Shown here piece after piece: positions 1 through 64,000 of a stretch of 64,000 bases of DNA. Positions within the stretch are counted from its first letter, which is position 1, and every line of letters starts with the position of its first letter. Source of the stretch: Rhizobiales bacterium GAS188 (lineage in GTDB: Bacteria; Pseudomonadota; Alphaproteobacteria; Rhizobiales; Beijerinckiaceae). Position numbers and translations under genes: made by a program. The stretch is taken from positions 6,200,001-6,264,000 of the forward strand of contig FNSS01000001.1 in the NCBI GenBank assembly GCA_900104855.1, read 5' to 3'. The notes beneath the pieces are model-generated. The model saw only the letters and a list, made by a program, of their open reading frames with translations, made no database searches and was not told the origin of the DNA.

Positions 1-821
1 ACCGAGCCGGTCATCGAATTGCGGGTGGTGTCGTTGCCGCCGACGATCAACAAAATGAGATTGCCGAGCAGATTGGCCCGGTCCATATGGCGCGTGGCAT
101 CGCTGTGCGCCATCATGGAAATCAGATCGCTTTTCGGCTCGGCATTGACGCGCTCGTTCCAGAGCCTGGCGAAATAATCGCCGCACTCCCCGAGCTCGGC
201 GCGGCGCTGCGCTTCATTCTCGAACACCATGCTCTTCGGCAAGGCAGTCGCAACATCGGACCATCGGGTCAGCTTGCGGCGTTCCTCCCATGGAAAATCG
301 AAGAGGACTGCCAGCATCTGGGTCGTCAGCTCGACGGAGACGCGATCGACCCAGTTGAAGGTCTCGTTGCGCGGCAGCTTATCGAGCACTTCCGCAGACC
401 GCTCGCGGATGGACACCGCCAGCTTGTCGAGATGGGTCGGCGTGAACATCGGCGCGACGGTCTTGCGTTGCGGACCGTGCTTGGGCTCGTCCATGACGAT
501 AAAGCTCGGCCATTGATATTCCGGGTCGAGGTCGCGCAGCATGATGCCGCCGAGGTTCACATCGGATGAAAAGATCGCGGGGGTGCTGTCGACATGCATG
601 ATGTCGTTGTATTTCGTCACCGACCAATAGGAACCGACAGGGCTCGTCGTGCAGAAATGCACCGGCTCTTCGTTGCGCAGGCGCTCGAAATAGGGCCACA
701 GCGTATCGCTGCGGAAGAGCTCGGGATTGCCGGGGTGAAATTCGGACAGCGGCGTGGCGTAAGCCTTCTCGCGCGCGGCTCGTCGGCGTTCCTCCCGCGC
801 AGCATTCGTGTCCGCGTGCAT
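1..821 (-). CDS. Cytochrome P450, CYP153-like (3' part outside window)
   Basis: Haem monooxygenase; CYP153 relatives hydroxylate terminal alkyl carbons using a ferredoxin and reductase. The minus strand reads without a stop from 821 to the window edge, giving at least 273 residues. The I-helix motif GGNDTTRNSM is at about residues 256-265, and the C-helix region FIVMDEPKHGPQRK is typical of bacterial P450s that act on alkanes or terpenes. The haem-cysteine loop lies beyond base 1. I chose the ATG at 821 because GGAG sits five bases upstream; an in-frame ATG at 851 is the alternative. The family is certain. The CYP153 assignment is inferred from the I-helix, and no ferredoxin gene is visible inside the window. 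Confidence 0.85.
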   Translation of the reverse strand, partial: MHADTNAAREERRRAAREKAYATPLSEFHPGNPELFRSDTLWPYFERLRNEEPVHFCTTSPVGSYWSVTKYNDIMHVDSTPAIFSSDVNLGGIMLRDLDPEYQWPSFIVMDEPKHGPQRKTVAPMFTPTHLDKLAVSIRERSAEVLDKLPRNETFNWVDRVSVELTTQMLAVLFDFPWEERRKLTRWSDVATALPKSMVFENEAQRRAELGECGDYFARLWNERVNAEPKSDLISMMAHSDATRHMDRANLLGNLILLIVGGNDTTRNSMTGS

Positions 822-1043
822 CTTCACTCCGTTCGTCGTCTCGCGCGACATCGTCCCAGGCGGCGCCCAGCGCCCTCAATGAGGTCATCAAGCTAACTCG
901 CGGCCGGCATGCGGGGCAAGATCGATCCGGCGGGCCCGCTCAAAGACCTACGCTCGAGCCAATAGCGATGGGCTCGGATTTGTGGCGAGCAACGACCATA
1001 TCCTTCGTTGGAGGGCATCACCAACGCACCAGGGAAGGGCAGG

Positions 1044-1175
1044 ATGCGGCAGTTTCTCCTCGGGCTTGCGCTATGTCTGCTGCTTGCAGCTTGCCAGACA
1101 TCCGGCAGCGCCCCATCGCAGTTGGATACGCCGAACGGGCATAATGAGGGAGGCGGCGGCCGCGACGCAAGATGA
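1044..1175 (+). CDS. Small predicted lipoprotein (43 aa)
   Basis: Not a recognised family. A 43-codon frame starts with ATG after an AGGGAAGGGCAGG purine-rich stretch. It has a basic n-region (MRQ), a leucine-rich h-region and the lipobox LAAC at residues 14-17. The predicted mature part is about 27 polar residues (QTSGSAPSQ..., then a glycine run). It falls below usual length cut-offs. It lies between the divergent P450 gene and the sugar transporter. The signal is what small outer-membrane lipoproteins or entericidin-like peptides look like. It has no domain support, so expression is unproven. Confidence 0.5.
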   Translation: MRQFLLGLALCLLLAACQTSGSAPSQLDTPNGHNEGGGGRDAR

Positions 1176-1299
1176 GCCAGTCGATCACCCGCTCAGCGGC
1201 TCGGCGCATGGACTTCCGCTCGCCAGCCCCTAACATGCATTCCTGACGCGCCGTCCGATCGGCATCGGAACAAGGCCGCGCATGACCAGGGAGGACAAA

Positions 1300-2325
1300 A
1301 TGAACCGTGCTTCTGTTTTGGCTGGCGTCTCGCTTGCCTTCATGCTCGCGGCAGCGGGCGGAGCGGCGGCGGCCGACAAATATGTGGTGGGCGTATCCAA
1401 TACGCTCATTGGCAATGGCTGGCGCGAGGAGATGATCTGCTCGATCAGGGCCGAGGCGGAAGCCTCCGGTCTCGTGTCGAAGGTGATCGTCGCTAACCGC
1501 AATGGCGGCCCTTCGGAGCAGATCGCCGATATTCGCAATTTGATCTCGGCCGGCGCCAACGCCATCATCATCAACCCATCCGACCGCGACGCGCTCAATC
1601 CGGTGATCAAGCAGGCCGCCGACAAGGGCATCGTCGTCGTCGCCGTCGACCAGGCGGTCTCGGCGCCCGAAGCCTATGTGCTCACCAACGACCAGGTGGC
1701 TTATGCGAAAGTCGGCGCGAAATGGCTCTTCGACAAGCTCGGGGGCAAGGGCAATGTCGTGGAGATGCGCGGCATCGACGGCGTGCCGGCGGACGCCGAT
1801 CGCCACCAGGGGTTCACCGAGACGCTGAAGGATTATCCCAATATCAACGTGGTCTCTTCGGTTTTCTCCGGTTGGGCGCTGAACAAGACAGCCCAGATTA
1901 CCAAGGACCTGCTCGCCTCCGGCAAGCAAATCGACGGGATCTGGACATCGGGCATCGATTCCACGGTGGTCGACGCCTATCGGACGGCGCAAAAACCCTT
2001 CGTGCCGGTGGTCGGCGCCGACAATAACGGCTTCATCGGCCAGCTGATCGAGCTCAAGGGCGGCGGCTTTTCGGGCGCGGCGGTCTCAAACCCGCCGGCG
2101 GTGGGCGGCGCCGGCCTCGGTCTCGCTCTCGATATTCTGCAGAAGAAGGAGCATCCGCACCTCGTCAAGATCACGCCGGTCGTCTGGGACAACAGCGATG
2201 CGAGCCTCGATAAGCTCAAGACGGCCTACAACGCCAAGCTTGATCCATTCTACAGCGTGGCGATCGATGTGAAGCCCTATACGCATTACACCATGGATCA
2301 GATCCTCGCCTGCAAAGGTCCGTGA
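1300..2325 (+). CDS. Sugar ABC transporter, periplasmic substrate-binding protein (CUT2 type)
   Basis: Periplasmic binding protein of the RbsB/Peripla_BP_4 class that delivers a sugar or similar small molecule to the transporter encoded just downstream. It has 341 residues. The signal peptide runs about residues 1-26 (hydrophobic core, GGAAAA-DKY cleavage region). The body carries family features GNGWREEM, the AGANAIIINPSD segment and VVVVAVDQAV. An upstream in-frame ATG exists at 1282, but the ATG at 1300 has AGGGAGGAC seven bases before it and begins the signal peptide directly, so I chose it. It is the first gene of a four-gene transport operon; substrate unknown. Confidence 0.9.
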   Translation: MNRASVLAGVSLAFMLAAAGGAAAADKYVVGVSNTLIGNGWREEMICSIRAEAEASGLVSKVIVANRNGGPSEQIADIRNLISAGANAIIINPSDRDALNPVIKQAADKGIVVVAVDQAVSAPEAYVLTNDQVAYAKVGAKWLFDKLGGKGNVVEMRGIDGVPADADRHQGFTETLKDYPNINVVSSVFSGWALNKTAQITKDLLASGKQIDGIWTSGIDSTVVDAYRTAQKPFVPVVGADNNGFIGQLIELKGGGFSGAAVSNPPAVGGAGLGLALDILQKKEHPHLVKITPVVWDNSDASLDKLKTAYNAKLDPFYSVAIDVKPYTHYTMDQILACKGP

Positions 2326-2378
2326 TTCTTGGGTCCGTGATTCAAACTTTCGGTTGGGTATCATCCGCCCATGACGAA

Positions 2379-2401
2379 GGCCGGCGGCCAAGCCGTCGGC
2401 C
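2379..2401 (+). promoter_or_regulatory. Hairpin between binding-protein and ATPase genes
   Basis: Arms GGCCGGCGGC and GCCGTCGGCC pair over ten positions with one mismatch around a CAA loop, 54 bases after the binding-protein stop. No T-run follows. In ABC operons such hairpins often stabilise or attenuate the message so that the binding protein is made in excess; that role here is inference. Confidence 0.45.
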
Positions 2402-2408
2402 TCCGCTC

Positions 2409-2472
2409 GATGACCCAAGACCTCGATGACCCAAGACCTCGATGACCCAAGACCTGGATGACCGAAGACGCT
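2409..2472 (+). repeat. 16-bp tandem repeat covering the ATPase start codon
   Basis: Three near-identical 16-base units (GATGACCCAAGACCTC) start at 2409, 2425 and 2441. A degenerate fourth unit begins at 2457 and supplies the ATG of the ATPase gene. Each unit carries its own ATG; the upstream ones open only short frames. The array occupies the position where the ribosome binding site should be. Confidence 0.85.
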
Positions 2473-3957
2473 GACATTCTCCTGCGCATTCGCGGTGTCG
2501 CGAAGCGCTTCGGCTCGGTCGTGGCGCTTCACGCAGCGAATCTCGACGTTCGTCCGGGGGAGGTTCATGCGCTGATGGGCGCCAATGGCGCCGGCAAGAG
2601 CACGCTCGTCAAGATCATCACCGGGGTCTTCCGCGCAGATGCCGGTGAGATGGCGCTCTCCGGCGAAATCAAGGTCTTCGGCTCGCCCGCAGAGGCGCGA
2701 CGGGCCGGAATCGTGTCGGTCTACCAAGACCCGGCGCTCGTGCCGGACCTGACGGTCGCGCAGAATATGCGCCTGGCTCGAGCTCCGATCGAAGCCGTCA
2801 GAGCCGCGATGCGGGATCTGGGAATTGAACATATCGATCTGTCACAACCCGCCCGCGGGATCGACTATCCGATACTGCGCCTCATCGACCTGTCGCGTGC
2901 GCTGGCGTCGAGTCCACGCATTTTGCTTCTCGATGAAATCACCGCCGCGCTCCCGGCCGACCTTTCGGAGCGTGTCTTCGCGGTCGTGCGTGACTGGCGC
3001 CGGCGTGGCAACAGCGTCATCTTCATTTCGCATCGCATGGCGGAGGTCGCCGCGCTGTGCGATCGAGCGACCGTCCTGCGCGACGGTGCGACAGTCGGGG
3101 TCACCTCGACCGGAGGTGCCGAAGACGCGATCGTGAAGATGATGCTGGGGCCCGATGTGGCCGCGACCGCGCCTCCGGCGCGCCGCGCTCGCGCCGCGTC
3201 AGGCGATGGGCAACCGGCTCTCGAGGTGCGCGGCCTCAGCTGTGGCCATGCGCTCCGCGACGTGTCCTTGAGCGTGGCGCAAGGTGAAGTTCTCGGCGTC
3301 GCGGCCCTGGAGGGACAAGGTCAGCAAGAGCTCTTCGACTGCATCGCGGGCGTGCGACGTGCGGATGCTGGCGAAGTGCGGGCGCAGGGCCGATTGCTGC
3401 GCCTGAGTCATCCGGCCGACGCGATCCGCGCCGGGCTCGTCCTCGTGCCGGCTAATCGTCTGCAGGCCTTGCTGCAGCAACGCTCGATCCGCGAGAATGT
3501 CGCGCTTGCCTCCTTCGGCAGGCTCGGCGCCTGGGGGCCGATCGCCATGGGCGCCGAGCGTGAGCGTGTCGACGGCGCGGTCCAGCGCCTGCGCATCGAC
3601 ACACGCGCTTCAGCGGAGCTGCGACGCCTCAGCGGCGGCAATCAACAGAAAGTCGTCATCGCCCGCTGGCTGGCCGCGGGATTTCGCACCTTGTTGTGTT
3701 TCGATCCGACGCGCGGCATCGACATCGGCACCAAGCAGCAAATCTATCAGCTTCTGCGCGAGATCGCGGGCCAAGGCGCATCGATCCTTCTGTTCACGTC
3801 GGAGCTGCCGGAAATTCGCCTGGCCTGCGACCGGGCGATCGTGCTTTTCGCCGGGCGCATTTCCGGGGAAATGCCGGCCGGCGAAGCGGACGAGGTGCGT
3901 CTCTTACGCGCTGCGCATGGCCTGGTCGCCATCGAGCCGGCGGAAGGGAACGCATGA
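2458..3957 (+). CDS. Sugar ABC transporter, double ATP-binding protein (RbsA/MglA type)
   Basis: Cytoplasmic ATPase with two fused ABC domains (499 residues) that drives the two permeases downstream. Domain 1 has Walker A GANGAGKST at residues 41-49 and a Walker B RILLLDE followed by ITAAL instead of the usual PTAAL. Its signature loop reads YPILRLIDLSRAL and lacks the LSxGQ core. Domain 2 has the degenerate Walker A normal for this family (ALEGQGQQE), an intact LSGGNQQK signature and Walker B LLCFDPTRGID. No convincing Shine-Dalgarno precedes the ATG because a tandem repeat occupies that site. The stop overlaps the next start (ATGA). Confidence 0.9.
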   Translation: MTEDADILLRIRGVAKRFGSVVALHAANLDVRPGEVHALMGANGAGKSTLVKIITGVFRADAGEMALSGEIKVFGSPAEARRAGIVSVYQDPALVPDLTVAQNMRLARAPIEAVRAAMRDLGIEHIDLSQPARGIDYPILRLIDLSRALASSPRILLLDEITAALPADLSERVFAVVRDWRRRGNSVIFISHRMAEVAALCDRATVLRDGATVGVTSTGGAEDAIVKMMLGPDVAATAPPARRARAASGDGQPALEVRGLSCGHALRDVSLSVAQGEVLGVAALEGQGQQELFDCIAGVRRADAGEVRAQGRLLRLSHPADAIRAGLVLVPANRLQALLQQRSIRENVALASFGRLGAWGPIAMGAERERVDGAVQRLRIDTRASAELRRLSGGNQQKVVIARWLAAGFRTLLCFDPTRGIDIGTKQQIYQLLREIAGQGASILLFTSELPEIRLACDRAIVLFAGRISGEMPAGEADEVRLLRAAHGLVAIEPAEGNA

Positions 3958-4970
3958 CCGGAGCCGACGCAGCAAATTCCCACGCCAATGGCGTCATTCG
4001 CTCCAAAAGGCGCTCCAAGATTCGCTCCATGACGCGCCAGGCCAGAGCCTTCGGAATGCCGCTGTTGTTCGCGGCCTCGATCCTGTGGACCGCCGTCGTT
4101 CATCCCGATTTCGGTGCCTTCGATGTGCAGTCCCTTGCGCTCGCCGCCTTGCCGCTCGCAATGGCCACGGCCGCTCAGGCGATCGTCGTGATCAGCGGTG
4201 GTATCGATCTCTCCATCGGATCGCTGATCGCCGTGTCGAACGTGCTTTCGGCCAGCCTGATGCAACATGCGTCCTTTCAGCAATCGCTGCTCCTCACCCT
4301 GCTCGTCATTGCGGTCGGGGCCGTCCAAGGTGCGATCAACGGGCTGATCGTCGCGGCATCGCGCATCCCGGATGTCGTGGTCACGTTGACGACGGGATTC
4401 ATCTGGGGCGGCGTCGCGCTTCTTATTCTCGAGCGGCCCGGCGGGGGCGCGCCGGCGGAGTTTCTCAATGTCGGTGCCGGTGCCGATCTGTCGCCCTGGC
4501 TGCCCAACGCCCTGATCCTGCTGGTCGTGGCGATCGGGGGGATCTGGCTGCCGATCCGCCTGAGCCGGGTCGGGCTTTTGCTCTACGCGACCGGCAGCGA
4601 TCCGGTCGCCGCCTTTCGCAGCGGTGTCGATACGCGGCTTGCGCGAACGCTCGCTTATGTTTTCGGCGGCATTGCCTGCGCGGTCGGGGGGATCGCGCTG
4701 ACCATGACGACGGGAATCGGCGCGCCGCTCGCGGGGGCCTATTACACATTGAGCAGCGTCGCTGCCGTCGTCATCGGCGGGGTCAGCCTCAATGGCGGCC
4801 GTGGCGGCATGGTGGGGCCGGTCATTGCCGCGCTGCTGCTGACCCTCACCCCCATGGACCTGATTTTCCTCAACATAGACCCGAATTACGGCCAGGTGAT
4901 TCAGGGGGGCCTCATCGTGCTGGTCGTCATGGTCGGTGGCTTCGCGGCATTTCTGCAGGGGCGCAAATGA
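3954..4970 (+). CDS. Sugar ABC transporter permease 1 (RbsC type)
   Basis: Inner-membrane permease of the BPD_transp_2 family, 338 residues with about nine predicted membrane segments. The family signature ISGGIDLSIGSLIA follows the second segment, and SLNGGRGGMVG lies near the C-terminus. The ATG at 3954 overlaps the ATPase stop and has GGAAGGG upstream. About 35 polar, basic residues precede the first membrane segment; a later in-frame ATG (MTRQARAFG) could be used instead. It probably forms a heterodimer with the next gene product, since the operon encodes two different permeases. Confidence 0.88.
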   Translation: MTGADAANSHANGVIRSKRRSKIRSMTRQARAFGMPLLFAASILWTAVVHPDFGAFDVQSLALAALPLAMATAAQAIVVISGGIDLSIGSLIAVSNVLSASLMQHASFQQSLLLTLLVIAVGAVQGAINGLIVAASRIPDVVVTLTTGFIWGGVALLILERPGGGAPAEFLNVGAGADLSPWLPNALILLVVAIGGIWLPIRLSRVGLLLYATGSDPVAAFRSGVDTRLARTLAYVFGGIACAVGGIALTMTTGIGAPLAGAYYTLSSVAAVVIGGVSLNGGRGGMVGPVIAALLLTLTPMDLIFLNIDPNYGQVIQGGLIVLVVMVGGFAAFLQGRK

Positions 4971-5908
4971 GCGCTGCCCTGCGGTTCCTGCGCGGCCACA
5001 CGACCATTGCGCTGATCCTTCTCCTTGCGGTCTTCATTCTCTGCATCGAGATCACGCGGCCCGGAACGGTGACGCCGTTATGGGCCTCCAATGCCCTTTT
5101 GTTTGCGGCCCCGCTGGCCATTCTGGGCGCCGGCCAGACGCTCGTCATGCTGACCGGCGGCATCGATCTTTCCGTCGCCAGCGTGGCGACGGGCTCGGCC
5201 TATATTCTCGCCACCAATTCCTCGTCGGGCGATCTCACCGCCTTGGCCCTCGCCCTGTCGCTCGGCATTGTCGTGGGCATCGTCAACGGGCTGGGCGTCG
5301 CCGTCCTGCGGGTCCAACCCCTGGTCATGACGCTCGGCACCGGGCTCATGACCGGAGGCGTGATGATCGTCTACAGCCAGCACATGCTGGCGAGCCAGCC
5401 CCATGTCCCGGCCATCATTCAGGTGCTCGGCGCCGGCAAGGTCTTCGGCCTCGTCCCGGTCGATCTTCTGCTGTGGGCGGTGATCGCAGGCCTGATGCTG
5501 TTCGGGTTGCACCGAACCGGATTCGGACGCTTGCTCTACGCCATCGGGGACAATCGCGAGGCCTGCCATCTGGCCGGCATAAGGGTATGGCGCGTCCTCT
5601 TCGTCGATTACCTGATTTGCGCGCTCTTGGCGGCGATCGCCGGCCTCGTCCTGGTCGGCGGGACGAATGCGGCCGATATGAGCCTTGCGGACGTCTATCT
5701 CCTCCCCTCCGTCGCTTGCGTCATCATCGGCGGGACATCGATCTTCGGGGGGCGCGGCGGCTATTCCGGCACGATCGTCGGGGCGCTCATCTTGACTGTC
5801 CTGACAAGCATTCTGACCCTGCTCGACGTGCCCGAGCCGATCAAACAGATCCTCTACGGGGCGATCATTCTGTCGCTGGCCGCAGCCTATGCGCGGCTGA
5901 CCGAGTAG
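4967..5908 (+). CDS. Sugar ABC transporter permease 2 (RbsC type)
   Basis: Second BPD_transp_2 permease, 313 residues and mostly membrane helices. Signatures are LTGGIDLSVASVATG, VQPLVMTLGTGLMTGG and the C-terminal IIGGTSIFGGRGGYSG. Its ATG overlaps the stop of permease 1 (ATGA), so the two are translationally coupled. It is the last gene of the unit; a short palindromic repeat fragment follows before the convergent ParA gene. Two unlike permeases with a double ATPase fit the CUT2 layout for monosaccharides, nucleosides or autoinducer-like sugars. Confidence 0.88.
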   Translation: MSAALRFLRGHTTIALILLLAVFILCIEITRPGTVTPLWASNALLFAAPLAILGAGQTLVMLTGGIDLSVASVATGSAYILATNSSSGDLTALALALSLGIVVGIVNGLGVAVLRVQPLVMTLGTGLMTGGVMIVYSQHMLASQPHVPAIIQVLGAGKVFGLVPVDLLLWAVIAGLMLFGLHRTGFGRLLYAIGDNREACHLAGIRVWRVLFVDYLICALLAAIAGLVLVGGTNAADMSLADVYLLPSVACVIIGGTSIFGGRGGYSGTIVGALILTVLTSILTLLDVPEPIKQILYGAIILSLAAAYARLTE

Positions 5909-5934
5909 AAAAGCTACGCGAGCCGAGCGCCGGC

Positions 5935-5982
5935 GCCCACCTCTCCCCTTGCGGCTGAGGGGGGGCAGCGCCGGCTCGGAGG
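5935..5982. repeat. Fragment of palindromic intergenic element
   Basis: The stretch begins CGCCCACCTCTCCCCTTG, the same terminus as the complete element at 42698-42900, and then jumps to the inner GAGGGGGGGCAGCGCC arm. It looks like an internally deleted copy lying between the convergent permease and ParA genes, where its GC-rich pairing could serve as a bidirectional terminator. Confidence 0.55.
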
Positions 5983-5983
5983 T

Positions 5984-6640
5984 TCAGGCCGCCTTGCGTG
6001 CCGGAGTGGACTTCGCGCGTCGTGCGAGGCGCCTCTTGATCGAGGACCACATCGCCTTCATCTCGGCGGCCGCGGCGCCCGACTCGTTCCACTCCGTGAC
6101 ACCGAGACCTGCACGGCTGGCCTCCTGGTAATCGACGCGCGTGAGGATCAACGGCGTGATCAGGCCTCCCATCGCCTCGAGCGCCTCTGCGCCTTGCTCG
6201 ACTCGAGTCGTCTGCTGTGCCGGTGGGCATTGGTTCAGCGCGAAGGCAAAGTCGGCTCGGTGCTCCTTCAGCGCTTTGCGAGTGGTCTCGCTTGCCCATA
6301 GGTCGAAGGCGTTAGGGCGCGCCGGGATGATATTGAGATCGGCTGCCTTCATTGCGGCGACGCTCGCTGCCCCCTCGACGCCGGGCGTGTCGATGATCGC
6401 AAGCGTGAAGCCATTTTTCTCGAGGGCCGCGAGCGTCGGCGCCAAGCGGCCCGCCGTGACCGCCTCTACCGGCAGGTCATCGCGATCGCGCATCGTCGCC
6501 CAGCTCACCAGCGAGCGCTGCGGATCCATGTCGAGCATGAACACACGTTCGCCGGCCTCCATGGCGGCGACCGCAAGCGAAGTGGCAAGCGTGCTTTTTC
6601 CCGATCCCCCTTTTTGCGTGACAAATGCGATTGTGCGCAT
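5984..6640 (-). CDS. ParA-family ATPase, orphan
   Basis: 218-residue P-loop ATPase of the ParA/MinD superfamily. The deviant Walker A QKGGSGKST is at residues 9-17 with the family signature lysine at position 10. Walker B-type TLAIIDTPG is at about residue 80, and the DMDPQ motif follows the second strand. The C-terminus is short and basic (RRLARRAKSTPARKAA), which suits non-specific DNA binding. No ParB, centromere repeats or replication gene is adjacent, so it may position a protein complex or be a plasmid remnant. It is monocistronic as far as visible. Confidence 0.85.
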   Translation of the reverse strand: MRTIAFVTQKGGSGKSTLATSLAVAAMEAGERVFMLDMDPQRSLVSWATMRDRDDLPVEAVTAGRLAPTLAALEKNGFTLAIIDTPGVEGAASVAAMKAADLNIIPARPNAFDLWASETTRKALKEHRADFAFALNQCPPAQQTTRVEQGAEALEAMGGLITPLILTRVDYQEASRAGLGVTEWNESGAAAAEMKAMWSSIKRRLARRAKSTPARKAA

Positions 6641-6830
6641 GAAGTTCTCCGTCCCTCTTCTGCCGGGTTGCTCCCGAATTCAGGGTTAATGATTCGTCAA
6701 GGCTGGCGCTCAAACCCTAACGAATGGTTAGCGAGTCAGCGCAGGCCAAGGGCTGGGATGAGAAGGCAGCCGGCGGTTGCACCGTTGAGGCGCCTCGATG
6801 CATGGCCGGACACCGGGGAGGCGCCTGTGC

Positions 6831-7655
6831 TCAGAGACCTTCGGCAAACTTCATTTCGGCGTAAGTCGCCGTGATCAAGTCGCGGCCGTAAACGCGCTCG
6901 AGGCGGCGCACGATGAAGTGGCCTCGTGCTTTTGATTGAAAGTGGGACATGAAGACGGCGTTGACAGCCGCCCCGGTGGCTGCGCCGACCACCGGTACTG
7001 CTTGCGCCGCAAACTTCTGTGAAACGACGATACCGAAGCGCTGCGCAATCTGCGAGATGACGCGCATGAGGACCGGAGCGCTCTCCTCGACAAACCCACG
7101 CTCGACGGCATACCGGCCAAGGCTGGTCACCGAACGAGCAAGCGTTGCTCTCACCGCGTGATAGCCGATATCGCTGGCTTTGCTGGAGCCCGATGCCCCG
7201 CCATATGCAAGGACTTCAAGGCATGCCAGCGCTGCCTCCGGGTTCGACAGGTCCTCACCCTCCGCGCGGGCAATCTCGGCGATGGCATGCAGCAAGATGC
7301 CGGTCGAGATCGGCAACTCGACGGCGAGAGCCGGCAAGCCGAATGCCCCTCCGGTTGCACCTGTCAGCGTCGCCAGCGCCTTGTGCCAACGCCCGGAACC
7401 ATCCTTCCAGGCGGGCAGTCGAGAGCTGAGCGCCACCCGCAACGAGGCTCGCAGCGCTGCCTCGGTCGCACGCGATGCCGCAAGGCCGATGCCCCTTGGG
7501 ATCAGGCGGTCGAAGAACCCCATCGACTTGCCGAGGAGCCCGGCGAGGCGCGCCGCAAAGCTCTCGCGCTCCAGCGACAGGACGGCCATGCGGAGCGCTG
7601 CGAGGTCAGCCTCGGCAAGGTGGTTCGGAAGGATTTCTCCCTCGAGCGATGGCAC
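6831..7655 (-). CDS. EcsC-family protein
   Basis: 274-residue member of the EcsC family (named after Bacillus EcsC; biochemical role unknown). The glycine/alanine-rich amphipathic helices are characteristic (LTGATGGAFGLPALAVELPISTGILLHAIAEIAR). The central GASGSSKASDIGYHAVRATLA and C-terminal AVPVVGAATGAAVNAVFMSHFQSKARGHFIVRRLE blocks match the family in order. The start is a GTG at 7655 with GGAG ten bases upstream; the frame stays open further upstream without an ATG. It probably associates with membranes. The small coiled-coil membrane protein gene upstream on the same strand may be co-transcribed. Confidence 0.75.
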   Translation of the reverse strand: MPSLEGEILPNHLAEADLAALRMAVLSLERESFAARLAGLLGKSMGFFDRLIPRGIGLAASRATEAALRASLRVALSSRLPAWKDGSGRWHKALATLTGATGGAFGLPALAVELPISTGILLHAIAEIARAEGEDLSNPEAALACLEVLAYGGASGSSKASDIGYHAVRATLARSVTSLGRYAVERGFVEESAPVLMRVISQIAQRFGIVVSQKFAAQAVPVVGAATGAAVNAVFMSHFQSKARGHFIVRRLERVYGRDLITATYAEMKFAEGL

Positions 7656-7781
7656 TTCCTGCTCCGTTGCACCCCGATTTGGCGCTTCACCCCAGGCGCA
7701 AGAGATGGAAACCTGATTGATGTGGCGATCCCGTTTGCTTTGAGCAAGGCGGAGCCCAGGGTCGCAACCGGGCTTGCGCCG

Positions 7782-8114
7782 TCAAGGCGCCTCGATGGAG
7801 GGAAGATGAGCCTCGTCGATGATCTGGATCCTGAGCTTTTCGGCGGCCCTTCGCTCGCCTTCGGCCCGCCGCAGTGTGCTGAAATTCGAGCCGCCCATGA
7901 CGATCCCGCCAAGGACCGCCGCGATGGCAAGAAGCGTCATGGGCAGGCTAAGCCAGATGAAATCCGTGAGGCGCGCGGCGAGCAATATTCCGCCAAGGAC
8001 CATCGCCGCCTTCGAGAGCAAGATCCACTTCCGGCAGCCCTCGGCGATTTCGGCCAATGACTCGATCCGGGCTTCGAGCTCCTCGATTTGATCGTGCAGT
8101 TCGCCGTTCGACAT
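7782..8114 (-). CDS. Small membrane protein with N-terminal coiled coil
   Basis: Unrecognised 110-residue protein. Residues 1-27 are acidic with heptad spacing (LHDQIEELEARIESLAEIAE), then two hydrophobic segments at about 30-48 (ILLSKAAMVLGGILLAARL) and 52-76 (LPMTLLAIAAVLGGIVMGG). A charged cytoplasmic tail contains LRRAEGERRAAEKLRIQ. It is encoded 126 bases upstream of the EcsC-like gene on the same strand. Coherent amphipathic and membrane patterning supports a real gene; no function can be assigned. Confidence 0.6.
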   Translation of the reverse strand: MSNGELHDQIEELEARIESLAEIAEGCRKWILLSKAAMVLGGILLAARLTDFIWLSLPMTLLAIAAVLGGIVMGGSNFSTLRRAEGERRAAEKLRIQIIDEAHLPSIEAP

Positions 8115-8504
8115 TCGCGGGCTTTCGGGTGAGGCAAGTCAAGGGGTGTCCGCCGCGCAGCCCGCTCCGGCCGGATTCTGCGTGGCACAACGAGGGGGAT
8201 GATGCAGGCGCGCCCGAGCACATTGCAATCGGTGTCGGCAATTTCGATATCGGCCATTTCTCCGCGAAGTCGATCACCGTCTCTCGTCCGAATTATGCGC
8301 ATGACACCGATATGCGCTTCTTCGGGGTGCTGTCGAGCAGCAGCCTGCAGTCCGGCCTGCTCATCTTCCGGACCTCCGCGCGCCAACAGATCCCGTTCCA
8401 CAATCAGCTCGCGGACCTCGGCGTGAAGGCGTTCGACCTGCCGCTCCGGCTTGCCGTATCACCACCGACTTGCAAAACGTTACACCCTATGGTGTAATGT
8501 GCGT
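8115..8504. other. Intergenic gap with a possible coiled-coil gene remnant
   Basis: No intact gene. On the minus strand a frame reads ERQVERLHAEVRELIVERDLLA at about 8380-8445, reminiscent of the leucine-rich tail of IS3-type OrfA proteins. The flanking sequence in that frame matches nothing I recognise and has no credible start. The only firm signal in the gap is the inverted repeat at 8480-8497. Confidence 0.3.
8480..8497. promoter_or_regulatory. Operator of the ArsR-type regulator
   Basis: Perfect inverted repeat TTACACC-CTAT-GGTGTAA ending seven bases before the ArsR start codon. Position, symmetry and size fit an ArsR-dimer autoregulatory operator. Because there is no room for a ribosome binding site after it, the mRNA may be leaderless or start within the repeat. 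Confidence 0.65.
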
Positions 8505-8840
8505 ATGGATCACTTGACGGACGTGCTGACGGCGATTTCGCACCCTACTCGGCGAGCGATAATTGGGCGGCTGGCGAATGGGCCGGCTCGATTCCTGGAT
8601 GTCGCGAAGCCGTTCGACACCGCCTTAAACGCGGTGACGAAACACCTGAAGCTGCTGGAAAGAGCTGGACTCATTGAACGCAGGAAACAGGGTCGAGAAG
8701 TCTTCATTTCATTTCGAGGTGAACCCCTTCGCGAGGTGGCGGAATGGATGAATGAATATGAGCGCTTCTGGAACGAGCGCCTCGATCAGTTCGAGCGTTA
8801 TTTTAAGGACAAGAAAGAGAAGACGGAGAAGGGCAAATGA
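8505..8840 (+). CDS. ArsR-family transcriptional regulator
   Basis: 111-residue winged-helix repressor. The N-terminus ISHPTRRAIIGRLANG is the canonical ArsR opening, followed by the recognition region NAVTKHLKLLERAGLIERRKQGRE and a C-terminal dimerisation helix (EWMNEYERFWNERLDQFERY). No metal-binding ELCVCDL motif is present, so it belongs to the non-metal branch commonly paired with SRPBCC proteins. Its stop overlaps the next start (ATGA). The perfect palindrome immediately upstream suggests autorepression of the two-gene operon. Base composition is visibly more AT-rich than its neighbours, hinting at transfer. Confidence 0.85.
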   Translation: MDHLTDVLTAISHPTRRAIIGRLANGPARFLDVAKPFDTALNAVTKHLKLLERAGLIERRKQGREVFISFRGEPLREVAEWMNEYERFWNERLDQFERYFKDKKEKTEKGK

Positions 8841-9271
8841 CGACATCGACAAAGACGATGGAAATCAAGGTCGAACGGACAATCCCTGCGCCTCCGAGTG
8901 AGGTTTTCGATGCGTGGCTCGATCCAAAGATCCCGGGCACTCCTTGGCATGAGAATGACAAGCTGATCGTCAATCCGAAGGTAGACGGGCTCTGGTACTG
9001 GCTCTCTTTAGGGGGCATCCCCCACTACGGGCGGTTTATGGAAATAGATCGACCAGGCCGAATCCAGCATTCCTGGATGTCACCGAATACCTTGGGAGAG
9101 GAGTCAACGGTTACAGTGACATTCCAGAAAAAGGGAGAAGGCACTCTCATGACCCTCCTGCATTCCGGCCTTCCGAATGATGACAGGGCAAAAGCGCACG
9201 AGAAGGGTTGGAATTCTATTTCTGATAAATTCAGCAACATTTTTGTCAGTGGATCACACCGCCGGAAGTAA
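8837..9271 (+). CDS. SRPBCC (AHSA1-like) domain protein
   Basis: 144-residue START/Bet v 1-fold protein of the AHSA1 group. The opening VERTIPAPPSEVFDAWLDP is the family hallmark, and STVTVTFQKKGEGTLMTLLHSGLPN fits the beta-sheet core; the C-terminal helix GWNSISDKF closes the ligand cavity. Such proteins bind hydrophobic small molecules; the ligand is unknown. It is translationally coupled to the ArsR gene, a pairing seen in many bacteria where the SRPBCC protein is the regulated target. Confidence 0.85.
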   Translation: MTTSTKTMEIKVERTIPAPPSEVFDAWLDPKIPGTPWHENDKLIVNPKVDGLWYWLSLGGIPHYGRFMEIDRPGRIQHSWMSPNTLGEESTVTVTFQKKGEGTLMTLLHSGLPNDDRAKAHEKGWNSISDKFSNIFVSGSHRRK

Positions 9272-9358
9272 CACCCGAACCTTGGAAATCATGCAGCCGT
9301 TTTCGCGCCGCCCAGACTGTGCATGGCCCGAGCTGAGTCAGATGATGGGACAGATAAA

Positions 9359-10153
9359 ATGACGATGGCAAACACGCTGGGCATTGCCCTCGCAGCAGTG
9401 CTGGTCGCTGCCAGCCCGGCTGTTGCAGCTGAATCTGCGGCGATTGGCACGGTGAAAAACATCGTGCTCGTGCATGGCGCTAACACCGATGGTTCGGCAT
9501 GGCGCGGCGTTTATGACGTCCTGACAAAGGACGGATACCATGTGAGCGTCGTCCAGCAGGCTCTCACGGGCCTCGTCGATGATGTCGCGGCAACCAAGCG
9601 CGTCATCGACCAGCAGGATGGCCCGGTCATACTCGTCGGTCACAGCTATGGCGGCACCATAATCACGGTTGCCGGCGCTGATCCGAAGGTGCGAGCGCTA
9701 GTCTACGTTGCGGCATTGCAGCCCGACATAGGCGAAACGACCAACCAGCTCGCTGCGTCGATGCCGGGGACGGTGCCGAGCAGTGACCTGAAGCCGACCA
9801 AGGACGGCTTCATCTTCCTCGACCCGACCAAATTTGCGGCCGACGTCGCGGCCGATCTCCCCCCGGCGCAAGCAAAATTCATGGCGAACTCGCAGATGCC
9901 GGTAGCGGCCGCCGCATTCGACGCGTCAGTAACGGTCGCCGCGTGGCGCGACAAACCCAGCTACGGGATCATCGCCACAGCAGATCGTGCGCTCAATCCC
10001 AAGCTTGCGCGCTGGATGTACAAGCGCTCAGGAGCACAGATAACCGAGATCAAGGGCAGCCATTTAGTCTACGTCTCCCGCCCCGGTGCGGTCGCCAGCG
10101 TCATCGAAAGAGCGGCTCGCTCCATCAGAGAGAATGCAACGAATCCTCAATGA
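9359..10153 (+). CDS. Exported alpha/beta hydrolase
   Basis: 264-residue serine hydrolase of the Abhydrolase_6 group. Residues 1-24 form a signal peptide (MTMANTLGIALAAVLVAASPAVAA), so the enzyme acts in the periplasm or outside. The oxyanion region IVLVHGANTDGSAW is near residue 36, the nucleophile elbow is GHSYGG, and a catalytic histidine is likely in KGSHLVY. I chose the ATG at 9359 because it begins the signal peptide and follows GGGACAG; an upstream in-frame ATG at 9323 would bury the signal. Relatives are annotated as esterases or salicylate-esterase-like; the substrate cannot be inferred. Confidence 0.85.
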   Translation: MTMANTLGIALAAVLVAASPAVAAESAAIGTVKNIVLVHGANTDGSAWRGVYDVLTKDGYHVSVVQQALTGLVDDVAATKRVIDQQDGPVILVGHSYGGTIITVAGADPKVRALVYVAALQPDIGETTNQLAASMPGTVPSSDLKPTKDGFIFLDPTKFAADVAADLPPAQAKFMANSQMPVAAAAFDASVTVAAWRDKPSYGIIATADRALNPKLARWMYKRSGAQITEIKGSHLVYVSRPGAVASVIERAARSIRENATNPQ

Positions 10154-10233
10154 AGGGCGTTCGCATTGCACCGCACAACGCCGCTGCTTGCTCGATCAGA
10201 TTCGCAACGCGTACCCTTTGGAAGAGATGACGA

Positions 10234-10899
10234 ATGATGAAGCTCTACCTCTTCCCGCCCTCGTCGCGCGTGCTCGCCATCGTCGCACTCAAGAACCATC
10301 TTGCTCTCGATTGCGAGTTCAATCCGATCGATCTCGGTCGTGGCGACCAGCTCACTCCCGAGTATCTCGCTCTCAATCCCAACCGGAAGATGCCGACCCT
10401 CGAGGATGGCGAATTCGTGCTCTGGGAGTCGAACGCCATCTTGTTCTACATGGCGGCGAAGCGCCCCGAGAGCGGGCTCTGGCCTTCGGATCTGCGCGGC
10501 CAGGCCGATGTGTTGCGTTGGCTCGCTTGGGAGAGCGCGCATTGGGATGCCGAATCTTGTGGCATGGTCGCATTCGAGAAGGCGTCGAAGGCGGTGCTCG
10601 GCCTTGGCGCACCGGATCCAGCCTTCATCGCCAGAGGCGAGCAGAACTTCGTCCGCTTCGCCGCGGTGCTCGACGATCAGCTGAAAGGTAGGGCCTGGCT
10701 GATCGGCGAGCGGCTCACCATCGCCGATTTCTCCATCGGTGCCTTCGTGCCGAGCGCTGCGCGCTTCGGGCTACCCCTGGCGCGCTTCTCCGAAATCGGT
10801 CGCTGGTACGAAGGCTTGGCAGCGCTGCCCGGATGGCAGGATGCAGTCGCTGCCAAGGACGCGGCCACGGCTGCCTGGCTCGCGAAAGGAAGTGGGTAA
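10234..10899 (+). CDS. Glutathione S-transferase family protein
   Basis: 221-residue GST. The N-terminal thioredoxin fold has KLYLFPPSSRVLAIVALKNHLAL and the cis-proline plus glutathione-binding motif NRKMPTLEDGEFVLWESNAILFYMA. The C-terminal all-helical domain includes LIGERLTIADFSIGAFVP, the conserved N-capping box. The serine pair after the first strand is the likely thiol-activating site. A GGAAGAG stretch lies seven bases before the ATG. Cytosolic conjugation or glutathione-dependent reduction is the family role; nothing local identifies the substrate. Confidence 0.85.
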   Translation: MMKLYLFPPSSRVLAIVALKNHLALDCEFNPIDLGRGDQLTPEYLALNPNRKMPTLEDGEFVLWESNAILFYMAAKRPESGLWPSDLRGQADVLRWLAWESAHWDAESCGMVAFEKASKAVLGLGAPDPAFIARGEQNFVRFAAVLDDQLKGRAWLIGERLTIADFSIGAFVPSAARFGLPLARFSEIGRWYEGLAALPGWQDAVAAKDAATAAWLAKGSG

Positions 10900-10925
10900 C
10901 GCCCAATTGCTTGGGAGGGCCAGCC

Positions 10926-11252
10926 GTGACCGACGATCTGCCTGACGAAGTGATCCGCCTCTGGCCCGAAGGCCCGCCATCCAAGCTGGAGGGCGTGGGG
11001 CCAGAGGTCACGTTCCGCGGACTGCTCGGCACCGCGGTCGCCCTCGCCGCCGGCACCCTGGTCGCTTGCGACGCGCTGCAGAATCTGCTGGCGCCGGATG
11101 GCGCCATGCATCTGGCCCGGCTAGAGTTGGAGCATGCAGAATGCCAAGTTCGCCGATGGCGCCGCCTATGTGCGCAGTCAGTTCGTGCCGATCGCCGAGG
11201 CCAACATTCCCGTGACCGATTGGGGGTTCACCCGGTCGGATGCAGTGTATGA
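10926..11252 (+). pseudogene. Probable remnant of an esterase gene (N-terminal fragment)
   Basis: A GTG-initiated frame begins TDDLPDEVIRLWPEGPPS and continues KLEGVGPEVTFRG. This resembles the opening of acetyl-xylan-esterase/BD-FAE-type hydrolases, in which (V/I)xLWPxGxP is the first conserved block. After about 32 residues the similarity ends, no GxSxG follows, and the frame runs 119 bases into the transaminase gene. I read it as a truncated fragment rather than a functional gene. Confidence 0.3.
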
Positions 11253-12039
11253 TGTCGTCCATGTGTTCCATGGCGGCTTCTTCCGTCTCGACGACCATCT
11301 CGATCGCTTTCACCGTTCGATGCAGGCCCGCCGCCTTGCGCCTCCGGAAAACCGGGCGCGCATGGAGGAGATCCTGCATCGCTGCGTGGCCCTGTTCGGA
11401 CAGCAGCGCTCTTACGTTGCGATGGTCGCGCTGCGTGGTCGTCCACGGGTCGCCGGGTCGCGCCGCCCGGCCGATTGCGATAACCATTTCGTCGCTTATG
11501 CACTGCCCTGGATCGACGTGATCCCCCCTGACGTGCAGGCGCGCGGCGCCCATTTGTGGATCGCAACCGTGCCGCGCGTGCCGGACGCGTCCTTCGACCC
11601 CACCGTGAAGAATTATCAGTGGGGGGACCTGACCACCGGCCTGCTGGAAGCGCACGACCACGGCTTTGACACCGCCATATTATGCGACGCCGAGGGGTTC
11701 GTGACGGAGGGGCCGGGCTTCAACATATTCGTCGTCAAGGACGGAGGCGTACTGACGCCCGACCGCGGCAGCCTGCATGGCATAACCCGGGCCTCGGTGC
11801 TGGAGCTCTGCAAGTCGCTGGGGATCGAGGCTGGTGTGGCGCCGATGCCGCGCGCCATGCTGGAAGATGCCGACGAGGTGTTCACCACCACCACGGCGGG
11901 TGGGGTGATGCCGGTTGCACGGGTCGGCCGACGCATCCTTGGCAACGACCGGCCCGGCCGCATCTCGATGATGCTCAAGGATGCTTACTGGCAAAGGCAT
12001 GAGGAAGGATGGTACCGCACGCCGGTGCGCCCCCTCTAA
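11134..12039 (+). CDS. Fold-type IV (class IV) PLP aminotransferase, (R)-amine transaminase-like
   Basis: 301-residue class IV aminotransferase. The catalytic lysine is in DPTVKNYQWGDLTTGLLEA. Later blocks VTEGPGFNIFVVKDG, GITRASVLELCKSLGIE and FTTTTAGGVMPV run in the family order. The N-terminal DWGFTRSDAVYDVVHVFHGGFFRLDDHLDR, the lysine context and the TTAGG(V/I)MP box resemble (R)-selective amine transaminases more than BCAT or D-alanine transaminase; that subgroup call is inference. The next gene is a racemase homologue 70 bases downstream, so the pair may act on D-amino acids or chiral amines. Cytoplasmic. Confidence 0.8.
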   Translation: MQNAKFADGAAYVRSQFVPIAEANIPVTDWGFTRSDAVYDVVHVFHGGFFRLDDHLDRFHRSMQARRLAPPENRARMEEILHRCVALFGQQRSYVAMVALRGRPRVAGSRRPADCDNHFVAYALPWIDVIPPDVQARGAHLWIATVPRVPDASFDPTVKNYQWGDLTTGLLEAHDHGFDTAILCDAEGFVTEGPGFNIFVVKDGGVLTPDRGSLHGITRASVLELCKSLGIEAGVAPMPRAMLEDADEVFTTTTAGGVMPVARVGRRILGNDRPGRISMMLKDAYWQRHEEGWYRTPVRPL

Positions 12040-12109
12040 AGCACTCCGCAGCCGCCTGCCGCCAATGCCAGATGTTGCGTCCCCAGGTGGATCCGAAGAT
12101 AGTGACGAG

Positions 12110-13261
12110 ATGACGATCGGGGCTAAGCCGAGTGACTTCAAACATCACGCACGCCCTAATAGCTTCGAGATCGATCTGGGCGCGATCGCGGAATTCACAC
12201 GGCGTATTCGCAACTATGTCGGGGATGGTGTCACCATCTTCGCAGCACTGAAATGCAACGCCTACGGCTTTGGCCTGTTGCAAGTGGCGCGCACGGTCTT
12301 GGCGGCGGGTGGGGACGCGCTGTCGATGGTGGATCCTGCGAATGCCATAGAGCTGCGGCGGTCGGGAATCACGGCGCCCATTCTTGTGTACCCTGGATCG
12401 CTGGCCACGCCGGCAGCGGTGAGTGACGCCGAGACTTTCGACTTCGTGCCGACGCTTATCGACCTCGAATCTGCCGAGATCTATTCGCGATGCGCAACGC
12501 GCCCGCTACGTGTTGCCGTCAAGGTCGATATCGGACAAGAACGGCTGGGTTTCCCCGCGGAATCCGCAGCGGACGCGATCGCTGCCATCGCGGGTTTGCC
12601 CAATCTCCGGGTGCACATCGTCAACGCGCATCCCAATGTGCCGTCGCCACCGTCACTCGATTATCTCAACTGGCAGTTTGGCCGGTTTGAAGCGATGTGC
12701 CGGCGCCTCGAGGCGCTGGGGCTCGCGGTCGCGATCCGAATGATCGCCAGCAGCCAGGTCCTTTCGCTGACGCAGCGGCTGATCCTCAATGCGGTCGATC
12801 CGGGGCAGATGTTCTTCGGGCCATTACGCGCGGAAGGAGACGTGCCATGGCCGACGGCACGGCAGGCCTTCAGGAAGCTGACGAGCCGCCTCATTCATCT
12901 GCGCCACATCGATCGCCGCGATTTCCTGGCGCAGGCGCCGTTTCCTGTGTATCCCGGAATGCGCATGGGCGTGATCCCGATCGGCTCGGCCGATGGGATG
13001 GCGCAACTCCATTGTGGGGAGGTCTTGGTCCGCGGACGACGCGCGAAGATTCTCGGCAATCCGTCGCTCGAGCATACGCGCCTCGATCTTTCGGACATTC
13101 CACAAGCGCAGCTTGGCGACGAGGTCGTGATCATAGGCGAGCAGGAGACCGATAGGATCACGCCGGACGCTGTGGTCGCTCATCAGCGTCATGCCAGGAT
13201 CGCAGATCTCGCCATGGCGATCAGGCCAAGCATCCCGCGCCTTTACGTTGAGGCTGATTGA
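12110..13261 (+). CDS. Alanine racemase-like PLP protein, divergent active site
   Basis: 383-residue protein with the two-domain layout of alanine racemase. The PLP-lysine block reads AALKCNAYGFG (consensus AVVKANAYGHG) and LRVAVKVDIGQERLGF matches the barrel motif. In the C-terminal domain the catalytic-tyrosine region (consensus GYGRTF) is replaced by RRDFLAQAPF, GYADG becomes GSADG, and the CMD motif near the second active site becomes SLEH. Classical two-base racemisation is therefore unlikely; it could be an epimerase, decarboxylase-like or PLP-binding variant. Start uncertain: ATG at 12110 (used) or 12065. Likely co-transcribed with the transaminase. Confidence 0.75.
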   Translation: MTIGAKPSDFKHHARPNSFEIDLGAIAEFTRRIRNYVGDGVTIFAALKCNAYGFGLLQVARTVLAAGGDALSMVDPANAIELRRSGITAPILVYPGSLATPAAVSDAETFDFVPTLIDLESAEIYSRCATRPLRVAVKVDIGQERLGFPAESAADAIAAIAGLPNLRVHIVNAHPNVPSPPSLDYLNWQFGRFEAMCRRLEALGLAVAIRMIASSQVLSLTQRLILNAVDPGQMFFGPLRAEGDVPWPTARQAFRKLTSRLIHLRHIDRRDFLAQAPFPVYPGMRMGVIPIGSADGMAQLHCGEVLVRGRRAKILGNPSLEHTRLDLSDIPQAQLGDEVVIIGEQETDRITPDAVVAHQRHARIADLAMAIRPSIPRLYVEAD

Positions 13262-13466
13262 AACCAGTAGGCAGGCGGCCTCCCGGCCGCCCATAGCCGC
13301 GCTCGACCAGTTGTGCAGCCCTCTCCAAGAAAAAGGCTGACGACTCGCGACTGCCGCGCTTGCATAAATGCAACAGTCTCGCGAATTGCCTCGATTTGAG
13401 GCTTTAAATCTTGACTTTGCAGCGGTGGTACCGCCTAACGGCCTAAGTGCGTAGGATGGGCTGTTC

Positions 13467-16400
13467 ATGCGTGGGACGGAACCGCTGAACCGGTTTCTGC
13501 GCGACGGGGCGCGGTCTGCGGGCCGCATCGTCCATGTGTCCGCCGCACGCCCAAAACGCCTCGTGGTAGCGCTGCTTGCCTTTGCATCCTTTTTTGGTGC
13601 TGGCGCCGCGCATGCGCAAGATGCCACCTGGCTTTTGAACCCAGGGAGCAACAACTGGAACGCCGCCGGAAACTGGGCGCCCGCGACCGTCCCGTCGAAC
13701 ACAGCCAGCTTCGGTGCGTCGAACACCGTGTCGCTCACATTTTCTGCGTCATCCACATCGATCAACACGATCCAGTTTAATGCGGGAGCGCCGGGCTACA
13801 CTTTCAACGTCGTCGGCACTCTCAACATCAACGGCATGGGGATCGTCAACAATTCGTCGAACACGCCAAGCTTTCTCTTGAATGGTGCGCTGGCTTTCTT
13901 CAATTCGAGCACAGCCGGGAACACCGCGATCACCAACAACAACAGCCTGGATTTCTTCAACTCCAGCACGGCCGGCAACTCCAGCATCACCAGCGCCAGC
14001 GCCCTGGTTTTCCACGATGGCAGCACAGCCGGCAACGCCAAGATCACCAGCAACGCCAGCCTGAAGTTCCTGAACTCCAGTTCCGCGGGCGCTGCCGCCA
14101 TCACCAACAACACCAGCCTGGATTTCTTCAACTCCAGCACGGCCGGCAACTCCACGATCACCAGCGCCAGCGCCCTGGTTTTTCACGACGGCAGCACCGC
14201 CGGCAACGCCAAGATCATCAGCAACGCCAGCCTGAAGTTCCTCGACTCCAGCTCCGCGGGCGCGGCCTCAATCACCAACAACACCAGCCTGGATTTCTTC
14301 AACTCCAGCACGGCCGGCAACTCCAGCATCACCAGCGCCAGCGCCCTGGTCTTTCACGATGGCAGCACGGCCGGCAACGCCAAGATCACCAGCAATGCCA
14401 GCCTGAAGTTCCTCGACTCCAGTGCCGCGGGCGCGGCCGCCATCACCAACAACACCAGCCTGGATTTCTTCAACTCCAGCACGGCCGGCAACGCCAGCAT
14501 CGCCAGCAACAGCATCCTGGTTTTTCACGATGGCAGCTCGGCCGGCAAGGCCAGCATCACCAACAACAACAGCACCTTGTCCTTCAGTGACGCGAGCACG
14601 GCCGGCGAGGCGATCGTCATTACGAACGATGGCGGGGTCGCAAACTTCGTTTCCATGGCCACTGGCGGCAAGGCGCGCTTCATCACGAATGCGGGGGGCC
14701 GTTTCGACATATCGGCTCTGTCTTCGGCCGGCACGACCAGCGGCTCGATCGAGGGCGCGGGAAGGTATTTCCTCGGCTCGAAAGCACTGACCGTCGGAAG
14801 CAACAATCTGTCGACCATGGTGAGCGGGGTCATATCCGACGGCGGAATTGTAGGCGGCGTCGGCGGTTCGCTCATCAAGCTCGGCACCGGCACGCTGCTC
14901 CTGACGGGCGCCAACACCTTCACGGGGCCGACCGTTGTCGGTGGCGGTATCCTCGAGGTGAACGGCTCGCTGGTCTCGGCGGTCACAGTCAATAATGGCG
15001 GCACGCTGATGGGCAGTGGCACGATCGGCGGGCTTTCCGTCATGGGCGGCGGCACCGTGCTGCCGGGCGACGCGATCGGCACCTTGAACGTCAACGGCAA
15101 TGCGGCATTCGCGCCAGGCTCGACCTTCCAGGTCGAGGTCAATGCGGCGGGCCAGAACGACAAGATCCTGGCGACCGGGAAGGCAACGCTGAGTGGCGGC
15201 ACCGTGCAGGTGATCGCCGACCCCGGTACCTACTCGGCCTCGACGCGCTACACGATCCTCACGGCGAATGGCGGGGTGACCGGGACCTTCGCGCAGCTTT
15301 CGGCATCCGCCAACTTCGCCACGGGCTCCATCTTCCTGACGCCCGCGCTGAGCTATGACGCAAACGACGTTTTTCTTAACCTGGCTCAGGCGCCCTTCAC
15401 CTCGGTGGCGTTGACCCGCAACGAGATCGCGACGGCGGGCGCCATCCAGGCGCTCGGCCCGGGCAACCGGATCTTCAATGCCGTCTTCGCCCAAACCACG
15501 GCCGCCAACGCGCGCCAGGCGTACGACGCCCTTTCGGGCGAGATCCATGCGAGCGCAGTGACCGCTGCCTTCGAGGATCAGCGCCTGCCGCGCGAGGCGA
15601 TCTTCGACCGCTTGAGCCAGCCGGCCGAGACGCCGGTCCTGGGCGCAGCAACCACCATGACCGGGACCTATGCGGCGGACCTGCCCTCGGCCAAGGGGCC
15701 CGCTCTCGCTCCGGTCGCCGTGCAGATGGTGCAACCGCGCCTCTTCGGCCTCTGGGGCCAGGGCTTTGGCGATTGGGGACGCACCAACGGCGACCACAAT
15801 GCCGCGAAGCTCTCACGCGATACGGGAGGCTTCATCATCGGTGCCGATGCCGAGCGCCAGCTTTGGAATGGCGATTGGCGCTTCGGCATCGCCGGCGGTT
15901 ACAGCGATGACAGCCTGAAGGTCTCGGCCCGCAACTCGAGCGGCGATTACCAATCGATCTTCGGATCGCTCTACGGCAAGGCGAGCTACGGGGCGATCGA
16001 CCTCAAGGCGGGAGCCATCCTGGCCGCGACGAACACGCATACGAGCCGTTCGATCGTGTTTCCGGGTTTCGCCGATGCGGCGAGCTCGAGCTATGGCGGC
16101 TATGCGGCGCAAGGCTTCGGCGAGCTCGGCTACCGGCTGCCCTTCCATGGGACGCTCTGGTCCTATGTGCCGGGACTCGAGAGCCTGAGCGCGACCTATG
16201 AGCCCTTCCTGCAAGGGGCCGTCATCCATATCGACCAGAACCGCTATGTGGAGACGGCGCTGACGCCGGCGGCGCTCATAGGCGCGGCGCGCGGCTATGA
16301 CCTCGGCACGACGACACTCGGGCTTCGCACCCAATATCAGCTCGCGCGCCTTCCGGGCTTCACCTGGACGAGCCTGCTGGGCTGGCGGCATGCCTTCGGC

Positions 16401-16616
16401 GACACGATCCCCAAGGTGAACCAGACCTTCGTCGGCTCGTTTTCGAGCTTCACGATCGCGGGAGTCCCGATCGACCGGGACGCCTTCGTTTCGGAGACCA
16501 CGCTCGACTATGCGGTCTCGCAGAAGGTTACGGTCGGCGTCTCGTATTCCGGCCAATATGGCAAGCGCGCCACCGACTCGGCCTTCAAGGGCCATGTCGA
16601 AGTGAGCTTCTGGTGA
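13467..16616 (+). CDS. Autotransporter (type Va) with tandem-repeat passenger
   Basis: 1049-residue outer-membrane autotransporter. An extended signal region ends near residue 51 (FFGAGAAHA-Q). The passenger contains about 13 tandem 19-residue modules (pattern LxFxxSSTAGNxxITxxxS) from residue 142 to about 388, then PATR-type linker sequence GTGTLLLTGANTFTGPT near residue 475 and a beta-helix stem. The last 280 residues form the translocating barrel (LWGQGFGDWG... ending in aromatic SFW, as required for BAM recognition). Passengers of this type act in adhesion or aggregation. No protease triad is visible, so function is surface display. The regular repeats make copy-number variation likely. 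Confidence 0.9.
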   Translation: MRGTEPLNRFLRDGARSAGRIVHVSAARPKRLVVALLAFASFFGAGAAHAQDATWLLNPGSNNWNAAGNWAPATVPSNTASFGASNTVSLTFSASSTSINTIQFNAGAPGYTFNVVGTLNINGMGIVNNSSNTPSFLLNGALAFFNSSTAGNTAITNNNSLDFFNSSTAGNSSITSASALVFHDGSTAGNAKITSNASLKFLNSSSAGAAAITNNTSLDFFNSSTAGNSTITSASALVFHDGSTAGNAKIISNASLKFLDSSSAGAASITNNTSLDFFNSSTAGNSSITSASALVFHDGSTAGNAKITSNASLKFLDSSAAGAAAITNNTSLDFFNSSTAGNASIASNSILVFHDGSSAGKASITNNNSTLSFSDASTAGEAIVITNDGGVANFVSMATGGKARFITNAGGRFDISALSSAGTTSGSIEGAGRYFLGSKALTVGSNNLSTMVSGVISDGGIVGGVGGSLIKLGTGTLLLTGANTFTGPTVVGGGILEVNGSLVSAVTVNNGGTLMGSGTIGGLSVMGGGTVLPGDAIGTLNVNGNAAFAPGSTFQVEVNAAGQNDKILATGKATLSGGTVQVIADPGTYSASTRYTILTANGGVTGTFAQLSASANFATGSIFLTPALSYDANDVFLNLAQAPFTSVALTRNEIATAGAIQALGPGNRIFNAVFAQTTAANARQAYDALSGEIHASAVTAAFEDQRLPREAIFDRLSQPAETPVLGAATTMTGTYAADLPSAKGPALAPVAVQMVQPRLFGLWGQGFGDWGRTNGDHNAAKLSRDTGGFIIGADAERQLWNGDWRFGIAGGYSDDSLKVSARNSSGDYQSIFGSLYGKASYGAIDLKAGAILAATNTHTSRSIVFPGFADAASSSYGGYAAQGFGELGYRLPFHGTLWSYVPGLESLSATYEPFLQGAVIHIDQNRYVETALTPAALIGAARGYDLGTTTLGLRTQYQLARLPGFTWTSLLGWRHAFGDTIPKVNQTFVGSFSSFTIAGVPIDRDAFVSETTLDYAVSQKVTVGVSYSGQYGKRATDSAFKGHVEVSFW
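13890..14633. repeat. 57-bp module array (171-bp higher-order unit) inside the autotransporter gene
   Basis: About 13 modules of 57 bases (one of 60), each encoding one beta-helix rung. Modules occur in a repeating three-type order (LDFFNSS..., LVFHDGS..., LKFL(N/D)SS...), giving a 171-bp unit copied three times with very high nucleotide identity (14105-14275 versus 14276-14446, for example). The outer modules at both ends are more diverged. Confidence 0.9.
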
Positions 16617-16684
16617 CCTGCCGGAAAAGGCGGGTGAAAGTCGCCTGCTTGCTGCTGGTACCGCCCCTGAACTAAACGTCAGGC

Positions 16685-17608
16685 ATGTCCAGCGCTTCAC
16701 CTGGCACCGCCGGCTCCTTGACGGGCGAACGCCAGTCCGGCGAGCGGGCCGGCATTGCCCTGGTGATGAGCTCGGCGATCGTTTGGAGCTTCGGCGGGAC
16801 GATCGCGCGCTTTCTGGCGACCGATGACAGCTGGGCGATCGTTTTCCTGCGCTCCATCTGGGCTGCAGCCTTCCTGGTGCTGTTCCTGTTGTGGCGCGAC
16901 GGGCCGCGCAAGACCGTCCTCCTCTTCAAGACGATGGGATATCCCGGCATCGCCGTCGCGCTATGTTTCGCGACCGCGTCAGCCGCCTTCATCGTGGCGC
17001 TCCAGCACACGACGGTCGCGAATATTCTCCTGATCCAGGCGAGCACGCCTCTGGTCGCGGCGCTGATCGGGCGTCTCGTGTTCAAGGAAAGGGTCGCGCC
17101 CGCGACCTGGGTGGCGATAGGCGCGGTGATCCTCGGCGTGACGGTGATGGTGTCAGGCTCGCTCAGCGGCAAGGTCTCGCCGGTCGGCGATATGCTGGCA
17201 GTGTTGATCGCGCTGATGTTTGCGATGGCGACGATCGTGACCCGGCGCTATGCGGGGGTGCGCATGACACCCGCCTGCTGTCTCGGCTGCCTCATCGATG
17301 CGGCCGTGTCGCTGCCACTCGCCGGAAGCCTTGCAGTGTCGATGACCGATATGGCGCTGCTGTTCACCTTCGGGGCTCTCAACCTCGGCTTGGGCATGGC
17401 ATTCTTCGTCACCGGCGTCAGGCTTTTGCCCGCACCCATCGCGGCGCTGATCGGGACATTGGAACCAGTGCTCGCGCCGATTTGGGTCTGGCTGGTGCAT
17501 TCGGAGCTGCCGTCGCAGCGCACCCTGATCGGCGGCGCGATCGTCGTGCTGGCACTGGTGTCCCATATCCTCTGGGAATCCCTTGGTCGCCGCCCGGACA
17601 CGACTTGA
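16685..17608 (+). CDS. EamA-family (DMT) transporter
   Basis: 307-residue inner-membrane protein with ten predicted helices in two EamA repeats. Repeat 1 holds IVWSFGGTIARFLATDD, SAAFIVALQHTTVANILLIQASTPLVAALIGRLVFKERV; repeat 2 ends ALIGTLEPVLAPIWVWLVHSELPSQRTLIGGAIVV. The (T/E)PxxAAL...xxE(R) motif in each half is typical. Such proteins export amino acids or other metabolites; substrate unknown. It follows the autotransporter by 68 bases but is functionally unrelated. Confidence 0.85.
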   Translation: MSSASPGTAGSLTGERQSGERAGIALVMSSAIVWSFGGTIARFLATDDSWAIVFLRSIWAAAFLVLFLLWRDGPRKTVLLFKTMGYPGIAVALCFATASAAFIVALQHTTVANILLIQASTPLVAALIGRLVFKERVAPATWVAIGAVILGVTVMVSGSLSGKVSPVGDMLAVLIALMFAMATIVTRRYAGVRMTPACCLGCLIDAAVSLPLAGSLAVSMTDMALLFTFGALNLGLGMAFFVTGVRLLPAPIAALIGTLEPVLAPIWVWLVHSELPSQRTLIGGAIVVLALVSHILWESLGRRPDTT

Positions 17609-17640
17609 CGGGCGGATCGACCGGCTGGCCTCGAGAGTTA

Positions 17641-17663
17641 GAAATGCACCTATAGTGCATTTC
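17641..17663. promoter_or_regulatory. Palindrome downstream of the EamA gene
   Basis: Perfect arms GAAATGCAC and GTGCATTTC around CTATA, followed by CTTTTCCC, 32 bases after the EamA stop. The stem is only moderately GC-rich. It may be a weak terminator for the EamA gene or an orphan operator; sequence alone does not decide. Confidence 0.35.
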
Positions 17664-17835
17664 CTTTTCCCGTGCCCGAGGGTCCCTTACGGCAGTAGGC
17701 CTGGGAAGGCGGCCGGCGGCGACTGGGCCGATGCGGTCATTCTCGGTCGATATGGGCGAAGTGCCGGATGACCTCGTGCCCTACACGTCGACGTGAGCTC
17801 ATGCTGTCCAGGCGCGCCATAGCGGGTCGCGCTTG
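17664..17835. other. Non-coding gap
   Basis: I see no gene, RNA or repeat here between the EamA palindrome and the 3' end of the split yaaC gene. Confidence 0.5.
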
Positions 17836-18015
17836 CTATCGGGTCCGCTGATAATCGATGACTCGCACGACCATGTCGGGAAAATCCGTAAGCACCTCAT
17901 CAAGAAACTTCTCGATGAGCGATAGAGAACGATCGTCAGCTGGTTTTTGCGCCGTAACTGATCGCGAAATCGCGCTCTGCCAGATTTGGGGGCGGTAGCG
18001 GACGAGGGAACCTAG
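17836..18015 (-). pseudogene. yaaC-family gene, 3' fragment beyond the insertion
   Basis: On the minus strand the sequence just outside the left CTAG of the insertion encodes SLVRYRPQIWQS and continues for 58 codons to a TAG at 17836-17838 (ending VVRVIDYQRTR). (F)LLxSLVRYRP is the characteristic C-terminal block of YaaC-like proteins. Joined to the fragment at 19156-20074 at the CTAG duplication, it gives an uninterrupted frame reading GSFLLGSLVRYRP. It has no start of its own and is presumably untranslated now. Confidence 0.75.
18012..18015. repeat. Target-site duplication, left copy (CTAG)
   Basis: CTAG immediately outside the left terminal repeat, repeated at 19156-19159. The interrupted yaaC frame is restored when only one copy is kept. 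A 2-bp TA duplication with a longer terminal repeat fits equally well, because CTAG is the same on both strands. Confidence 0.65.
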
Positions 18016-18041
18016 TGGTTAAAATCTGACGCTTGGTACCC
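18016..18041 (+). repeat. Terminal inverted repeat, left
   Basis: Begins TGGTTAAAATCTGACG and ends CTTGGTACCC; matches the reverse complement of 19130-19155 at 24 of 26 positions. Confidence 0.8.
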
Positions 18042-18214
18042 GCGATGCAGGTCCCTAAAAGTGAGAAGCTTCCATGATGCCCGGTGCTGAGAACGCTGCG
18101 GACGCCAATCCTGCCATAGCTCGATCGCCGGTTTTGATCCATCCCTGACATGCGGAGAACGGTGTTGGGGTAGCCTGATTGTCAGTCCTGAATATCCGAT
18201 TACAGACTTCCCAA

Positions 18215-18964
18215 TTAGCCCGGCTCCATGCCTTTGGCCCTGATGACCGAAGTCACTTCCGGGGTGGCAAGAAATTTGATGAATGCCTTGGCGGCTTCGG
18301 GCTGTTTGGAATTGGCGCTGACGGCGGCGGTGATTTGTGAAATAAGATCCAAATCTGGGGGGAACGGGCCGACCAAATCGATTCCGCTTACTGAAAGCAC
18401 TTCACTCATCTGCTGGATTGCAAGCTCAGCCTCCCCATTTGCAACAAACTCCGCGACATTGCCAGACGGCAGGGTCTTGCCCTTAGCCTTGACCTGTTCA
18501 GCAATACCGAGGCGTTCACATGCGGCAATGAAATGCCGCCCGCTTGCTCCGGACGTCACGTACGCGATCGATTTCGCGTTCAGCATCGCGAGCTTAAAGG
18601 CGTCAACTGTGCTAATATCTGGCTTCGGCTGACCCGCACGCACGGCGACGCCGAGGCCCGACCGTGCAATGTTGACGCGGGTTGCTGCTTCGATCCGACT
18701 GCCCTTGACGAGCGCATCCATGTTTGACGAAATCAGCAGGGCGACGTCGAAGTTGTCACCGCGCAGGATCGCTTCTTGCAGGATCGGGGAGCCTTCGTAC
18801 GCGATTGAGAGCTTATGGCTAGTGTTGCGTTCAAATTGGGAAGCAATTTCGGCGACGATTGGTTTTGCGCCGTTTGTAATCATGAGCTTGAGCTCGGCGC
18901 CATTAGCATCTTTAATTGTAGCAGCAGCAAAAAGGAAAAGCAGCGCCACTGCGATCCTGGCCAT
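18215..18964 (-). CDS. ModA-like periplasmic substrate-binding protein (element passenger)
   Basis: 249-residue binding protein of the SBP_bac_11/ModA-like group. Residues 1-23 are a signal peptide (ARIAVALLFLFAAATIKDANGA). The mature part begins ELKLMITNGAKPIVAEIASQFERNTSH, then FDVALLISSNMDALV, SIAYVTSGASGRHFIAACERLGI and the C-terminal PEAAKAFIKFLATPEVTSVIRAKGMEPG. All of these follow the molybdate-binding fold, but the oxyanion-binding serines are not conserved clearly enough to assign molybdate. No permease or ATPase is adjacent. It is the only gene of the insertion element and is visibly lower in GC than flanking genes. The ATG follows GGGAGAGTTGAA. Confidence 0.85.
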   Translation of the reverse strand: MARIAVALLFLFAAATIKDANGAELKLMITNGAKPIVAEIASQFERNTSHKLSIAYEGSPILQEAILRGDNFDVALLISSNMDALVKGSRIEAATRVNIARSGLGVAVRAGQPKPDISTVDAFKLAMLNAKSIAYVTSGASGRHFIAACERLGIAEQVKAKGKTLPSGNVAEFVANGEAELAIQQMSEVLSVSGIDLVGPFPPDLDLISQITAAVSANSKQPEAAKAFIKFLATPEVTSVIRAKGMEPG

Positions 18965-19129
18965 TTCAACTCTCCCTGAGCCAACAAATCGGTGCTTATT
19001 CTAACTCATATCTTAGCCCATCTCGGAGGGCTCGCAACCAAGAGTGTCAGACGGCGTTCCGGATTCCATTTCAGCCATTCACACGGCCGCGCGGGAACGG
19101 CAGCAAGGAGTCGAGAGAGGGCATTCGCA

Positions 19130-19155
19130 GGGTACCAAGCGTCAGATTCTATCCA
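19130..19155 (-). repeat. Terminal inverted repeat, right
   Basis: Reverse complement begins TGGATAGAATCTGACG and ends CTTGGTACCC. Together with CTAG it supplies the codons LVDRI-stop that now end the truncated yaaC frame. Confidence 0.8.
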
Positions 19156-19159
19156 CTAG
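19156..19159. repeat. Target-site duplication, right copy (CTAG)
   Basis: Second CTAG, directly outside the right terminal repeat; pairs with 18012-18015. Confidence 0.65.
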
Positions 19160-20074
19160 CAGGAAGCTCCCTAGAAACTGTAGAGAATATTCCGACAGCT
19201 TTACGCCGCCGATCGGCTGCATGACATACGTAGCGCTCGATCCGACATAGCCTCCAGACAACGGAGGAAGGATTACGGATGCTGGACCGAACGTAGAATG
19301 GGCGCCCATCATGACTCGCGCGCTGGCAAATCCGTTGTTGTTGACCTGAACGAGATTGGCTTCAGAGAAGTCGTTCTGATCCTGGTTGGCCGAATTGTCG
19401 AAGACCAGAACCGCTTTTCCCCAAGCATGTGACGCTTCGATGAAGTGCCAATTTTCCAAAAACGGATAATCGGTCCGCCATCTCCGTGCAGCTGCGATCA
19501 AGCTCGTTCGGTCGGTAAATAGAACCGGATCGTCGATGCGCAGCCTACATTGGCCGACGTTCGGCGATTCGAAATCGAGCATGATGGGAGCCGCTTTCGC
19601 CGACGAGCCGAAGGTCTGGCTGAATTTGTCCGCCACACTTGGGATGCGTGACAATACGTCCGTGATAGAAATCCGTTGCGCGCTCAACCCCGCCGCCCCA
19701 TCGAACGGCTTTTCGAACCAGCGCGGCATCGAGTTCTCAAAGTACCAGATTCGGCCCAGCGGAGCGATGGCGTCATTGAATTCCTGAAACGTACCCGTGT
19801 TTTCGCAACGTAGTAAGAGCCTTTCGACACCCTCATTGAGTGGTGTGACATCCGCAAGTGCGTGCGCGCGGGCCAGCGTCGAGAGCGACACGATTTTCCT
19901 CGCCACGATGACGGCCTGCGCGAATGCAACGACGCCATAGTAAATTAGGAGCGGCTTGATTTGGATGGGCGCAGCAGCGGCCGCTTCAAAAAACAACCTG
20001 CCTTGTTGAACGCACACCGCAATTTCTCGCGCAATACCATCGTTCGGCCTCCGACCCGTTGATCGGTCGATCAA
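19156..20074 (-). pseudogene. yaaC-family gene, main fragment (5' truncated, 3' interrupted)
   Basis: Minus-strand frame (TTG at 20074 is the first possible start) reading AREIAVCVQQGRLFFEAAAAAP, then IKPLLIYYGVVAFAQAVIVARKIVSLSTL, the central core of the YaaC-like family (function unknown). The usual N-terminal 30-odd residues with the WxxLxxYES block are absent because the sequence upstream belongs to a dioxygenase gene. The C-terminus is cut by the insertion element at GSFLL, and the frame now stops inside the element's repeat at 19142. Stitched to 17836-18011 it would encode 364 residues. Probably inactive. Confidence 0.75.
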
Positions 20075-20792
20075 CTGATAAATCGGGACGTTCCTTGCGG
20101 ATTATCTCGGCCACGAACAGACCGTCGATCAACGCCGACTCGCCGCCTTCCGCGTCGTTGCGGATGCAATGGAGCGTCGTGTAGCCCGGTTGAGGATAGC
20201 GGTACGGGTTGTCCACGTGAGGCTCGAGGGCGCGTGGTGTCATGCTCAGATCATAAGCTTCGCCGGTGCCCAATGCCTTGATGTCCTCAATGTCGCCGTT
20301 GTTGGTGATGCGCGTGTAGCCGACGAGATTGAGAAACTCGCGACTGCCCTGGTCGACAGTGGGAATGCCGCGCACCAACACGAAGCCTAGGCGAGCGAGA
20401 TCATTCAACATCGCCAAGATTCTTTTCGGATCCGCCTTGAGCGCGCCGAGCCCATACCAGGGAAGCGTCTTGAGGCTCGCATTCCAAGGTTGCTTTAGGC
20501 CGACAAGCTCCTGGGTGAAGGGGTGCTGCGCCGCCTCGCGAAGCTTCCCGAGAGAGTACAGCGCGCGATGGCCATCGCTGAAAGCGATCTCGATGTCGCT
20601 ACCGCCGTTCTTGACGTCGGCGATTTTGACATCCAGTGGAATAAGATCGGCATCCTGCAGCTTATGGCCGGTCTTCGGGTCACGGTAGGCCGGATCGCTG
20701 CTGCTTTCGCGCAACCAGAATGCATGAAAGACATGGTTGAACCCGTCCGCGTCGGCAAGACTCAATCGGGTTCCGAGATTTTCGACGTCCAT
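19986..20792 (-). pseudogene. Gamma-butyrobetaine dioxygenase-like gene, 3' truncated
   Basis: Fe(II)/2-oxoglutarate dioxygenase of the TauD/BBOX family. The N-terminal zinc-type beta-domain is present (GFNHVFHAFWLRESSSDPAYRDPKTGHKLQ), then GFVLVRGIPTVDQGSREFLNLVGYTRITNNGD and the metal-binding HxD motif in EPHVDNPYRYPQPGYTTLHC. Similarity stops after FVAEIIRKERPDL at about residue 242. The following residues are yaaC sequence read in another frame, so the C-terminal half with the distal iron-binding histidine and the 2-oxoglutarate arginine is missing. GGAGGATTCTT precedes the ATG, so it may still be translated, but catalysis is not expected. Confidence 0.75.
20058..20075. other. Palindrome at the dioxygenase/yaaC junction
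   Basis: Arms GTTGATCG and CGATCAAC around GT lie within 20 bases of the point where dioxygenase similarity ends and yaaC similarity begins. It could be a recombination hot spot or simply native yaaC sequence. Confidence 0.35.
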
Positions 20793-21300
20793 AAGAATCC
20801 TCCGCCCGTTTGTTTAAAGGCGGGGCGAAGTTGACCATCGTACGCCGCGTCCGACTGCCGAGTGCATGCCAAACACTATTGAGAGTCAGACAAAGACGGC
20901 AGCAATCGGCTCCCACGCTGCCGAACCTCTGGTCGTGAGCCGGTTGCAGTTTCGCCCCACGAAAAGCACAGACCTTCTCGGAGGCCGGGTAGCCAGGGGG
21001 CAGGCCGTCCCCGAGCGCAGGACGCGTGGTGGGCATAGGTATGAAATCCATTTGAAATGAACTCCAGTGTGAAGTCTGGACATCTCGTCGGGGGGAACGG
21101 TGGTAGCGGACCTCCGCTACCACCCGAATCTGCATTTTTCACGAAGGCTTTGCAGCCGCTGCGACACTTTGGGGCCAGTGGTAGCGGTTCGCGAGTGGCC
21201 TTGCGCGAACTCGATCACAATCATCCTCCCACAAGAGCACGACCGCTCAAATTGTCCGCGCTAGACCGAAGGAAACGAGCCGTCTCGCTTGTCTTGGTTC
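20793..21300. other. 508-bp non-coding gap
   Basis: Between the truncated dioxygenase and the amino-acid binding-protein gene. The frames here have no family resemblance or credible starts. It holds the strong hairpin at 21099-21124 and a second GTGGTAGCGG copy near 21178. It probably contains the end of the upstream operon's transcript and rearrangement debris. Confidence 0.5.
21099..21124. terminator. Strong hairpin downstream of the ABC/catabolic operon
   Basis: Perfect 12-bp arms GGTGGTAGCGGA and TCCGCTACCACC separated by two bases, about 180 bases past the binding-protein stop on the minus strand. No T-run follows on either strand, so intrinsic termination is uncertain; it could be a repeat relic. 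Confidence 0.4.
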
Positions 21301-22116
21301 TTACCGGATGACCCGGCTTTCACCGACATCCGCGGCCGATCTATCAAGACCATAGGCTTCCAGGGCCTCGGCTATCGCACCGTCTTTCCGGCATTCGTCA
21401 AGCGAGCTGTCGACGGCTCTTATGAATCCTTCGTTGCTCTTGTCGAGCAAGAAGGAGGTTTGGGACGGGTTCAGCGTCGCGTTGATCCGGGGATCCTCCT
21501 TCAGGAGACGGACCTTGATGTCCCTGCCCTTGTTCTCGATGACAGCAGCACCAAACCCGTCCAGTGCGGCGTCGAGGCGCTTCGCCTGGAGGTCCTGGGC
21601 AAGGTTGAGCGAGGACGGATAGGTCCGCGAGCCTTCGAAGAGCTTCTCCATATCCGGAACCCACAGATAGCCCTCCACGGTGCCGACCTTCTTGCCAAGC
21701 AAGGCATCGACCGTGTCGTAGCCCTCGACCGACGCGATCGACATTTGGTCGAGATAGACCGGCGTCGAGAGAGCGACGACTTTCTCGCGCGCTGCCGTTC
21801 TGTAGAAACCGCCGAGCGCAATGTCGGCGCGGCGTGTCTGCACCGCCGAGACCGCGCCGGGATAGGTGAAGATTTCATAGGTGATTTGGAGGCAGTTCTC
21901 CTTGGCGAAGCGTTTGACCAGATCGCCATCGATACCCGCGATGGTACTGTCCTTCTCGAGCGAATAAGGTGGCGTATTCGTCAGCGCGACCGTCAGTTTG
22001 CCTAAGGTCACGGTTTTGAAACTGTGCTTCGGCGTGCATTCTTGGGCCGATGCGGTTTCGGCACCAAGCGCCACCAGGAAGGCCAGCACGGCAATCGTCT
22101 GTATCTTCGTTCTCAT
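21301..22116 (-). CDS. Polar amino-acid ABC transporter, substrate-binding protein
   Basis: 271-residue periplasmic binding protein of the SBP_bac_3 family. Signal peptide residues 1-24 (TIAVLAFLVALGAETASA-Q). Mature core: LTVALTNTPPYSLEKDSTIAGIDGDLVKRFAKEN, ADIALGGFYRTAAREKVVALSTPVY and KVGTVEGYLWVPDMEKLFEG follow the family pattern. Residues contacting an alpha-amino group are not clearly the classical set, so ligands such as amines or betaine-like compounds remain possible. It is the last gene of the seven-gene minus-strand operon, 38 bases after a permease gene. Confidence 0.88.
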   Translation of the reverse strand: MRTKIQTIAVLAFLVALGAETASAQECTPKHSFKTVTLGKLTVALTNTPPYSLEKDSTIAGIDGDLVKRFAKENCLQITYEIFTYPGAVSAVQTRRADIALGGFYRTAAREKVVALSTPVYLDQMSIASVEGYDTVDALLGKKVGTVEGYLWVPDMEKLFEGSRTYPSSLNLAQDLQAKRLDAALDGFGAAVIENKGRDIKVRLLKEDPRINATLNPSQTSFLLDKSNEGFIRAVDSSLDECRKDGAIAEALEAYGLDRSAADVGESRVIR

Positions 22117-22154
22117 CCATCGCTCCTATGGTTCAAAGGGCATGACATTGCTGA

Positions 22155-22811
22155 TCAGCCGAGATGGCTGCCCAGCCTACGTTCGGTGTACGAGACCAGC
22201 CATCCGAGCGGGATGGTGACGGCGAGGTAGAACACGCCCGCCAGGATCAGCACATCGAGGTAGAGGTAGGTGGCGGCGCCGATCCGATAGGCGCGCGCCA
22301 GAAGCTCCGGGATGGCGATCGTGAAGGTCAGCGCCGTCGCCTGAAAAATCAGGATCGCGAAACCCATGAGCGCCGGCACGGCGAAAAGGATGCCTTGCGG
22401 GATGACCACGAAGCGCGTGATGTCCCGATGGGTCATGCCAAGGGCCCATCCAGCCTCGATCTCACGGTGGGGAACGGCGTTCAGGCCCGCCCGCAGGATT
22501 TCACTGGTGTAAGCGCCCGTGGTCAGCGCCAGCGCGGCCGCGGCCGACGCGAAGCCGTTCACGGTCATTCCCGCTGCAGGTAGACCGTAATAGACCATTT
22601 GCAACACGACCAAAGCGGGGGCGCCGCGCCCGATCTCGACGATCGTGATCGCTGCATATCTGACCGGCCTGACTATTGTGGACGAGGCCAGTGCAAGGAC
22701 AAGCCCGAGCGGCAGTCCGAAGACGAGCGCGAGACCGGCGAGCCTCAAGCTCACGAGGAGTCCCTGGAAGAGCTGGGGTGACCAGATGATCCAATTCGAC
22801 AGTATTTCCAT
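22155..22811 (-). CDS. Amino-acid ABC transporter permease (HisM/GlnP type), second
   Basis: 218-residue inner-membrane permease with about five helices. The EAA loop that contacts the ATPase is present as REIEAGWALGMTHRDITRFVVIPQG, preceded by TTGAYTSEILRAGLNAVP. Its ATG overlaps the stop of the first permease gene (22811), so the two are coupled. With its partner it forms the heterodimeric channel for the binding protein encoded next. Confidence 0.88.
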   Translation of the reverse strand: MEILSNWIIWSPQLFQGLLVSLRLAGLALVFGLPLGLVLALASSTIVRPVRYAAITIVEIGRGAPALVVLQMVYYGLPAAGMTVNGFASAAAALALTTGAYTSEILRAGLNAVPHREIEAGWALGMTHRDITRFVVIPQGILFAVPALMGFAILIFQATALTFTIAIPELLARAYRIGAATYLYLDVLILAGVFYLAVTIPLGWLVSYTERRLGSHLG

Positions 22812-23452
22812 CAGCTCGCTCCCCTCGAGCGCAGCCTCTTGTCCATCAGTCGAGAAAACAGGGCGAGGGGTGTGGAAAGCAGAATGTAGAGAATGGCCGC
22901 CAGGATGAAGGGCGCGAAGCCGCCGCCGCCCGACTGCGCCTGCTGCGAGGCGAGCGTCATGATATCGCGCACGCCGATCGTCGACGCGACCGTGGTGTCC
23001 TTCAGCAGGCTGACCAGGAACGTCGCCATCGGCGGTATCGAGACCCGCAGGACCTGCGGTGCCAGCACATAGCGAAACGTATCGAGCCGCGACATACCGA
23101 GCGCCGTAGCGGCCTCATTCTGTCCGGTGTGCAACGATAGGAAGCCGCCCCGATAGGTTTCGGTGAGATAGGCGGCCGAGACCAGCCCCAAGCCGAGCAA
23201 GACGGCCTGGGAAGAACTGAGCACGACGATCCCGCTGCCAATACCGAAGAAAATGATGAAGAGCCAGACGATCGGCGGTATACCGCGCACGACATCTATG
23301 TAGATCCGGGCCGGAATCTGCAGGACGAGTGAGCGCGACCGCCGCATCATGACGAGCGGCACGCCCATGACGGCGCCAGCAAGGAAAGCTCCGAACGTGA
23401 CGGCGAGCGTGATGGGCACGCCACTCAGCAAGGACAGGAGAAGGCCGGTCAT
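22811..23452 (-). CDS. Amino-acid ABC transporter permease (HisQ/GlnP type), first
   Basis: 213-residue permease. SAAYLTETYRGGFLSLHTGQNEAATALGMSRLDTFRYVLAPQ contains the EAA coupling loop, and IYIDVVRGIPPIVWLFIIFFG is the family's first membrane block. The start overlaps the ATPase stop by four bases and its own stop overlaps the second permease, showing tight translational coupling in the order ATPase, permease, permease, binding protein. Confidence 0.88.
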   Translation of the reverse strand: MTGLLLSLLSGVPITLAVTFGAFLAGAVMGVPLVMMRRSRSLVLQIPARIYIDVVRGIPPIVWLFIIFFGIGSGIVVLSSSQAVLLGLGLVSAAYLTETYRGGFLSLHTGQNEAATALGMSRLDTFRYVLAPQVLRVSIPPMATFLVSLLKDTTVASTIGVRDIMTLASQQAQSGGGGFAPFILAAILYILLSTPLALFSRLMDKRLRSRGAS

Positions 23453-24225
23453 CTGCGGTCCACGACGGCACGGAAGAACTTCTGCGTGCGCGGCGACGAC
23501 GGATTGCGGATCACGAGCGCCGGCGGCCCCTGCTCGATGATCTCGCCATCCGCCATCACGATCACCCGATCCGCCACGTCGGCGGCGAAGGCGATCTCAT
23601 GTGTGACGATGATCATTGTCATGCCGTCCTCGGCGAGCTCGCGCATCACCGCGAGCACCTCCAGCCCAAGTTCGGGATCGAGCGCCGATGTGGGCTCGTC
23701 GAAGAGCATCACCTGGGGATCGAGTGCGAGGGCCCGCGCGATCGCGATGCGCTGCTGCTGACCGCCGGACAGGCGCGCGGGATAGGACTGCGCCTTGTCG
23801 GCGAGATGCACGCGCTCCAGAAGCTGGCGCGTCCGCTCATCTGCCTGCGCCCGCGTTCTTCCAAGCACCCGCATCTGCGGCAGCGAGATATTCCGTTCCA
23901 CCGTCATATGCGGAAACAGATTGAAAGATTGAAAGACCATTCCTGTGGAACGGCGCAGCTTGAGCAGATCGCCTGAAGTCAGCCTGCGGTCCGCCGAGAA
24001 GCTGAAGGCCCCGACCTGAAGGGTACCGGACGACGGCTGCTCCAGCATGTTGATCGCCCTGAGCAGTGTGCTCTTGCCCGCTCCGCTCGGCCCGACAATC
24101 GCCAGGACCTCGCCGCGCCTGATGTCGAGCGAGGCATTCCTGACGGCATGATAGGTCCCGTAGCGGACGTTGATGTCCTTGATCCGAACGATGCAATCTT
24201 CATCCAGCATCTCAACTGCTCCCAT
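23449..24225 (-). CDS. Amino-acid ABC transporter, ATP-binding protein (GlnQ/HisP type)
   Basis: 258-residue ABC ATPase with an intact active site: Walker A GPSGAGKST, Q-loop MVFQSFNLFPHMTV, signature LSGGQQQR, Walker B VMLFDEPTSALDPE and switch histidine TMIIVTHE. The SFNLFPH Q-loop is the hallmark of the polar amino-acid uptake group. AAGGAG lies 13 bases before the ATG at 24225; an in-frame ATG at 24210 is possible. The gene follows the FAD oxidase by 18 bases, linking uptake to oxidation in one transcript. Confidence 0.9.
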   Translation of the reverse strand: MGAVEMLDEDCIVRIKDINVRYGTYHAVRNASLDIRRGEVLAIVGPSGAGKSTLLRAINMLEQPSSGTLQVGAFSFSADRRLTSGDLLKLRRSTGMVFQSFNLFPHMTVERNISLPQMRVLGRTRAQADERTRQLLERVHLADKAQSYPARLSGGQQQRIAIARALALDPQVMLFDEPTSALDPELGLEVLAVMRELAEDGMTMIIVTHEIAFAADVADRVIVMADGEIIEQGPPALVIRNPSSPRTQKFFRAVVDRR

Positions 24226-24243
24226 CGGGCCAAAGATTCTCCT

Positions 24244-25443
24244 TTAGTCTTCGATGCCCTTGCGCCGCGGCGCCTTTCCCGCTTCACCCCCGGACGCCGG
24301 TGGCGCATTCCTGTCTGTCGTCGGTGCAAGGATTTCAGTGCCCGGCGCCGAGACCGGGGCGCCATGCAAGGCCCAGTCGGCGGCCATCTGGCCGATGACC
24401 GGGCCGAGCTGGATGCCGTAGCCGCCAGCTCCTGCGGCAGTGACAAGAGTGGGCTCGGACGGATCGACAGGACCGACCAAAGGCCGATGATCCGCCGAGA
24501 CAGGATAAAGCCCGGCCCAGCCTCGGCCGAGACGTGCACCAGGCAGTTCGGGAAGTCGGTCGAGCAGCAATTCCGCCAGTCTGACCTTCGAACCCTCCTC
24601 GTACTGGTCGTTGTAGTTGTCGGGATCCTCTGCGACGGGAGTACTGACCTTGTGGATCTCGGCAATCAGCTCGTCGTGTTTCTCATGTCGGAAATTGAGG
24701 CCGGTCCCCTCCTCGTTCACCAGGTCCATCACCATCGGCATGGTGTAGTCGAGCGGCTGATCGAGATGGATCACGATCGCCTCGTGCCGCTCCGGGCAGA
24801 TGTAGAGTGATTGCCCGAACAACCCGGCCACAGCTGGAGCCCAGGCGCCGGCTGCGTTGACGACAATGTCGCAATCGATTGCACCCTTGGCGGTATCCAG
24901 CGTGTAGCTGCCCTCCCGCCGCTTCACACCGACAATTCTGCAGAACTGACGGATTTCCCCGCCACGAGCTCGCAGCTTCTCGGCCAAAAAAGTGCACATT
25001 TCGTAGGGGTCGAGGAAACCGTCATCGGGGCCAAACAGCCCGCCTTCGAGCCCCTCGGCATTGATATGCGGCACGAGCTTCTGCAGTTCGTTCGCCTGAT
25101 AGAGCCGGGACCTGAAGCCTGCCTCTTCCTGAAGCTTCACCGAGTTTGCGAACAGCCGCATCTGCTCGGGAGTCCGCGCAAGACGGAGATAGCCGATATG
25201 GCGGAAACCGAGCCCCAGCTTTTCCCAGAGGCGAAGCTGGCGCAAAGAATGGACGCGCAGCGCTATGTCGAACGGGTCCGTGAGCTGCGTGCCGACTACG
25301 CCCACCGAGCGGCCGCTCGAGCCGGAGGCGATGGACTGGGCTTCGAGCACCGTCACCCGCGCCCCTTGTTCCGCCAGGTTGATCGCCGTGCACATCCCGA
25401 GCGCTCCCGCTCCGATGACAACGACATGAGGAGAAGCTGTCAT
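24244..25443 (-). CDS. FAD-dependent amine/amino-acid oxidase (DAO family)
   Basis: 399-residue DAO-fold flavoprotein. The N-terminal dinucleotide-binding motif VVVIGAGALGMCTAINLAEQGARVTVLEA is complete, followed by GSSGRSVGVVGTQ. The mid-protein strand CDIVVNAAGAWAPAVAGLFG and C-terminal GWAGLYPVSADHRPLVGP with AGAGGYGIQLGPVIGQMAAD close the FAD site. Relatives include sarcosine oxidase beta-like, glycine oxidase and opine-oxidase-like enzymes. They oxidise a C-N bond to an imine that hydrolyses to a keto compound or aldehyde. Its place between the transporter and an aminotransferase/aldehyde dehydrogenase pair argues for a secondary-amine or amino-acid substrate. Confidence 0.85.
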   Translation of the reverse strand: MTASPHVVVIGAGALGMCTAINLAEQGARVTVLEAQSIASGSSGRSVGVVGTQLTDPFDIALRVHSLRQLRLWEKLGLGFRHIGYLRLARTPEQMRLFANSVKLQEEAGFRSRLYQANELQKLVPHINAEGLEGGLFGPDDGFLDPYEMCTFLAEKLRARGGEIRQFCRIVGVKRREGSYTLDTAKGAIDCDIVVNAAGAWAPAVAGLFGQSLYICPERHEAIVIHLDQPLDYTMPMVMDLVNEEGTGLNFRHEKHDELIAEIHKVSTPVAEDPDNYNDQYEEGSKVRLAELLLDRLPELPGARLGRGWAGLYPVSADHRPLVGPVDPSEPTLVTAAGAGGYGIQLGPVIGQMAADWALHGAPVSAPGTEILAPTTDRNAPPASGGEAGKAPRRKGIED

Positions 25444-25481
25444 TTAAGGTTCCGTTGAGCCCAACCTGCTGCGCTCCGCGA

Positions 25482-26816
25482 TCAGACGGCCGCCGCTCGG
25501 GATCGACCCGCGACCTCGCCAAAGGTGTCCTGAATAGCCGCTAAGATATTCCCGACATCCTCATCGGTCATTGGGGTCGAGAGCGCGAACAGGCCGTAGC
25601 TTGCAGAGAGGACGCCGCGACCGAGCAATCCCTTGTGGAAGGCTTCAAGCTTCCGACGCTCATCCGGCCCCGGATAGACCGAGCGGTAGTCGGTGATCGG
25701 GCGGGCGGTGAAATGGACCTTGAAGAGCGAGCCCAGGCCCGCGCACTGCCCTTCAAGCCGATGATCGCGCAGCGACGCGTTGATGCCATCCCGCATGCGG
25801 TTTCCGATCCGGTCGAGATGCGCGAAGCTTTCGGGTGTCAGCGCCCGCATCGCGGCAAGGCCTGCCTGCATGGTGATCGGGTTGGCCGTGAAGGTTCCGC
25901 CATGCGGCAGGGCAGGCTTGCCGCGCGTGGGGTCGAAAACGGCCATGACCTCAGCGCGCCCGCCGACGGCACCAACCGGGAAGCCGCCTCCGATGATCTT
26001 GCCGAAGGCAGTCAGGTCAGGAGCGATGCCCCACAAGCCCTGTGCGCCCGAATAGCCGAGGCGGAAGGATATCACCTCGTCGAAGATCACGAGCGCACCG
26101 GCCGCGTAGGCGATGTCCGCCATGGCTTCGAGATAATCCTTCCGCGCCGGGATGAGGCCCGCACGGTTCGGCATCGGATCGATCAGGACACCCGCTATGG
26201 TTTCGCCATGCTCGGCGAATACCGCCCGCAGCAACTCGACATCGTTCAAGGGCACGACGAGCACGTCGTCCAGCACACCTCGAGGCGTGCCCTTCGCATA
26301 GGCGATGGAGACGGGAAGGTCGCCCCAGTTGGTTGGCGAACTGTCGAGGCTTACCTCGGCGAAGTCATAGGAGCCGTGATACGCGCCCTCGATCTTGACG
26401 ATCCTTGGCCGTCCCGTGTGGGCGCGCGCGGCCTTGATCGCCATCATGACCGCCTCGGTGCCTGAATTGGCGAAGCGGATATGCTCCACCGACGGCAAGC
26501 GTTGGACGAGAAGCTCCGCAAGTTCGATCTCGCTGACGGTCGGGGCTCCGAAGGCGCTGCCGAGCGGCATCTGATCAGCGACCGCTGCGACGACTTCCGG
26601 CTGACAGTATCCGTGGATCATCGCCGTGAAGTTATTTATGCAATCGTAGTAGACATTGCCGTCCACGTCCCAAACCCGGCAACCTTCCCCCCGTGCCGCA
26701 TAGATCGGGAACGGGTCGATGAAGACGGTAGTGCGGGTGTTGCCGCCGGGCATGACCTTGCGAGCGCGCTCGAAGATTCGGCGGGATTCGGGTAGGTCGT
26801 CGGGATAGTGCGCCAT
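25482..26816 (-). CDS. Class III aminotransferase, glutamate-1-semialdehyde aminomutase-like
   Basis: 444-residue fold-type I PLP enzyme. FANSGTEAVMMAIKAARAHTGRPRIVKIEGAYHGSYD covers the phosphate-binding and GAYHG motifs, LVIFDEVISFRLGYSGAQG has the PLP-ring aspartate, and the catalytic lysine is in TAFGKIIGGGFPVGAVGGR. Sequence layout is HemL-like, but location in a catabolic operon argues against haem synthesis. Such paralogues act as transaminases or 2,3-aminomutases on amino aldehydes or beta-amino acids. 65 bases separate it from the aldehyde dehydrogenase stop; GGAGG-type sequence (CCTCCAGG on the plus strand) precedes the ATG. Confidence 0.85.
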   Translation of the reverse strand: MAHYPDDLPESRRIFERARKVMPGGNTRTTVFIDPFPIYAARGEGCRVWDVDGNVYYDCINNFTAMIHGYCQPEVVAAVADQMPLGSAFGAPTVSEIELAELLVQRLPSVEHIRFANSGTEAVMMAIKAARAHTGRPRIVKIEGAYHGSYDFAEVSLDSSPTNWGDLPVSIAYAKGTPRGVLDDVLVVPLNDVELLRAVFAEHGETIAGVLIDPMPNRAGLIPARKDYLEAMADIAYAAGALVIFDEVISFRLGYSGAQGLWGIAPDLTAFGKIIGGGFPVGAVGGRAEVMAVFDPTRGKPALPHGGTFTANPITMQAGLAAMRALTPESFAHLDRIGNRMRDGINASLRDHRLEGQCAGLGSLFKVHFTARPITDYRSVYPGPDERRKLEAFHKGLLGRGVLSASYGLFALSTPMTDEDVGNILAAIQDTFGEVAGRSRAAAV

Positions 26817-26881
26817 TGTCCTGGAGGTCCGAAAAGGCGTTGCAGAAGAGACAGGGAAAGTGGGCTCGGCCCCGCCTTAAC

Positions 26882-28432
26882 TCACTTCGTCATGATGGTG
26901 TGGCTCTGCTCACGCATGAACTGGGGCAGGAACCAGGCGCCAAGCCCGCCTTTCCCGCTGACACCGGTGCCCTTCCAGCCGCAGAAGGGCTGAGCGCCGG
27001 GCCATGCACCGGTCGTCGCCCCACTGGCACGGTTCGCGTAGAGAACGCCTGCCTGGGCATTGTCGAGGAAGTATTGCAGCTCACCCGCGTCACGGGTGAA
27101 GACACCGGCCGACAGGCCATAGGCAATGTCGTTGCCTTCGGCGATCGCCGCTTCGAGACCATCGACGCCCCGCACGGCCACGAAGGGCATGAACAATTCA
27201 TCACGCGTGAGTCTGCTCGGCCCGTCGAGCTCGACCACTGTCGGCAGGACATAGTTGTCGGCAAAACCTTGCCCGAGTGCCTCGCCGCCGAAGTGAAGCT
27301 TGCCTTCCTTCTTCGCTTCCGCAACCGCCGACCTGAAACGCTCGACGGTCGCCTTGCCGTAAACCGGCCCCATGAAGGTCCCGGACTTCCGGGGGTCTCC
27401 AACGGCCAACCCCGAGGAAAAAGCCACCAGCTTCTCGATGAACGCGTCCTTCACCGCGTTGTCGACAAAGGCCACTGAGCAAGCCGAGCATTTCTGCCCC
27501 TGCAGGCCGAAGGCTGAACGCGCCACTCCCAGCGCGGCTCGCTCGAGATCAGCATTTCGCGTGACGTAAGCCGGATTCTTGCCGCCCATCTCGGCGATAA
27601 CCGGCTTCATGTGAGGCAACATCGCCATATGGCGGAAGATGCTCATGCCGGTCTTGTGCGAGCCGGTGAACGCCACCCCGTCTATGCCTCCGTCGCTCGC
27701 CAGCACGCGGCCGACCTCGTCACCGCCGAGCACGATGTTGAACACGCCATCCGGCAAGCCTGCCTTGCGCAGGCTGTCCGCGATCATGAGTCCGGTCAGC
27801 GCGCATCCCGGCGATGGCTTGAACACGACGGCATTGCCGGTCACGAGTGCACCAGAGATCATGCCGACGGAGAGCGCCAAGGGAAAATTGAACGGGGCAA
27901 TGACGGCGAAGACGCCATAGGGCTTGAGAACGCTTCTGGCAGTCTCGTTCGCCACCAGCTCGTTCATATTGCGGGCATAATCGTTGTTCGCACGCAGCTC
28001 CGAGGAGTAGTAGTCGAGCATGTCGAGCGCTTCCTCGGCCTCGCCGATAGCCTCGATGCGGGACTTGCCGATTTCGTAGAGCGCCGCCAGGCCAAGCTCA
28101 TATTTCTGCTCCGCGAAAACCCCCTTCCAGCGCTCCGCGAAGGCGAGACGCTCCTCGAGCGAAGCACCGTTCCAGGTTCTCGCACCGCTACGAGCGAATC
28201 CGATTGCTGCCCTGACGTCAGCAGCAGTCGAGGTCGGAAACCGACCGAGCGAAATGTTGGGGTCTATAGGACTTGCGATGGCCTCGAGCGAATTGGTCGC
28301 GAAGGGCGTGCTCCAGTCCCGGCCCAGAGCCTCTCGTTCGAAGCCCGGAATGAGTGCGTCCAAATGGGCGTGCACCGGGGAAAAATCGACGCCGATGTTT
28401 GAGTAGGTCACGCGCGGCAGCGAGTGGGTCAT
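26882..28432 (-). CDS. Aldehyde dehydrogenase family protein
   Basis: 516-residue NAD(P)-dependent dehydrogenase. APFNFPLALSVGMISGALVTGNAVVFKPSP contains the cofactor-binding lysine, GVAFTGSHKTG the Rossmann turn, VIAEMGGKNPAYV the general-base glutamate, and FGLQGQKCSACSVAFVD the catalytic cysteine. The 1-pyrroline-5-carboxylate-dehydrogenase-like pattern (GQKCSA) suggests a semialdehyde substrate. I chose ATG 28432 because GGAGGAAGCC directly precedes it; a frame extension to 28480 would cross the operator region. It is the first gene of the minus-strand operon and diverges from the IclR regulator. Confidence 0.88.
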   Translation of the reverse strand: MTHSLPRVTYSNIGVDFSPVHAHLDALIPGFEREALGRDWSTPFATNSLEAIASPIDPNISLGRFPTSTAADVRAAIGFARSGARTWNGASLEERLAFAERWKGVFAEQKYELGLAALYEIGKSRIEAIGEAEEALDMLDYYSSELRANNDYARNMNELVANETARSVLKPYGVFAVIAPFNFPLALSVGMISGALVTGNAVVFKPSPGCALTGLMIADSLRKAGLPDGVFNIVLGGDEVGRVLASDGGIDGVAFTGSHKTGMSIFRHMAMLPHMKPVIAEMGGKNPAYVTRNADLERAALGVARSAFGLQGQKCSACSVAFVDNAVKDAFIEKLVAFSSGLAVGDPRKSGTFMGPVYGKATVERFRSAVAEAKKEGKLHFGGEALGQGFADNYVLPTVVELDGPSRLTRDELFMPFVAVRGVDGLEAAIAEGNDIAYGLSAGVFTRDAGELQYFLDNAQAGVLYANRASGATTGAWPGAQPFCGWKGTGVSGKGGLGAWFLPQFMREQSHTIMTK

Positions 28433-28439
28433 GGCTTCC

Positions 28440-28531
28440 TCCGAAAACCGGTATTTATCCCGATAATCGGCAGTTCTCATAAAAAGTCAATTGCTATTTC
28501 CGAAAAAAGGTATTAGTACCGATTTTCGGTA
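28440..28531. promoter_or_regulatory. Three operator-like repeats in the divergent promoter
   Basis: Related palindromic sites at 28440-28453 (TCCGAAAACCGGTA), 28499-28512 (TCCGAAAAAAGGTA) and 28517-28531 (TACCGATTTTCGGTA, perfect arms around TTT), plus a shorter CCGAT-A-ATCGG at 28460-28470. They sit between the ALDH and IclR starts. AT-rich symmetric sites of this size fit IclR-family binding. The first overlaps the ALDH leader just upstream of its ribosome binding site, suggesting direct repression. Confidence 0.65.
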
Positions 28532-28566
28532 TTTAGAGACGATCTCCGTCCCGTGTCGAGGGGCGG

Positions 28567-29397
28567 ATGGGTCGTGCGATCGACGATGCGAGACAATCCG
28601 AAGCGACGAAAATGAGCGAAATCATATCCAAAGACAGCCCACTCGAACGCTACATCTCCATTCTGGAGACCGTAGCCCCCTTCACCGAGGGGCTGACGGC
28701 GGTCGAACTCGAAACAGCACTCGATCTGCCGAAGACCACTGTAAACCGGTTGCTGCATGCCCTCATGTCGAGCGGCATGGTCAGCGCGGACAATGCCCGC
28801 AACCGCAGCTACCGCCTGGGCGATCGGATTCTGCGGCTATTGCACACGTCTCCGGACACCAGCTGGCTGGCAACGCTTGCGCAGCAGCCGTTGCAGGCGC
28901 TGGCCGACAAGACCGGCCAGTCCGCCTTCATCTCGAAATTCGACGGCACGGAGGTCAGGTCTGTCACCTGTGTCGCCCCCGACACGCCGGTCCGGACCTA
29001 TGTGATGCCGGGAATGTCGATGCCGGTGAACGCAGCCGCCACGGCCAAGGCGATCCTCGCCTTTCAGCCCGAAGACGTGCTGGCGCGGGTACTGCCTTCT
29101 CGCCTCGAACGCTACACGGAAAGGACGAAGACGGACATCGACGTGCTGATGTCGGAGTTCGCTGCCATCCGCGAGCGCGGCTATGCCACCGACCTGGCCG
29201 AGCATGTTGCCGGCCTTGGCTCCATAGCGCTGCCGGTTCACGTTTCAGGCGCGGAAGTCGCCCATGCGGTGGGCCTTACAGGACCATACGACTGGATCAT
29301 AGAGCGGAACTTCGAAAGTCATCGCCAGGCTATCGCCGAGACGGCAAACCGCCTCAGCAAGCTGCTGCAACTGCGCACGCCAACGACTTCCGGTTAG
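28567..29397 (+). CDS. IclR-family transcriptional regulator
   Basis: 276-residue IclR protein. N-terminal winged helix: ISILETVAPFTEGLTAVELETALDLPKTTVNRLLHALMSSGMV. C-terminal effector domain: ADKTGQSAFISKFDGTEVRSVTCVAP, then the family box MPVNAAATAKAILAFQP and RERGYATDLAEHVAGLGSIALPV. It most likely represses the divergent catabolic operon and perhaps itself, with release by a substrate-derived ligand. GAGGGGCGG precedes the ATG at 28567; an internal ATG at 28612 would remove 15 non-conserved residues and is a reasonable alternative start. Confidence 0.88.
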   Translation: MGRAIDDARQSEATKMSEIISKDSPLERYISILETVAPFTEGLTAVELETALDLPKTTVNRLLHALMSSGMVSADNARNRSYRLGDRILRLLHTSPDTSWLATLAQQPLQALADKTGQSAFISKFDGTEVRSVTCVAPDTPVRTYVMPGMSMPVNAAATAKAILAFQPEDVLARVLPSRLERYTERTKTDIDVLMSEFAAIRERGYATDLAEHVAGLGSIALPVHVSGAEVAHAVGLTGPYDWIIERNFESHRQAIAETANRLSKLLQLRTPTTSG

Positions 29398-29440
29398 GCG
29401 ATCTCGTCAACAGCAAATGGACAATAGGGAGGGAGACAGA

Positions 29441-30415
29441 ATGACATCGCCATCATCGGGAACACTAGCAGTCATCGGAAACGGCGTGATCGGGCATGGA
29501 ATAGCCGAAGTCTTCGCCAAGGGCGGATGGGACGTCTGCCTCATCGGACGGTCGCAGGACAGCCTCTCCAGCGCAATCGATCGTATCCGCTCGAGCCTTG
29601 ACGAATTCGTCGAGGCTGGGCTGCTGTTGGCTTCGGCAGTACCACCCGCCATGTCGCGCATTAGCACGTCGACCTCGATAGAGCAGGCGGCGAATGCCGA
29701 TCTGGCAATCGAAGCATTGCCGGAGGACATGGACCTCAAACTGGGGGTCTTCGCCCAACTCGATGCGATCTGCAGGCCAGACAGCGTCCTTGCAACGGCC
29801 AGCGGCCATCCGGCCAGTTCGGTCGACGGAAAGGTGACGCGCAAGCAGCGGGTGGTGGCGGCACATTTCTGGTATCCTCCGCAGCTTCTCCCGCTTGTGG
29901 AGGTTTGCGGAAGCCCCAAGACAACCAGCGAGACCGTAAGCTGGATTTGCGATGTCTTGACTGCCGTCGATAAGACCCCTGTCGTGCTCGATCGAGAGGT
30001 GCCCGGTTTCCTGGGTAACCGAATCCAGTTTGCGGCGCTGCGGGAAGCCTGGTCGCTATGGGCTCAAGGTGTCGCTTCTGCGGAGGCGATTGATAGCGTG
30101 GTCAGGAACTCGATCGGGCGAAGGCTTGCCGTGACGGGGCCAATCGAATCGGCAGATCTCGGCGGCCTTGATACAATGTACCACTTTGCACAATTCCTGT
30201 TCCCGTCGCTTGACCGATCGGTCGAGCCTCCGACTGCCATCGGCGGTCTCGTCCATGATGGAAATCGCGGCGTACCCAGCGGTAGAGGCGTCTATGACTG
30301 GGCCGCCCGGAGCGGCGCAGCGCTGCTTTCATCCCGCCGGGAAGAGCTGCTTCGCTGGCTGAAAATCGACGGCCATGTGAGGCAAACCCAGCCTCCCGGC
30401 GGTCTGAACGGCTGA
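29441..30415 (+). CDS. 3-hydroxyacyl-CoA dehydrogenase family protein
   Basis: 324-residue NAD-dependent dehydrogenase with a Rossmann N-terminus (TLAVIGNGVIGHGIAEVFAKGGWDVCLIGR), the linker ADLAIEALPEDMDLKLGVFAQLDAICRPDSVLAT, and the catalytic region RVVAAHFWYPPQLLPLVEV. The C-terminal dimerisation domain has EVPGFLGNRIQFAALREAWSL. The HFW(Y/N)PP form is seen in L-gulonate dehydrogenase/lambda-crystallin and carnitine-dehydrogenase-type members, so the substrate may be a free hydroxy acid rather than a CoA ester. AGGGAGGGAGACAG precedes the ATG. It follows the IclR gene by 43 bases in the same direction and so belongs to the catabolic locus. Confidence 0.8.
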   Translation: MTSPSSGTLAVIGNGVIGHGIAEVFAKGGWDVCLIGRSQDSLSSAIDRIRSSLDEFVEAGLLLASAVPPAMSRISTSTSIEQAANADLAIEALPEDMDLKLGVFAQLDAICRPDSVLATASGHPASSVDGKVTRKQRVVAAHFWYPPQLLPLVEVCGSPKTTSETVSWICDVLTAVDKTPVVLDREVPGFLGNRIQFAALREAWSLWAQGVASAEAIDSVVRNSIGRRLAVTGPIESADLGGLDTMYHFAQFLFPSLDRSVEPPTAIGGLVHDGNRGVPSGRGVYDWAARSGAALLSSRREELLRWLKIDGHVRQTQPPGGLNG

Positions 30416-30594
30416 AGCTGAGCTTCTGTTTAGGCGTACGATCGAAGACGGTAGCGTAAGTTCGGCTGGTGTGGGGAAAGGCGGTAGCGCTCCACTGAGT
30501 CGAACCCCCGAGCCCATCACGGTCAGGCCGGCCGCGAGTTAGCTTGACCGAAGAAGTGGGCCGCCCGCGGCACTCGGTCGCAGTTCGGAAAACA

Positions 30595-30640
30595 CCGTTT
30601 GAAAAGCCGTTTTAGTTGCGGGCCTCTCAAACGGTTTTTC
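30595..30640. terminator. Bidirectional terminator between the dehydrogenase gene and tRNA-Lys
   Basis: Arms CCGTTTGA (30595-30602) and TCAAACGG (30627-30634) pair perfectly. On the plus strand TTTTTC follows; on the minus strand, downstream of the tRNA, the hairpin is followed by TGTTTTCC. It can therefore end both the plus-strand dehydrogenase transcript and the minus-strand tRNA transcript. Confidence 0.65.
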
Positions 30641-30661
30641 TCGCTAGATCTTTGATTTTAT

Positions 30662-30737
<76 letters not shown>

Positions 30738-30877
30738 TCCGATCCGCACGCAGATGCGCGGGGAGAGGCGGGCTCCCTACCAAACCACAGGAGGGGAGTA
30801 AAGGACCGATTTCGCTGCGAGCTGCCGGGGACGCGATTTGCAGGTCATGACGACGATCGGATCATGCGCCGGCGCCA

Positions 30878-31058
30878 ACCTCTCCCCTCGTGGGAGAGGT
30901 CGGCTTCGAAGAGCGCAGCGATGAGAAGCCGGGTGAGGGGGGCAGCGCCCGCTCTCGGAGGCGCCCTCCAATACCCAGCTTCCGAATGCAGGAGCTGCCC
31001 CCCTCACCCGGAGCCTTCGCTTCGCTCGGGCTCCGACCTCTCCCGCAAGGGGAGAGGT
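30878..31058. repeat. Palindromic MITE-like element, copy A
   Basis: 181 bp between tRNA-Lys and the cyclase gene. The ends are inverted copies of ACCTCTCCCCT..GGGAGAGGTCGG (26 positions, two differences), each end itself a hairpin. Inner arms GGGTGAGGGGGGCAGC (30931-30946) and GCTGCCCCCCTCACCC (30994-31009) pair perfectly. Same architecture as the element at 42698-42900, with a different centre. Confidence 0.85.
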
Positions 31059-31097
31059 GAGGCCGAGCGCTTGTTCCGCGCGATCTGCGCGAGCCGA

Positions 31098-31883
31098 TTA
31101 TTCCTCGGCGACGAGCGCCAGCACGCGCAACGGGCTTCCCGAGCCGTGCTCGATCTTCAAGGGCGCAGTGAAGATCACCGATCCGGTCGCAGGCAGCTGA
31201 TCGAGATTGCACAGGCTCGCGAGGCCGAAGCGGTTCGACCCATGCATCATGTTGTGGGACGGGAAGGGCGGCTCGAAGCTATGCGCTTGCCCGGCATCCG
31301 TGCCGACCGCCTCGACGCCAAAACCGTTGACGTCGCGCTCCTGCGTCAGGAAGCGGATCGCCTCGACATTGGGGCCAGGCACATGCGGGCCGTCCTCCTT
31401 CATGTTGAGGAAGGCCGACGGATCGTCACGCTTCGACCAATCGGTGCGCATCAGCACCCAATGACCTTTCGGGATCTTGCCGTGCTTCTTCTCCCAGGCG
31501 AGGATGTGCTTCGGCGTCAGCAGGAACTTCTCGTCCTTCGCCGCTTCCTTCGAGCAGTCGATGACGCAGGCCGGCGCCACGAAGCGCTGCACGTCGATCG
31601 TGTCGGTCGAACCGTCGGCATAATCCTTGCCGGTCACCCAATGGATCGGGGCGTCGAAATGGGTCCCGGTGTGCTCGCCGCAAGAGATGTTGTTCCAGTA
31701 CCAGCCAGGTCCCTTTTCGTCATAGTGGGAGATTTGCGAGATCGAGAACGCATTCGATTGGGCGAAGGGCGGTGGAAGCTGGATCACCGGGGTCGACGGC
31801 TTCAAGGTCTGGGTCAGATCGACGATGCGGATCTTGCGCTTCGCGATCTGCTTGGCGAGTTTTTCGAGAATGTCCGTGGCCAT
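31098..31883 (-). CDS. Cyclase family protein (kynurenine formamidase-like)
   Basis: 261-residue metal-dependent hydrolase of the Cyclase (PF04199) family. The metal site HTGTHFDAPIHW matches the HxGTHxDxPxH signature. RIVDLTQTLKPSTPVIQLPPPF at the N-terminus and GFGVEAVGTDAGQAHSF, PSHNMMHGSNRFGLASLCNLDQLPATG near the C-terminus are typical. Members open amides or lactone-like rings; substrates vary and none can be assigned. The ATG at 31883 has GGAGGATCACA before it; the extra ATG at 31898 overlaps that ribosome binding site. It stands alone, with a palindromic element downstream. Confidence 0.85.
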   Translation of the reverse strand: MATDILEKLAKQIAKRKIRIVDLTQTLKPSTPVIQLPPPFAQSNAFSISQISHYDEKGPGWYWNNISCGEHTGTHFDAPIHWVTGKDYADGSTDTIDVQRFVAPACVIDCSKEAAKDEKFLLTPKHILAWEKKHGKIPKGHWVLMRTDWSKRDDPSAFLNMKEDGPHVPGPNVEAIRFLTQERDVNGFGVEAVGTDAGQAHSFEPPFPSHNMMHGSNRFGLASLCNLDQLPATGSVIFTAPLKIEHGSGSPLRVLALVAEE

Positions 31884-32048
31884 GTTGTGATCCTCCATGC
31901 TTCATCCTAGCGCCAGACATCCGGCCTCGACAAATGCGTCAGATCGGCCGGCAAGACCTCTTCACATGGTCTTGAACGGAAAGGGCGATTTGCGCGCCTC
32001 CCGAGAGGCGCCGGCAAGCGGCGATCGCCGGGACGGGGCGAGCATGCC

Positions 32049-32858
32049 TCAGGCCGGCAGCTTCGCAGGCTCGGCTTTCGCCTGAGCCGGCAAGGCGGGA
32101 ACGCCGCTCGCCGCATACGCCGCGGTCGCTGCATTGAAGCCGCGCCCGGCGAGGCCGATATCGTCGGCGATCACGACCATGCGGTAGCCCTCGGCGCGTC
32201 GTCTCGCAGCTGCGTCCCCCGAGGTCGTGAAGATGCCGCAAGGCGTCCAATGGGCCCGGCAGGCGGCGAGAATGTCGCGGCAGGCATCCTCGTGGCGCGC
32301 GTCGATGGCGGGGAAGGTGCCGAGCGAGAGCGCGAGGTCGCCGGTGCCGATGAAGACCAGATCGACGCCTTCGGTCGCCGCGATCTTCTTGGCGTTCTTC
32401 ATGCCCCTTGCGGTCTCGATCATCACCGCGACCACGATGCCGCGCTCGGCCGCCCCGTGATAATCCACATAATCGGCGAGCGGGCGCGCCCCGCCGCCCG
32501 AGCGCTCCCCAAGCGGGGGATAGCGCGACGCCTTCACGGCGCGCGCCGCCTGCTTGCCCGTCTCCACCAGCGGCACGATGACGCCCTCGGCGCCGGCATC
32601 GAGCGCCTGGCCGATGGCGAGCGGGGTGTTCTCGGCAACGCGGGCCATGACCGGGATCTCCGACGGGACGACGCCGATCGCGGCCTCCATCCCCTGCCGG
32701 TCCCACAGCCCATGCTGCAGGTCGAGCACGATGGCATCCGGGCGCGCCCGCGCCGCGATCTCGGTGAGCGCCACCGAGCCCAAAGACAGCCAGATCACGC
32801 CGAGGCGATCGCCCCGGTCGATGCGGTAGCGCAAGCTGGAGCGCTTAGGAACGAACAT
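32049..32858 (-). CDS. HpcH/HpaI aldolase family protein
   Basis: 269-residue class II aldolase. Barrel motifs: RLGVIWLSLGSVALTEIAARARPDAIVLDLQHGLWD, EIPVMARVAENTPLAIGQALDAGAEGVIVPLVETGKQA (metal-binding and substrate loops), VAVMIETARGMKNA and VDLVFIGTGDLALSLG. The conserved catalytic set H..R..E..D is recognisable. These enzymes cleave 4-hydroxy-2-oxo acids to pyruvate or glyoxylate plus an aldehyde. The start at 32858 is supported by GGAGGGCCCGC; the frame extends further upstream but without a ribosome binding site. It lies 166 bases upstream of the cyclase gene, so co-transcription is possible. Confidence 0.85.
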   Translation of the reverse strand: MFVPKRSSLRYRIDRGDRLGVIWLSLGSVALTEIAARARPDAIVLDLQHGLWDRQGMEAAIGVVPSEIPVMARVAENTPLAIGQALDAGAEGVIVPLVETGKQAARAVKASRYPPLGERSGGGARPLADYVDYHGAAERGIVVAVMIETARGMKNAKKIAATEGVDLVFIGTGDLALSLGTFPAIDARHEDACRDILAACRAHWTPCGIFTTSGDAAARRRAEGYRMVVIADDIGLAGRGFNAATAAYAASGVPALPAQAKAEPAKLPA

Positions 32859-32897
32859 GCGGGCCCTCCGGACAAGGAAACCCGCATCCTGCGCCAA

Positions 32898-33255
32898 GCT
32901 ACCCGTCCGGGCCGGAAATTAGGGGGAGGGCGCTCCTGAGGTCAATGCATTGCGGCGGGCGCGGTTAATGCAAATGAGGCGAGAGCAGGATCGGCGGCGA
33001 CCTCCTTCAACGCTTCCAATCGCGTTGCATTGTATGTAGTCGGCTATATAAATTCTCATCCGAGCTTGCTGCGCGACCTGTTTTTCACCTGTATTATCAG
33101 GCAATATCAGGTGGAATGCCGGGGATTGGGCGTCCCGCGCAAACGAGGCATGTGCGCCCGGGCCAAAGCGGATGGACATTTGGGCTTATGGGATCGATTG
33201 GGCCTGCGCGATCCGAAGCCGCAGACGGCGCATCCGTGCCTGAGGAGGGCAGGTC
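32898..33255. promoter_or_regulatory. Promoter region of the hybrid kinase gene
   Basis: 358-bp gap between divergent genes. A sigma-70-like candidate is TTGCAT (33025-33030), 16-base spacer, TATAAA (33047-33052), leaving a leader of about 200 bases. The leader reads openly in some frames but has no recognisable gene. GGAGGGCAGGTC precedes the kinase ATG. Confidence 0.35.
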
Positions 33256-36200
33256 ATGATCGCCAGCTGGACGGTCATCCTGTCGGCGCTCGTCTATCTG
33301 TGCTTCCTGTTCGTGGTCGCCCAATATGGCGATCGCGGCGGCAGGTCCTGGCTGTCGGGACGACCGCGCGCCACCATCTATGCGCTGGGCCTCAGCGTCT
33401 ATTGCACCTCCTGGACGATCTACGGTTCGGTCGATTTCGCCGCCATCAACGGCATCGCCTTTCTCGGCATCTATGTCGGCCCGGCCCTCGTCTTCCTGTT
33501 CGGCACGCGCTTGCTCACCCGCATCGCGCGCATCGCCAAATCGCAGAACTCGACCTCGATCGCCGATCTGATCGCCGCCCGCTACGGCAAGAACGAGTTG
33601 GTCGCCGCGGCCGTCGCGCTCATCGCCTTGATCGCCGTGATCCCCTACATCGCCTTGCAGCTCAAGGCGGTGTCCGCCTCGCTGACGGCCGTGCTGACCA
33701 GCCTCGAGGGCGGCTCGGCAGCGGGTCCGCTTCTGATCTTCGGGGATTTGTCGCTCATCGTCGCGCTGGTGCTGTCGGGCTTCGCGGTCGCCTTCGGCAC
33801 CCGCCATATCGACGCCACCGAGCATCAGGATGGGTTGATGCTGGCGATCGCCATGGAAGCGATCGTCAAGCTCGTGGCCTTCCTGATCGTCGGCGTGGTG
33901 ATCGTCGCCCCCGATCTCCTCGATCGCCTGCCGCAAGCAGCCGCGGCCGCCTCCGCTGCCTCTTTCAATCCCTGGCGGCTGAGCGATCCGGTGAGCTTCC
34001 TGACCATGGCGGGCCTGTCGGTCGCGGCCATCCTGCTGCTGCCGCGGCAATTCCACGTGACCGTGGTCGAGAACCGCAATCTCGGAGATATCCGTCGCTC
34101 GTCCTGGATGTTCCCGCTCTATCTCGTCCTCATCAACCTGCTGGTCGTGCCGATCGCCATGGCGGGGCTGCCGCTGCTGCCGAAAGCCCCCTCCGACAAC
34201 GCCATGCTGTTGCTCGCCGTGCCGCTGCAGCGGGGCGAGACCTTGACGGCGCTGATCGCCTTCATCGGCGGCCTGTCGGCCTCGACCGCCATGGTCATCG
34301 TCGATTCGATCGCGGTCGCCATCATGATCTCGAACCATCTCGCCGTGCCGCTGGTGCTGCGCCTCACCTTCCTGCGCCAGCGCCTGTTGCGCGAGCCGGG
34401 ACGGCAAAGCTTCGCCGAGGCGCCTGCGCGAGACATGACCGGCTTCATCCTGTCGGTGCGCCGCGTCGCCATCATCACCGTGGTGCTGCTCGGCTATCTC
34501 TATTTCCGTGGTGCGCGCGGCGAAGCGCTGGCGACGATCGGCCTGTTGTCCTTCGCGGCCATCGCCCAGATCCTGCCGACCTTTCTGGGCGCGATGTTCT
34601 GGCGGCGCGCCAATGCCCGGGGGGCGCTCGTCGCCCTCCTCATCGGCAGCGCCATCTGGACCTACACCTTGCTGCTCCCGACCTTCGCTGGAACGCGGCG
34701 TGGCCTCGATGCGCTCATCGCGCATGGGCCCTGGGGCCTGGGCTTCCTGCGCCCCGAGCACCTGTTCGGGCTCGAGCTGCCTTCGCTCGCGCATGGCGTG
34801 TTCTGGAGCCTCGCCGCGAATGCCGTTGCCCTCATCGTCTTCTCGCTCAGCCGCGCCCCGACCGTGATGGAACGCGCCCAGGCCGGCGTCTTCCTCGATC
34901 GCGGCCGGGACCGCGGCGTCCCGCTCTTCGCCCGGCGCGGCGTGGTCAGCGTGGCGGATTTGCGCGACACGCTCTCGCGCTATCTCGGCCCCGACCGTGC
35001 GGCGCGGGCCTTCGATGCCTTCCTGGCCGATCGCGGCGGGGAGGCCGCGCTCGATGCCCAGGCCGATGCCGAGCTCATCCGGCGCGTCGAGCATCTCCTC
35101 TCCTCGGCGATCGGGGCGGCCTCCGCGCGCCTCGTCCTCGCCTTGCTCACCCGCCGCCAGGCCGTTTCGAGCCGCGACGCGCTGCAGCTTCTCGGCGACA
35201 CCTCGGCGGCGCTGCAGCAGGACCGCGATCTGTTGCAGCATGCGCTCGACCATGTGCGCCAAGGCATCACGGTGATCGACAAGGATCGCTGCCTGCTCGC
35301 CTGGAACACGGCTTGGCTGGAGCTCTACCAATTGCCGGATGGCCTGTTGAAGCCTGGCGTCAAGCTCGACGAGATCGTGCGCTTCAACGCCCGCCGCGGC
35401 CTCTATGGCGAGGGCGACGAGGAAGCCTTCGTCGCCCAGCGCGTGCGCAGCTTCTTCGACAGGATCGATCCGGTGCGGCTGCGCCTCTACCCCTCGCGGG
35501 CCGTGATCGAGGTGCGCTCCAACCCGCTTCCCGATGGCGGCGTGGTGACCACCTATACGGATGTGACAGCAAGCGTCGCGGCGGAAGAGAAGCTCGCCAT
35601 CGCCAACGAGACGCTGGAGGGCAGGGTGAAGGAGCGCACCAGCGAACTGGAGCGCCTCAACGCCGAGCTCATTCGCGCCAAGGCCTTCGCCGAGGAGGCC
35701 AATGCTTCGAAGACGCGCTTCCTCGCGGCCGCGAGCCACGACATCCTGCAGCCGCTCAACGCCGCGCGGCTCTACGCCTCGGCCTTCGCCGAGCGCCCGC
35801 GCGCGGCCGGCGCCGCCGAGCTCGCGAGCCATGTGGACGGCTCGCTCGAGGTGGTCGAGGGCATCATCTCCGAGCTTCTCGACATTGCCCGCTTCGATGC
35901 CGGCGCCATGCGTCCCGAGATCGTCGCGGTGCGGCTCGACGATTTGCTGCGGCAGCTCGAACGGGAATACGGCCCGCAGGCTGAGGGGAAGGGCTTGCGG
36001 CTCATCCGGTCGCCATCGAGCCTGGTCGTCTCGACCGACCGGTTGCTGCTGCGACGCCTGTTGCAGAACCTCGTCTCGAACGCCATCAAATATACGCGCT
36101 CGGGCGGCGTGCTGGTCGGGGCGCGGCGGCGCGGCGCGCAAGTGCGCATCGAGGTCTGGGACACCGGCGTCGGCATCCCGCAAGGTCAGCAGAGCGCCAT

Positions 36201-36801
36201 CTTCGAGGAGTTCAAGCGCCTGCCGGAAGGGGCGAGCCAGGCACAGGGGGTGGGGCTTGGCCTGTCCATCGTGCGCCGCATCGCCGATCTCCTGACGGCG
36301 CCGCTCACCATCCGCTCGCTGCCGCAGCGCGGCTCGGTGTTCTCGATCTCGCTGCCCGCGACCTCCGAGCCGCCGCAGAGCCTGCCGCAGCGGCGCTTCG
36401 CGGTGCGAGGCGGCGGCGGTTATGCCGGGTTGAGGATCCTGGTGATCGACAACGAGCCCGCCATCCTCTCCGGCATGCGCATCCTGCTCGAAGGTTGGGG
36501 CTGCGTCTGCCTGACGGCGGCCCATGCGCGCGAAGCCCTGGCGCTGATCGCGGATGGGGAGCCGCCCCATTTCGTCATCGCCGACTATCATCTCGACGAA
36601 GCCGACGGAATCGCGGCGATCGAGACATTGCGCGGCCGCTTCGGCCAGGCCTTGCCGGCGATCCTGATCACGGCGGATCGCGATATGGGCCTCAAGCGCC
36701 GGGCGGCGGATGCCGATATCGATCTCCTGCACAAGCCGCTGAAGCCCGCTTCCTTGCGGGCGCTCCTGACGCGCAAGGCGGCGCTCGCGGCGGCCGAATG
36801 A
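33256..36801 (+). CDS. Hybrid sensor histidine kinase with sodium/solute symporter domain
   Basis: 1181-residue membrane sensor. Residues 1 to about 540 form a SSF-like transporter domain with about 13 helices (ALGLSVYCTSWTIYGSVDFAA; GGLSASTAMVIVDSIAVAIMISNHL). A PAS domain starts near 680 (HALDHVRQGITVIDKDRCLLAWN), then a coiled coil. The kinase core has the phospho-acceptor H828 in AAASHDILQPLNAARLY and ATP-lid motifs NAIKYT, DTGVGIP, GVGLGLSIV. The last 120 residues are a receiver (phospho-acceptor D1110 in VIADYHLDEADG). This is the CbrA/NahK-like SSF-kinase design. No separate response regulator lies nearby. Confidence 0.92.
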   Translation: MIASWTVILSALVYLCFLFVVAQYGDRGGRSWLSGRPRATIYALGLSVYCTSWTIYGSVDFAAINGIAFLGIYVGPALVFLFGTRLLTRIARIAKSQNSTSIADLIAARYGKNELVAAAVALIALIAVIPYIALQLKAVSASLTAVLTSLEGGSAAGPLLIFGDLSLIVALVLSGFAVAFGTRHIDATEHQDGLMLAIAMEAIVKLVAFLIVGVVIVAPDLLDRLPQAAAAASAASFNPWRLSDPVSFLTMAGLSVAAILLLPRQFHVTVVENRNLGDIRRSSWMFPLYLVLINLLVVPIAMAGLPLLPKAPSDNAMLLLAVPLQRGETLTALIAFIGGLSASTAMVIVDSIAVAIMISNHLAVPLVLRLTFLRQRLLREPGRQSFAEAPARDMTGFILSVRRVAIITVVLLGYLYFRGARGEALATIGLLSFAAIAQILPTFLGAMFWRRANARGALVALLIGSAIWTYTLLLPTFAGTRRGLDALIAHGPWGLGFLRPEHLFGLELPSLAHGVFWSLAANAVALIVFSLSRAPTVMERAQAGVFLDRGRDRGVPLFARRGVVSVADLRDTLSRYLGPDRAARAFDAFLADRGGEAALDAQADAELIRRVEHLLSSAIGAASARLVLALLTRRQAVSSRDALQLLGDTSAALQQDRDLLQHALDHVRQGITVIDKDRCLLAWNTAWLELYQLPDGLLKPGVKLDEIVRFNARRGLYGEGDEEAFVAQRVRSFFDRIDPVRLRLYPSRAVIEVRSNPLPDGGVVTTYTDVTASVAAEEKLAIANETLEGRVKERTSELERLNAELIRAKAFAEEANASKTRFLAAASHDILQPLNAARLYASAFAERPRAAGAAELASHVDGSLEVVEGIISELLDIARFDAGAMRPEIVAVRLDDLLRQLEREYGPQAEGKGLRLIRSPSSLVVSTDRLLLRRLLQNLVSNAIKYTRSGGVLVGARRRGAQVRIEVWDTGVGIPQGQQSAIFEEFKRLPEGASQAQGVGLGLSIVRRIADLLTAPLTIRSLPQRGSVFSISLPATSEPPQSLPQRRFAVRGGGGYAGLRILVIDNEPAILSGMRILLEGWGCVCLTAAHAREALALIADGEPPHFVIADYHLDEADGIAAIETLRGRFGQALPAILITADRDMGLKRRAADADIDLLHKPLKPASLRALLTRKAALAAAE

Positions 36802-36834
36802 TCGGGGCGGAGCTGCTCGCCTCAGGTCATCAGA

Positions 36835-37149
36835 TCAGAACGATTTTTCGGGCGCAAAGAAGCAGAAGACCGGCGTCTGCGAGCCGTCGGAATAGCTCTT
36901 GTAGAAGATCCAATAATCGCCGTCCTGCGACGGCAATTCACGGCCATAGGCCAGCACCTGCTTGTAGCCGTCGACATGCCAGCCATCGGCCATCGCATGC
37001 ACTTGCTGGGCGGTGAGGTGATGGACATCGTCCGGGCCGCAGCAGGACGACTTGACCCAGGCCGGCACCTGCGTGCCATTCGCCCATTCGTCATGGGCAC
37101 AGACCGGTGTCGCGAGCACCAGAAGCGCGGCGGCGAGGAGAACGCGCAT
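36835..37149 (-). CDS. Small exported protein of unknown function
   Basis: 104 residues. Signal peptide residues 1-18 (MRVLLAAALLVLATPVCA). The mature part HDEWANGTQVPAWVKSSCCGPDDVHHLTAQQVH has a cysteine pair and several histidines, then GYWHVDGYK-like and GDYWIFYKSYSDGSQTPVFCFFAPEKSF. The latter motif (aromatic-rich strand ending with a single Cys) recurs in small uncharacterised periplasmic proteins of Hyphomicrobiales. GGAGGCTTCC precedes the ATG. A role in metal or haem binding is conceivable from the Cys/His content but is not shown. Confidence 0.7.
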   Translation of the reverse strand: MRVLLAAALLVLATPVCAHDEWANGTQVPAWVKSSCCGPDDVHHLTAQQVHAMADGWHVDGYKQVLAYGRELPSQDGDYWIFYKSYSDGSQTPVFCFFAPEKSF

Positions 37150-37348
37150 GGAAGCCTCCGATGAGGCCATCCCGGTGCGGAAGATGCAGTCAGCATGGGT
37201 TCGCGCTGCGGGACGGCGACGCGTTGAACTTGACCCTACGCCCGACGGAAGCGGGCCTGCGCGAAGTCGGTTCATCGGCTCCGGTGGCGGTCACCGATCG
37301 GGCCTCTGGAGCTTGGCTCCGCGCCGCCCATGTCGAATAGGGAAATAT

Positions 37349-37381
37349 CGGACCGCAAGCTTGCGCGAAGCTTGCGGTCCG
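37349..37381 (-). terminator. Terminator of the cyclic-nucleotide-gated channel gene
   Basis: Perfect 14-bp arms (CGGACCGCAAGCTT and AAGCTTGCGGTCCG) around GCGCG, 32 bases past the channel gene's stop. On the minus strand ATATTTCC follows the stem, so it is a fair intrinsic terminator. Confidence 0.75.
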
Positions 37382-37413
37382 ACTCGGCCGCTCGAGGGCC
37401 GGCTTGATGGAAC

Positions 37414-38589
37414 CTATTGCGGGCCTTTGCCGAGCCTCAGCTCGGCCTCCCTGCGGATGAGGTCGGTGAGCTCGGGGCGGCTCGCCGCCAGCGCCCGGAA
37501 ATCGGCGATGTCGAGGGTCAGGAGCTGCGTCGCCTTGGTGGTCACGATGGTGGCGTTGCGCGGCGCACCTGTGAGAATGGCGATCTCGCCGAAGAACGCG
37601 CCCGAGCCCAGGCGTACCGACTTCGGCTCGATCAGGATCTCGACCTCGCCGTCGACGATGAAATACATGCAATCGCCGGGCTGGCCGCGCCGCGTCACCA
37701 CCGAGCGCGCCGGGAAGTCGCGCGGCCGCAGCAAGGCCGCGACATCGGCGATGGTCGCTGCTCCCGCATTCTCGAAGAAGGACACTTTCGAGATCATGTC
37801 CCAGCTGCGCAGGAACTCGGTGCGCTTCAATTCGGCCGAGAAGCCGGTCGCCAGGATACCGGCGAGAAGACTGATCGTGCCGAGGCCGCCGATCATCACC
37901 GCCCCGCCGATCATGCGCCCGAACAAGGTCACGGGGACCATGTCGCCATAGCCGGTGGTGGTCAGCGTGGTGATCGCCCACCACAGCGCCGCGCCGACGC
38001 TGGTGAAGACCTCGGGCTGGGCGTGCCGCTCGGCCAGGAAGCCGAGCACCGCCCCGCCCGTGAGCACGATCCCGAACAGCAGAAGCACGCCGAGGATAGG
38101 CTCGCGTTCACGCAGGATCACGGTCGCCAGCATGCGCCCGCCGCCCGAATAGCGCGCGAAGCGCAGCAGCCATAGCGAAGCGAGCAGCGGGGCGCCGGTC
38201 TGCGTCCAGGAGAACGGTGCCACGAGCGCCATCGGCAAGACGGTGAGTACGTCGAGCGCTCCCCAGGCGGTGCCGGCCCAGGGGGTGTCGCCGGCCTCCG
38301 CGGCCCGGTGCTTCTGCCGCAAGGTGATGGGGCGCGACAGGGCGACGCGCACCAGCGCATCGACGAGGAACAGCACCATCACCGCGATCAGCACCGCCGA
38401 GGCGAGAAGATGCTCGCCCGGCGTGAGGCTCTGCGTCGTGAAGGCGATCATGGCGAGCAGGCCGATCACGATGAGCGCCGCCTCGGCGCGCCGGTAGATG
38501 CGGGCCGGCAACGTCATCGATTGCCGGTCGAGCACCCCGACCAGCATGTCGATCCAAGGCGATAACTGCGACAATCGGCTCACGGTCAT
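37414..38589 (-). CDS. Cyclic-nucleotide-gated potassium channel (MloK1-like)
   Basis: 391-residue six-helix channel. The pore helix and selectivity filter are ALWWAITTLTTTGYGDMVP, with GYGD at residues 213-216, predicting potassium selectivity. A C-linker leads to a cyclic-nucleotide-binding domain (FPARSVVTRRGQPGDCMYFIVDGEVEI, then the phosphate-binding cassette SGAFFGEIAILTGAPRNATIVT). The voltage-sensor-like fourth helix has few arginines (LLRFARYSGGGR), as in MloK1. I chose the ATG at 38589; the upstream GTG at 38610 is unsupported. It is monocistronic with a clear terminator. Confidence 0.88.
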   Translation of the reverse strand: MTVSRLSQLSPWIDMLVGVLDRQSMTLPARIYRRAEAALIVIGLLAMIAFTTQSLTPGEHLLASAVLIAVMVLFLVDALVRVALSRPITLRQKHRAAEAGDTPWAGTAWGALDVLTVLPMALVAPFSWTQTGAPLLASLWLLRFARYSGGGRMLATVILREREPILGVLLLFGIVLTGGAVLGFLAERHAQPEVFTSVGAALWWAITTLTTTGYGDMVPVTLFGRMIGGAVMIGGLGTISLLAGILATGFSAELKRTEFLRSWDMISKVSFFENAGAATIADVAALLRPRDFPARSVVTRRGQPGDCMYFIVDGEVEILIEPKSVRLGSGAFFGEIAILTGAPRNATIVTTKATQLLTLDIADFRALAASRPELTDLIRREAELRLGKGPQ

Positions 38590-38873
38590 GCGGCCATGTC
38601 CGCTTCGCACGTGCGGGCCGAGATCATCGACACCAAAACCTCCGTGGCCAAATTCTCCATTGCATTGTCATGCAGTCGCATCATCACCAAAGCTTCCTTC
38701 CAGCCAGCATGCTCCGTTGCATGGGAAACATGCGCCAGGGCCGGGCCAGCAACGAAATTCGTGTTGACGCAGATTACAATAGCATCGCATCCGATTGAGA
38801 AAAGCCGATATTCAGCGCGCCTGAGAGATGGCCGCTGAAAGATCGGGGCAAGAGAATGAGGGAAGGTGAGGGC

Positions 38874-40049
38874 ATGCAACGCCGATTCCGTTCGGGGCGC
38901 GATTTTCGCCAGAGCCTGACCATCGAGGAATTGCGCGCCATCGCCAAGCGGCGCTTGCCGGCCTTCGCGCTCGAATATCTCGAGGGAGGCGCCGAGGACG
39001 AGGTGACCTTGCGGCGCAACCGCATGGCCTTCGAAGCGCTGGCCTTCGTCTCGAAGACCCTCGTCGACGTGACGCGTCGCGATCTCTCGGTCGAGGTCTT
39101 CGGCGAGACATTGCCGCTGCCGATCGCTATCGCGCCGACTGGATCGAGCGGGCTTTTCGCCCGTAAAGGCGATCTGGCGCTGGCGCGCGCCGCCGCGGCC
39201 ACCGGCATCCCTTTCATCCAGAGCACCGTCTCGACGCTCAAGCTCGAGACCATCGCGGCCGAGGCCGGAGGTCGCCATTGGATGCAGCTCTACATGCTCA
39301 AGGACCGGGCCGTGACCGAGGCGATCGTGGCGCGCGCCGCGAAAGCGGGATGCGGGGCGCTGGTCGTGACCACCGACACTGTCGTGTTCGGCAATCGCGA
39401 ATGGGACCGGCGCCATTATTCGGGTCCCGGAGAGCTGCGCCTTGCGAGCAAGATCGATGTTCTCGCTCATCCGCGCTGGATTCTCGACGTGCTGGTGCCT
39501 CATGGCATGCCGGTCTTCGAGAACCTGCTCGAGTTCCTGCCCGGCCGGAAGGCCGATCCGGTCTCGACCCGCGCCTTCCTGGTGCAGCAGATGGACACCT
39601 CCATCACCTTTGCCGATATCGCCTGGTTGCGGCGCATCTGGCCGCGCAAGCTGGTGGTGAAGGGGGTCCTCGATGCCGATGATGCGCGCCGCGCCGCCGA
39701 TGCGGGCGCAGACGGCATCGTTGTCAGCAATCACGGCGCGCGCCAGCTCGACGGCGCCGTTTCGCCCATGGATGTGCTGCCTGAGATCGTCAAGGCGGCA
39801 GGAGAGTGGCTCTGCGTCATGGTCGATGGCGGCTTCCGGCGCGGCACCGATATCGTCAAGGCCGTGGCGCTCGGCGCCGATCTGGTGCTGCTCGGCCGCG
39901 CCACCCTCTACGGCCTCGCGGCCGGAGGCGAGGAAGGCGTGAACCATGCGCTCTCGATCCTGCGTGAGGAAATCGACCGCACAGTCGGCCTGCTCGGCGC
40001 CACGAATCTACGCGAGTGCCGGGGCAGGGTGAGGCCGGCGAGCTGCTGA
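38874..40049 (+). CDS. FMN-dependent alpha-hydroxy-acid dehydrogenase (L-lactate dehydrogenase-like)
   Basis: 391-residue TIM-barrel flavoenzyme. LPAFALEYLEGGAEDEVTLRRNRMAFE is the N-terminal family block, LPIAIAPTGSSGLF contacts FMN, LYMLKDRAV and ALVVTTDTVVFGNREWDRR follow, and SNHGARQLDGAVSPMDVLPEI holds the catalytic histidine and substrate arginine. GEWLCVMVDGGFRRGTDIVKAVALGADLVLLGR closes the phosphate site. It oxidises L-lactate, glycolate, mandelate or a similar acid to the keto acid; the substrate is not fixed by sequence. GGAAGGTGAGGG precedes ATG 38874, chosen over the ATG at 38856. The upstream 285-bp gap carries its promoter and no other gene. Confidence 0.88.
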   Translation: MQRRFRSGRDFRQSLTIEELRAIAKRRLPAFALEYLEGGAEDEVTLRRNRMAFEALAFVSKTLVDVTRRDLSVEVFGETLPLPIAIAPTGSSGLFARKGDLALARAAAATGIPFIQSTVSTLKLETIAAEAGGRHWMQLYMLKDRAVTEAIVARAAKAGCGALVVTTDTVVFGNREWDRRHYSGPGELRLASKIDVLAHPRWILDVLVPHGMPVFENLLEFLPGRKADPVSTRAFLVQQMDTSITFADIAWLRRIWPRKLVVKGVLDADDARRAADAGADGIVVSNHGARQLDGAVSPMDVLPEIVKAAGEWLCVMVDGGFRRGTDIVKAVALGADLVLLGRATLYGLAAGGEEGVNHALSILREEIDRTVGLLGATNLRECRGRVRPASC

Positions 40050-40140
40050 GAGCAGCCTGTCTTGCCGCCAAGGCAGCCTTGCCTAGACGTCTTGCATCGG
40101 GCACAAGCGCCGCCATTACGCCCGCCCGGTTGAACATCTC

Positions 40141-41475
40141 ATGCCTCTCGATCCAGCTCCTCTTCGCGTCGGCATTGCCGGCCTCGGCACTGTCGGCGCA
40201 GCCGTCGCCCGCATTCTTGCGGCGCGCGCCGAGACTCTGTCGCGCATCGCCGGCCGCGGCATCGTGGTCGCGGCGGTGTCGGCGCGCGACCGCAAGCGCG
40301 ACCGCGGCGTCGATCTCTCCGGCGCGACCTGGTTCGACGACCCGGTAGAGCTCGCCGTTTCGCCCGGGATCGACGTCCTGGTCGAGGTGATCGGCGGCGA
40401 TGAAGGGGCGCCGCGCGCCGCCATCGAGGCGGCCATCCGGGCCGGCAAGGCGGTCGTGACCGCCAACAAGGCCCTGCTCGCCAAGCATGGCAATGAGCTG
40501 GCGCGGGCCGCCGAGCTCGCCAAGGTGCCGCTGGCCTTCGAGGCCGCGGTCGCCGGCGGCATCCCGATCATCAAGACCTTGCGCGAGGCGCTCTCGGGCA
40601 ACGAGATCACCCGCATCCAGGGCATCCTCAACGGCACCTGCAACTACATCCTCAGCCGCATGGAGACCGAGAAGCTCGATTTCGCCGAGGTGCTCGCCGA
40701 TGCGCAGCGCCTGGGCTATGCGGAGGCCGATCCGACCTTCGATGTCGGCGGCTTCGACACGGCCCATAAGCTGTCGATCCTGACGAGCCTCGCCTTCGGC
40801 ACCAGGATCGACGCCGAAGCGATCCATGTCGAAGGCATCGCCTCGATCACCCCACTCGACCTCGCCATGGCGGACGAGCTCGGCTTCCGCATCAAGCTGC
40901 TCGGCGTCGCGGTGCGCACCCCGAACGGCGTCGAGCAGCGCGTGCACCCGACCATGGTCGCCAAGGGGGCGGCCATCGCCGAGGTGATGGGCGTGACGAA
41001 CGCCGTCACCATCGATGCGGACGCGGTGCGCGAGATCACCCTCGTCGGGCCCGGCGCCGGCGGCGAGGCCACCGCCTCCGCGGTGATTGCCGACATCACC
41101 GATATTGCCCGCGGCCGCCTGACCCCGCCTTTCGGCCTGCCGGTCGGCGAGCTCGCCGAGCCGCGCCGGGCGCCGATGCAGCGCCATGAGGGCGGATATT
41201 ATGTCCGCCTGTCGGTATATGATCATCCGGGCGCCGCGGCCGCCATCGCCACGCGCTTCGCCGAGCAGAAGATCTCGCTCGAGAGCATCCTGCAGAAGGG
41301 CAGGGCCCACAAAGGCACTGCTTCACCCTCCCGCAGCGGGGTCGAGAGCGCGGTGCCCGTGGTGCTGATCACCTATGCGACGACCGAGAGCGCCATCCGC
41401 ACCGCCCTTGACGCGGTCTCGGCGGACGGGCACATCGCCGAACCACCGCAGGTGATCCGCATCGAGCGTGACTGA
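40141..41475 (+). CDS. hom: Homoserine dehydrogenase
   Basis: 444-residue enzyme that reduces aspartate semialdehyde to homoserine for threonine, methionine and isoleucine synthesis. NAD(P) site LRVGIAGLGTVGAAVARIL, then VVTANKALLAKHG, the catalytic block EAAVAGGIPIIKTLREALSGNEITRIQGILNGTCNYILSRM, and AEADPTFDVGGFDTAHKLSIL. A C-terminal ACT domain (YYVRLSVYDHPGAAAAIATRFAEQKISLESILQKG) indicates feedback control, normally by threonine. It lies 91 bases after the hydroxyacid dehydrogenase and 200 bases before glpX, an order common in Hyphomicrobiales. Confidence 0.95.
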   Translation: MPLDPAPLRVGIAGLGTVGAAVARILAARAETLSRIAGRGIVVAAVSARDRKRDRGVDLSGATWFDDPVELAVSPGIDVLVEVIGGDEGAPRAAIEAAIRAGKAVVTANKALLAKHGNELARAAELAKVPLAFEAAVAGGIPIIKTLREALSGNEITRIQGILNGTCNYILSRMETEKLDFAEVLADAQRLGYAEADPTFDVGGFDTAHKLSILTSLAFGTRIDAEAIHVEGIASITPLDLAMADELGFRIKLLGVAVRTPNGVEQRVHPTMVAKGAAIAEVMGVTNAVTIDADAVREITLVGPGAGGEATASAVIADITDIARGRLTPPFGLPVGELAEPRRAPMQRHEGGYYVRLSVYDHPGAAAAIATRFAEQKISLESILQKGRAHKGTASPSRSGVESAVPVVLITYATTESAIRTALDAVSADGHIAEPPQVIRIERD

Positions 41476-41675
41476 GGGGAAGATGCGTGGTTCACTATCC
41501 GCCTCTTTGCCCGTGGAGTTTGGCTTCGCATCATTCGACCCCGAAAGCCGGAGAGCGCTTTTCGGAATGATGCTGAGATTCCAAGGCATTGTCGACCATG
41601 GATGCATTTGGCCGACAGGGCGCAAAGGCGCCGGCGCCGAGTTGCATACCGTTCCATCATAAGGGAAGAGACGTC

Positions 41676-42674
41676 ATGAGCGAGGCCATCACGGTCCGGA
41701 CCGACAAGATCATCGAGCGCATCCTCACCTTGGAGCTGGTGCGTGTGACCGAGCGTGCCGCGGTCGCTTCCGCAAGGCTGCGCGGGCGCGGCGACGAGAA
41801 GGCGGCCGATCAGGCAGCCGTCGATGCCATGCGGCGCGAGCTCAACAAGCTGCAGATCGACGGCACCGTGGTGATCGGGGAGGGGGAGCGCGACGAAGCC
41901 CCGATGCTGTTCATCGGCGAGAAGGTCGGCAACGGCAAGGGGCCGAAGGTCGACATCGCCGTCGACCCGCTGGAAGGCACGACCTTGTGCGCCAAGGACA
42001 TGCCGGGCTCCATCGCCGTCATGGCGATGGCCGAGCACGGCACGCTGCTCAACGCCCCCGATGTCTATATGGAGAAGATCGCCATCGGCCCGGGCTATCC
42101 CAAGGGCACGGTCGATCTCGATGCGACGCCCGAGGAGAATATCCGGGCGCTCGCCAAGGCGAAGGGCGTGCGGCCGGAGGAAATCACGGCTCTCATTCTC
42201 GACCGTCCGCGCCATGCCGAGTTGATCTCGCGCGTGCGGGCACTGGGCGTCGGCATCCGCCTGATCACCGATGGCGACGTGGCGGGCGTGATCTTCACCA
42301 GCAAGCCCGAGGAGACCGGTATCGACATCTATCTCGGCATCGGGGCTGCACCCGAGGGGGTGCTGGCGGCCGGCGCTCTGCGTTGCGTCGGCGGCCAGAT
42401 GCAAGGGCGCCTGATCCTCGACACGCCCGAGAAGCGCTCGCGCGCGGCCGAGATGGGCGTCAAGGACCCGAAGCGCAAATACGACCTGCTCGACCTCGCC
42501 TCGGGGGATGTGATCGTCGCGGCCACCGGCGTCACCGATGGGGCGCTGCTGTCGGGCGTGCGCTTCGGCAAGGATGTCATCGAGACCGAGACGGTGGTCT
42601 ACCGCTCGGCGACCGGCACGGTGCGCCGCATCCGCGCCGAGCACCGCGAGTTCCAGAAGTTTCATTTGGGTTGA
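41676..42674 (+). CDS. glpX: Fructose-1,6-bisphosphatase, class II
   Basis: 332-residue GlpX-type phosphatase of gluconeogenesis. Metal and substrate motifs: TVVIGEGERDEAPMLFIGEKVG, VDIAVDPLEGTTLCAKDMPGSIAVMAMAE, LILDRPRHAELISRVRALGVGIRLITDGDVAG, and LGIGAAPEGVLAAGALRCVGGQMQGRL. All lithium-sensitive phosphatase-fold acidic residues are present. GGGAAGAG precedes ATG 41676; the upstream in-frame ATG at 41589 lacks conservation. A MITE-like element follows 24 bases after the stop, where many relatives instead carry recJ downstream. Confidence 0.95.
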   Translation: MSEAITVRTDKIIERILTLELVRVTERAAVASARLRGRGDEKAADQAAVDAMRRELNKLQIDGTVVIGEGERDEAPMLFIGEKVGNGKGPKVDIAVDPLEGTTLCAKDMPGSIAVMAMAEHGTLLNAPDVYMEKIAIGPGYPKGTVDLDATPEENIRALAKAKGVRPEEITALILDRPRHAELISRVRALGVGIRLITDGDVAGVIFTSKPEETGIDIYLGIGAAPEGVLAAGALRCVGGQMQGRLILDTPEKRSRAAEMGVKDPKRKYDLLDLASGDVIVAATGVTDGALLSGVRFGKDVIETETVVYRSATGTVRRIRAEHREFQKFHLG

Positions 42675-42697
42675 GGCGCTCACAATTTCAGCGCCGA

Positions 42698-42900
42698 CGC
42701 CCACCTCTCCCCTTGTGGGAGAGGTCGGAGCCTGAGCGCAGCGAAGGCTCCGGGTGAGGGGGGCAGCGCTGCCTTGGGAAGATTACACTGGTACTTGGAA
42801 TGACTGCCTGAGCAGGGTTCCTAAGCCCGGAGCTGCCCCCCTCACCCGCTCCTCGCCTGGCGGCTCGGATCGACCTCTCCCACAAGGGGAGAGGTGGGCG
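42698..42900. repeat. Palindromic MITE-like element, copy B (complete)
   Basis: 203 bp with perfect 30-bp inverted ends (42698-42727 and 42871-42900; outermost CGCCCACCTCTCCCCTTG). Inner perfect 16-bp arms lie at 42752-42767 and 42832-42847, with local hairpins within each end. No coding capacity and no obvious target duplication. It is closely related to the element at 30878-31058 and the fragment at 5935-5982. Confidence 0.9.
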
Positions 42901-43027
42901 CTGGTGCACGCCCCCAGTTTCCACTTCACCCATCCTGGCCTAGACTGACAAACGGTTGTCATAGCTGTGTCATTGTCCGGCCATGATGGAATTCTCCAAA
43001 TGGCAAGTCGCAGTGGAGGGGTGTCGA

Positions 43028-46000
43028 ATGTGCCGGTTGTCCTGCCTGTTGGCTTTCGTCCTCGGCCTCATCCTCGTCACCCCCGCCTTCGCCGACAAAT
43101 CTTTCGTTCAGGACGATCTCGCAAGCGATGTGGTGCGCCTCCAGGCGACGCTGCGCAAGGAAGCCGGCAACCTCATCCAGCGCCCGGCTGCGCAGCTGAC
43201 GCAGGACGGCCTCGTGGCCTTGTCGCGCGGCGATCAGAGGCGGGCGATGAGCCTGCTCGGGGCGGCGATCGGCGTCGACGAGAAGAATGCGGCCGCCTGG
43301 CTCGGCTATGCGCGCGCCGCCTTCGCGGTCGAGCCCAAGGACGGCAGCGAGAAATACCTCTTGCGCGAGCGCGCCATCGACGCCTCCTATGCGGCTTATC
43401 AGCGAGCAACGAGCGTGGGCGACGAAGCCAAGGCGCTGGCCGTCCTCGGCCAGGTTTACGCCGATCGCCAGCGCTGGCGCCCCGCCCTCAACGCCTATCG
43501 CGCCAGCCTCGACCGCGTCGACGATGCCGATATCCGCTCGACCTATGAGGATCTGCGCAAGGATCACGGCTTCCGCATCATCGACTACAAGGTCGATTCG
43601 GATTCACCCTCGCCGCGCATCTGCTTCCAGTTCTCGGATCCCTTGCGGCTCGGCAAGGTCGATTTCGCGCCCTTCATCGCCGTGTCCGGCAACGCCAATG
43701 CGGCGATCACGGCCGAGGATGCCCAACTCTGCGTCGACGGCGTCAAGCATGGCGAGCGCTATGCCGTGGTGGTGCGCCAGGGCCTGCCCTCCTCGGTCGG
43801 CGAGACCCTGTTGAAATCCGCCGATTATGAGATCTATGTGCGCGACCGCTCGCCCCAGGTGCGCTTCAGCGGCAAGAACTATGTGCTGCCGCGCATCGGG
43901 CAGGAAGGCATCCCGATCATCTCGGTCAACACCCCCAAGGTGAAGGTCACGATCAACCGGATCGGCGATCGCAGCCTGTTGTCGACGGTGCGCTCGGACG
44001 ATTTCCTCAACCAGATCTCGGCCTATCGGGCCGGCCAGATTTCCGATCAGGACGGCGTCAAGGTCTGGAACGGCTCGATCGACGTGAAGCCGCTGGCCAA
44101 TGCCGATGTGACGACCGCCTTCCCGGTGCTCGATGCGGTCGGCAAGCTGGAAGCTGGCGTCTATGTCATGACGGCCTGGCCCGATGGGGCGGCCGATGAC
44201 GACGATTCGTCGCGCGCCACCCAATGGTTTGTGGTCTCCGATTTCGGGCTCACCGCCCTTTCCGGCACGGATGGCGTGCATGTGCTGTTGAAGTCGCTCG
44301 CCACCGCTGCGCCGCTCGCGGGCGTCGAGCTGCGCCTGATCGCCAAGAACAACGAGGTGCTCGACACCAAGAGCAGCGACGCCAACGGCTATGTGCATTT
44401 CAATCCGGGCCTGGCGCGCGGCACCGGCGGCATGGCGCCCTCGATGGTTGTGGCCTCGGACGGTAAGGGCGATTACGGCTTCCTCGACCTGCAGCTCACC
44501 GCCTTCGATCTGACCGATCGCGGCGTGAAGGGCCGGCTGGTGCAGACGGCGCTCGATGCCTTCCTGTTCACCGAGCGCGGCGTCTACCGCTCGGGCGAGA
44601 CGGTGTTCCTCACCACTTTGCTGCGCGACGCCAAGGGCGCGGTCGTCTCGGGCCTGCCGGTGACCATCGTCATCCAGCGGCCGGACGGGGTCGAGTACAA
44701 GCGCGTCAAGCTCGACGACCAGGGGCTCGGCGGGCGCGCTTTCGCCCTGCCGCTGCTCTCGGGCGCCCAGCACGGCACCTGGCGCATCCAGGCCTATGCC
44801 GACCCGAAATCGGATGCGATCGGCGAGACGAGCTTCCTGCTCGAGGATTATGTTCCCCAGAAGCTCGAGGTGAATCTGGCGCCTGCCGAGAAGGTGCTGA
44901 AGGCCGGCCAGCCGGCGCGCATCGGGGTCGATGCCCGCTTCCTCTATGGCGCGCCTGGCTCAGGCCTCGACGTCACCGGCAATATCACGATCGAGCCGAT
45001 CGCGGGCGGCAGCCTGCCGGGCCTCGAAGGCTATGCGGTCGGGCTGCAGGACGAGGCCTTCGAGAATCAGTCGAACGCGCTCGAGGAGGGCTCCACCACC
45101 GACGCCAAGGGCCATGCCGATATCGTCGTGCCGCTCGAGGACGTCGTGGCGCCGCGGCCGCTCGAGGCCAAGATCACCTTGACGGTGGCCGAGGCGGGCG
45201 GGCGCTCGCTCGACCGCACCGTGACCTTGCCGATCAGGCCGTCCCATGCGGTGATCGGCGTCAAGAAGCTGTTCAGCGACGATCAGCTCGCCGAGAACAG
45301 CTCGGCGAAATTCGAGCTCGTGGCCGCCGACGTGAATGGCGCCCGCTCGACCGAGAAGGGCGTCGACTGGACGCTGAACGAGGTCCACAAATCCTATCAA
45401 TGGTTCCGGCGCGACGGCAGCTGGCAATACGAGACCGTATCCACGACCCGCAAGGTCGCCGACGGGCGCCTCGACATCGCGGCCAACGCTCCGGCGCAGA
45501 TTGTGACACCGGTGAAATATGGCAGCTATCGCCTGGATGTGCGCTCGGCCGATGGCGCGGCGCAGACGGCGGTCAGCTTCTATGCCGGCTGGGGCGGTGG
45601 CGCCACGGCCGACACTCCCGATACGCTCGAAGTGACGCTCGACAAGCATGACTACAATGCGGGCGACACGGCGAAGCTGCATTTCTCGGCCAAATTCGCC
45701 GGCACGGCGACCGTCGCGGTCGTCAGCGACGGCGTTTATGACCTCAAGACCATCGACATCAAGGCCGGCGACAACGACGTCGCCGTGCCGATCAAGGCAA
45801 ATTGGGGCGCCGGCGCCTATATGCTGGCGCTGGTGCACCGGCCGCTCGACACCGCCGCCAAGCGGTTGCCCGGGCGAGCGCTGGGCCTTGCCTGGTTCGG
45901 GATCGACCCGGCCTCGCATGCGCTCAGCGTCGAATTGTCTCCGCAGGAGAAGGTGCGCCCGCGCGGCCAGTTCGACATCCCGGTCAAGCTCACCGGGCTC

Positions 46001-48235
46001 GATCCCGGCGAAGAGGCCTATGTGACGGTCGCGGCCGTCGATGTCGGCATCTTGAACCTGACCAATTACGAGGTGCCGAAGCCGGGCGAGTATTTCTTCG
46101 GCCAGCGCCAGATGGGCGCCGAGGTGCGCGACCTCTACGGCTTCCTGATCGATGGCATGCAGGGCGAGAAGGGCGCGATCCGCTCCGGCGGTGACGCGGG
46201 CGGCGGCCTCAAAGCCGACACGCCGACCCAGCCGCCGCTGGCGCGCTATTCCGGCGTCGTCAGGGTCGGCTCCAACGGCACCGCCAACATCACCTTCGAC
46301 CTGCCGGCCTTCAACGGCACGGTGCGCGTCATGGCGGCCGCCTGGTCGAAGACCAAGGTGGCGCATGCCGCCAAGGACGTGATCGTGCGCGATCCGGTGG
46401 TGGCGGAAGCGACCTTGCCGCGCTTCCTCAATCTCGGCGACCAGACGCGCTTCAATATCGACATCAACAATGTCGAAGCGCCCGCCGGCGATTTCGCGAT
46501 CGATGTCGATGTGCACGGCCCGCTGGTGCTGCCGGCGACCGCGACCCATTCGACACTCAAGCTCGGCGAGCATGAGCGCAAGAGCATCCAGATCCCGGTG
46601 ACGGCTGCCGGTATCGGGATCGGCACACTCGATGTGCGCCTCTCGGGCGCGCCCGGCACCTTTACCCAGACGCTGGCGCTGAAGATCGAACCGGGGCGGC
46701 CCGAGGTCTACCGGCGCATCGTGCGGCCGATGCCGCCGCAGGCGAGCCTGACGGTTTCGGGCGATCTGCTCGCGGAATTCCTGCCCAATACCGGCGCGAT
46801 CGGTGTCTCGGTCGCTCCGCTTGTCGCTATCGACGCGGCGGCGCTGCTGCAGGCGCTTGATCGCTATCCTTATGGCTGCACCGAGCAGACGGTGTCGCGC
46901 GCCATGCCGCTTCTCTACGTCAACCAGCTCGCCTCCATCGAGCGGCTCGGCCTCGATCCCGATGTGGATGGGCGGATCAAGACCTCGATCGAGCGCGTGC
47001 TGTCGCGGCAATCCTCGAACGGCGCCTTCGGCCTGTGGTCGCAGGAATCCTCCGACGACATCTGGCTTGACGCCTTCACCACGGATTTCCTGACGCGGGC
47101 GCGCGAGCGCAATTTCGAGGTGCCGCAGATCGCCTTCCAATCGGCGCTCGACCGGTTGCGCAATTTCGTCGTCAACCACGCCGACCTGAAGGCCGAGGAC
47201 GCGGATGGCTTCGCCTATGCGGCCTATGTGCTGGCCCGCAATCACCGGCCGATCGTCGGCGATCTGCGCTATGCCGCCGACACCAAGCTCGACGTCTTCG
47301 AGAGCCCGTTCGCGCGGGCCCAGATCGCGGCCGCCCTCGCTCTGCTCGGCGACAAGGGGCGGTCGCAATCCGCCTTCACCTCAGCCTTCGACCTGCTGCG
47401 CCATGTGAAGGATACGGGGCTGTCGCGCCCCGATTACGGTTCGCGCCTGCGCGACGGGGCCGGCACCTTGGCGCTCGCGGCGGAATCGGGCCTGGCCCAG
47501 GACCAGCTGGTCAAGGCGAGCATGGTGATGGACGATGCCCGGGCCGGACGGACCTACACCAGCACCCAGGAGGACACCTGGATGGTGCTCGCCGCCCAGG
47601 CGCTCGCCTCGACCTCGAAGGAGCTCGTCGTCAAGGTCGACGGCAATGACCGCAAGGGCACCTTCAACGCCCGCTTTTCCGACGCGGAGCTGCAGGCAAA
47701 GCCGATCATCGTGCAGAATGTGAGCGACCTGCCGGCGCAATCGGTCCTGACCGTGTCGGGCAACCCTCTCACCGAGGATCCGGCCGCGAGCCAGGGCTAT
47801 TCGATCGCGCGCGAATATTACAAGCTCGACGGTTCGAAGGCCGATCTCACCAAGATCAAGCAGAATGACCGCCTGGTCGTGGTGCTCAAGATCACCGAGC
47901 CCGAGGCCAAATATGCGCGCGTGCTGATCGTCGATCCGCTGCCGGCCGGCCTCGAGATCGACAACCCGAAGCTGATGGATTCGGACTCGGTCTCGGCGCT
48001 CGACTGGCTGAAGCAGGACGTCACGCCCACGACGGCCGAATATCGCGATGATCGCTTCGTCGTGGCAGCCGATCGGGCGTCCGGCCAACCCGCTTTCTTC
48101 AACTTCGCCTATACGGTGCGGGCGGTGTCGCCCGGGCATTATGTGCACCCGCCGGCGACGATCGAGGACATGTATCGTCCTGAGCGTTTCGGCCGCACCG
48201 CCTTCGGGACGCTGGATGTGGCTCCGGCGAAATAG
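43028..48235 (+). CDS. Bacterial alpha-2-macroglobulin family protein (YfhM-like)
   Basis: 1735-residue exported protease inhibitor thought to protect the periplasm against invading proteases. Signal peptide residues 1-22 (LLAFVLGLILVTPAFA). TPR-like helices follow (GDQRRAMSLLGAAIGVDEKNAAAWLGYARAAF). Then come macroglobulin domains with the MG-typical AFLFTERGVYRSGETVFLTTLLRD, and the thioester YGCTEQ with Cys1284 and Gln1287, so the covalent-trap mechanism is retained. GGAGGGGTGTCGA precedes the ATG at 43028, so I discard the upstream ATG at 42983. No lipobox is present, unlike the E. coli lipoprotein form. It is coupled to pbpC. Confidence 0.93.
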   Translation: MCRLSCLLAFVLGLILVTPAFADKSFVQDDLASDVVRLQATLRKEAGNLIQRPAAQLTQDGLVALSRGDQRRAMSLLGAAIGVDEKNAAAWLGYARAAFAVEPKDGSEKYLLRERAIDASYAAYQRATSVGDEAKALAVLGQVYADRQRWRPALNAYRASLDRVDDADIRSTYEDLRKDHGFRIIDYKVDSDSPSPRICFQFSDPLRLGKVDFAPFIAVSGNANAAITAEDAQLCVDGVKHGERYAVVVRQGLPSSVGETLLKSADYEIYVRDRSPQVRFSGKNYVLPRIGQEGIPIISVNTPKVKVTINRIGDRSLLSTVRSDDFLNQISAYRAGQISDQDGVKVWNGSIDVKPLANADVTTAFPVLDAVGKLEAGVYVMTAWPDGAADDDDSSRATQWFVVSDFGLTALSGTDGVHVLLKSLATAAPLAGVELRLIAKNNEVLDTKSSDANGYVHFNPGLARGTGGMAPSMVVASDGKGDYGFLDLQLTAFDLTDRGVKGRLVQTALDAFLFTERGVYRSGETVFLTTLLRDAKGAVVSGLPVTIVIQRPDGVEYKRVKLDDQGLGGRAFALPLLSGAQHGTWRIQAYADPKSDAIGETSFLLEDYVPQKLEVNLAPAEKVLKAGQPARIGVDARFLYGAPGSGLDVTGNITIEPIAGGSLPGLEGYAVGLQDEAFENQSNALEEGSTTDAKGHADIVVPLEDVVAPRPLEAKITLTVAEAGGRSLDRTVTLPIRPSHAVIGVKKLFSDDQLAENSSAKFELVAADVNGARSTEKGVDWTLNEVHKSYQWFRRDGSWQYETVSTTRKVADGRLDIAANAPAQIVTPVKYGSYRLDVRSADGAAQTAVSFYAGWGGGATADTPDTLEVTLDKHDYNAGDTAKLHFSAKFAGTATVAVVSDGVYDLKTIDIKAGDNDVAVPIKANWGAGAYMLALVHRPLDTAAKRLPGRALGLAWFGIDPASHALSVELSPQEKVRPRGQFDIPVKLTGLDPGEEAYVTVAAVDVGILNLTNYEVPKPGEYFFGQRQMGAEVRDLYGFLIDGMQGEKGAIRSGGDAGGGLKADTPTQPPLARYSGVVRVGSNGTANITFDLPAFNGTVRVMAAAWSKTKVAHAAKDVIVRDPVVAEATLPRFLNLGDQTRFNIDINNVEAPAGDFAIDVDVHGPLVLPATATHSTLKLGEHERKSIQIPVTAAGIGIGTLDVRLSGAPGTFTQTLALKIEPGRPEVYRRIVRPMPPQASLTVSGDLLAEFLPNTGAIGVSVAPLVAIDAAALLQALDRYPYGCTEQTVSRAMPLLYVNQLASIERLGLDPDVDGRIKTSIERVLSRQSSNGAFGLWSQESSDDIWLDAFTTDFLTRARERNFEVPQIAFQSALDRLRNFVVNHADLKAEDADGFAYAAYVLARNHRPIVGDLRYAADTKLDVFESPFARAQIAAALALLGDKGRSQSAFTSAFDLLRHVKDTGLSRPDYGSRLRDGAGTLALAAESGLAQDQLVKASMVMDDARAGRTYTSTQEDTWMVLAAQALASTSKELVVKVDGNDRKGTFNARFSDAELQAKPIIVQNVSDLPAQSVLTVSGNPLTEDPAASQGYSIAREYYKLDGSKADLTKIKQNDRLVVVLKITEPEAKYARVLIVDPLPAGLEIDNPKLMDSDSVSALDWLKQDVTPTTAEYRDDRFVVAADRASGQPAFFNFAYTVRAVSPGHYVHPPATIEDMYRPERFGRTAFGTLDVAPAK

Positions 48236-50393
48236 GCGCGCTCTTGCCTCTCCCGCGTCCTTCACGCGGGAGGGAAGAACGCCCCAGCCTCAGGCGCCGA
48301 GAGCGAGAAGAGGCTTGCGCCTGCTCCTGTGGGGCTGCGCCCTGATCCTGCTGATTGCGGCGGGCGGCGGCTTCGCGCTGTGGCGCGCCCTCATCGAGCT
48401 CGGGCCGATACGCTGGCCCTCGGATGAGGAGGCCTCGACGGTCGTGCTCGACCGTTCCGGCCGGCTGTTGCGGGCCTTCACCACCCAGGACGGGCGCTGG
48501 CGCCTGCCGGTCGAGGCCAAGGACGTCGAACAGCGCTATCTGAACATGCTGATCGCCTATGAGGATCGCCGCTTCCTCAAGCATCACGGCGTCGATCCGC
48601 TCGCGGCTTTGCGCGCCGCCTGGCAGATGGCGAGCCATGGGCGCACCATCTCGGGGGCCTCGACCTTGACCATGCAGGTGGCGCGCCTGCTCGAGCCGCG
48701 TTCGCAGCGCTCGCTGTCGGCGAAGTTGCGCCAGATGATCCGCGCCGTCGAGATCGACCAGGTGCGCTCGAAAGCGGCGACCCTCGACCTCTATCTGACG
48801 CTCGCGCCCTATGGCGGCAATATCGAAGGGGTGAGGGCTGCGAGTCTTGCCTATTTCGGCAAGGAGCCGAAGCGGCTCTCGATCGGGGAGGCGGCGTTGC
48901 TCGTCGCCTTGCCGCAGGCCCCTGAGACGCGCCGGCCGGACCGCTTTCCGGAGGCCGCCGAGCGGGCCCGGGCGCGCGTGCTCGATCGCGCCCGCGAGCG
49001 TGGCCTGATCAGCGCCGTCGAGGCCGACTATGCCAAGGCCGAGCCCGTGCCGACCGAGAGGCGCGCCTTTCCGACGATCGCACCGCATGCCGCCCAGGAA
49101 GCCGTCGAGGCGGCGCCGCGTGAACGCGTGATCCGTCTCACCATCGATGCGCGGCTGCAGGCCGCGCTCGAGGCGCTGGCGCGCCAGCGCCTCGCGGCGC
49201 TCGATGCGCGCCTGTCGACCGCCATCGTGGTGATCGACAATGCGACGGGCGAAGTGCGCGCCCATGTCGGCTCCCCCGACTTCCTCTCCGACCGGCGCTC
49301 GGGCTCGATCGACATGGCGCGTGCGGTGCGTTCGCCGGGCTCGGCGCTGAAGCCCTTCATCTATGTCCTCGCCTTCGAGGACGGCATCGCTCATCCCGAG
49401 ACGCTGCTCGACGATCGGCCGGCCCGCTACGGCACTTACGCGCCGGAGAATTTCGATCTCGCCTATCAAGGCGCGGTCACGGCGCGGCACGCCTTGCAGA
49501 TGTCGCTCAACCTGCCGGCCGTGTCCTTGCTGTCGCAGGTCGGGCCGGCGCGCTTCCTGGCGAGACTCCGGGCGACCGGCGTCAAGATCAAGCTGCCGGA
49601 CGAGACGGCGCCCGGCCTCGCCGTCGGGCTCGGCGGCGTCGGTATCACGCTCAACGACCTGGCGCGGCTCTATGCCGGGATGGCGCGGGGAGGGGAGGCA
49701 CCGGTCCTGCTGCGCCGCCTCGATCAGGTGCCGGGTGCGGCGACGCGCTTCACCGAGGCCGTGCCGTCCTGGTATGTGGCCGATATCCTCAAGGGGGCCT
49801 TGCCGCCGACCAACGGCATTGCCGGGCGCATCGCCTTCAAGACCGGCACCTCATACGGCTATCGCGATGCCTGGGCGGCGGGCTTCGATCGCCGGACGAC
49901 GATCGCCGTCTGGGTCGGCCGGCCGGATAACGGGGCGGTGCCGGGCCTCGTCGGGCGCGTTGCCGCCGGGCCGATCCTCTTCGACGCCTTTGCGAGGCTC
50001 GGTCGCGACGTCGAATCGATCCCGGCGCCGCTCGGCGCCATCTTCGCGCGCAGCACGGCGGCGCTGCCGCCGCCGCTGCGCCGCCTCACGGCGCAAGATC
50101 AGCTCCCCGCGCAAGGCAATGGCGTCACGGCCGTCGAGGCTTTGAAGATCGCCTATCCGCCGGATGGCGGGGATGTCGATCTCGGACTTGCCGCCGGCGG
50201 GGGAGGTACGAAGCTGGCGCTCAAGGCGCTCGGCGGCTCGCCGCCCCTCACCTGGCTGGTGAACGGTGCGCCGGTGCTGCGCAACGAGCCGCGTCGCAAC
50301 GCCGCCTGGGCGCCGGACGGCGCCGGATTCGTGCGCCTCACCGTCATGGATTCGACGGGGGCGAGCGACAGCGTCACGGTGCGGCTCGAATAG
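48216..50393 (+). CDS. pbpC: Penicillin-binding protein 1C
   Basis: 725-residue bifunctional murein synthase, anchored by one helix near residues 35-55 (LLLWGCALILLIAAGGGFALW). The GT51 transglycosylase has IAYEDRRFLKHHGVDP and SGASTLTMQVARLL. The transpeptidase has S376xxK379 (SPGSALK), S430LN and K542TG. A C-terminal BiPBP_C domain is present (PLTWLVNGAPV). E. coli PbpC is about 770 residues. The ATG at 48216 overlaps the alpha-2-macroglobulin stop by 20 bases, and a hairpin at 48250-48272 falls in the early codons. A later start at about 48315 (TTG) would still keep the membrane anchor. The pairing with alpha-2-macroglobulin is a classic defence and repair duo. Confidence 0.93.
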   Translation: MWLRRNRRALASPASFTREGRTPQPQAPRARRGLRLLLWGCALILLIAAGGGFALWRALIELGPIRWPSDEEASTVVLDRSGRLLRAFTTQDGRWRLPVEAKDVEQRYLNMLIAYEDRRFLKHHGVDPLAALRAAWQMASHGRTISGASTLTMQVARLLEPRSQRSLSAKLRQMIRAVEIDQVRSKAATLDLYLTLAPYGGNIEGVRAASLAYFGKEPKRLSIGEAALLVALPQAPETRRPDRFPEAAERARARVLDRARERGLISAVEADYAKAEPVPTERRAFPTIAPHAAQEAVEAAPRERVIRLTIDARLQAALEALARQRLAALDARLSTAIVVIDNATGEVRAHVGSPDFLSDRRSGSIDMARAVRSPGSALKPFIYVLAFEDGIAHPETLLDDRPARYGTYAPENFDLAYQGAVTARHALQMSLNLPAVSLLSQVGPARFLARLRATGVKIKLPDETAPGLAVGLGGVGITLNDLARLYAGMARGGEAPVLLRRLDQVPGAATRFTEAVPSWYVADILKGALPPTNGIAGRIAFKTGTSYGYRDAWAAGFDRRTTIAVWVGRPDNGAVPGLVGRVAAGPILFDAFARLGRDVESIPAPLGAIFARSTAALPPPLRRLTAQDQLPAQGNGVTAVEALKIAYPPDGGDVDLGLAAGGGGTKLALKALGGSPPLTWLVNGAPVLRNEPRRNAAWAPDGAGFVRLTVMDSTGASDSVTVRLE
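48250..48272 (+). promoter_or_regulatory. Hairpin at the alpha-2-macroglobulin/pbpC boundary
   Basis: Arms CTCCCGCGT and ACGCGGGAG around CCTTC, 15 bases after the alpha-2-macroglobulin stop and inside the first pbpC codons. It could attenuate pbpC relative to the upstream gene, or show that the true pbpC start is downstream. Confidence 0.45.
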
Positions 50394-50433
50394 CGGTCGT
50401 CGGTAGCGGAAAGTGGCATTCGCCCCCGGCATT

Positions 50434-50463
50434 TTCGGGCAGGACGCACCCCCGTTGCCCGAA
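50434..50463 (+). terminator. Hairpin downstream of pbpC
   Basis: Arms TTCGGGCA and TGCCCGAA pair perfectly around 14 bases, 41 bases past the pbpC stop; GAAATTA follows rather than a T-run, so termination is only probable. Confidence 0.45.
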
Positions 50464-50681
50464 GAAATTACGTGAAAACATCAAGATAAACCATTGAACT
50501 ACCTCCATCGACACCGATGGCTTCGCGGCGGCGTTTCACGTCGTTGTGAGGCGGATCTCACATTTACGAAACCTGCCCTTCCGCAGCGCGTATCTGCACC
50601 ACATCTATGGGGAGCCGAAGGAGGCCAGGTCTTAGCCAAGGTCTCGGGCTCCTTGCCCGGCGGCCGTCGAGGAGCGGCGCC

Positions 50682-51188
50682 ATGATCAGCAGACGACAAC
50701 TCGCGGGTTCTGCGGCCGCTTTGGCGGCTATTGCGGCCCTCGCCAGGCTCTACCCGTCCGGGCGTGCCGATGCGGCCGCGGACGGCGACAAGCGCTACCC
50801 GGTGATGAAGAGCGAAGCCGAATGGCGAAGCCTTCTCACCCCGGCGCAATATGACGTGTTGCGCGAGGAGGGCACCGAGCGGCCATTCACCAGCCCTCTC
50901 AACAAGGAGCACCGCGGGGGTGTGTTTTCCTGCGCCGGTTGCGCCCAACAGGCTTTCCTGTCCGAGACCAAGTTCGAGAGCGGCACGGGCTGGCCGAGCT
51001 TCTATGCACCGATCGCCGGCGCCGTCGAAACGGCGCAGGACCGCAGCTTTTTCATGGTACGCACCAAGGTCTCCTGCAGCCGCTGCGGCGGCCATCTCGG
51101 CCATGTCTTCGAGGATGGGCCGAAGCCGACGGGCTTGCGCTACTGCATGAACGGCGTCGCGCTGAGCTTCACGCCCACACAGGCATGA
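50682..51188 (+). CDS. msrB: Peptide-methionine (R)-S-oxide reductase, exported
   Basis: 168-residue MsrB that reduces the R-epimer of methionine sulfoxide in proteins. The N-terminus MISRRQLAGSAAALAAIAALARL has a twin arginine and hydrophobic core, suggesting Tat export to the periplasm. Zinc-binding pairs CAGC and CSRCGGHLGHVF, substrate block SGTGWPSFY and catalytic cysteine in LRYCMNGVALSF (usually RYCxNS). GGAG lies eight bases before ATG 50682; the frame extends upstream without a signal. 36 bases separate it from msrA, so the two form an extracytoplasmic methionine-repair operon. Confidence 0.9.
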   Translation: MISRRQLAGSAAALAAIAALARLYPSGRADAAADGDKRYPVMKSEAEWRSLLTPAQYDVLREEGTERPFTSPLNKEHRGGVFSCAGCAQQAFLSETKFESGTGWPSFYAPIAGAVETAQDRSFFMVRTKVSCSRCGGHLGHVFEDGPKPTGLRYCMNGVALSFTPTQA

Positions 51189-51224
51189 GGCGGGCTACGC
51201 CTCGATCGAGGAAGGATAGCATTG

Positions 51225-51896
51225 ATGACGACTTTGCGCAGTCTCGCGACGGCGCAGCGCCTGCGGCTCGCAGCCGCTGGGCTCGCGCTCCTGGCGCTTC
51301 TCCTCTGGGACCTTACCCCCAGCAATAGCTCGATGCAGCCGGCCAAGGCCGCGGCCGGGAGCACGGCGGTCGCAACCTTCGCCGGCGGCTGCTTCTGGTG
51401 CATGCAGCCGCCCTATGACGGGCTCGACGGCGTGGTCAAGACGACGGTCGGCTATACGGGCGGCACCAAGGTCGAGCCTTCCTATGAGGAGGTGACGGAT
51501 GGCACCACCGGCCACGCGGAAGCCGTCGAGGTTGTCTATGAGCCGGCCAAGGTGAGCTATGAGAAGCTTCTGGACATTTTCTGGCACAATATCGACCCTG
51601 TGACCAAGAACGCCCAGTTCTGCGATCACGGCACGCAATATCGCACGGCGATCTTCTACCACGACATCGAGCAGAAACGGCTCGCCGAAGCCTCGAAGGC
51701 CAAGATCGAGACAAGCGGCATCCTCAAGGCGCCGATCGTGACCCAGATCGTGCCGGCGGGCGTCTTTTACCCGGCCGAGGATTACCATCAGGAATTCTAC
51801 ACCAAGAGCTCGGTGCAGTACAAATTCTATCGTTATAATTGCGGGCGGGATGCGCGCTTGCGGCAGGTCTGGGGCGCGGCCGCGGCGACGGATTGA
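51225..51896 (+). CDS. msrA: Peptide-methionine (S)-S-oxide reductase, membrane-anchored or exported
   Basis: 223-residue MsrA that repairs the S-epimer of methionine sulfoxide. A hydrophobic segment at residues 16-29 (LAAAGLALLALLLW) is a signal or anchor. Catalytic motif FAGGCFWC, then GVVKTTVGYTGGTK, YEEVTDGTTGHAEAVEV, FWHNIDPVTKNAQFCDHGTQYRTAIFY and AEDYHQEFY, all canonical. The YNCGRD tail may carry a recycling cysteine. GAGGAAGGATAGC precedes the start; a TTG at 51222 is one codon upstream of the chosen ATG. Confidence 0.92.
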   Translation: MTTLRSLATAQRLRLAAAGLALLALLLWDLTPSNSSMQPAKAAAGSTAVATFAGGCFWCMQPPYDGLDGVVKTTVGYTGGTKVEPSYEEVTDGTTGHAEAVEVVYEPAKVSYEKLLDIFWHNIDPVTKNAQFCDHGTQYRTAIFYHDIEQKRLAEASKAKIETSGILKAPIVTQIVPAGVFYPAEDYHQEFYTKSSVQYKFYRYNCGRDARLRQVWGAAAATD

Positions 51897-52031
51897 GGCC
51901 GCCCTGCACTTACCCTGGAAACAGCACTTACTCCGGAAACAGCACTCACTCTGGAAACAGGCGGAGACCTTCCTTATGCTGCCCCTCCGAAGCCGTCAGG
52001 ATCGCCACGAGTGCGGAGGTTGAGCTGTTCG

Positions 52032-52835
52032 ATGATCGGCCGGACGCATCACGTCGATCAGCATCGGTCGGCTGTCGCGGGTATCGAGGCGATGACGCTC
52101 GCCTCCAATCACGCTTTCCCGCGTCATTCTCATGATCAGTTCGGCATCGGCCTTTTGTTCTCCGGCGCACAACGGTCCTGGAGCGGCATCGGGCCGGTCG
52201 AATCCCGCGCAGGGGACGCGATCATGGTCAATCCGGGGGAGATCCATGATGGCCTGCCTGTCGATGGCTGCGTCCGCCGCTGGCACATACTTTATTTCGA
52301 CCCCGCCTTGGTAAGGCGTGAAGCTGCCGACGAGATGACGAGCGAAATCGAGGTCGTCCGCCCGACCGTGCGCGATCCGCTATTGGCGGAACGGTTCGGG
52401 CTGTTGTTCGCCAGCCTGACGGCATCGGTCGCCGATCCGCTGGCGACCGAGGAAAGCCTGCTCAGCCTCATCATGCATGTGCTGCGGCGGCATGGGCGGC
52501 GGCAACCACCATGCAGCCGGCCCCCGCCTGTGGCGAAAGCCCTGGCGCGCATGGACGCCGCCCCTGCATCCCCGGTCACCTTGACCGAGCTGGCCGCGCT
52601 GTCGGGCGTCAGCCGCTTCCAGCTGCTGCGCGGCTTTGCCCGTGAAGTCGGGATAACGCCGCATGCCTACCTCATCCAGCGGCGCGTGCGTCTCGCCCGT
52701 GAGCTTCTTGCCGCCGGCCAGACAGTGGCCGAGGCGGCCTTCGCTGCGGGCTTCGCCGATCAAAGCCACATGACCCGCGCCTTCGTGCGACAGCTCGGCG
52801 TCACGCCCGGACGCTATATGGCTGCAATCGCCTGA
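52032..52835 (+). CDS. AraC-family transcriptional regulator
   Basis: 267-residue regulator. The N-terminal cupin-like sensor has [24 protein letters not shown] and [20 protein letters not shown], as in the AraC_binding family. Two helix-turn-helix units at the C-terminus: [38 protein letters not shown] and [37 protein letters not shown] lies twelve bases before ATG 52032; an upstream GTG frame at 52011 is possible. Relatives often control a neighbouring LysE-type exporter, but none is adjacent here, so the target is unknown. Confidence 0.88.
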
Positions 52836-52869
52836 TTACGAGTGGCAGCCAGAATTCTACGAAGGCCTC

Positions 52870-53586
52870 TCAGGAAGCGTCGCGCGTCGGCCCGAAGACC
52901 TCCTCGAAACCGGCGCGCAAGGCCGCATCGAGCTCGGGCATGCTGACCGGCCAGCCGAGATCGGCGAGGCTCGTCACCCCATAGCCATGGATGCCGCAAG
53001 GCACGATGCCGCCATAATGGGAGAGAACCGGCTCGACATTGATCGAGATGCCGTGGAAGCTCACCCAGCGGCGCACCCTGATGCCGATCGCCGCGATCTT
53101 GTCCTCGACATCCTGTCCCTTCTCCGGCCGGCGCACCCAGACGCCGATCCGGCCGGCTCCGCGCCGCTCGCCGCGGATATTGAAGGCGCCGAGCGTCGCG
53201 ATGATCCAATCCTCGAGGGCCGCTACGAAGGCGCGCAGATCCGGCTTGCGGCGCTTCAAATCGAGCATCACATAGGCGACCCGCTGGCCCGGCCCGTGAT
53301 AAGTGAACTGGCCGCCGCGGCCGGTCTTGAACACCGGAAAACGCTGGGGCTCGATCAGATCCTCGGCCCGAGCCGAGGTGCCGGCCGTATAGAGCGGGGG
53401 ATGCTCGACGAGCCAGATGCGCTCGGCGGCGCTGCCCTCGGCGATCGCGGCGACGCGTGCTTCCATCTCCGTGACCGCCTCGAGATAGGGCGTGAGCCCT
53501 TCGGCGATGACCCATTCGACAGCGCCGGCATCGCTGGCCGCGAAGGGGGCGCCGCTTGGCGCAAGGCCTGGCATATCGAGATCCAT
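52870..53586 (-). CDS. lipB: Octanoyl-[acyl-carrier-protein]-protein N-octanoyltransferase
   Basis: 238-residue LipB that transfers octanoyl groups to lipoyl domains of the 2-oxoacid dehydrogenases and glycine cleavage system. [37 protein letters not shown], the lysine block [23 protein letters not shown] and the catalytic cysteine in [15 protein letters not shown] are all present. The ATG at 53586 gives a normal length; the frame continues upstream to 53739 in divergent sequence shared with the icd promoter region. It diverges from icd. Confidence 0.92.
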
Positions 53587-53775
53587 GCCCGCAACATCGG
53601 CCCTCCGGCGATCGAATTCAACCGGTCCCGCAGCCGCTTTGCCCGTGCGAAACCCGGTGCTATAGCGCGCCCATTCGCTTTCCCGGCCCAAAGACGCATG
53701 TTCTCCAGAGATGCATGTTTTCTTGGCCGGGAGATGCACGGTCCCTTAAATTTGCGTCGTCAAGAGGTTTCCCAG

Positions 53776-54993
53776 ATGAACAAGATCAAGGTCGCCCATC
53801 CCGTCGTCGAGCTCGACGGGGACGAGATGACGCGCATCATCTGGCATTATATCCGCGACAAGCTGGTCCACCCCTATCTCGATGTCGAGCTGAAATATTA
53901 CGACCTCTCGGTCGAGAATCGCGACGCCACCAACGATCAGGTGACCATCGATTCGGCGAACGCCATCAAAAAATACGGCGCGGGCGTGAAATGCGCCACC
54001 ATCACGCCCGACGAGGCGCGCGTGAAGGAGTTCAATCTCAAGGAGATGTGGAAGTCGCCGAACGGCACGATCCGCAACATCCTCGGCGGCGTGATCTTCC
54101 GCGAGCCGATCATCTGCAAGAACGTGCCGCGCCTGGTGCCGGGCTGGACCCAGCCAATCGTGGTCGGCCGCCATGCCTATGGCGATCAATATCGCGCGAC
54201 CGATATCAAGATCCCCGGCAAGGGCCGCCTGACCATCAAGTTCGAGGGCGAGGACGGCACGGTGATCGAGCGCGAGGTGTTCAAGTTCCCGGGCGCCGGC
54301 GTCGCCATGTCGATGTACAATCTCGACGACTCCATCCGCGATTTCGCGCGCGCCTCCCTGAATTATGGGCTGATGCGCAAATATCCGGTGTATCTGTCGA
54401 CCAAGAACACCATCCTGAAAGTCTATGACGGGCGCTTCAAGGACATTTTCCAGGAGGTCTACGAGGCCGAGTTCCTAGCGAAGTTCAAGGCGGCCGGCAT
54501 CACCTATGAGCATCGCCTGATCGACGACATGGTGGCCGCCGCGCTCAAATGGTCGGGCGGCTATGTCTGGGCCTGCAAGAACTATGACGGCGACGTGCAG
54601 TCGGACACGGTGGCGCAGGGCTATGGCTCGCTCGGCCTGATGACCTCGGTGCTGATGACGCCGGACGGCAAGACCGTCGAGGCTGAGGCGGCGCATGGGA
54701 CCGTGACCCGGCATTACCGCGAGCATCAGAAGGGCAAGGAGACCTCGACCAACTCGATCGCCTCGATCTTCGCCTGGACGCGCGGCCTCGCCCATCGCGC
54801 CAAGCTCGACGACAACGCCGAACTCGCGCGCTTCTCCTCGACTCTCGAGAAGGTCTGCATCGACACGGTCGAGGCGGGTTTCATGACCAAGGACCTCGCT
54901 CTCCTGGTCGGCGCGGACCAGAAATGGCTGTCGACCACCGGCTTCCTCGACAAGATCGACGAGAATCTGCGGACCGCGATGACGAAGGGATAG
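53776..54993 (+). CDS. icd: NADP-dependent isocitrate dehydrogenase
   Basis: 405-residue TCA-cycle enzyme of the eukaryote-like homodimeric type standard in alphaproteobacteria. Hallmarks: [92 protein letters not shown], the metal-binding [11 protein letters not shown] and [38 protein letters not shown] lies eight bases before the ATG. A hairpin follows twelve bases after the stop. Confidence 0.97.
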
Positions 54994-55005
54994 CGTGGGC
55001 TTATT

Positions 55006-55130
55006 CCTCTCCCGTTTACGGGAGAGGATGCCCGAACGCAGTGAGGGCAGGTGAGGGGCGCTGGTGAAGCGCTCAACCGTCCCTCACCCGCCTCGACTTC
55101 TCCCGCGAAGGCGCGGGAGAGGGTCGAGCG
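55006..55130. repeat. Palindromic repeat element, copy C, also terminator of icd
   Basis: Starts with hairpin CCTCTCCCG-TTTA-CGGGAGAGG (55006-55027) and ends with TTCTCCCGC..GCGGGAGAGGG near 55105-55130. Inner GGTGAGGG/CCCTCACC arms match the MITE family in layout but are shorter than copies A and B. It lies between convergent icd and the LigT-like gene and runs into the latter's last codons. Confidence 0.7.
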
Positions 55131-55657
55131 CGCTGCTGCAGCCGCCATCGCGATATGAGGCGCACCGGATGGAAGGCGACGACGTCGCCCTCGGTGAAAG
55201 CGACGCGGCAGTCGAGCCTGGCGCTGCGGACGAAGGCCATGGCCTCCTCGCGCCGATCGGGCTCGACCTGCATGGCGAGCGTGCAATGGGGGATGAAGCT
55301 GCCGGGCCGGTAATGAGGATGGCAGCGTTCCGGCGCGATCAGCCGGTGCAAGGCGCCATGCAGCCGAAGCAGCGTCGGCGAAGGCTCGGGTTCCGCAAAG
55401 AGGATGAGCGGCGAGCCGTTTAAGCAACGCAACGCCTTGAAGCGCAGCCGGATCGCCTCTTGGCTCGCGAAGAGCGCGGCGGCCGCGGCGCGAACCTCTT
55501 CGACGGCTTCATCCTCATAGATGCCGAGCGTGATATGGGGCGCATAGCCGAGTGCGCGCATCGACGGCGTCAGCTCGAATGCCGAGGCTTGGTCCCATAG
55601 CGCCAGGATCGCATCGGCATCGCTGCCCGCCGCGCTGAGGCTGACGGCGACGGGCAT
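55073..55657 (-). CDS. 2H phosphoesterase, 2'-5' RNA ligase (LigT)-like
   Basis: 194-residue protein with the two H-x-T motifs that define the 2H phosphoesterase fold: PHITLGIY near residue 40 and PHCTLAMQ near residue 123. Members cleave cyclic or 2'-5' phosphodiesters on RNA or nucleotides; the physiological substrate is unknown. The last dozen or so residues (SPAPSREKSRRVRDG) are encoded by the palindromic repeat, so the native C-terminus has probably been replaced. It converges on icd and starts 12 bases after the sufE stop, on the same strand. Confidence 0.8.
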   Translation of the reverse strand: MPVAVSLSAAGSDADAILALWDQASAFELTPSMRALGYAPHITLGIYEDEAVEEVRAAAAALFASQEAIRLRFKALRCLNGSPLILFAEPEPSPTLLRLHGALHRLIAPERCHPHYRPGSFIPHCTLAMQVEPDRREEAMAFVRSARLDCRVAFTEGDVVAFHPVRLISRWRLQQRARPSPAPSREKSRRVRDG

Positions 55658-55669
55658 GGATCCGCCTGC

Positions 55670-56101
55670 TCAGGTGGCAGCGGCGCGCGCTTCAGCCTTG
55701 ATGCGTTCGACCATAGAGCGCACCCCATTGGCGCGCTGCGCCGAGAGATGCTGGGCGAGCTGCAATTTGCCGAACACATCCTCGGCATTGGTCGCCAGGA
55801 TCTCAGGCGCCGTCTTGCCGTCGAACAGAGCGAGGATCAGCGCCACGAGCCCCTTGACGATATGGGCATCGCTGTCGCCCTTGAAGAAAAGCCGCATCTT
55901 GCCGTCATTGCCGCGGGCCTGGCGCGTGTCGAGCCAGACCTGGCTCGCGCAGCCGCGCACCTTATGGGCGTCGGTCCGGGCGGATTCCGGCAATGGCGCG
56001 AGTCGCCGGCCGAGATCGATGAGATAGCGATAGCGCTCGTCCCAATCGTCGAACAGGTCGAAATCGGACAGGATGTCGTCGATCGTCAGCGTCATCATCA
56101 T
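55670..56101 (-). CDS. sufE: SufE-family sulfur acceptor
   Basis: 143-residue SufE that accepts persulfide sulfur from the cysteine desulfurase SufS for Fe-S cluster assembly. DDILSDFDLFDDWDERYRYLIDLGRRLAPLP, the active cysteine loop VRGCASQVWLDTR, SDAHIVKGLVALILALFDGKTAPEI and GLxxxLSxQRANGVRSMVERIK-type C-terminus (HLSAQRANGVRSMVERIKAEA) match throughout. Three consecutive ATGs (56101, 56098, 56095) make the start uncertain by two residues. It stands apart from a suf operon and is probably co-transcribed with the LigT-like gene. Confidence 0.92.
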   Translation of the reverse strand: MMMTLTIDDILSDFDLFDDWDERYRYLIDLGRRLAPLPESARTDAHKVRGCASQVWLDTRQARGNDGKMRLFFKGDSDAHIVKGLVALILALFDGKTAPEILATNAEDVFGKLQLAQHLSAQRANGVRSMVERIKAEARAAAT

Positions 56102-56306
56102 CGCTTGCGTCGTGGCCTCCGGCGTGAAAATGGATCTCCACACTCATATACGAGCTCGCAGGCCGTCTGGCACCCCCAACGGCAGCAATAGCATGCCCGC
56201 GCGTCATCGGCGCAACCCCGGGCTATCGCCTGCGCCTTTCGGCGCGATATACCGTGATTTCAGATCCTGTTTAGCACGGAAGCGCGAGAAAATCCGGCAA
56301 TATTGC

Positions 56307-56678
56307 TCAGGTCGCCGGTCGCGAAGCCTCCCGCCCCTTGCCCGCGGCGCGCGCATCCTTGGGATTGCCGCGCCAGGGGGCGGTGCGATCGGCGGCCGTC
56401 AGCGTGTCGGCGACGAGGTGCAGGCTCGCTGTCCCGCTCTTCGACAGCTGGACCAGCGGGTCGCCGCCCTGTCCGGCGAAGCGCTGGGCGGCCTCGAGGC
56501 AGAATTTCGGGTCGCTCTTGCAAGCCGAGAGCGCGCCACCCACGAGGTCGCGCATGCCCGCCGGCGCCATTGCGGCGAGCGTCGTCGGCGCGGCTTCGAG
56601 ATCTCCGATGACCGATTGGCCCTCGGTCATTGAGAACACGATGCCGACGCAGATTGCCGTGCGAATGATGAACCACAT
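56307..56678 (-). CDS. DUF5330 domain protein
   Basis: 123-residue exported or membrane protein. An N-terminal hydrophobic stretch (MWFIIRTAICVGIVFSM) is followed by the domain core LSACKSDPKFCLEAAQRFAGQ with its cysteine pair, a pattern of the DUF5330 family found in Hyphomicrobiales (function unknown). A disordered basic tail follows. GGGGAAACGAG precedes ATG 56678. It lies 205 bases downstream of the sufE start on the same strand. Confidence 0.75.
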   Translation of the reverse strand: MWFIIRTAICVGIVFSMTEGQSVIGDLEAAPTTLAAMAPAGMRDLVGGALSACKSDPKFCLEAAQRFAGQGGDPLVQLSKSGTASLHLVADTLTAADRTAPWRGNPKDARAAGKGREASRPAT

Positions 56679-56967
56679 GGCTCGTTTCCCCAAGGGTGCC
56701 CGGCCGTCTGATGGTTTCGGCCGATCGCAGGTGAGGCTAGCAAAGACGTCTCAAGACGACGCGAAACCGGTTGCTTGGATTTGAAGCGCATTGGAACGAT
56801 AGGCTTCATGAATTCTCAATCATTGCGGCAGGCCGCCGCAATGCTGAAAGCATCTCTTCACCATCTCCGTGGCTTTTCGCAGGGACGGCGCGGCGCATGT
56901 CAGGTTTTCGCCAAATTGCACGCTCCGTTTAGGCATCGCTTAAGCCCTATTTGCGAGCCTGCGACGA

Positions 56968-58830
56968 GTGAACAAAGAGTGGGCGTCGCGTTTCTCCGTG
57001 TTGCGTCAAACATCCATAGTGCGTCTGCTGCGCGGCTTTGCAGAGGGCCTTGTGCACCCCTCGGTCGCCGATGACAGGCGGCTGGTGGCGCTGCATGTGA
57101 AGTTCATCGGCTCGCGCGTGCTGATGGGCATCGTCGCGGCCGCGGCGCTCCCCGCCTTCGCCGTCATCGGCGGCGGGCCGGATCCCCTTGAGCTCACGCT
57201 GTTTGCCGGATTGATCGCCCCGATGGGGGCGGCGATCCTGGCTTCGCGCACCGGACGCCTCGATCTGGCGCGCCTCGTATCGGCGGGCTTGCTGGTGATC
57301 ACGGTCGCCGTCACCGCGCTTCTGTCGGGCGGTGTGTTCTCGCCAGCCATTGCCTGGCTCGTCCTCGCGCCCGCGGAGTCGATCGAGCGTGCCACACGGC
57401 GCGAATTGATGCTCGGAGGCTACGCCGCCATCGCCGCGGTCGGCGTGCTGTCGCTCTGCGCCATCTGCGGCTGGACGCCCGTCGAATCACCGTCCTCCTT
57501 CGTCGTTGCGCCGGTCTTTGTCCTCACGGCGCTGATCTTCACGGCATTCAAAGTGCTCCGTTCGAGCGAGAAGGCGGCGAGGACCGAACGCGCCCTGACG
57601 CGCCTGCGCGACGGCAATCGCGCCATACTCGAACATCTGAGCGACCTGTTCACGCGCCATGACGAGACGGGCGCCTGCACCTTTGCGAGCAGCGCCGCCA
57701 AGAGCCTGCTCGGCGTCGATGCCCAGGAGCTCCTGGGCCATGGCCTGTTCCAGCGCGTGCATGTCGCCGACCGTCCGGCCTTTCTGCGCACCATCACCGA
57801 TGCCGGATCACGGCGCGAGCCTGCGAATGTGCTGGTGCGCCTGCGCGACGACACGGCCCAACGCGACCAGGTGGTCCTGGCGACGCGGCGCGACCGTGGC
57901 GAACCGCGCTTCATCTGGACGGATCTGCGCGCCTATCCGGTGATCTCCGAGGATCTGGATGAGGACCGCATCGAGGTGGTGGCGGTGATGCGCGACGTCA
58001 GCGCCCAGAAAGCGCGCGAGGAGGAGCTCGAGCGGGCCCGCATCGTGGCCGAGGAGGCCAATCGCTCGAAGAGCCGCTTCCTGGCGACCGTGAGCCATGA
58101 ATTGCGCACCCCGCTCAATGCGGTGATCGGCTTCTCGGAGATGCTGGCCAATCCGGATCTGTGCCCCAAGGACCCGGCCCGCCTGCGCGACTATGCGCGC
58201 ATCATCAACAATTCGGGGGTGCATCTCCTGGATGTCGTCAATTCCTTCCTCGATGCCTCGCGCATCGAGAGCGGGCATTTCGAGCTGAATGTCGAGACTT
58301 TCGATCTCGCGGAGCTGGTCAAATCGGCCTGCGCCATCGTCGACGTCAAGATCGCCGACAGTGGCGTGCGCCTGACCACCATCGCGCCGGCCGACGGCCT
58401 TGCCTTCGAAGGGGACAAGCGCGCCTGCCGGCAGATCGTCATCAATCTCGTCTCCAATGCGGTGAAGTTCACCCCGAAGGGCGGGCGTGTGAAGGTGCAG
58501 CTTCGCCGCGTCGGCTCGCTTTTGGAGCTTGCGGTCGACGATACCGGCATCGGCATCGCGGCGAGCGACCTCGCAAGGCTCGGAGATCCCTTCTTCCAGG
58601 CGAAATCCTCCTATGACCGACCCTATGAAGGCACGGGCCTTGGCCTGTCGGTGGTGCGCGGCCTGGTCGGGCTGCATGGCGGCTCGCTGCAGATCGAGAG
58701 CACGCCCGGTGCCGGCACCTGTGTCAGCGTCCGCTTGCCGGCGGAGCGGCCGGCCGAGGCGCCTTCCACCCTATCGATACCGCGCATCGATGCGCGGCCG
58801 CGCTCATCCCCGGCTCAGGCGGTTGCCTGA
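56968..58830 (+). CDS. PAS-domain sensor histidine kinase
   Basis: 620-residue membrane kinase. Four to six helices occupy residues 40-205 (LMGIVAAAALPAFAVIGGG; LVSAGLLVITVAVTALLSGGVFSPAIAWLVLA). A PAS domain spans about 225-345 (HDETGACTFASSAAKSLLGVDAQELLGHGLFQRVHVADRP) and is followed by H377 in ATVSHELRTPLNAVIGFSEML. ATP-binding motifs NLVSNAVKFTPKGG, DDTGIGI and GTGLGLSVVRGLVGLHGG complete it. The layout resembles the DivL/PleC/PdhS neighbourhood of alphaproteobacterial kinases, but orthology is not claimed. The start is GTG at 56968. No regulator is adjacent. The 290-bp gap upstream holds its promoter and no other gene. Confidence 0.9.
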   Translation: MNKEWASRFSVLRQTSIVRLLRGFAEGLVHPSVADDRRLVALHVKFIGSRVLMGIVAAAALPAFAVIGGGPDPLELTLFAGLIAPMGAAILASRTGRLDLARLVSAGLLVITVAVTALLSGGVFSPAIAWLVLAPAESIERATRRELMLGGYAAIAAVGVLSLCAICGWTPVESPSSFVVAPVFVLTALIFTAFKVLRSSEKAARTERALTRLRDGNRAILEHLSDLFTRHDETGACTFASSAAKSLLGVDAQELLGHGLFQRVHVADRPAFLRTITDAGSRREPANVLVRLRDDTAQRDQVVLATRRDRGEPRFIWTDLRAYPVISEDLDEDRIEVVAVMRDVSAQKAREEELERARIVAEEANRSKSRFLATVSHELRTPLNAVIGFSEMLANPDLCPKDPARLRDYARIINNSGVHLLDVVNSFLDASRIESGHFELNVETFDLAELVKSACAIVDVKIADSGVRLTTIAPADGLAFEGDKRACRQIVINLVSNAVKFTPKGGRVKVQLRRVGSLLELAVDDTGIGIAASDLARLGDPFFQAKSSYDRPYEGTGLGLSVVRGLVGLHGGSLQIESTPGAGTCVSVRLPAERPAEAPSTLSIPRIDARPRSSPAQAVA

Positions 58831-58884
58831 TGGGGAAAGCAACACGGATTTTCGCAATTGACGTTCGATCATAGGGGTTGACGC

Positions 58885-59481
58885 ATGCTCGCCGCCACCA
58901 GACCGATGAGGAGGTCTCCCGCGCGTTCCGCTCAGCGGAACCGCTCGGCCCTGTCCTTCGGCGCCCGACGCGTCGGGGCCTTCGTGCTCGCTCATCCGGG
59001 CTCCGTCGCCCTGGTGCTGCTCTTCGGCGGCCTGGGCGCCGCGGTCTCGGTCAACGCGCTCTGGATGCAGTCGGAGCGCCATCCGGCGCCCTTGTTCCGC
59101 CAGGCGGCGTTGCAGCAGGCACATTCCGCTCCAGCGGCGGCAAAGAGGGCCCCCGAGGCGCAGGCGGCGCCAGTGTCGGCGCCCGCCGCATTGGTGCCCG
59201 AAGAGGCCTCGCCCGCCATTCTGCCGCCGGTGCGCCCGGCGGCGTTCGGCCGCAGCCCGGAAGCGGGCCCGGCCCCCGTCGCCAAGGCCGCTCCGGCCAA
59301 GCACCAAGCCAAGGACCCGATCGCCGACCTCCTGGGCGGACCGGCTCCGGTGCCGCCAACCCCGATCAAATCCCCCGGCGGCAAGCCGCAGGCGATCGAG
59401 AAATCGGCGCATCCCGCCGCGCAATCACCCGCCAACGACGCCATTGCGGGCCTCATCGACCAGAGCGCCCATAATCGGTGA
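58885..59481 (+). CDS. Proline/alanine-rich single-pass membrane protein
   Basis: 198 residues. A basic cytoplasmic N-terminus (residues 1-35), one membrane helix at about 38-57 (PGSVALVLLFGGLGAAVSVNALWM) and a low-complexity Ala/Pro/Lys tail that contains the repeated short motif KDPIADLL and NDAIAGLI. Hyphomicrobial relatives with this layout usually continue into a peptidoglycan-binding domain after the (D)AI(G/A)xLI motif; here the stop follows immediately. It may be a shortened version or a natural short form. It is 54 bases downstream of the kinase gene and probably shares its transcript. Confidence 0.6.
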   Translation: MLAATRPMRRSPARSAQRNRSALSFGARRVGAFVLAHPGSVALVLLFGGLGAAVSVNALWMQSERHPAPLFRQAALQQAHSAPAAAKRAPEAQAAPVSAPAALVPEEASPAILPPVRPAAFGRSPEAGPAPVAKAAPAKHQAKDPIADLLGGPAPVPPTPIKSPGGKPQAIEKSAHPAAQSPANDAIAGLIDQSAHNR

Positions 59482-59570
59482 CGCGTCCAAGGCCAAAAGC
59501 GACGCGACGCATTTGAGCGGCCGCGCTTAGTCTTTCTGAAAACAAATGCCCCTAAAGCGGGCAAGGCGCG

Positions 59571-59624
59571 GCTTTGCCGAAGCTTAGTGCTTTACCGAAG
59601 CTTAGTGCTTTACCGAAGCTTAGG
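59571..59624. repeat. 18-bp tandem triplet
   Basis: Three consecutive copies of GCTTTACCGAAGCTTAGT (59571, 59589, 59607) with one or two substitutions. They lie in the gap before the sterol-desaturase-family gene. Confidence 0.85.
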
Positions 59625-59638
59625 CGTGGCCGCCTAAG
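59619..59638 (+). promoter_or_regulatory. Hairpin at the end of the 18-bp array
   Basis: CTTAGGCG-TGGC-CGCCTAAG, 29 bases before the hydroxylase ATG. It could end the upstream transcript or shape the leader. Confidence 0.4.
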
Positions 59639-59667
59639 GCTGAGTGCCCGCAGGCAGTGAGGCATCC

Positions 59668-60672
59668 ATGGACGAGACGATTTCCGGCACAAACCCGGCT
59701 TCGGCCTTCGTCGGCATGTTCCAGGACCCGACGAATCGTTGGTTCGCCTTCTATCTCCTGGTGTCCTTCACGATCGGCTGCATCGTTTTCCTTGTGGAGG
59801 CGCGCCACGACCCGCATCTCGAGGAAGAAGGGCTCTTCCGCTATCTGTTTCCGAAACACATCTACACGCATCGTTCGGCCATCGCCGATTATTGGTTTTT
59901 CGTGATCAATAAGCTCCTGTTCGCCGCGGCTTTCGCCTCGCTGGTCGCGGTGAGCTCTTATTCGGCCGATGGGGTGAGCGCGGTGTTGGTCGCGATCGCG
60001 CCGTCGCCCGGGCTTGCCCCGCCCGCCTTCGTCGCGACCTTCACGGTCACCTGTGCCTGGGCGCTGGCGATGGATTTCGGCCTGTGGCTCGGCCATTACT
60101 GGCTCCACAAGGTCCCGATCCTATGGGAGTTCCACAAGGTGCATCATTCGGCCGAGGTGCTGACGCCCGCGACCGCCGGACGTGTGCATCCGGTGGAAGA
60201 TGCGCTCAACCTCCTGGTCGCGGGCACCTTTGGCGGCGCTACGCTGGCGCTGTGCAAATGGCTGTTCGGCCCGCAGGTCCAGGTGTTCAACGTGTTGCAG
60301 CTGAATGGGCTGATCGTGGTCTTCTACCTGTTCGGCTTCCATCTGCGCCATTCGCATATCTGGCTGCCCTATAAGGGCATTTGGGGGAAGCTTTTCGTCT
60401 CACCGGCCCATCACCAGCTGCACCACTCGGTGGCGCAGCGCCATTGGGACAAGAATATGGGCTTCGTCTTCGCCATCTGGGACTGGATGTTCGGCACGCT
60501 CTACGCCGTCGACAAGCGCGAGCCGATCCGGATCGGCATGAACGGCCATGAGGAGCCCGAATACCATTCGGTACGCGCCATGTATCTTCTGCCCTTCGTC
60601 AAAGCTTGGCGGCTGATTCGCGGGCACAAGCGCGGGATCGAAGGCCTCCCGCATTTGCCGCCGGCCGAGTAG
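59668..60672 (+). CDS. Sterol desaturase/fatty-acid hydroxylase family protein
   Basis: 334-residue di-iron membrane oxygenase. Histidine boxes: LGHYWLHK, EFHKVHHSAE, and AHHQLHHSV, preceded by an extra HLRHSH, spaced as in the family. About four membrane segments (FYLLVSFTIGCIVFLVEA; LLFAAAFASLVAVSSY; FVATFTVTCAWALAMDFGLWL; VFYLFGFHL). Members hydroxylate or desaturate sterols, carotenoids, alkylglycerols or fatty acids; the lipid here is unknown. The next gene converges and overlaps its last 74 bases. Confidence 0.88.
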   Translation: MDETISGTNPASAFVGMFQDPTNRWFAFYLLVSFTIGCIVFLVEARHDPHLEEEGLFRYLFPKHIYTHRSAIADYWFFVINKLLFAAAFASLVAVSSYSADGVSAVLVAIAPSPGLAPPAFVATFTVTCAWALAMDFGLWLGHYWLHKVPILWEFHKVHHSAEVLTPATAGRVHPVEDALNLLVAGTFGGATLALCKWLFGPQVQVFNVLQLNGLIVVFYLFGFHLRHSHIWLPYKGIWGKLFVSPAHHQLHHSVAQRHWDKNMGFVFAIWDWMFGTLYAVDKREPIRIGMNGHEEPEYHSVRAMYLLPFVKAWRLIRGHKRGIEGLPHLPPAE

Positions 60673-62047
60673 GCGGCGCGCGGGATATCTGCGACAGCAC
60701 GGCTTCGAGAAGCGGGGTCATGCTCGCCAGATGGCGGGTTTTGATGACCAAGTTCCAGAGCGGCTCGAATTTTTTCCAGCCGGCGGAATAAAAGAAGTGT
60801 TTCGCCTGGTGCTTCAAGCTGTCGTGCACGAGCGAGGCTCGGGCGATGTTCTTCCAGCCGTAGAAATCCGAATAGGCCCGGTCATACCCTAGTTTGAGCT
60901 CTTTCTCGGTCAGTTTCGCCGGCCTGTAGACGACGTGGCGCGTATCGTAGCGATCCCAATCGTGGCAGGTGATGCGGCCCTGCGCGGCGAGACGATCATA
61001 GAGCCGGGTTCCCGGATAGGGCGTCTGGATATGAAAGGTCGCCGTCGTCAGACCGTTGCGAACCGCCCAATCGACGGTGCGGTCAAAGACATCCGAGTCA
61101 TCGTCGTCCATGCCGAACACGAACGACCCGTTGATCATGATGCCCAAATCGCTCAGCCTTTGCACGGCCGCCTCGTAGTCTCGTGCGCGGCTCTGCTTTT
61201 TGTTGCTGGCTTGCAGATTGAGGGGACTGAAGGTTTCGAACCCGACGAACAGGCTGCGAAGGCCCGCGCCGGCGGCGCGCTCGATCAAATCACCCCTCAG
61301 AACAGAGTCCACGGTGGCGGCGCCTTGGAACAGGCGCCTCATGCCGCGCATGCCTTCAAACAAGCCTTCGGCAAAGCGTCGATTGCCGAGCAAATGGTCG
61401 TCGAGGAAATAAAGGTGACGTCCCGGCAACCGGTCAATCTCGGCAAGCGCGTCGTCGACCCGCTGCGTATAGAAACTGCGCCCTCCGGCAAAGAACGCGT
61501 CCTTGTAGCAAAAATCGCAATGTTGGGGACAACCGCGTGTAACGACGATTGAATTGGGGACGAGATAGAGATGGCGCTTGATGAGATCGCGCCTGATCGG
61601 CGGCACGTTCTCGATCGTGCGCCCGCTCGCGGAGGTGTAGCGCTTGGCTGCAACGTCCTTCCGGAAGTCAGCGAGGAATCTCGGGAAAGTTTGCTCGCCG
61701 GGACCGACGAAGATCGTATCGGCATGCGCCGCCGCCTCCTCTGGCAGCGACGTTACATGCAACCCGCCAAGCGCCACGAAGCAGCCCTTCGCGCGGTAGT
61801 GATCAGCGAGCGCGTAGGCGCGATAGGCGTTGGTGATGTAGACCTGGATGACAACCAGGTCCGGCGCGTCGTCGGCATGGAGCGGTTCCACGTGATCATC
61901 GATGAGTTCGGCCTCGTCGGTCGGCGACAAGAACGCCGCGAGCGTCGCCAAGCCAAGCGGTGGAAACAGCGAATACTTGACGGGTCGCCAGAACAGGCTC
62001 TTCGCCTCCGTCAAGGCAGGCAGAATGAACTTGACCTTCATCTTCAC
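60599..62047 (-). CDS. B12-binding-domain radical SAM protein
   Basis: 482 residues. The N-terminal cobalamin-binding-type domain (KVKFILPALTEAKSLFWRPVKYSLFPPLGLATLAAFL, then EPLHADDAPDLVVIQVYITNAYRAYALADHYRAKG and VALGGLHVTSLPEEAAAHADTIFVGPGE) lacks the DxHxxG motif. It resembles the BchE/HpnJ-like class that may or may not bind B12. The radical SAM core has the cluster motif RGCPQHCDFCYKDAFF (CxxxCxxC). FLDDHLLGNRRFAEGLF and SLFVGFETFSPLNLQASNKKQ follow the family pattern. Its C-terminal tail overlaps the hydroxylase gene on the opposite strand. A lipid-modification role is inference from context. Confidence 0.85.
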   Translation of the reverse strand: MKMKVKFILPALTEAKSLFWRPVKYSLFPPLGLATLAAFLSPTDEAELIDDHVEPLHADDAPDLVVIQVYITNAYRAYALADHYRAKGCFVALGGLHVTSLPEEAAAHADTIFVGPGEQTFPRFLADFRKDVAAKRYTSASGRTIENVPPIRRDLIKRHLYLVPNSIVVTRGCPQHCDFCYKDAFFAGGRSFYTQRVDDALAEIDRLPGRHLYFLDDHLLGNRRFAEGLFEGMRGMRRLFQGAATVDSVLRGDLIERAAGAGLRSLFVGFETFSPLNLQASNKKQSRARDYEAAVQRLSDLGIMINGSFVFGMDDDDSDVFDRTVDWAVRNGLTTATFHIQTPYPGTRLYDRLAAQGRITCHDWDRYDTRHVVYRPAKLTEKELKLGYDRAYSDFYGWKNIARASLVHDSLKHQAKHFFYSAGWKKFEPLWNLVIKTRHLASMTPLLEAVLSQISRAPPTRPAANAGGLRSRACARESAAKL

Positions 62048-62324
62048 CTAAGCTCCGGATTGCCCGCATCGAGATTGCGGTCATGCGCCGGCGCTTTGCA
62101 GAAGGCTTGCTCGAGATGACCAGGAATTCAGGATTCTAGCGCAGATTCTGTGCAGGCCGGGGCCGAGGGGAATGCAGATCAGCGGCGCGCGCCGGGCCCA
62201 GGACCGCGCCAGCCTGCGAGCACCTCACCCCGCCTCCGCGGCCGGCGTTGCGCGCCGACGATCGCGGCTCTCGTCCTGTCGTCGCATCATCCTTTTCGGA
62301 AAAGGGAGCTCCGGCTTCTGACGT

Positions 62325-63167
62325 TCAGGCCGGCCCTGTCGCGATCGGGCTGCCTGCGGTCGAGGCCCATTCGGTCCATGATCCGTCATAGAGCGCCTCG
62401 GCGGGGCGCCCGAGCTCGTCGAGGGCGAGCGAGATGATGGCCGCCGTCACGCCCGAGCCGCAACTGGTGATCACCGGCCGATCGCGGTCGAGGCCGGCAT
62501 CGTCGAGCAGCTGCGCGAGCTCGCTTGGGGATTTCAGCCTTCCCTTGTCGAGAAGCGTAGACGAGGGGGCATTCATAGCGCCCGGCATGTGCCCGCTGCG
62601 CAGCCCGGGGCGGATTTCGGGCGCTGCGCCCGTGAAGCGCTCGGCCGAGCGGGCATCGATCACCTGCGCCTTGCCGGTCTCGAGCGCCTCGCTCACCCGC
62701 GCCCGATCGGCCACTGCAGCGGCATTGAAATGCGTCGTGAAACTCGCCTTGGACCGCTTGACGAGCCCTGCCTCGGTCGGCCGGCCCTCGCTCAACCATT
62801 TCGGCAGGCCGCCATCGAGGATGCGCACATCGCGAGCGCCGAAAACGCGCAGCATCCACCAGACGCGCGGCGCCGAGCCGAGGCCGGCCCCGTCATAGAC
62901 GACGAGGGTCATCCGGTCGCCGATGCCGAGCTCGCCCATCTGGCGCGCGAATTGTTCGGGCGTGGGAATCATATGGGGCAAGGGAGAGGAGTGGTCGCTG
63001 ATCTCCTCGATGTCGAAATGCACTGCGCCCGGGATATGGGCCGTGAGATATTCGGCCTTTCCGTCGCGGTTCAGCGCCGGCAGATACCAGGAGCCGTCGA
63101 TCACGGCGAGATCGGGCGCCTTGAGGTTCTCCCCAAGCCAGTCCGTGGAAACGAGGTTCTTGGGCAT
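62325..63167 (-). CDS. sseA: 3-mercaptopyruvate sulfurtransferase
   Basis: 280-residue double-rhodanese protein. The first, inactive domain has VIDGSWYLP, GAVHFDIEEISDHSSPLPHMIP and TLVVYDGAGLGSAPRVWWMLRVFGA. The second has VIDARSAERFTG, RSGHMPGAMNAPSSTLLD and the active loop TSCGSGVTAAII. CG(S/T)GVT marks mercaptopyruvate rather than thiosulfate specificity. It transfers sulfane sulfur from 3-mercaptopyruvate to thiols or cyanide in the cytoplasm. GGAGATTGCG precedes ATG 63167. It is monocistronic and diverges from the MFS gene. Confidence 0.92.
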   Translation of the reverse strand: MPKNLVSTDWLGENLKAPDLAVIDGSWYLPALNRDGKAEYLTAHIPGAVHFDIEEISDHSSPLPHMIPTPEQFARQMGELGIGDRMTLVVYDGAGLGSAPRVWWMLRVFGARDVRILDGGLPKWLSEGRPTEAGLVKRSKASFTTHFNAAAVADRARVSEALETGKAQVIDARSAERFTGAAPEIRPGLRSGHMPGAMNAPSSTLLDKGRLKSPSELAQLLDDAGLDRDRPVITSCGSGVTAAIISLALDELGRPAEALYDGSWTEWASTAGSPIATGPA

Positions 63168-63425
63168 CGCAATCTCCGATCTGTCGCGACCACATGCAGG
63201 AAGCCGCCTCGGCGGTTGGCACGACAGCGACTTGGCACGATATCGTGACGTGGCAGGTCCTGTCCAAGGACTGAGACCGCAAAGATCACCCTTCAGGCGC
63301 CCGAAGACTGGATGCCTGCCATGAGCGCCGATCCTTGACGCTTGCGCGCTTTTCACATCGTGTGCGCTCCGCTCTGGCGGAGTTCGCGCCAGTCCCCTGG
63401 GATGGAACGGCGAGGCGGAAGCGAA

Positions 63426-64000
63426 ATGGCGGCTGTGACGGAGGCGGGGGACCGTCTGGCAAGGTTCAACGCTTGGGTGCTGGCCGCGGCCGCGGCGCTC
63501 GCCGGCGCCAATGCCAGCGTGGTCGTCGCGACGAGCGGGCTCGTCGGGCGCGTGCTGACGGGCGAGATGAAGCTCGCCACCATTCCGGTGCTCACTTTCG
63601 TCATCGGCACTGCCGTCTCGGCCTTCCCGGCTGCCTTCTCGATGCGCCGCTTCGGGCGCCGCAACGGCTTTGCGGGCGGGGCGCTGTTCGGTGTTCTGGC
63701 TGGGGTCCTGGGCGCGGTCGCCATCATCCATGGCAGTTTCCTGCTCTTCTGCATCGCGACCTTCAGCTGCGGCGCCTATCAGGCCTTCGTGGTGCAATAC
63801 CGCTTCGCGGCCGCCGATACGGCAACGCCCGCCTACCGCCCCCGTGTCATCGCGCTCGCCTTGGGAGGCGGGCTCGCCGCAGCTTTCGTCGGCCCGCAGC
63901 TCGTGATCCAGACACAGGATATGTGGGCGCCCTATCTTTTCGCCGCGACCTATGTGGCGCAAGCCGCCTTCGCGGCGATCGCCTTCTTTGTGCTGCTGCT
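63426..64000 (+). CDS. MFS transporter (3' part outside window)
   Basis: At least 191 residues, open to the window end. Six hydrophobic segments are visible, beginning FNAWVLAAAAALAGANASVVVATSGLVGRVL, then PVLTFVIGTAVSAFPAAFSMRRFGRRNGFAGGALFGVLAGVLGA with the basic MFS loop RRFGRRNG, GSFLLFCIATFSCGAYQAFVVQYRFAAAD and PRVIALALGGGLAAAFVGPQLV. The pattern fits MFS members of the YbfB/ArsJ-like or drug-efflux type without a clear substrate. Start ATG 63426 has GGCGGAAGC before it; an in-frame ATG at 63402 is possible. Confidence 0.8.
   Translation, partial: MAAVTEAGDRLARFNAWVLAAAAALAGANASVVVATSGLVGRVLTGEMKLATIPVLTFVIGTAVSAFPAAFSMRRFGRRNGFAGGALFGVLAGVLGAVAIIHGSFLLFCIATFSCGAYQAFVVQYRFAAADTATPAYRPRVIALALGGGLAAAFVGPQLVIQTQDMWAPYLFAATYVAQAAFAAIAFFVLL

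Follow-up and report, generated by a model that had tools for sequence, protein, structure and literature searches.

MIC231, which goes with IS231 of the IS4 family, carries a passenger gene, and the term mobile insertion cassette (MIC) is also used for elements of Xanthomonas, whose ends are of the Tn3 type. Transporter ISs (tISs) keep their own transposase beside their passenger genes, and MITEs of the IS630 family exist, which are non-autonomous and have IS630-like ends. In the excerpts of the literature consulted, the MICs of Bacillus cereus have IS-type inverted repeats, are without a transposase and can possibly be activated by a cognate transposase (PMC3129680, PMC3281130, PMC4133298), MIC231 being named in PMC2266710. 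The same excerpts present tISs as IS derivatives with passenger genes (PMC9330008, PMC3129680), the TIMEs of Pseudomonas, of Tn3 type, as generating mosaic non-autonomous transposons (PMC4133298), and MITEs as small (approx. 30-300 bp), multicopy and devoid of a transposase gene (PMC4133298). Passenger-only cassettes are tied to Bacillus cereus in these excerpts, the name IS630 does not occur in PMC4133298, and no report of passenger cassettes with IS630 ends was found in the open-licence literature.

Here we analyzed a stretch of 64,000 nucleotides from Rhizobiales bacterium GAS188 (the window), in which a preliminary description had proposed that a passenger-only element of the mobile-insertion-cassette kind splits a yaaC frame. 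This proposal is upheld. Two inverted repeats, at 18012-18041 and 19130-19159, are identical at 28 of 30 positions including CTAG and at 24 of 26 without it, which confirms the repeats as first described, and CTAG stands at both edges (18012-18015 and 19156-19159, both unstranded). By a simple binomial estimate, about 2e-8 such pairs would be expected by chance in the 2.2-kb region. The left end (18015-18068, plus strand), a 28-bp terminal inverted repeat followed by a subterminal stretch, is of a type that we call X and scores 50.2 bits with model R2 vs 40.9 with model R3, being itself among the 15 ends that built R2. The right end (19093-19156, minus strand) is organized in the same way, is of the Y type and scores 56.0 bits with R3 vs 29.5 with R2, being among the 16 ends that built R3. 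As already stated in the preliminary description, the element contains no transposase: tblastn with four IS630 transposases was negative inside it. It is single-copy in the GAS188 genome. The recent movement formerly suggested is not supported for this copy, as neither the 3 other genomes of the genus contained a second copy nor the plasmid collection a match of the whole cassette.

The CTAG at both edges had been read as a duplication of this tetranucleotide, but at this site a 4-bp CTAG duplication is indistinguishable from a 2-bp TA duplication of an element with ends G...C. The title of a 1991 paper of Tenzen and Ohtsubo, cited in PMC2170065, names TA in CTAG. IS630-family elements insert at TA and duplicate it, according to the part of PMC2170065 consulted. 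As the ends are of IS630 type (see below), the duplicated unit is more likely TA within CTAG than CTAG itself, and the TA rule together with that title makes TA the best reading, with a cassette of 1142 bp (18015-19156) plus the duplicated TA. If so, C-TA at 18012-18014 belongs to the left flank, the element starts at G 18015, and the TA at 19157-19158, in the right CTAG, is the presumed second copy of the target.

When the element is removed and one CTAG is kept, an open yaaC-family frame of 364 codons appears, from the TTG at 20074 to 17836; computed again, it is the frame formerly described, with the same GSFLL-G-SLVRYRP junction. Its 5' part (19160-20074, minus strand, Pfam YaaC E 8e-14) holds codons 1-305 of the joined frame, the 3' part runs to the stop at 17836-18011 on the same strand, and one CTAG completes the frame. 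An alignment of the junction with orthologues had been proposed as a check, and the orthologue of genome G374 (L123) passes it without a gap: 148 of 348 positions are identical (43%), none of the 3 gap positions falls at the junction, and LQFLGSFLL-GSLVRYRP in the window faces LLFLGSFLL-SSLVRYRP in G374. Only two of the 397 genomes of the taxonomic family, GAS188 and G374, match the joined frame at E<=1e-10. The target itself may have been incomplete. It enters the Pfam YaaC profile at position 36 of 307, its first 13 residues fall outside the G374 alignment, and a stop lies shortly upstream with no clear start of its own, while the G374 orthologue is open for 41 codons ahead of the alignment and has candidate start codons 35, 31 and 2 codons from its edge. 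The frame also overlaps the end of a TauD-type gene, of which the match covers only positions 27-146 of the 267 of the profile. In the region 19986-20792 and upstream of 20074, the TauD/GBBH-type gene and yaaC look fused by a deletion, both being truncated. To judge from the sequence, the target may already have been a 5'-truncated relic before the insertion, the order of events being ambiguous.

The longest ORF inside the cassette (18215-18964, minus strand) encodes a ModA-like solute-binding protein of 249 aa (SBP_bac_11, E 2e-43), whose hydrophobic N-terminus resembles, by eye, a signal peptide. The preliminary description had called this ModA-like protein the only gene inside. It is indeed the longest ORF, but two further ORFs of 134 and 111 aa, outside the Pfam scan, lie antisense to it, and its score with NCBIfam modA (57.0 bits) is below the cut-off of 62.5. 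The protein matches 8 solved sequences at E<=0.001, the best with E 1.7e-6, and every one of them is a molybdate-binding protein; since the score stays under the modA cut-off, molybdate as its ligand is not established. A consensus search found no sigma-70-like promoter for the gene. We also considered this protein class as a recurrent cargo and ruled it out: among the matches listed, none of the 29 fetched loci outside GAS188 that hold relatives of the protein has the ends described here. A lone solute-binding protein had been thought an unusual cargo; it is not unique, since another GAS188 segment bounded by such ends (L013) holds three ABC_sub_bind proteins.

To relate the ends to known ISs, we used R1, a sequence-only model built from eight ends. 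With 150 of 321 candidates scored in the GAS188 genome, 26 passed E<=1. The eight sequences from which R1 was built rank first; most of those that follow are terminal sequences of ISs that measure about 1.15 kb and encode 359- or 366-aa transposases, or of truncated copies of these. No transposase ORF was found behind one of the matches (L046). The 359- and 366-aa transposases pass the NCBIfam IS630 model with 250 bits, the cut-off being 100. The ends of the window cassette share 23-26 of 30 bases with the ends of IS630-family ISs of GAS188 and Methylocystis rosea (L087 and L106 with both ends, L036 and the truncated L035 with one), vs only 7-8 of 30 with an unrelated 9-copy IS630. In addition, the outermost codons of the right end read GYQASDSIH-stop, where the transposase terminus reads GHQVLDSIH-stop. 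Judged by these alignments, the ends of the window cassette are of IS630 type.

The 359-aa transposase has 11 matches in GAS188, 8 of them without a stop and covering at least 354 of the 359 residues. A relative at E<=1e-60 is present in 6 of the 13 genomes with ends (GAS188 included) vs 1 of 13 without (one-sided p 0.037), a comparison in which one of the six positive genomes has a partial match and another a match with a stop, the controls were picked non-randomly from a listing, two positives and the sole control hit share a genus, and the genomes are related. In the other 7 genomes with ends, the queried transposase has no close relative, which argues against a close tie or else points to loss or to a different mover. 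No autonomous IS with the subterminal X and Y sequences was found, and the 359-/366-aa IS630 elements are our best guess for the cognate ISs. The search with the terminus that had been suggested earlier thus delivered related elements and candidate IS630 parents but no other copy of the window cassette. A 344-aa IS630 located beside the end of L014 was rejected as parent: its ends, TTACTCACCGG, are unrelated, and it landed beside that end. It has 9 copies (8 at 100%, one at 99%). At L014 itself, a single Y-like end lies at 6419, with this unrelated IS inserted adjacent to it at 6653-7687.

Ends of this kind are not restricted to the window. A 30-base end consensus matched 22 of 72,556 plasmid records at E<=1, a degenerate end pattern found 6 stretches in the genome collection, and R1, scored on 24 candidates per genome, hit at least 13 of 297 genomes of the order with E<=1e-4. 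Searches of the fetched loci with R1, R2 and R3 delineated 22 elements with facing ends, from 102 bp to 11,965 bp, of which 14 have CTAG at both edges and 8 lack it at one or both. Their hosts are Mesorhizobium, Rhizobium, Sinorhizobium, Phyllobacterium, Microvirga, Methylobacterium and Paeniroseomonas, as well as GAS188 and other genomes of its order. The boundaries of L015, L095, L098, L118 and L145 rest partly on weak or CTAG-less ends, and the long pairs L013, L015, L102 and L145 may each be two separate elements. Ends that had no partner within the fetched stretch are outside this count (L014, L083, L085, L086, L096, L097, L100, L104, L107, L109/L110, L115-L117, L119-L121, L146, L147 and L150); L149, a second copy of the L099 cassette, L084, a second copy of that of L093, and L108, a part of L145, were counted once with these.

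No IS630 transposase was found by tblastn in any of the 22 elements, and none of 32 ORFs Pfam-scanned inside paired elements had a DDE transposase domain, a set with no ORF from L145 and L148 and with ORFs of at least 80 aa only partly covered in L013, L015, L016, L081, L098, L102 and L118. The only recombinase-type domains among these 32 belong to IS91- and XerC-type proteins of L013. The cargo changes from element to element: TetR and an aldo/keto reductase (L016), a HAD hydrolase (L105), an O-methyltransferase (L103), a SnoaL-like protein (L094), two AraC-type regulators (L101), an ankyrin protein (L093), a glyoxalase (L082), a Crp-type regulator (L081), an AAA ATPase with a partner (L095), a sulfotransferase (L112) and an alpha/beta hydrolase (L114); some scanned ORFs (L099, L098, L111 and others) had no Pfam match. 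On the evidence of sequence, these elements are a family with shared ends and changing cargo, scattered in soil and plant bacteria.

Four loci deserve a separate mention. In GAS188, L013:589-6847 (G000 C1:5515588-5521846) has facing ends around the three ABC_sub_bind proteins, a XerC-like integrase and an IS91-type transposase, and L015:1426-6984 (G000 C1:4649425-4654983) has facing ends, the left one weak (CGAG), around a GroEL-type chaperonin and two Hsp20 proteins. In S. sojae pSJ05684b (L145:445-12409), X and Y ends 12 kb apart enclose an apparent operon for sugar or inositol uptake and breakdown (ORFs read by eye). In M. nodulans pMNOD03 (L148:4001-4102), a 102-bp element has both ends and CTAG at each edge and is MITE-sized.

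Beyond the 30-nt repeat, two recurring subterminal stretches, X and Y, extend the similarity over about 60 bp; we sorted ends by eye into these two types to build R2 (X) and R3 (Y). According to the R2/R3 scores of each end, 15 of the 22 elements combine a clear X end with a clear Y end; 10 of these, the window cassette included, agree by construction because both their ends built the models. Independent support comes from both ends of L113, the left end of L015 and the right ends of L095, L098 and L145. Against a strict X/Y rule, both ends score slightly higher as Y than as X in L093, L111, L114 and L118; L112 and L148 lean weakly to X plus Y, and the scores of L016 are ambiguous. Reading the element layouts, we saw no rule for the orientation of the cargo relative to X and Y. 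When 20 of the 22 elements were compared all against all by blastn (E<=1e-6), together with 17 single-ended loci, the sequence they share was concentrated at the ends, in stretches reaching 54-61 bp with 93-98% identity (L094-L108, 59 bp at 98%; L105-L104, 61 bp at 97%; L081-L086, 55 bp at 98%). Few exceptions were noticed, namely the Crp-type cargo common to L081 and L086, 166 bp at the end of L117/L118, two pairs with 144 and 154 bp in common at 71%, and repeats inside single elements, while L109 and L110 are alike throughout, being one locus in two genomes. The Y subterminal motif CGACCCANNGCGGNCATTC, with at most one mismatch, occurs at 14 sites of the GAS188 genome (0 for the reversed-pattern control); since 12 of the 14 lie apart from the elements delineated here, the motif is a dispersed repeat as well.

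Relatives of the window cassette were seen at different sites. A 740-bp Sinorhizobium cassette is 100% identical in CCBAU 05631 (L099) and SMH12 (L149), with unmatched flanks. Of the plasmid records that match it, 56 in all, 7 contain at least 80% of it: four have it at site A and two at site B, where the copies are identical, and one (NGR234) has a copy at site C, with 94% identity. In S. americanum the cargo of this cassette lies free of such ends, R1 giving no match there, and aligns over 569 bp at 87%. On a Sphingobium plasmid, a sequence homologous to site A crosses the junction at 71% identity without a gap and has no TA there. At site B the edges read CTAG on one side and CTAT on the right, a pair that favours a TA duplication, unless a base has changed; no full empty site was found for it, pNGR234a matching the left flank only, and in the search for an empty site of L101 only its own record matched. 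The L094 cassette splits a VirA-like frame that is uninterrupted in two Rhizobium plasmids, where the site reads GTAG and GAAG. That these uninterrupted homologues (GTAG, GAAG, and no TA in Sphingobium) have no CTAG at the site counts against the explanation that we find best. On pNGR234b of NGR234, another end of the family directly adjoins the 740-bp cassette in head-to-tail orientation, no TA separating the two (L153:2238-2239), an arrangement that is perhaps a tandem or a step in capture.

That explanation, which we regard as likely, is that the window element is a non-autonomous cassette with IS630-type ends, belongs to the shared-end family and is moved in trans by a resident IS630 transposase. 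Resident autonomous ISs with related ends would supply an IS630-family transposase that, once bound to the terminal repeats, would excise the cassette and insert it at a TA, CTAG being the preferred context; in the window, the target TA would have lain inside the yaaC frame. Within the family, the outer ends would be retained and the enclosed gene exchanged, and new cassettes would presumably originate where a transposase pairs ends on either side of a host gene. The anatomy of the locus, the restored frame, the IS630-type ends and the resident transposase genes are direct observations, as are the ends shared around unrelated cargo and the related cassette that is identical at different sites; movement in trans, the mechanism of capture and any benefit of the cargo are what we infer from them.

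The cassettes might instead form a separate transposon family with its own, unrecognised transposase, their likeness to IS630 being a distant kinship and the resident IS630 enzymes being unable to move them. The subterminal motifs that the cassettes share and the examined IS630 ISs lack would fit this, as would the 7 of 13 genomes with ends that have no close relative of the queried transposase. However, the 30-nt ends align base for base with those of IS630 ISs, CTAG and orientation included, and the 32 scanned ORFs (L145 and L148 being outside the scan) yielded no DDE domain, with L013 offering IS91- and XerC-like proteins only; we consider a separate family unlikely. Still less probable is a one-off event, in which a decayed IS630 copy outside any cassette family had its transposase replaced by chance by the solute-binding protein gene. 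In favour of such an event, the window cassette occurs once and a relative carrying this cargo was not found, but related ends bound unrelated open cargo genes in several genera and an identical Sinorhizobium cassette sits at two sites, and this reading is largely refuted because the ends are shared with other cassettes. That the gene is native, with repeats and CTAG being coincidence or regulatory palindromes, has nothing in its favour beyond the single copy; the probability of the repeat pair by chance (~2e-8) and the restored frame, matched by the G374 orthologue, refute it, and we give it next to no credence.

Its IS-family inverted repeats, passenger gene and flanking target duplication, together with the lack of a transposase, place the element best among the mobile insertion cassettes, as one with ends of IS630 type for which movement in trans is predicted. 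Like MIC231, it combines IS-type inverted repeats with the lack of a transposase, but it differs in its IS630/Tc1-mariner type ends, its TA or CTAG target, the X and Y stretches, its occurrence in Alphaproteobacteria and the many unrelated cargos of its relatives. It resembles the IS630 family in its terminal repeats, probably its target sequence, and the transposase-like C-terminal codons of its right end, yet unlike an IS630-family IS it encodes no IS630 transposase. Like a tIS it carries a passenger, but it has no transposase of its own; like the Xanthomonas MICs and the Pseudomonas TIMEs it is non-autonomous, but those have Tn3-type ends. With its 1142 bp, single copy and open gene it is no MITE, a size class to which the 102-bp L148 element would correspond, and, unlike a composite transposon, it is flanked by two yaaC pieces and not by two full ISs. 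As far as we found within the open-licence literature, three features are new: ends of IS630 type, the end stretches X and Y, and the wide range of cargo exchanged.

More broadly, the ~60-bp end modules, which usually come as an X and a Y, could constitute in Alphaproteobacteria an open system of gene capture and shuffling that uses transposases of IS630/Tc1-mariner type, a proposal that we put forward tentatively, with more doubt than confidence, and with slightly more doubt still because 4 of the 22 elements lean to Y at both ends. If it is true, any stretch between two ends, from a small gene to a 12-kb catabolic operon, would become a mobile cassette, and the end modules would serve DDE transposition somewhat as gene cassettes serve integrons. 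Such a family would be an overlooked route for accessory genes such as regulators, enzymes, binding proteins and chaperones, often one gene at a time, and would span rhizobial and methylobacterial plasmids and chromosomes. Annotation easily misses these cassettes because there is no transposase to find, but their defined ends make the family searchable and testable.
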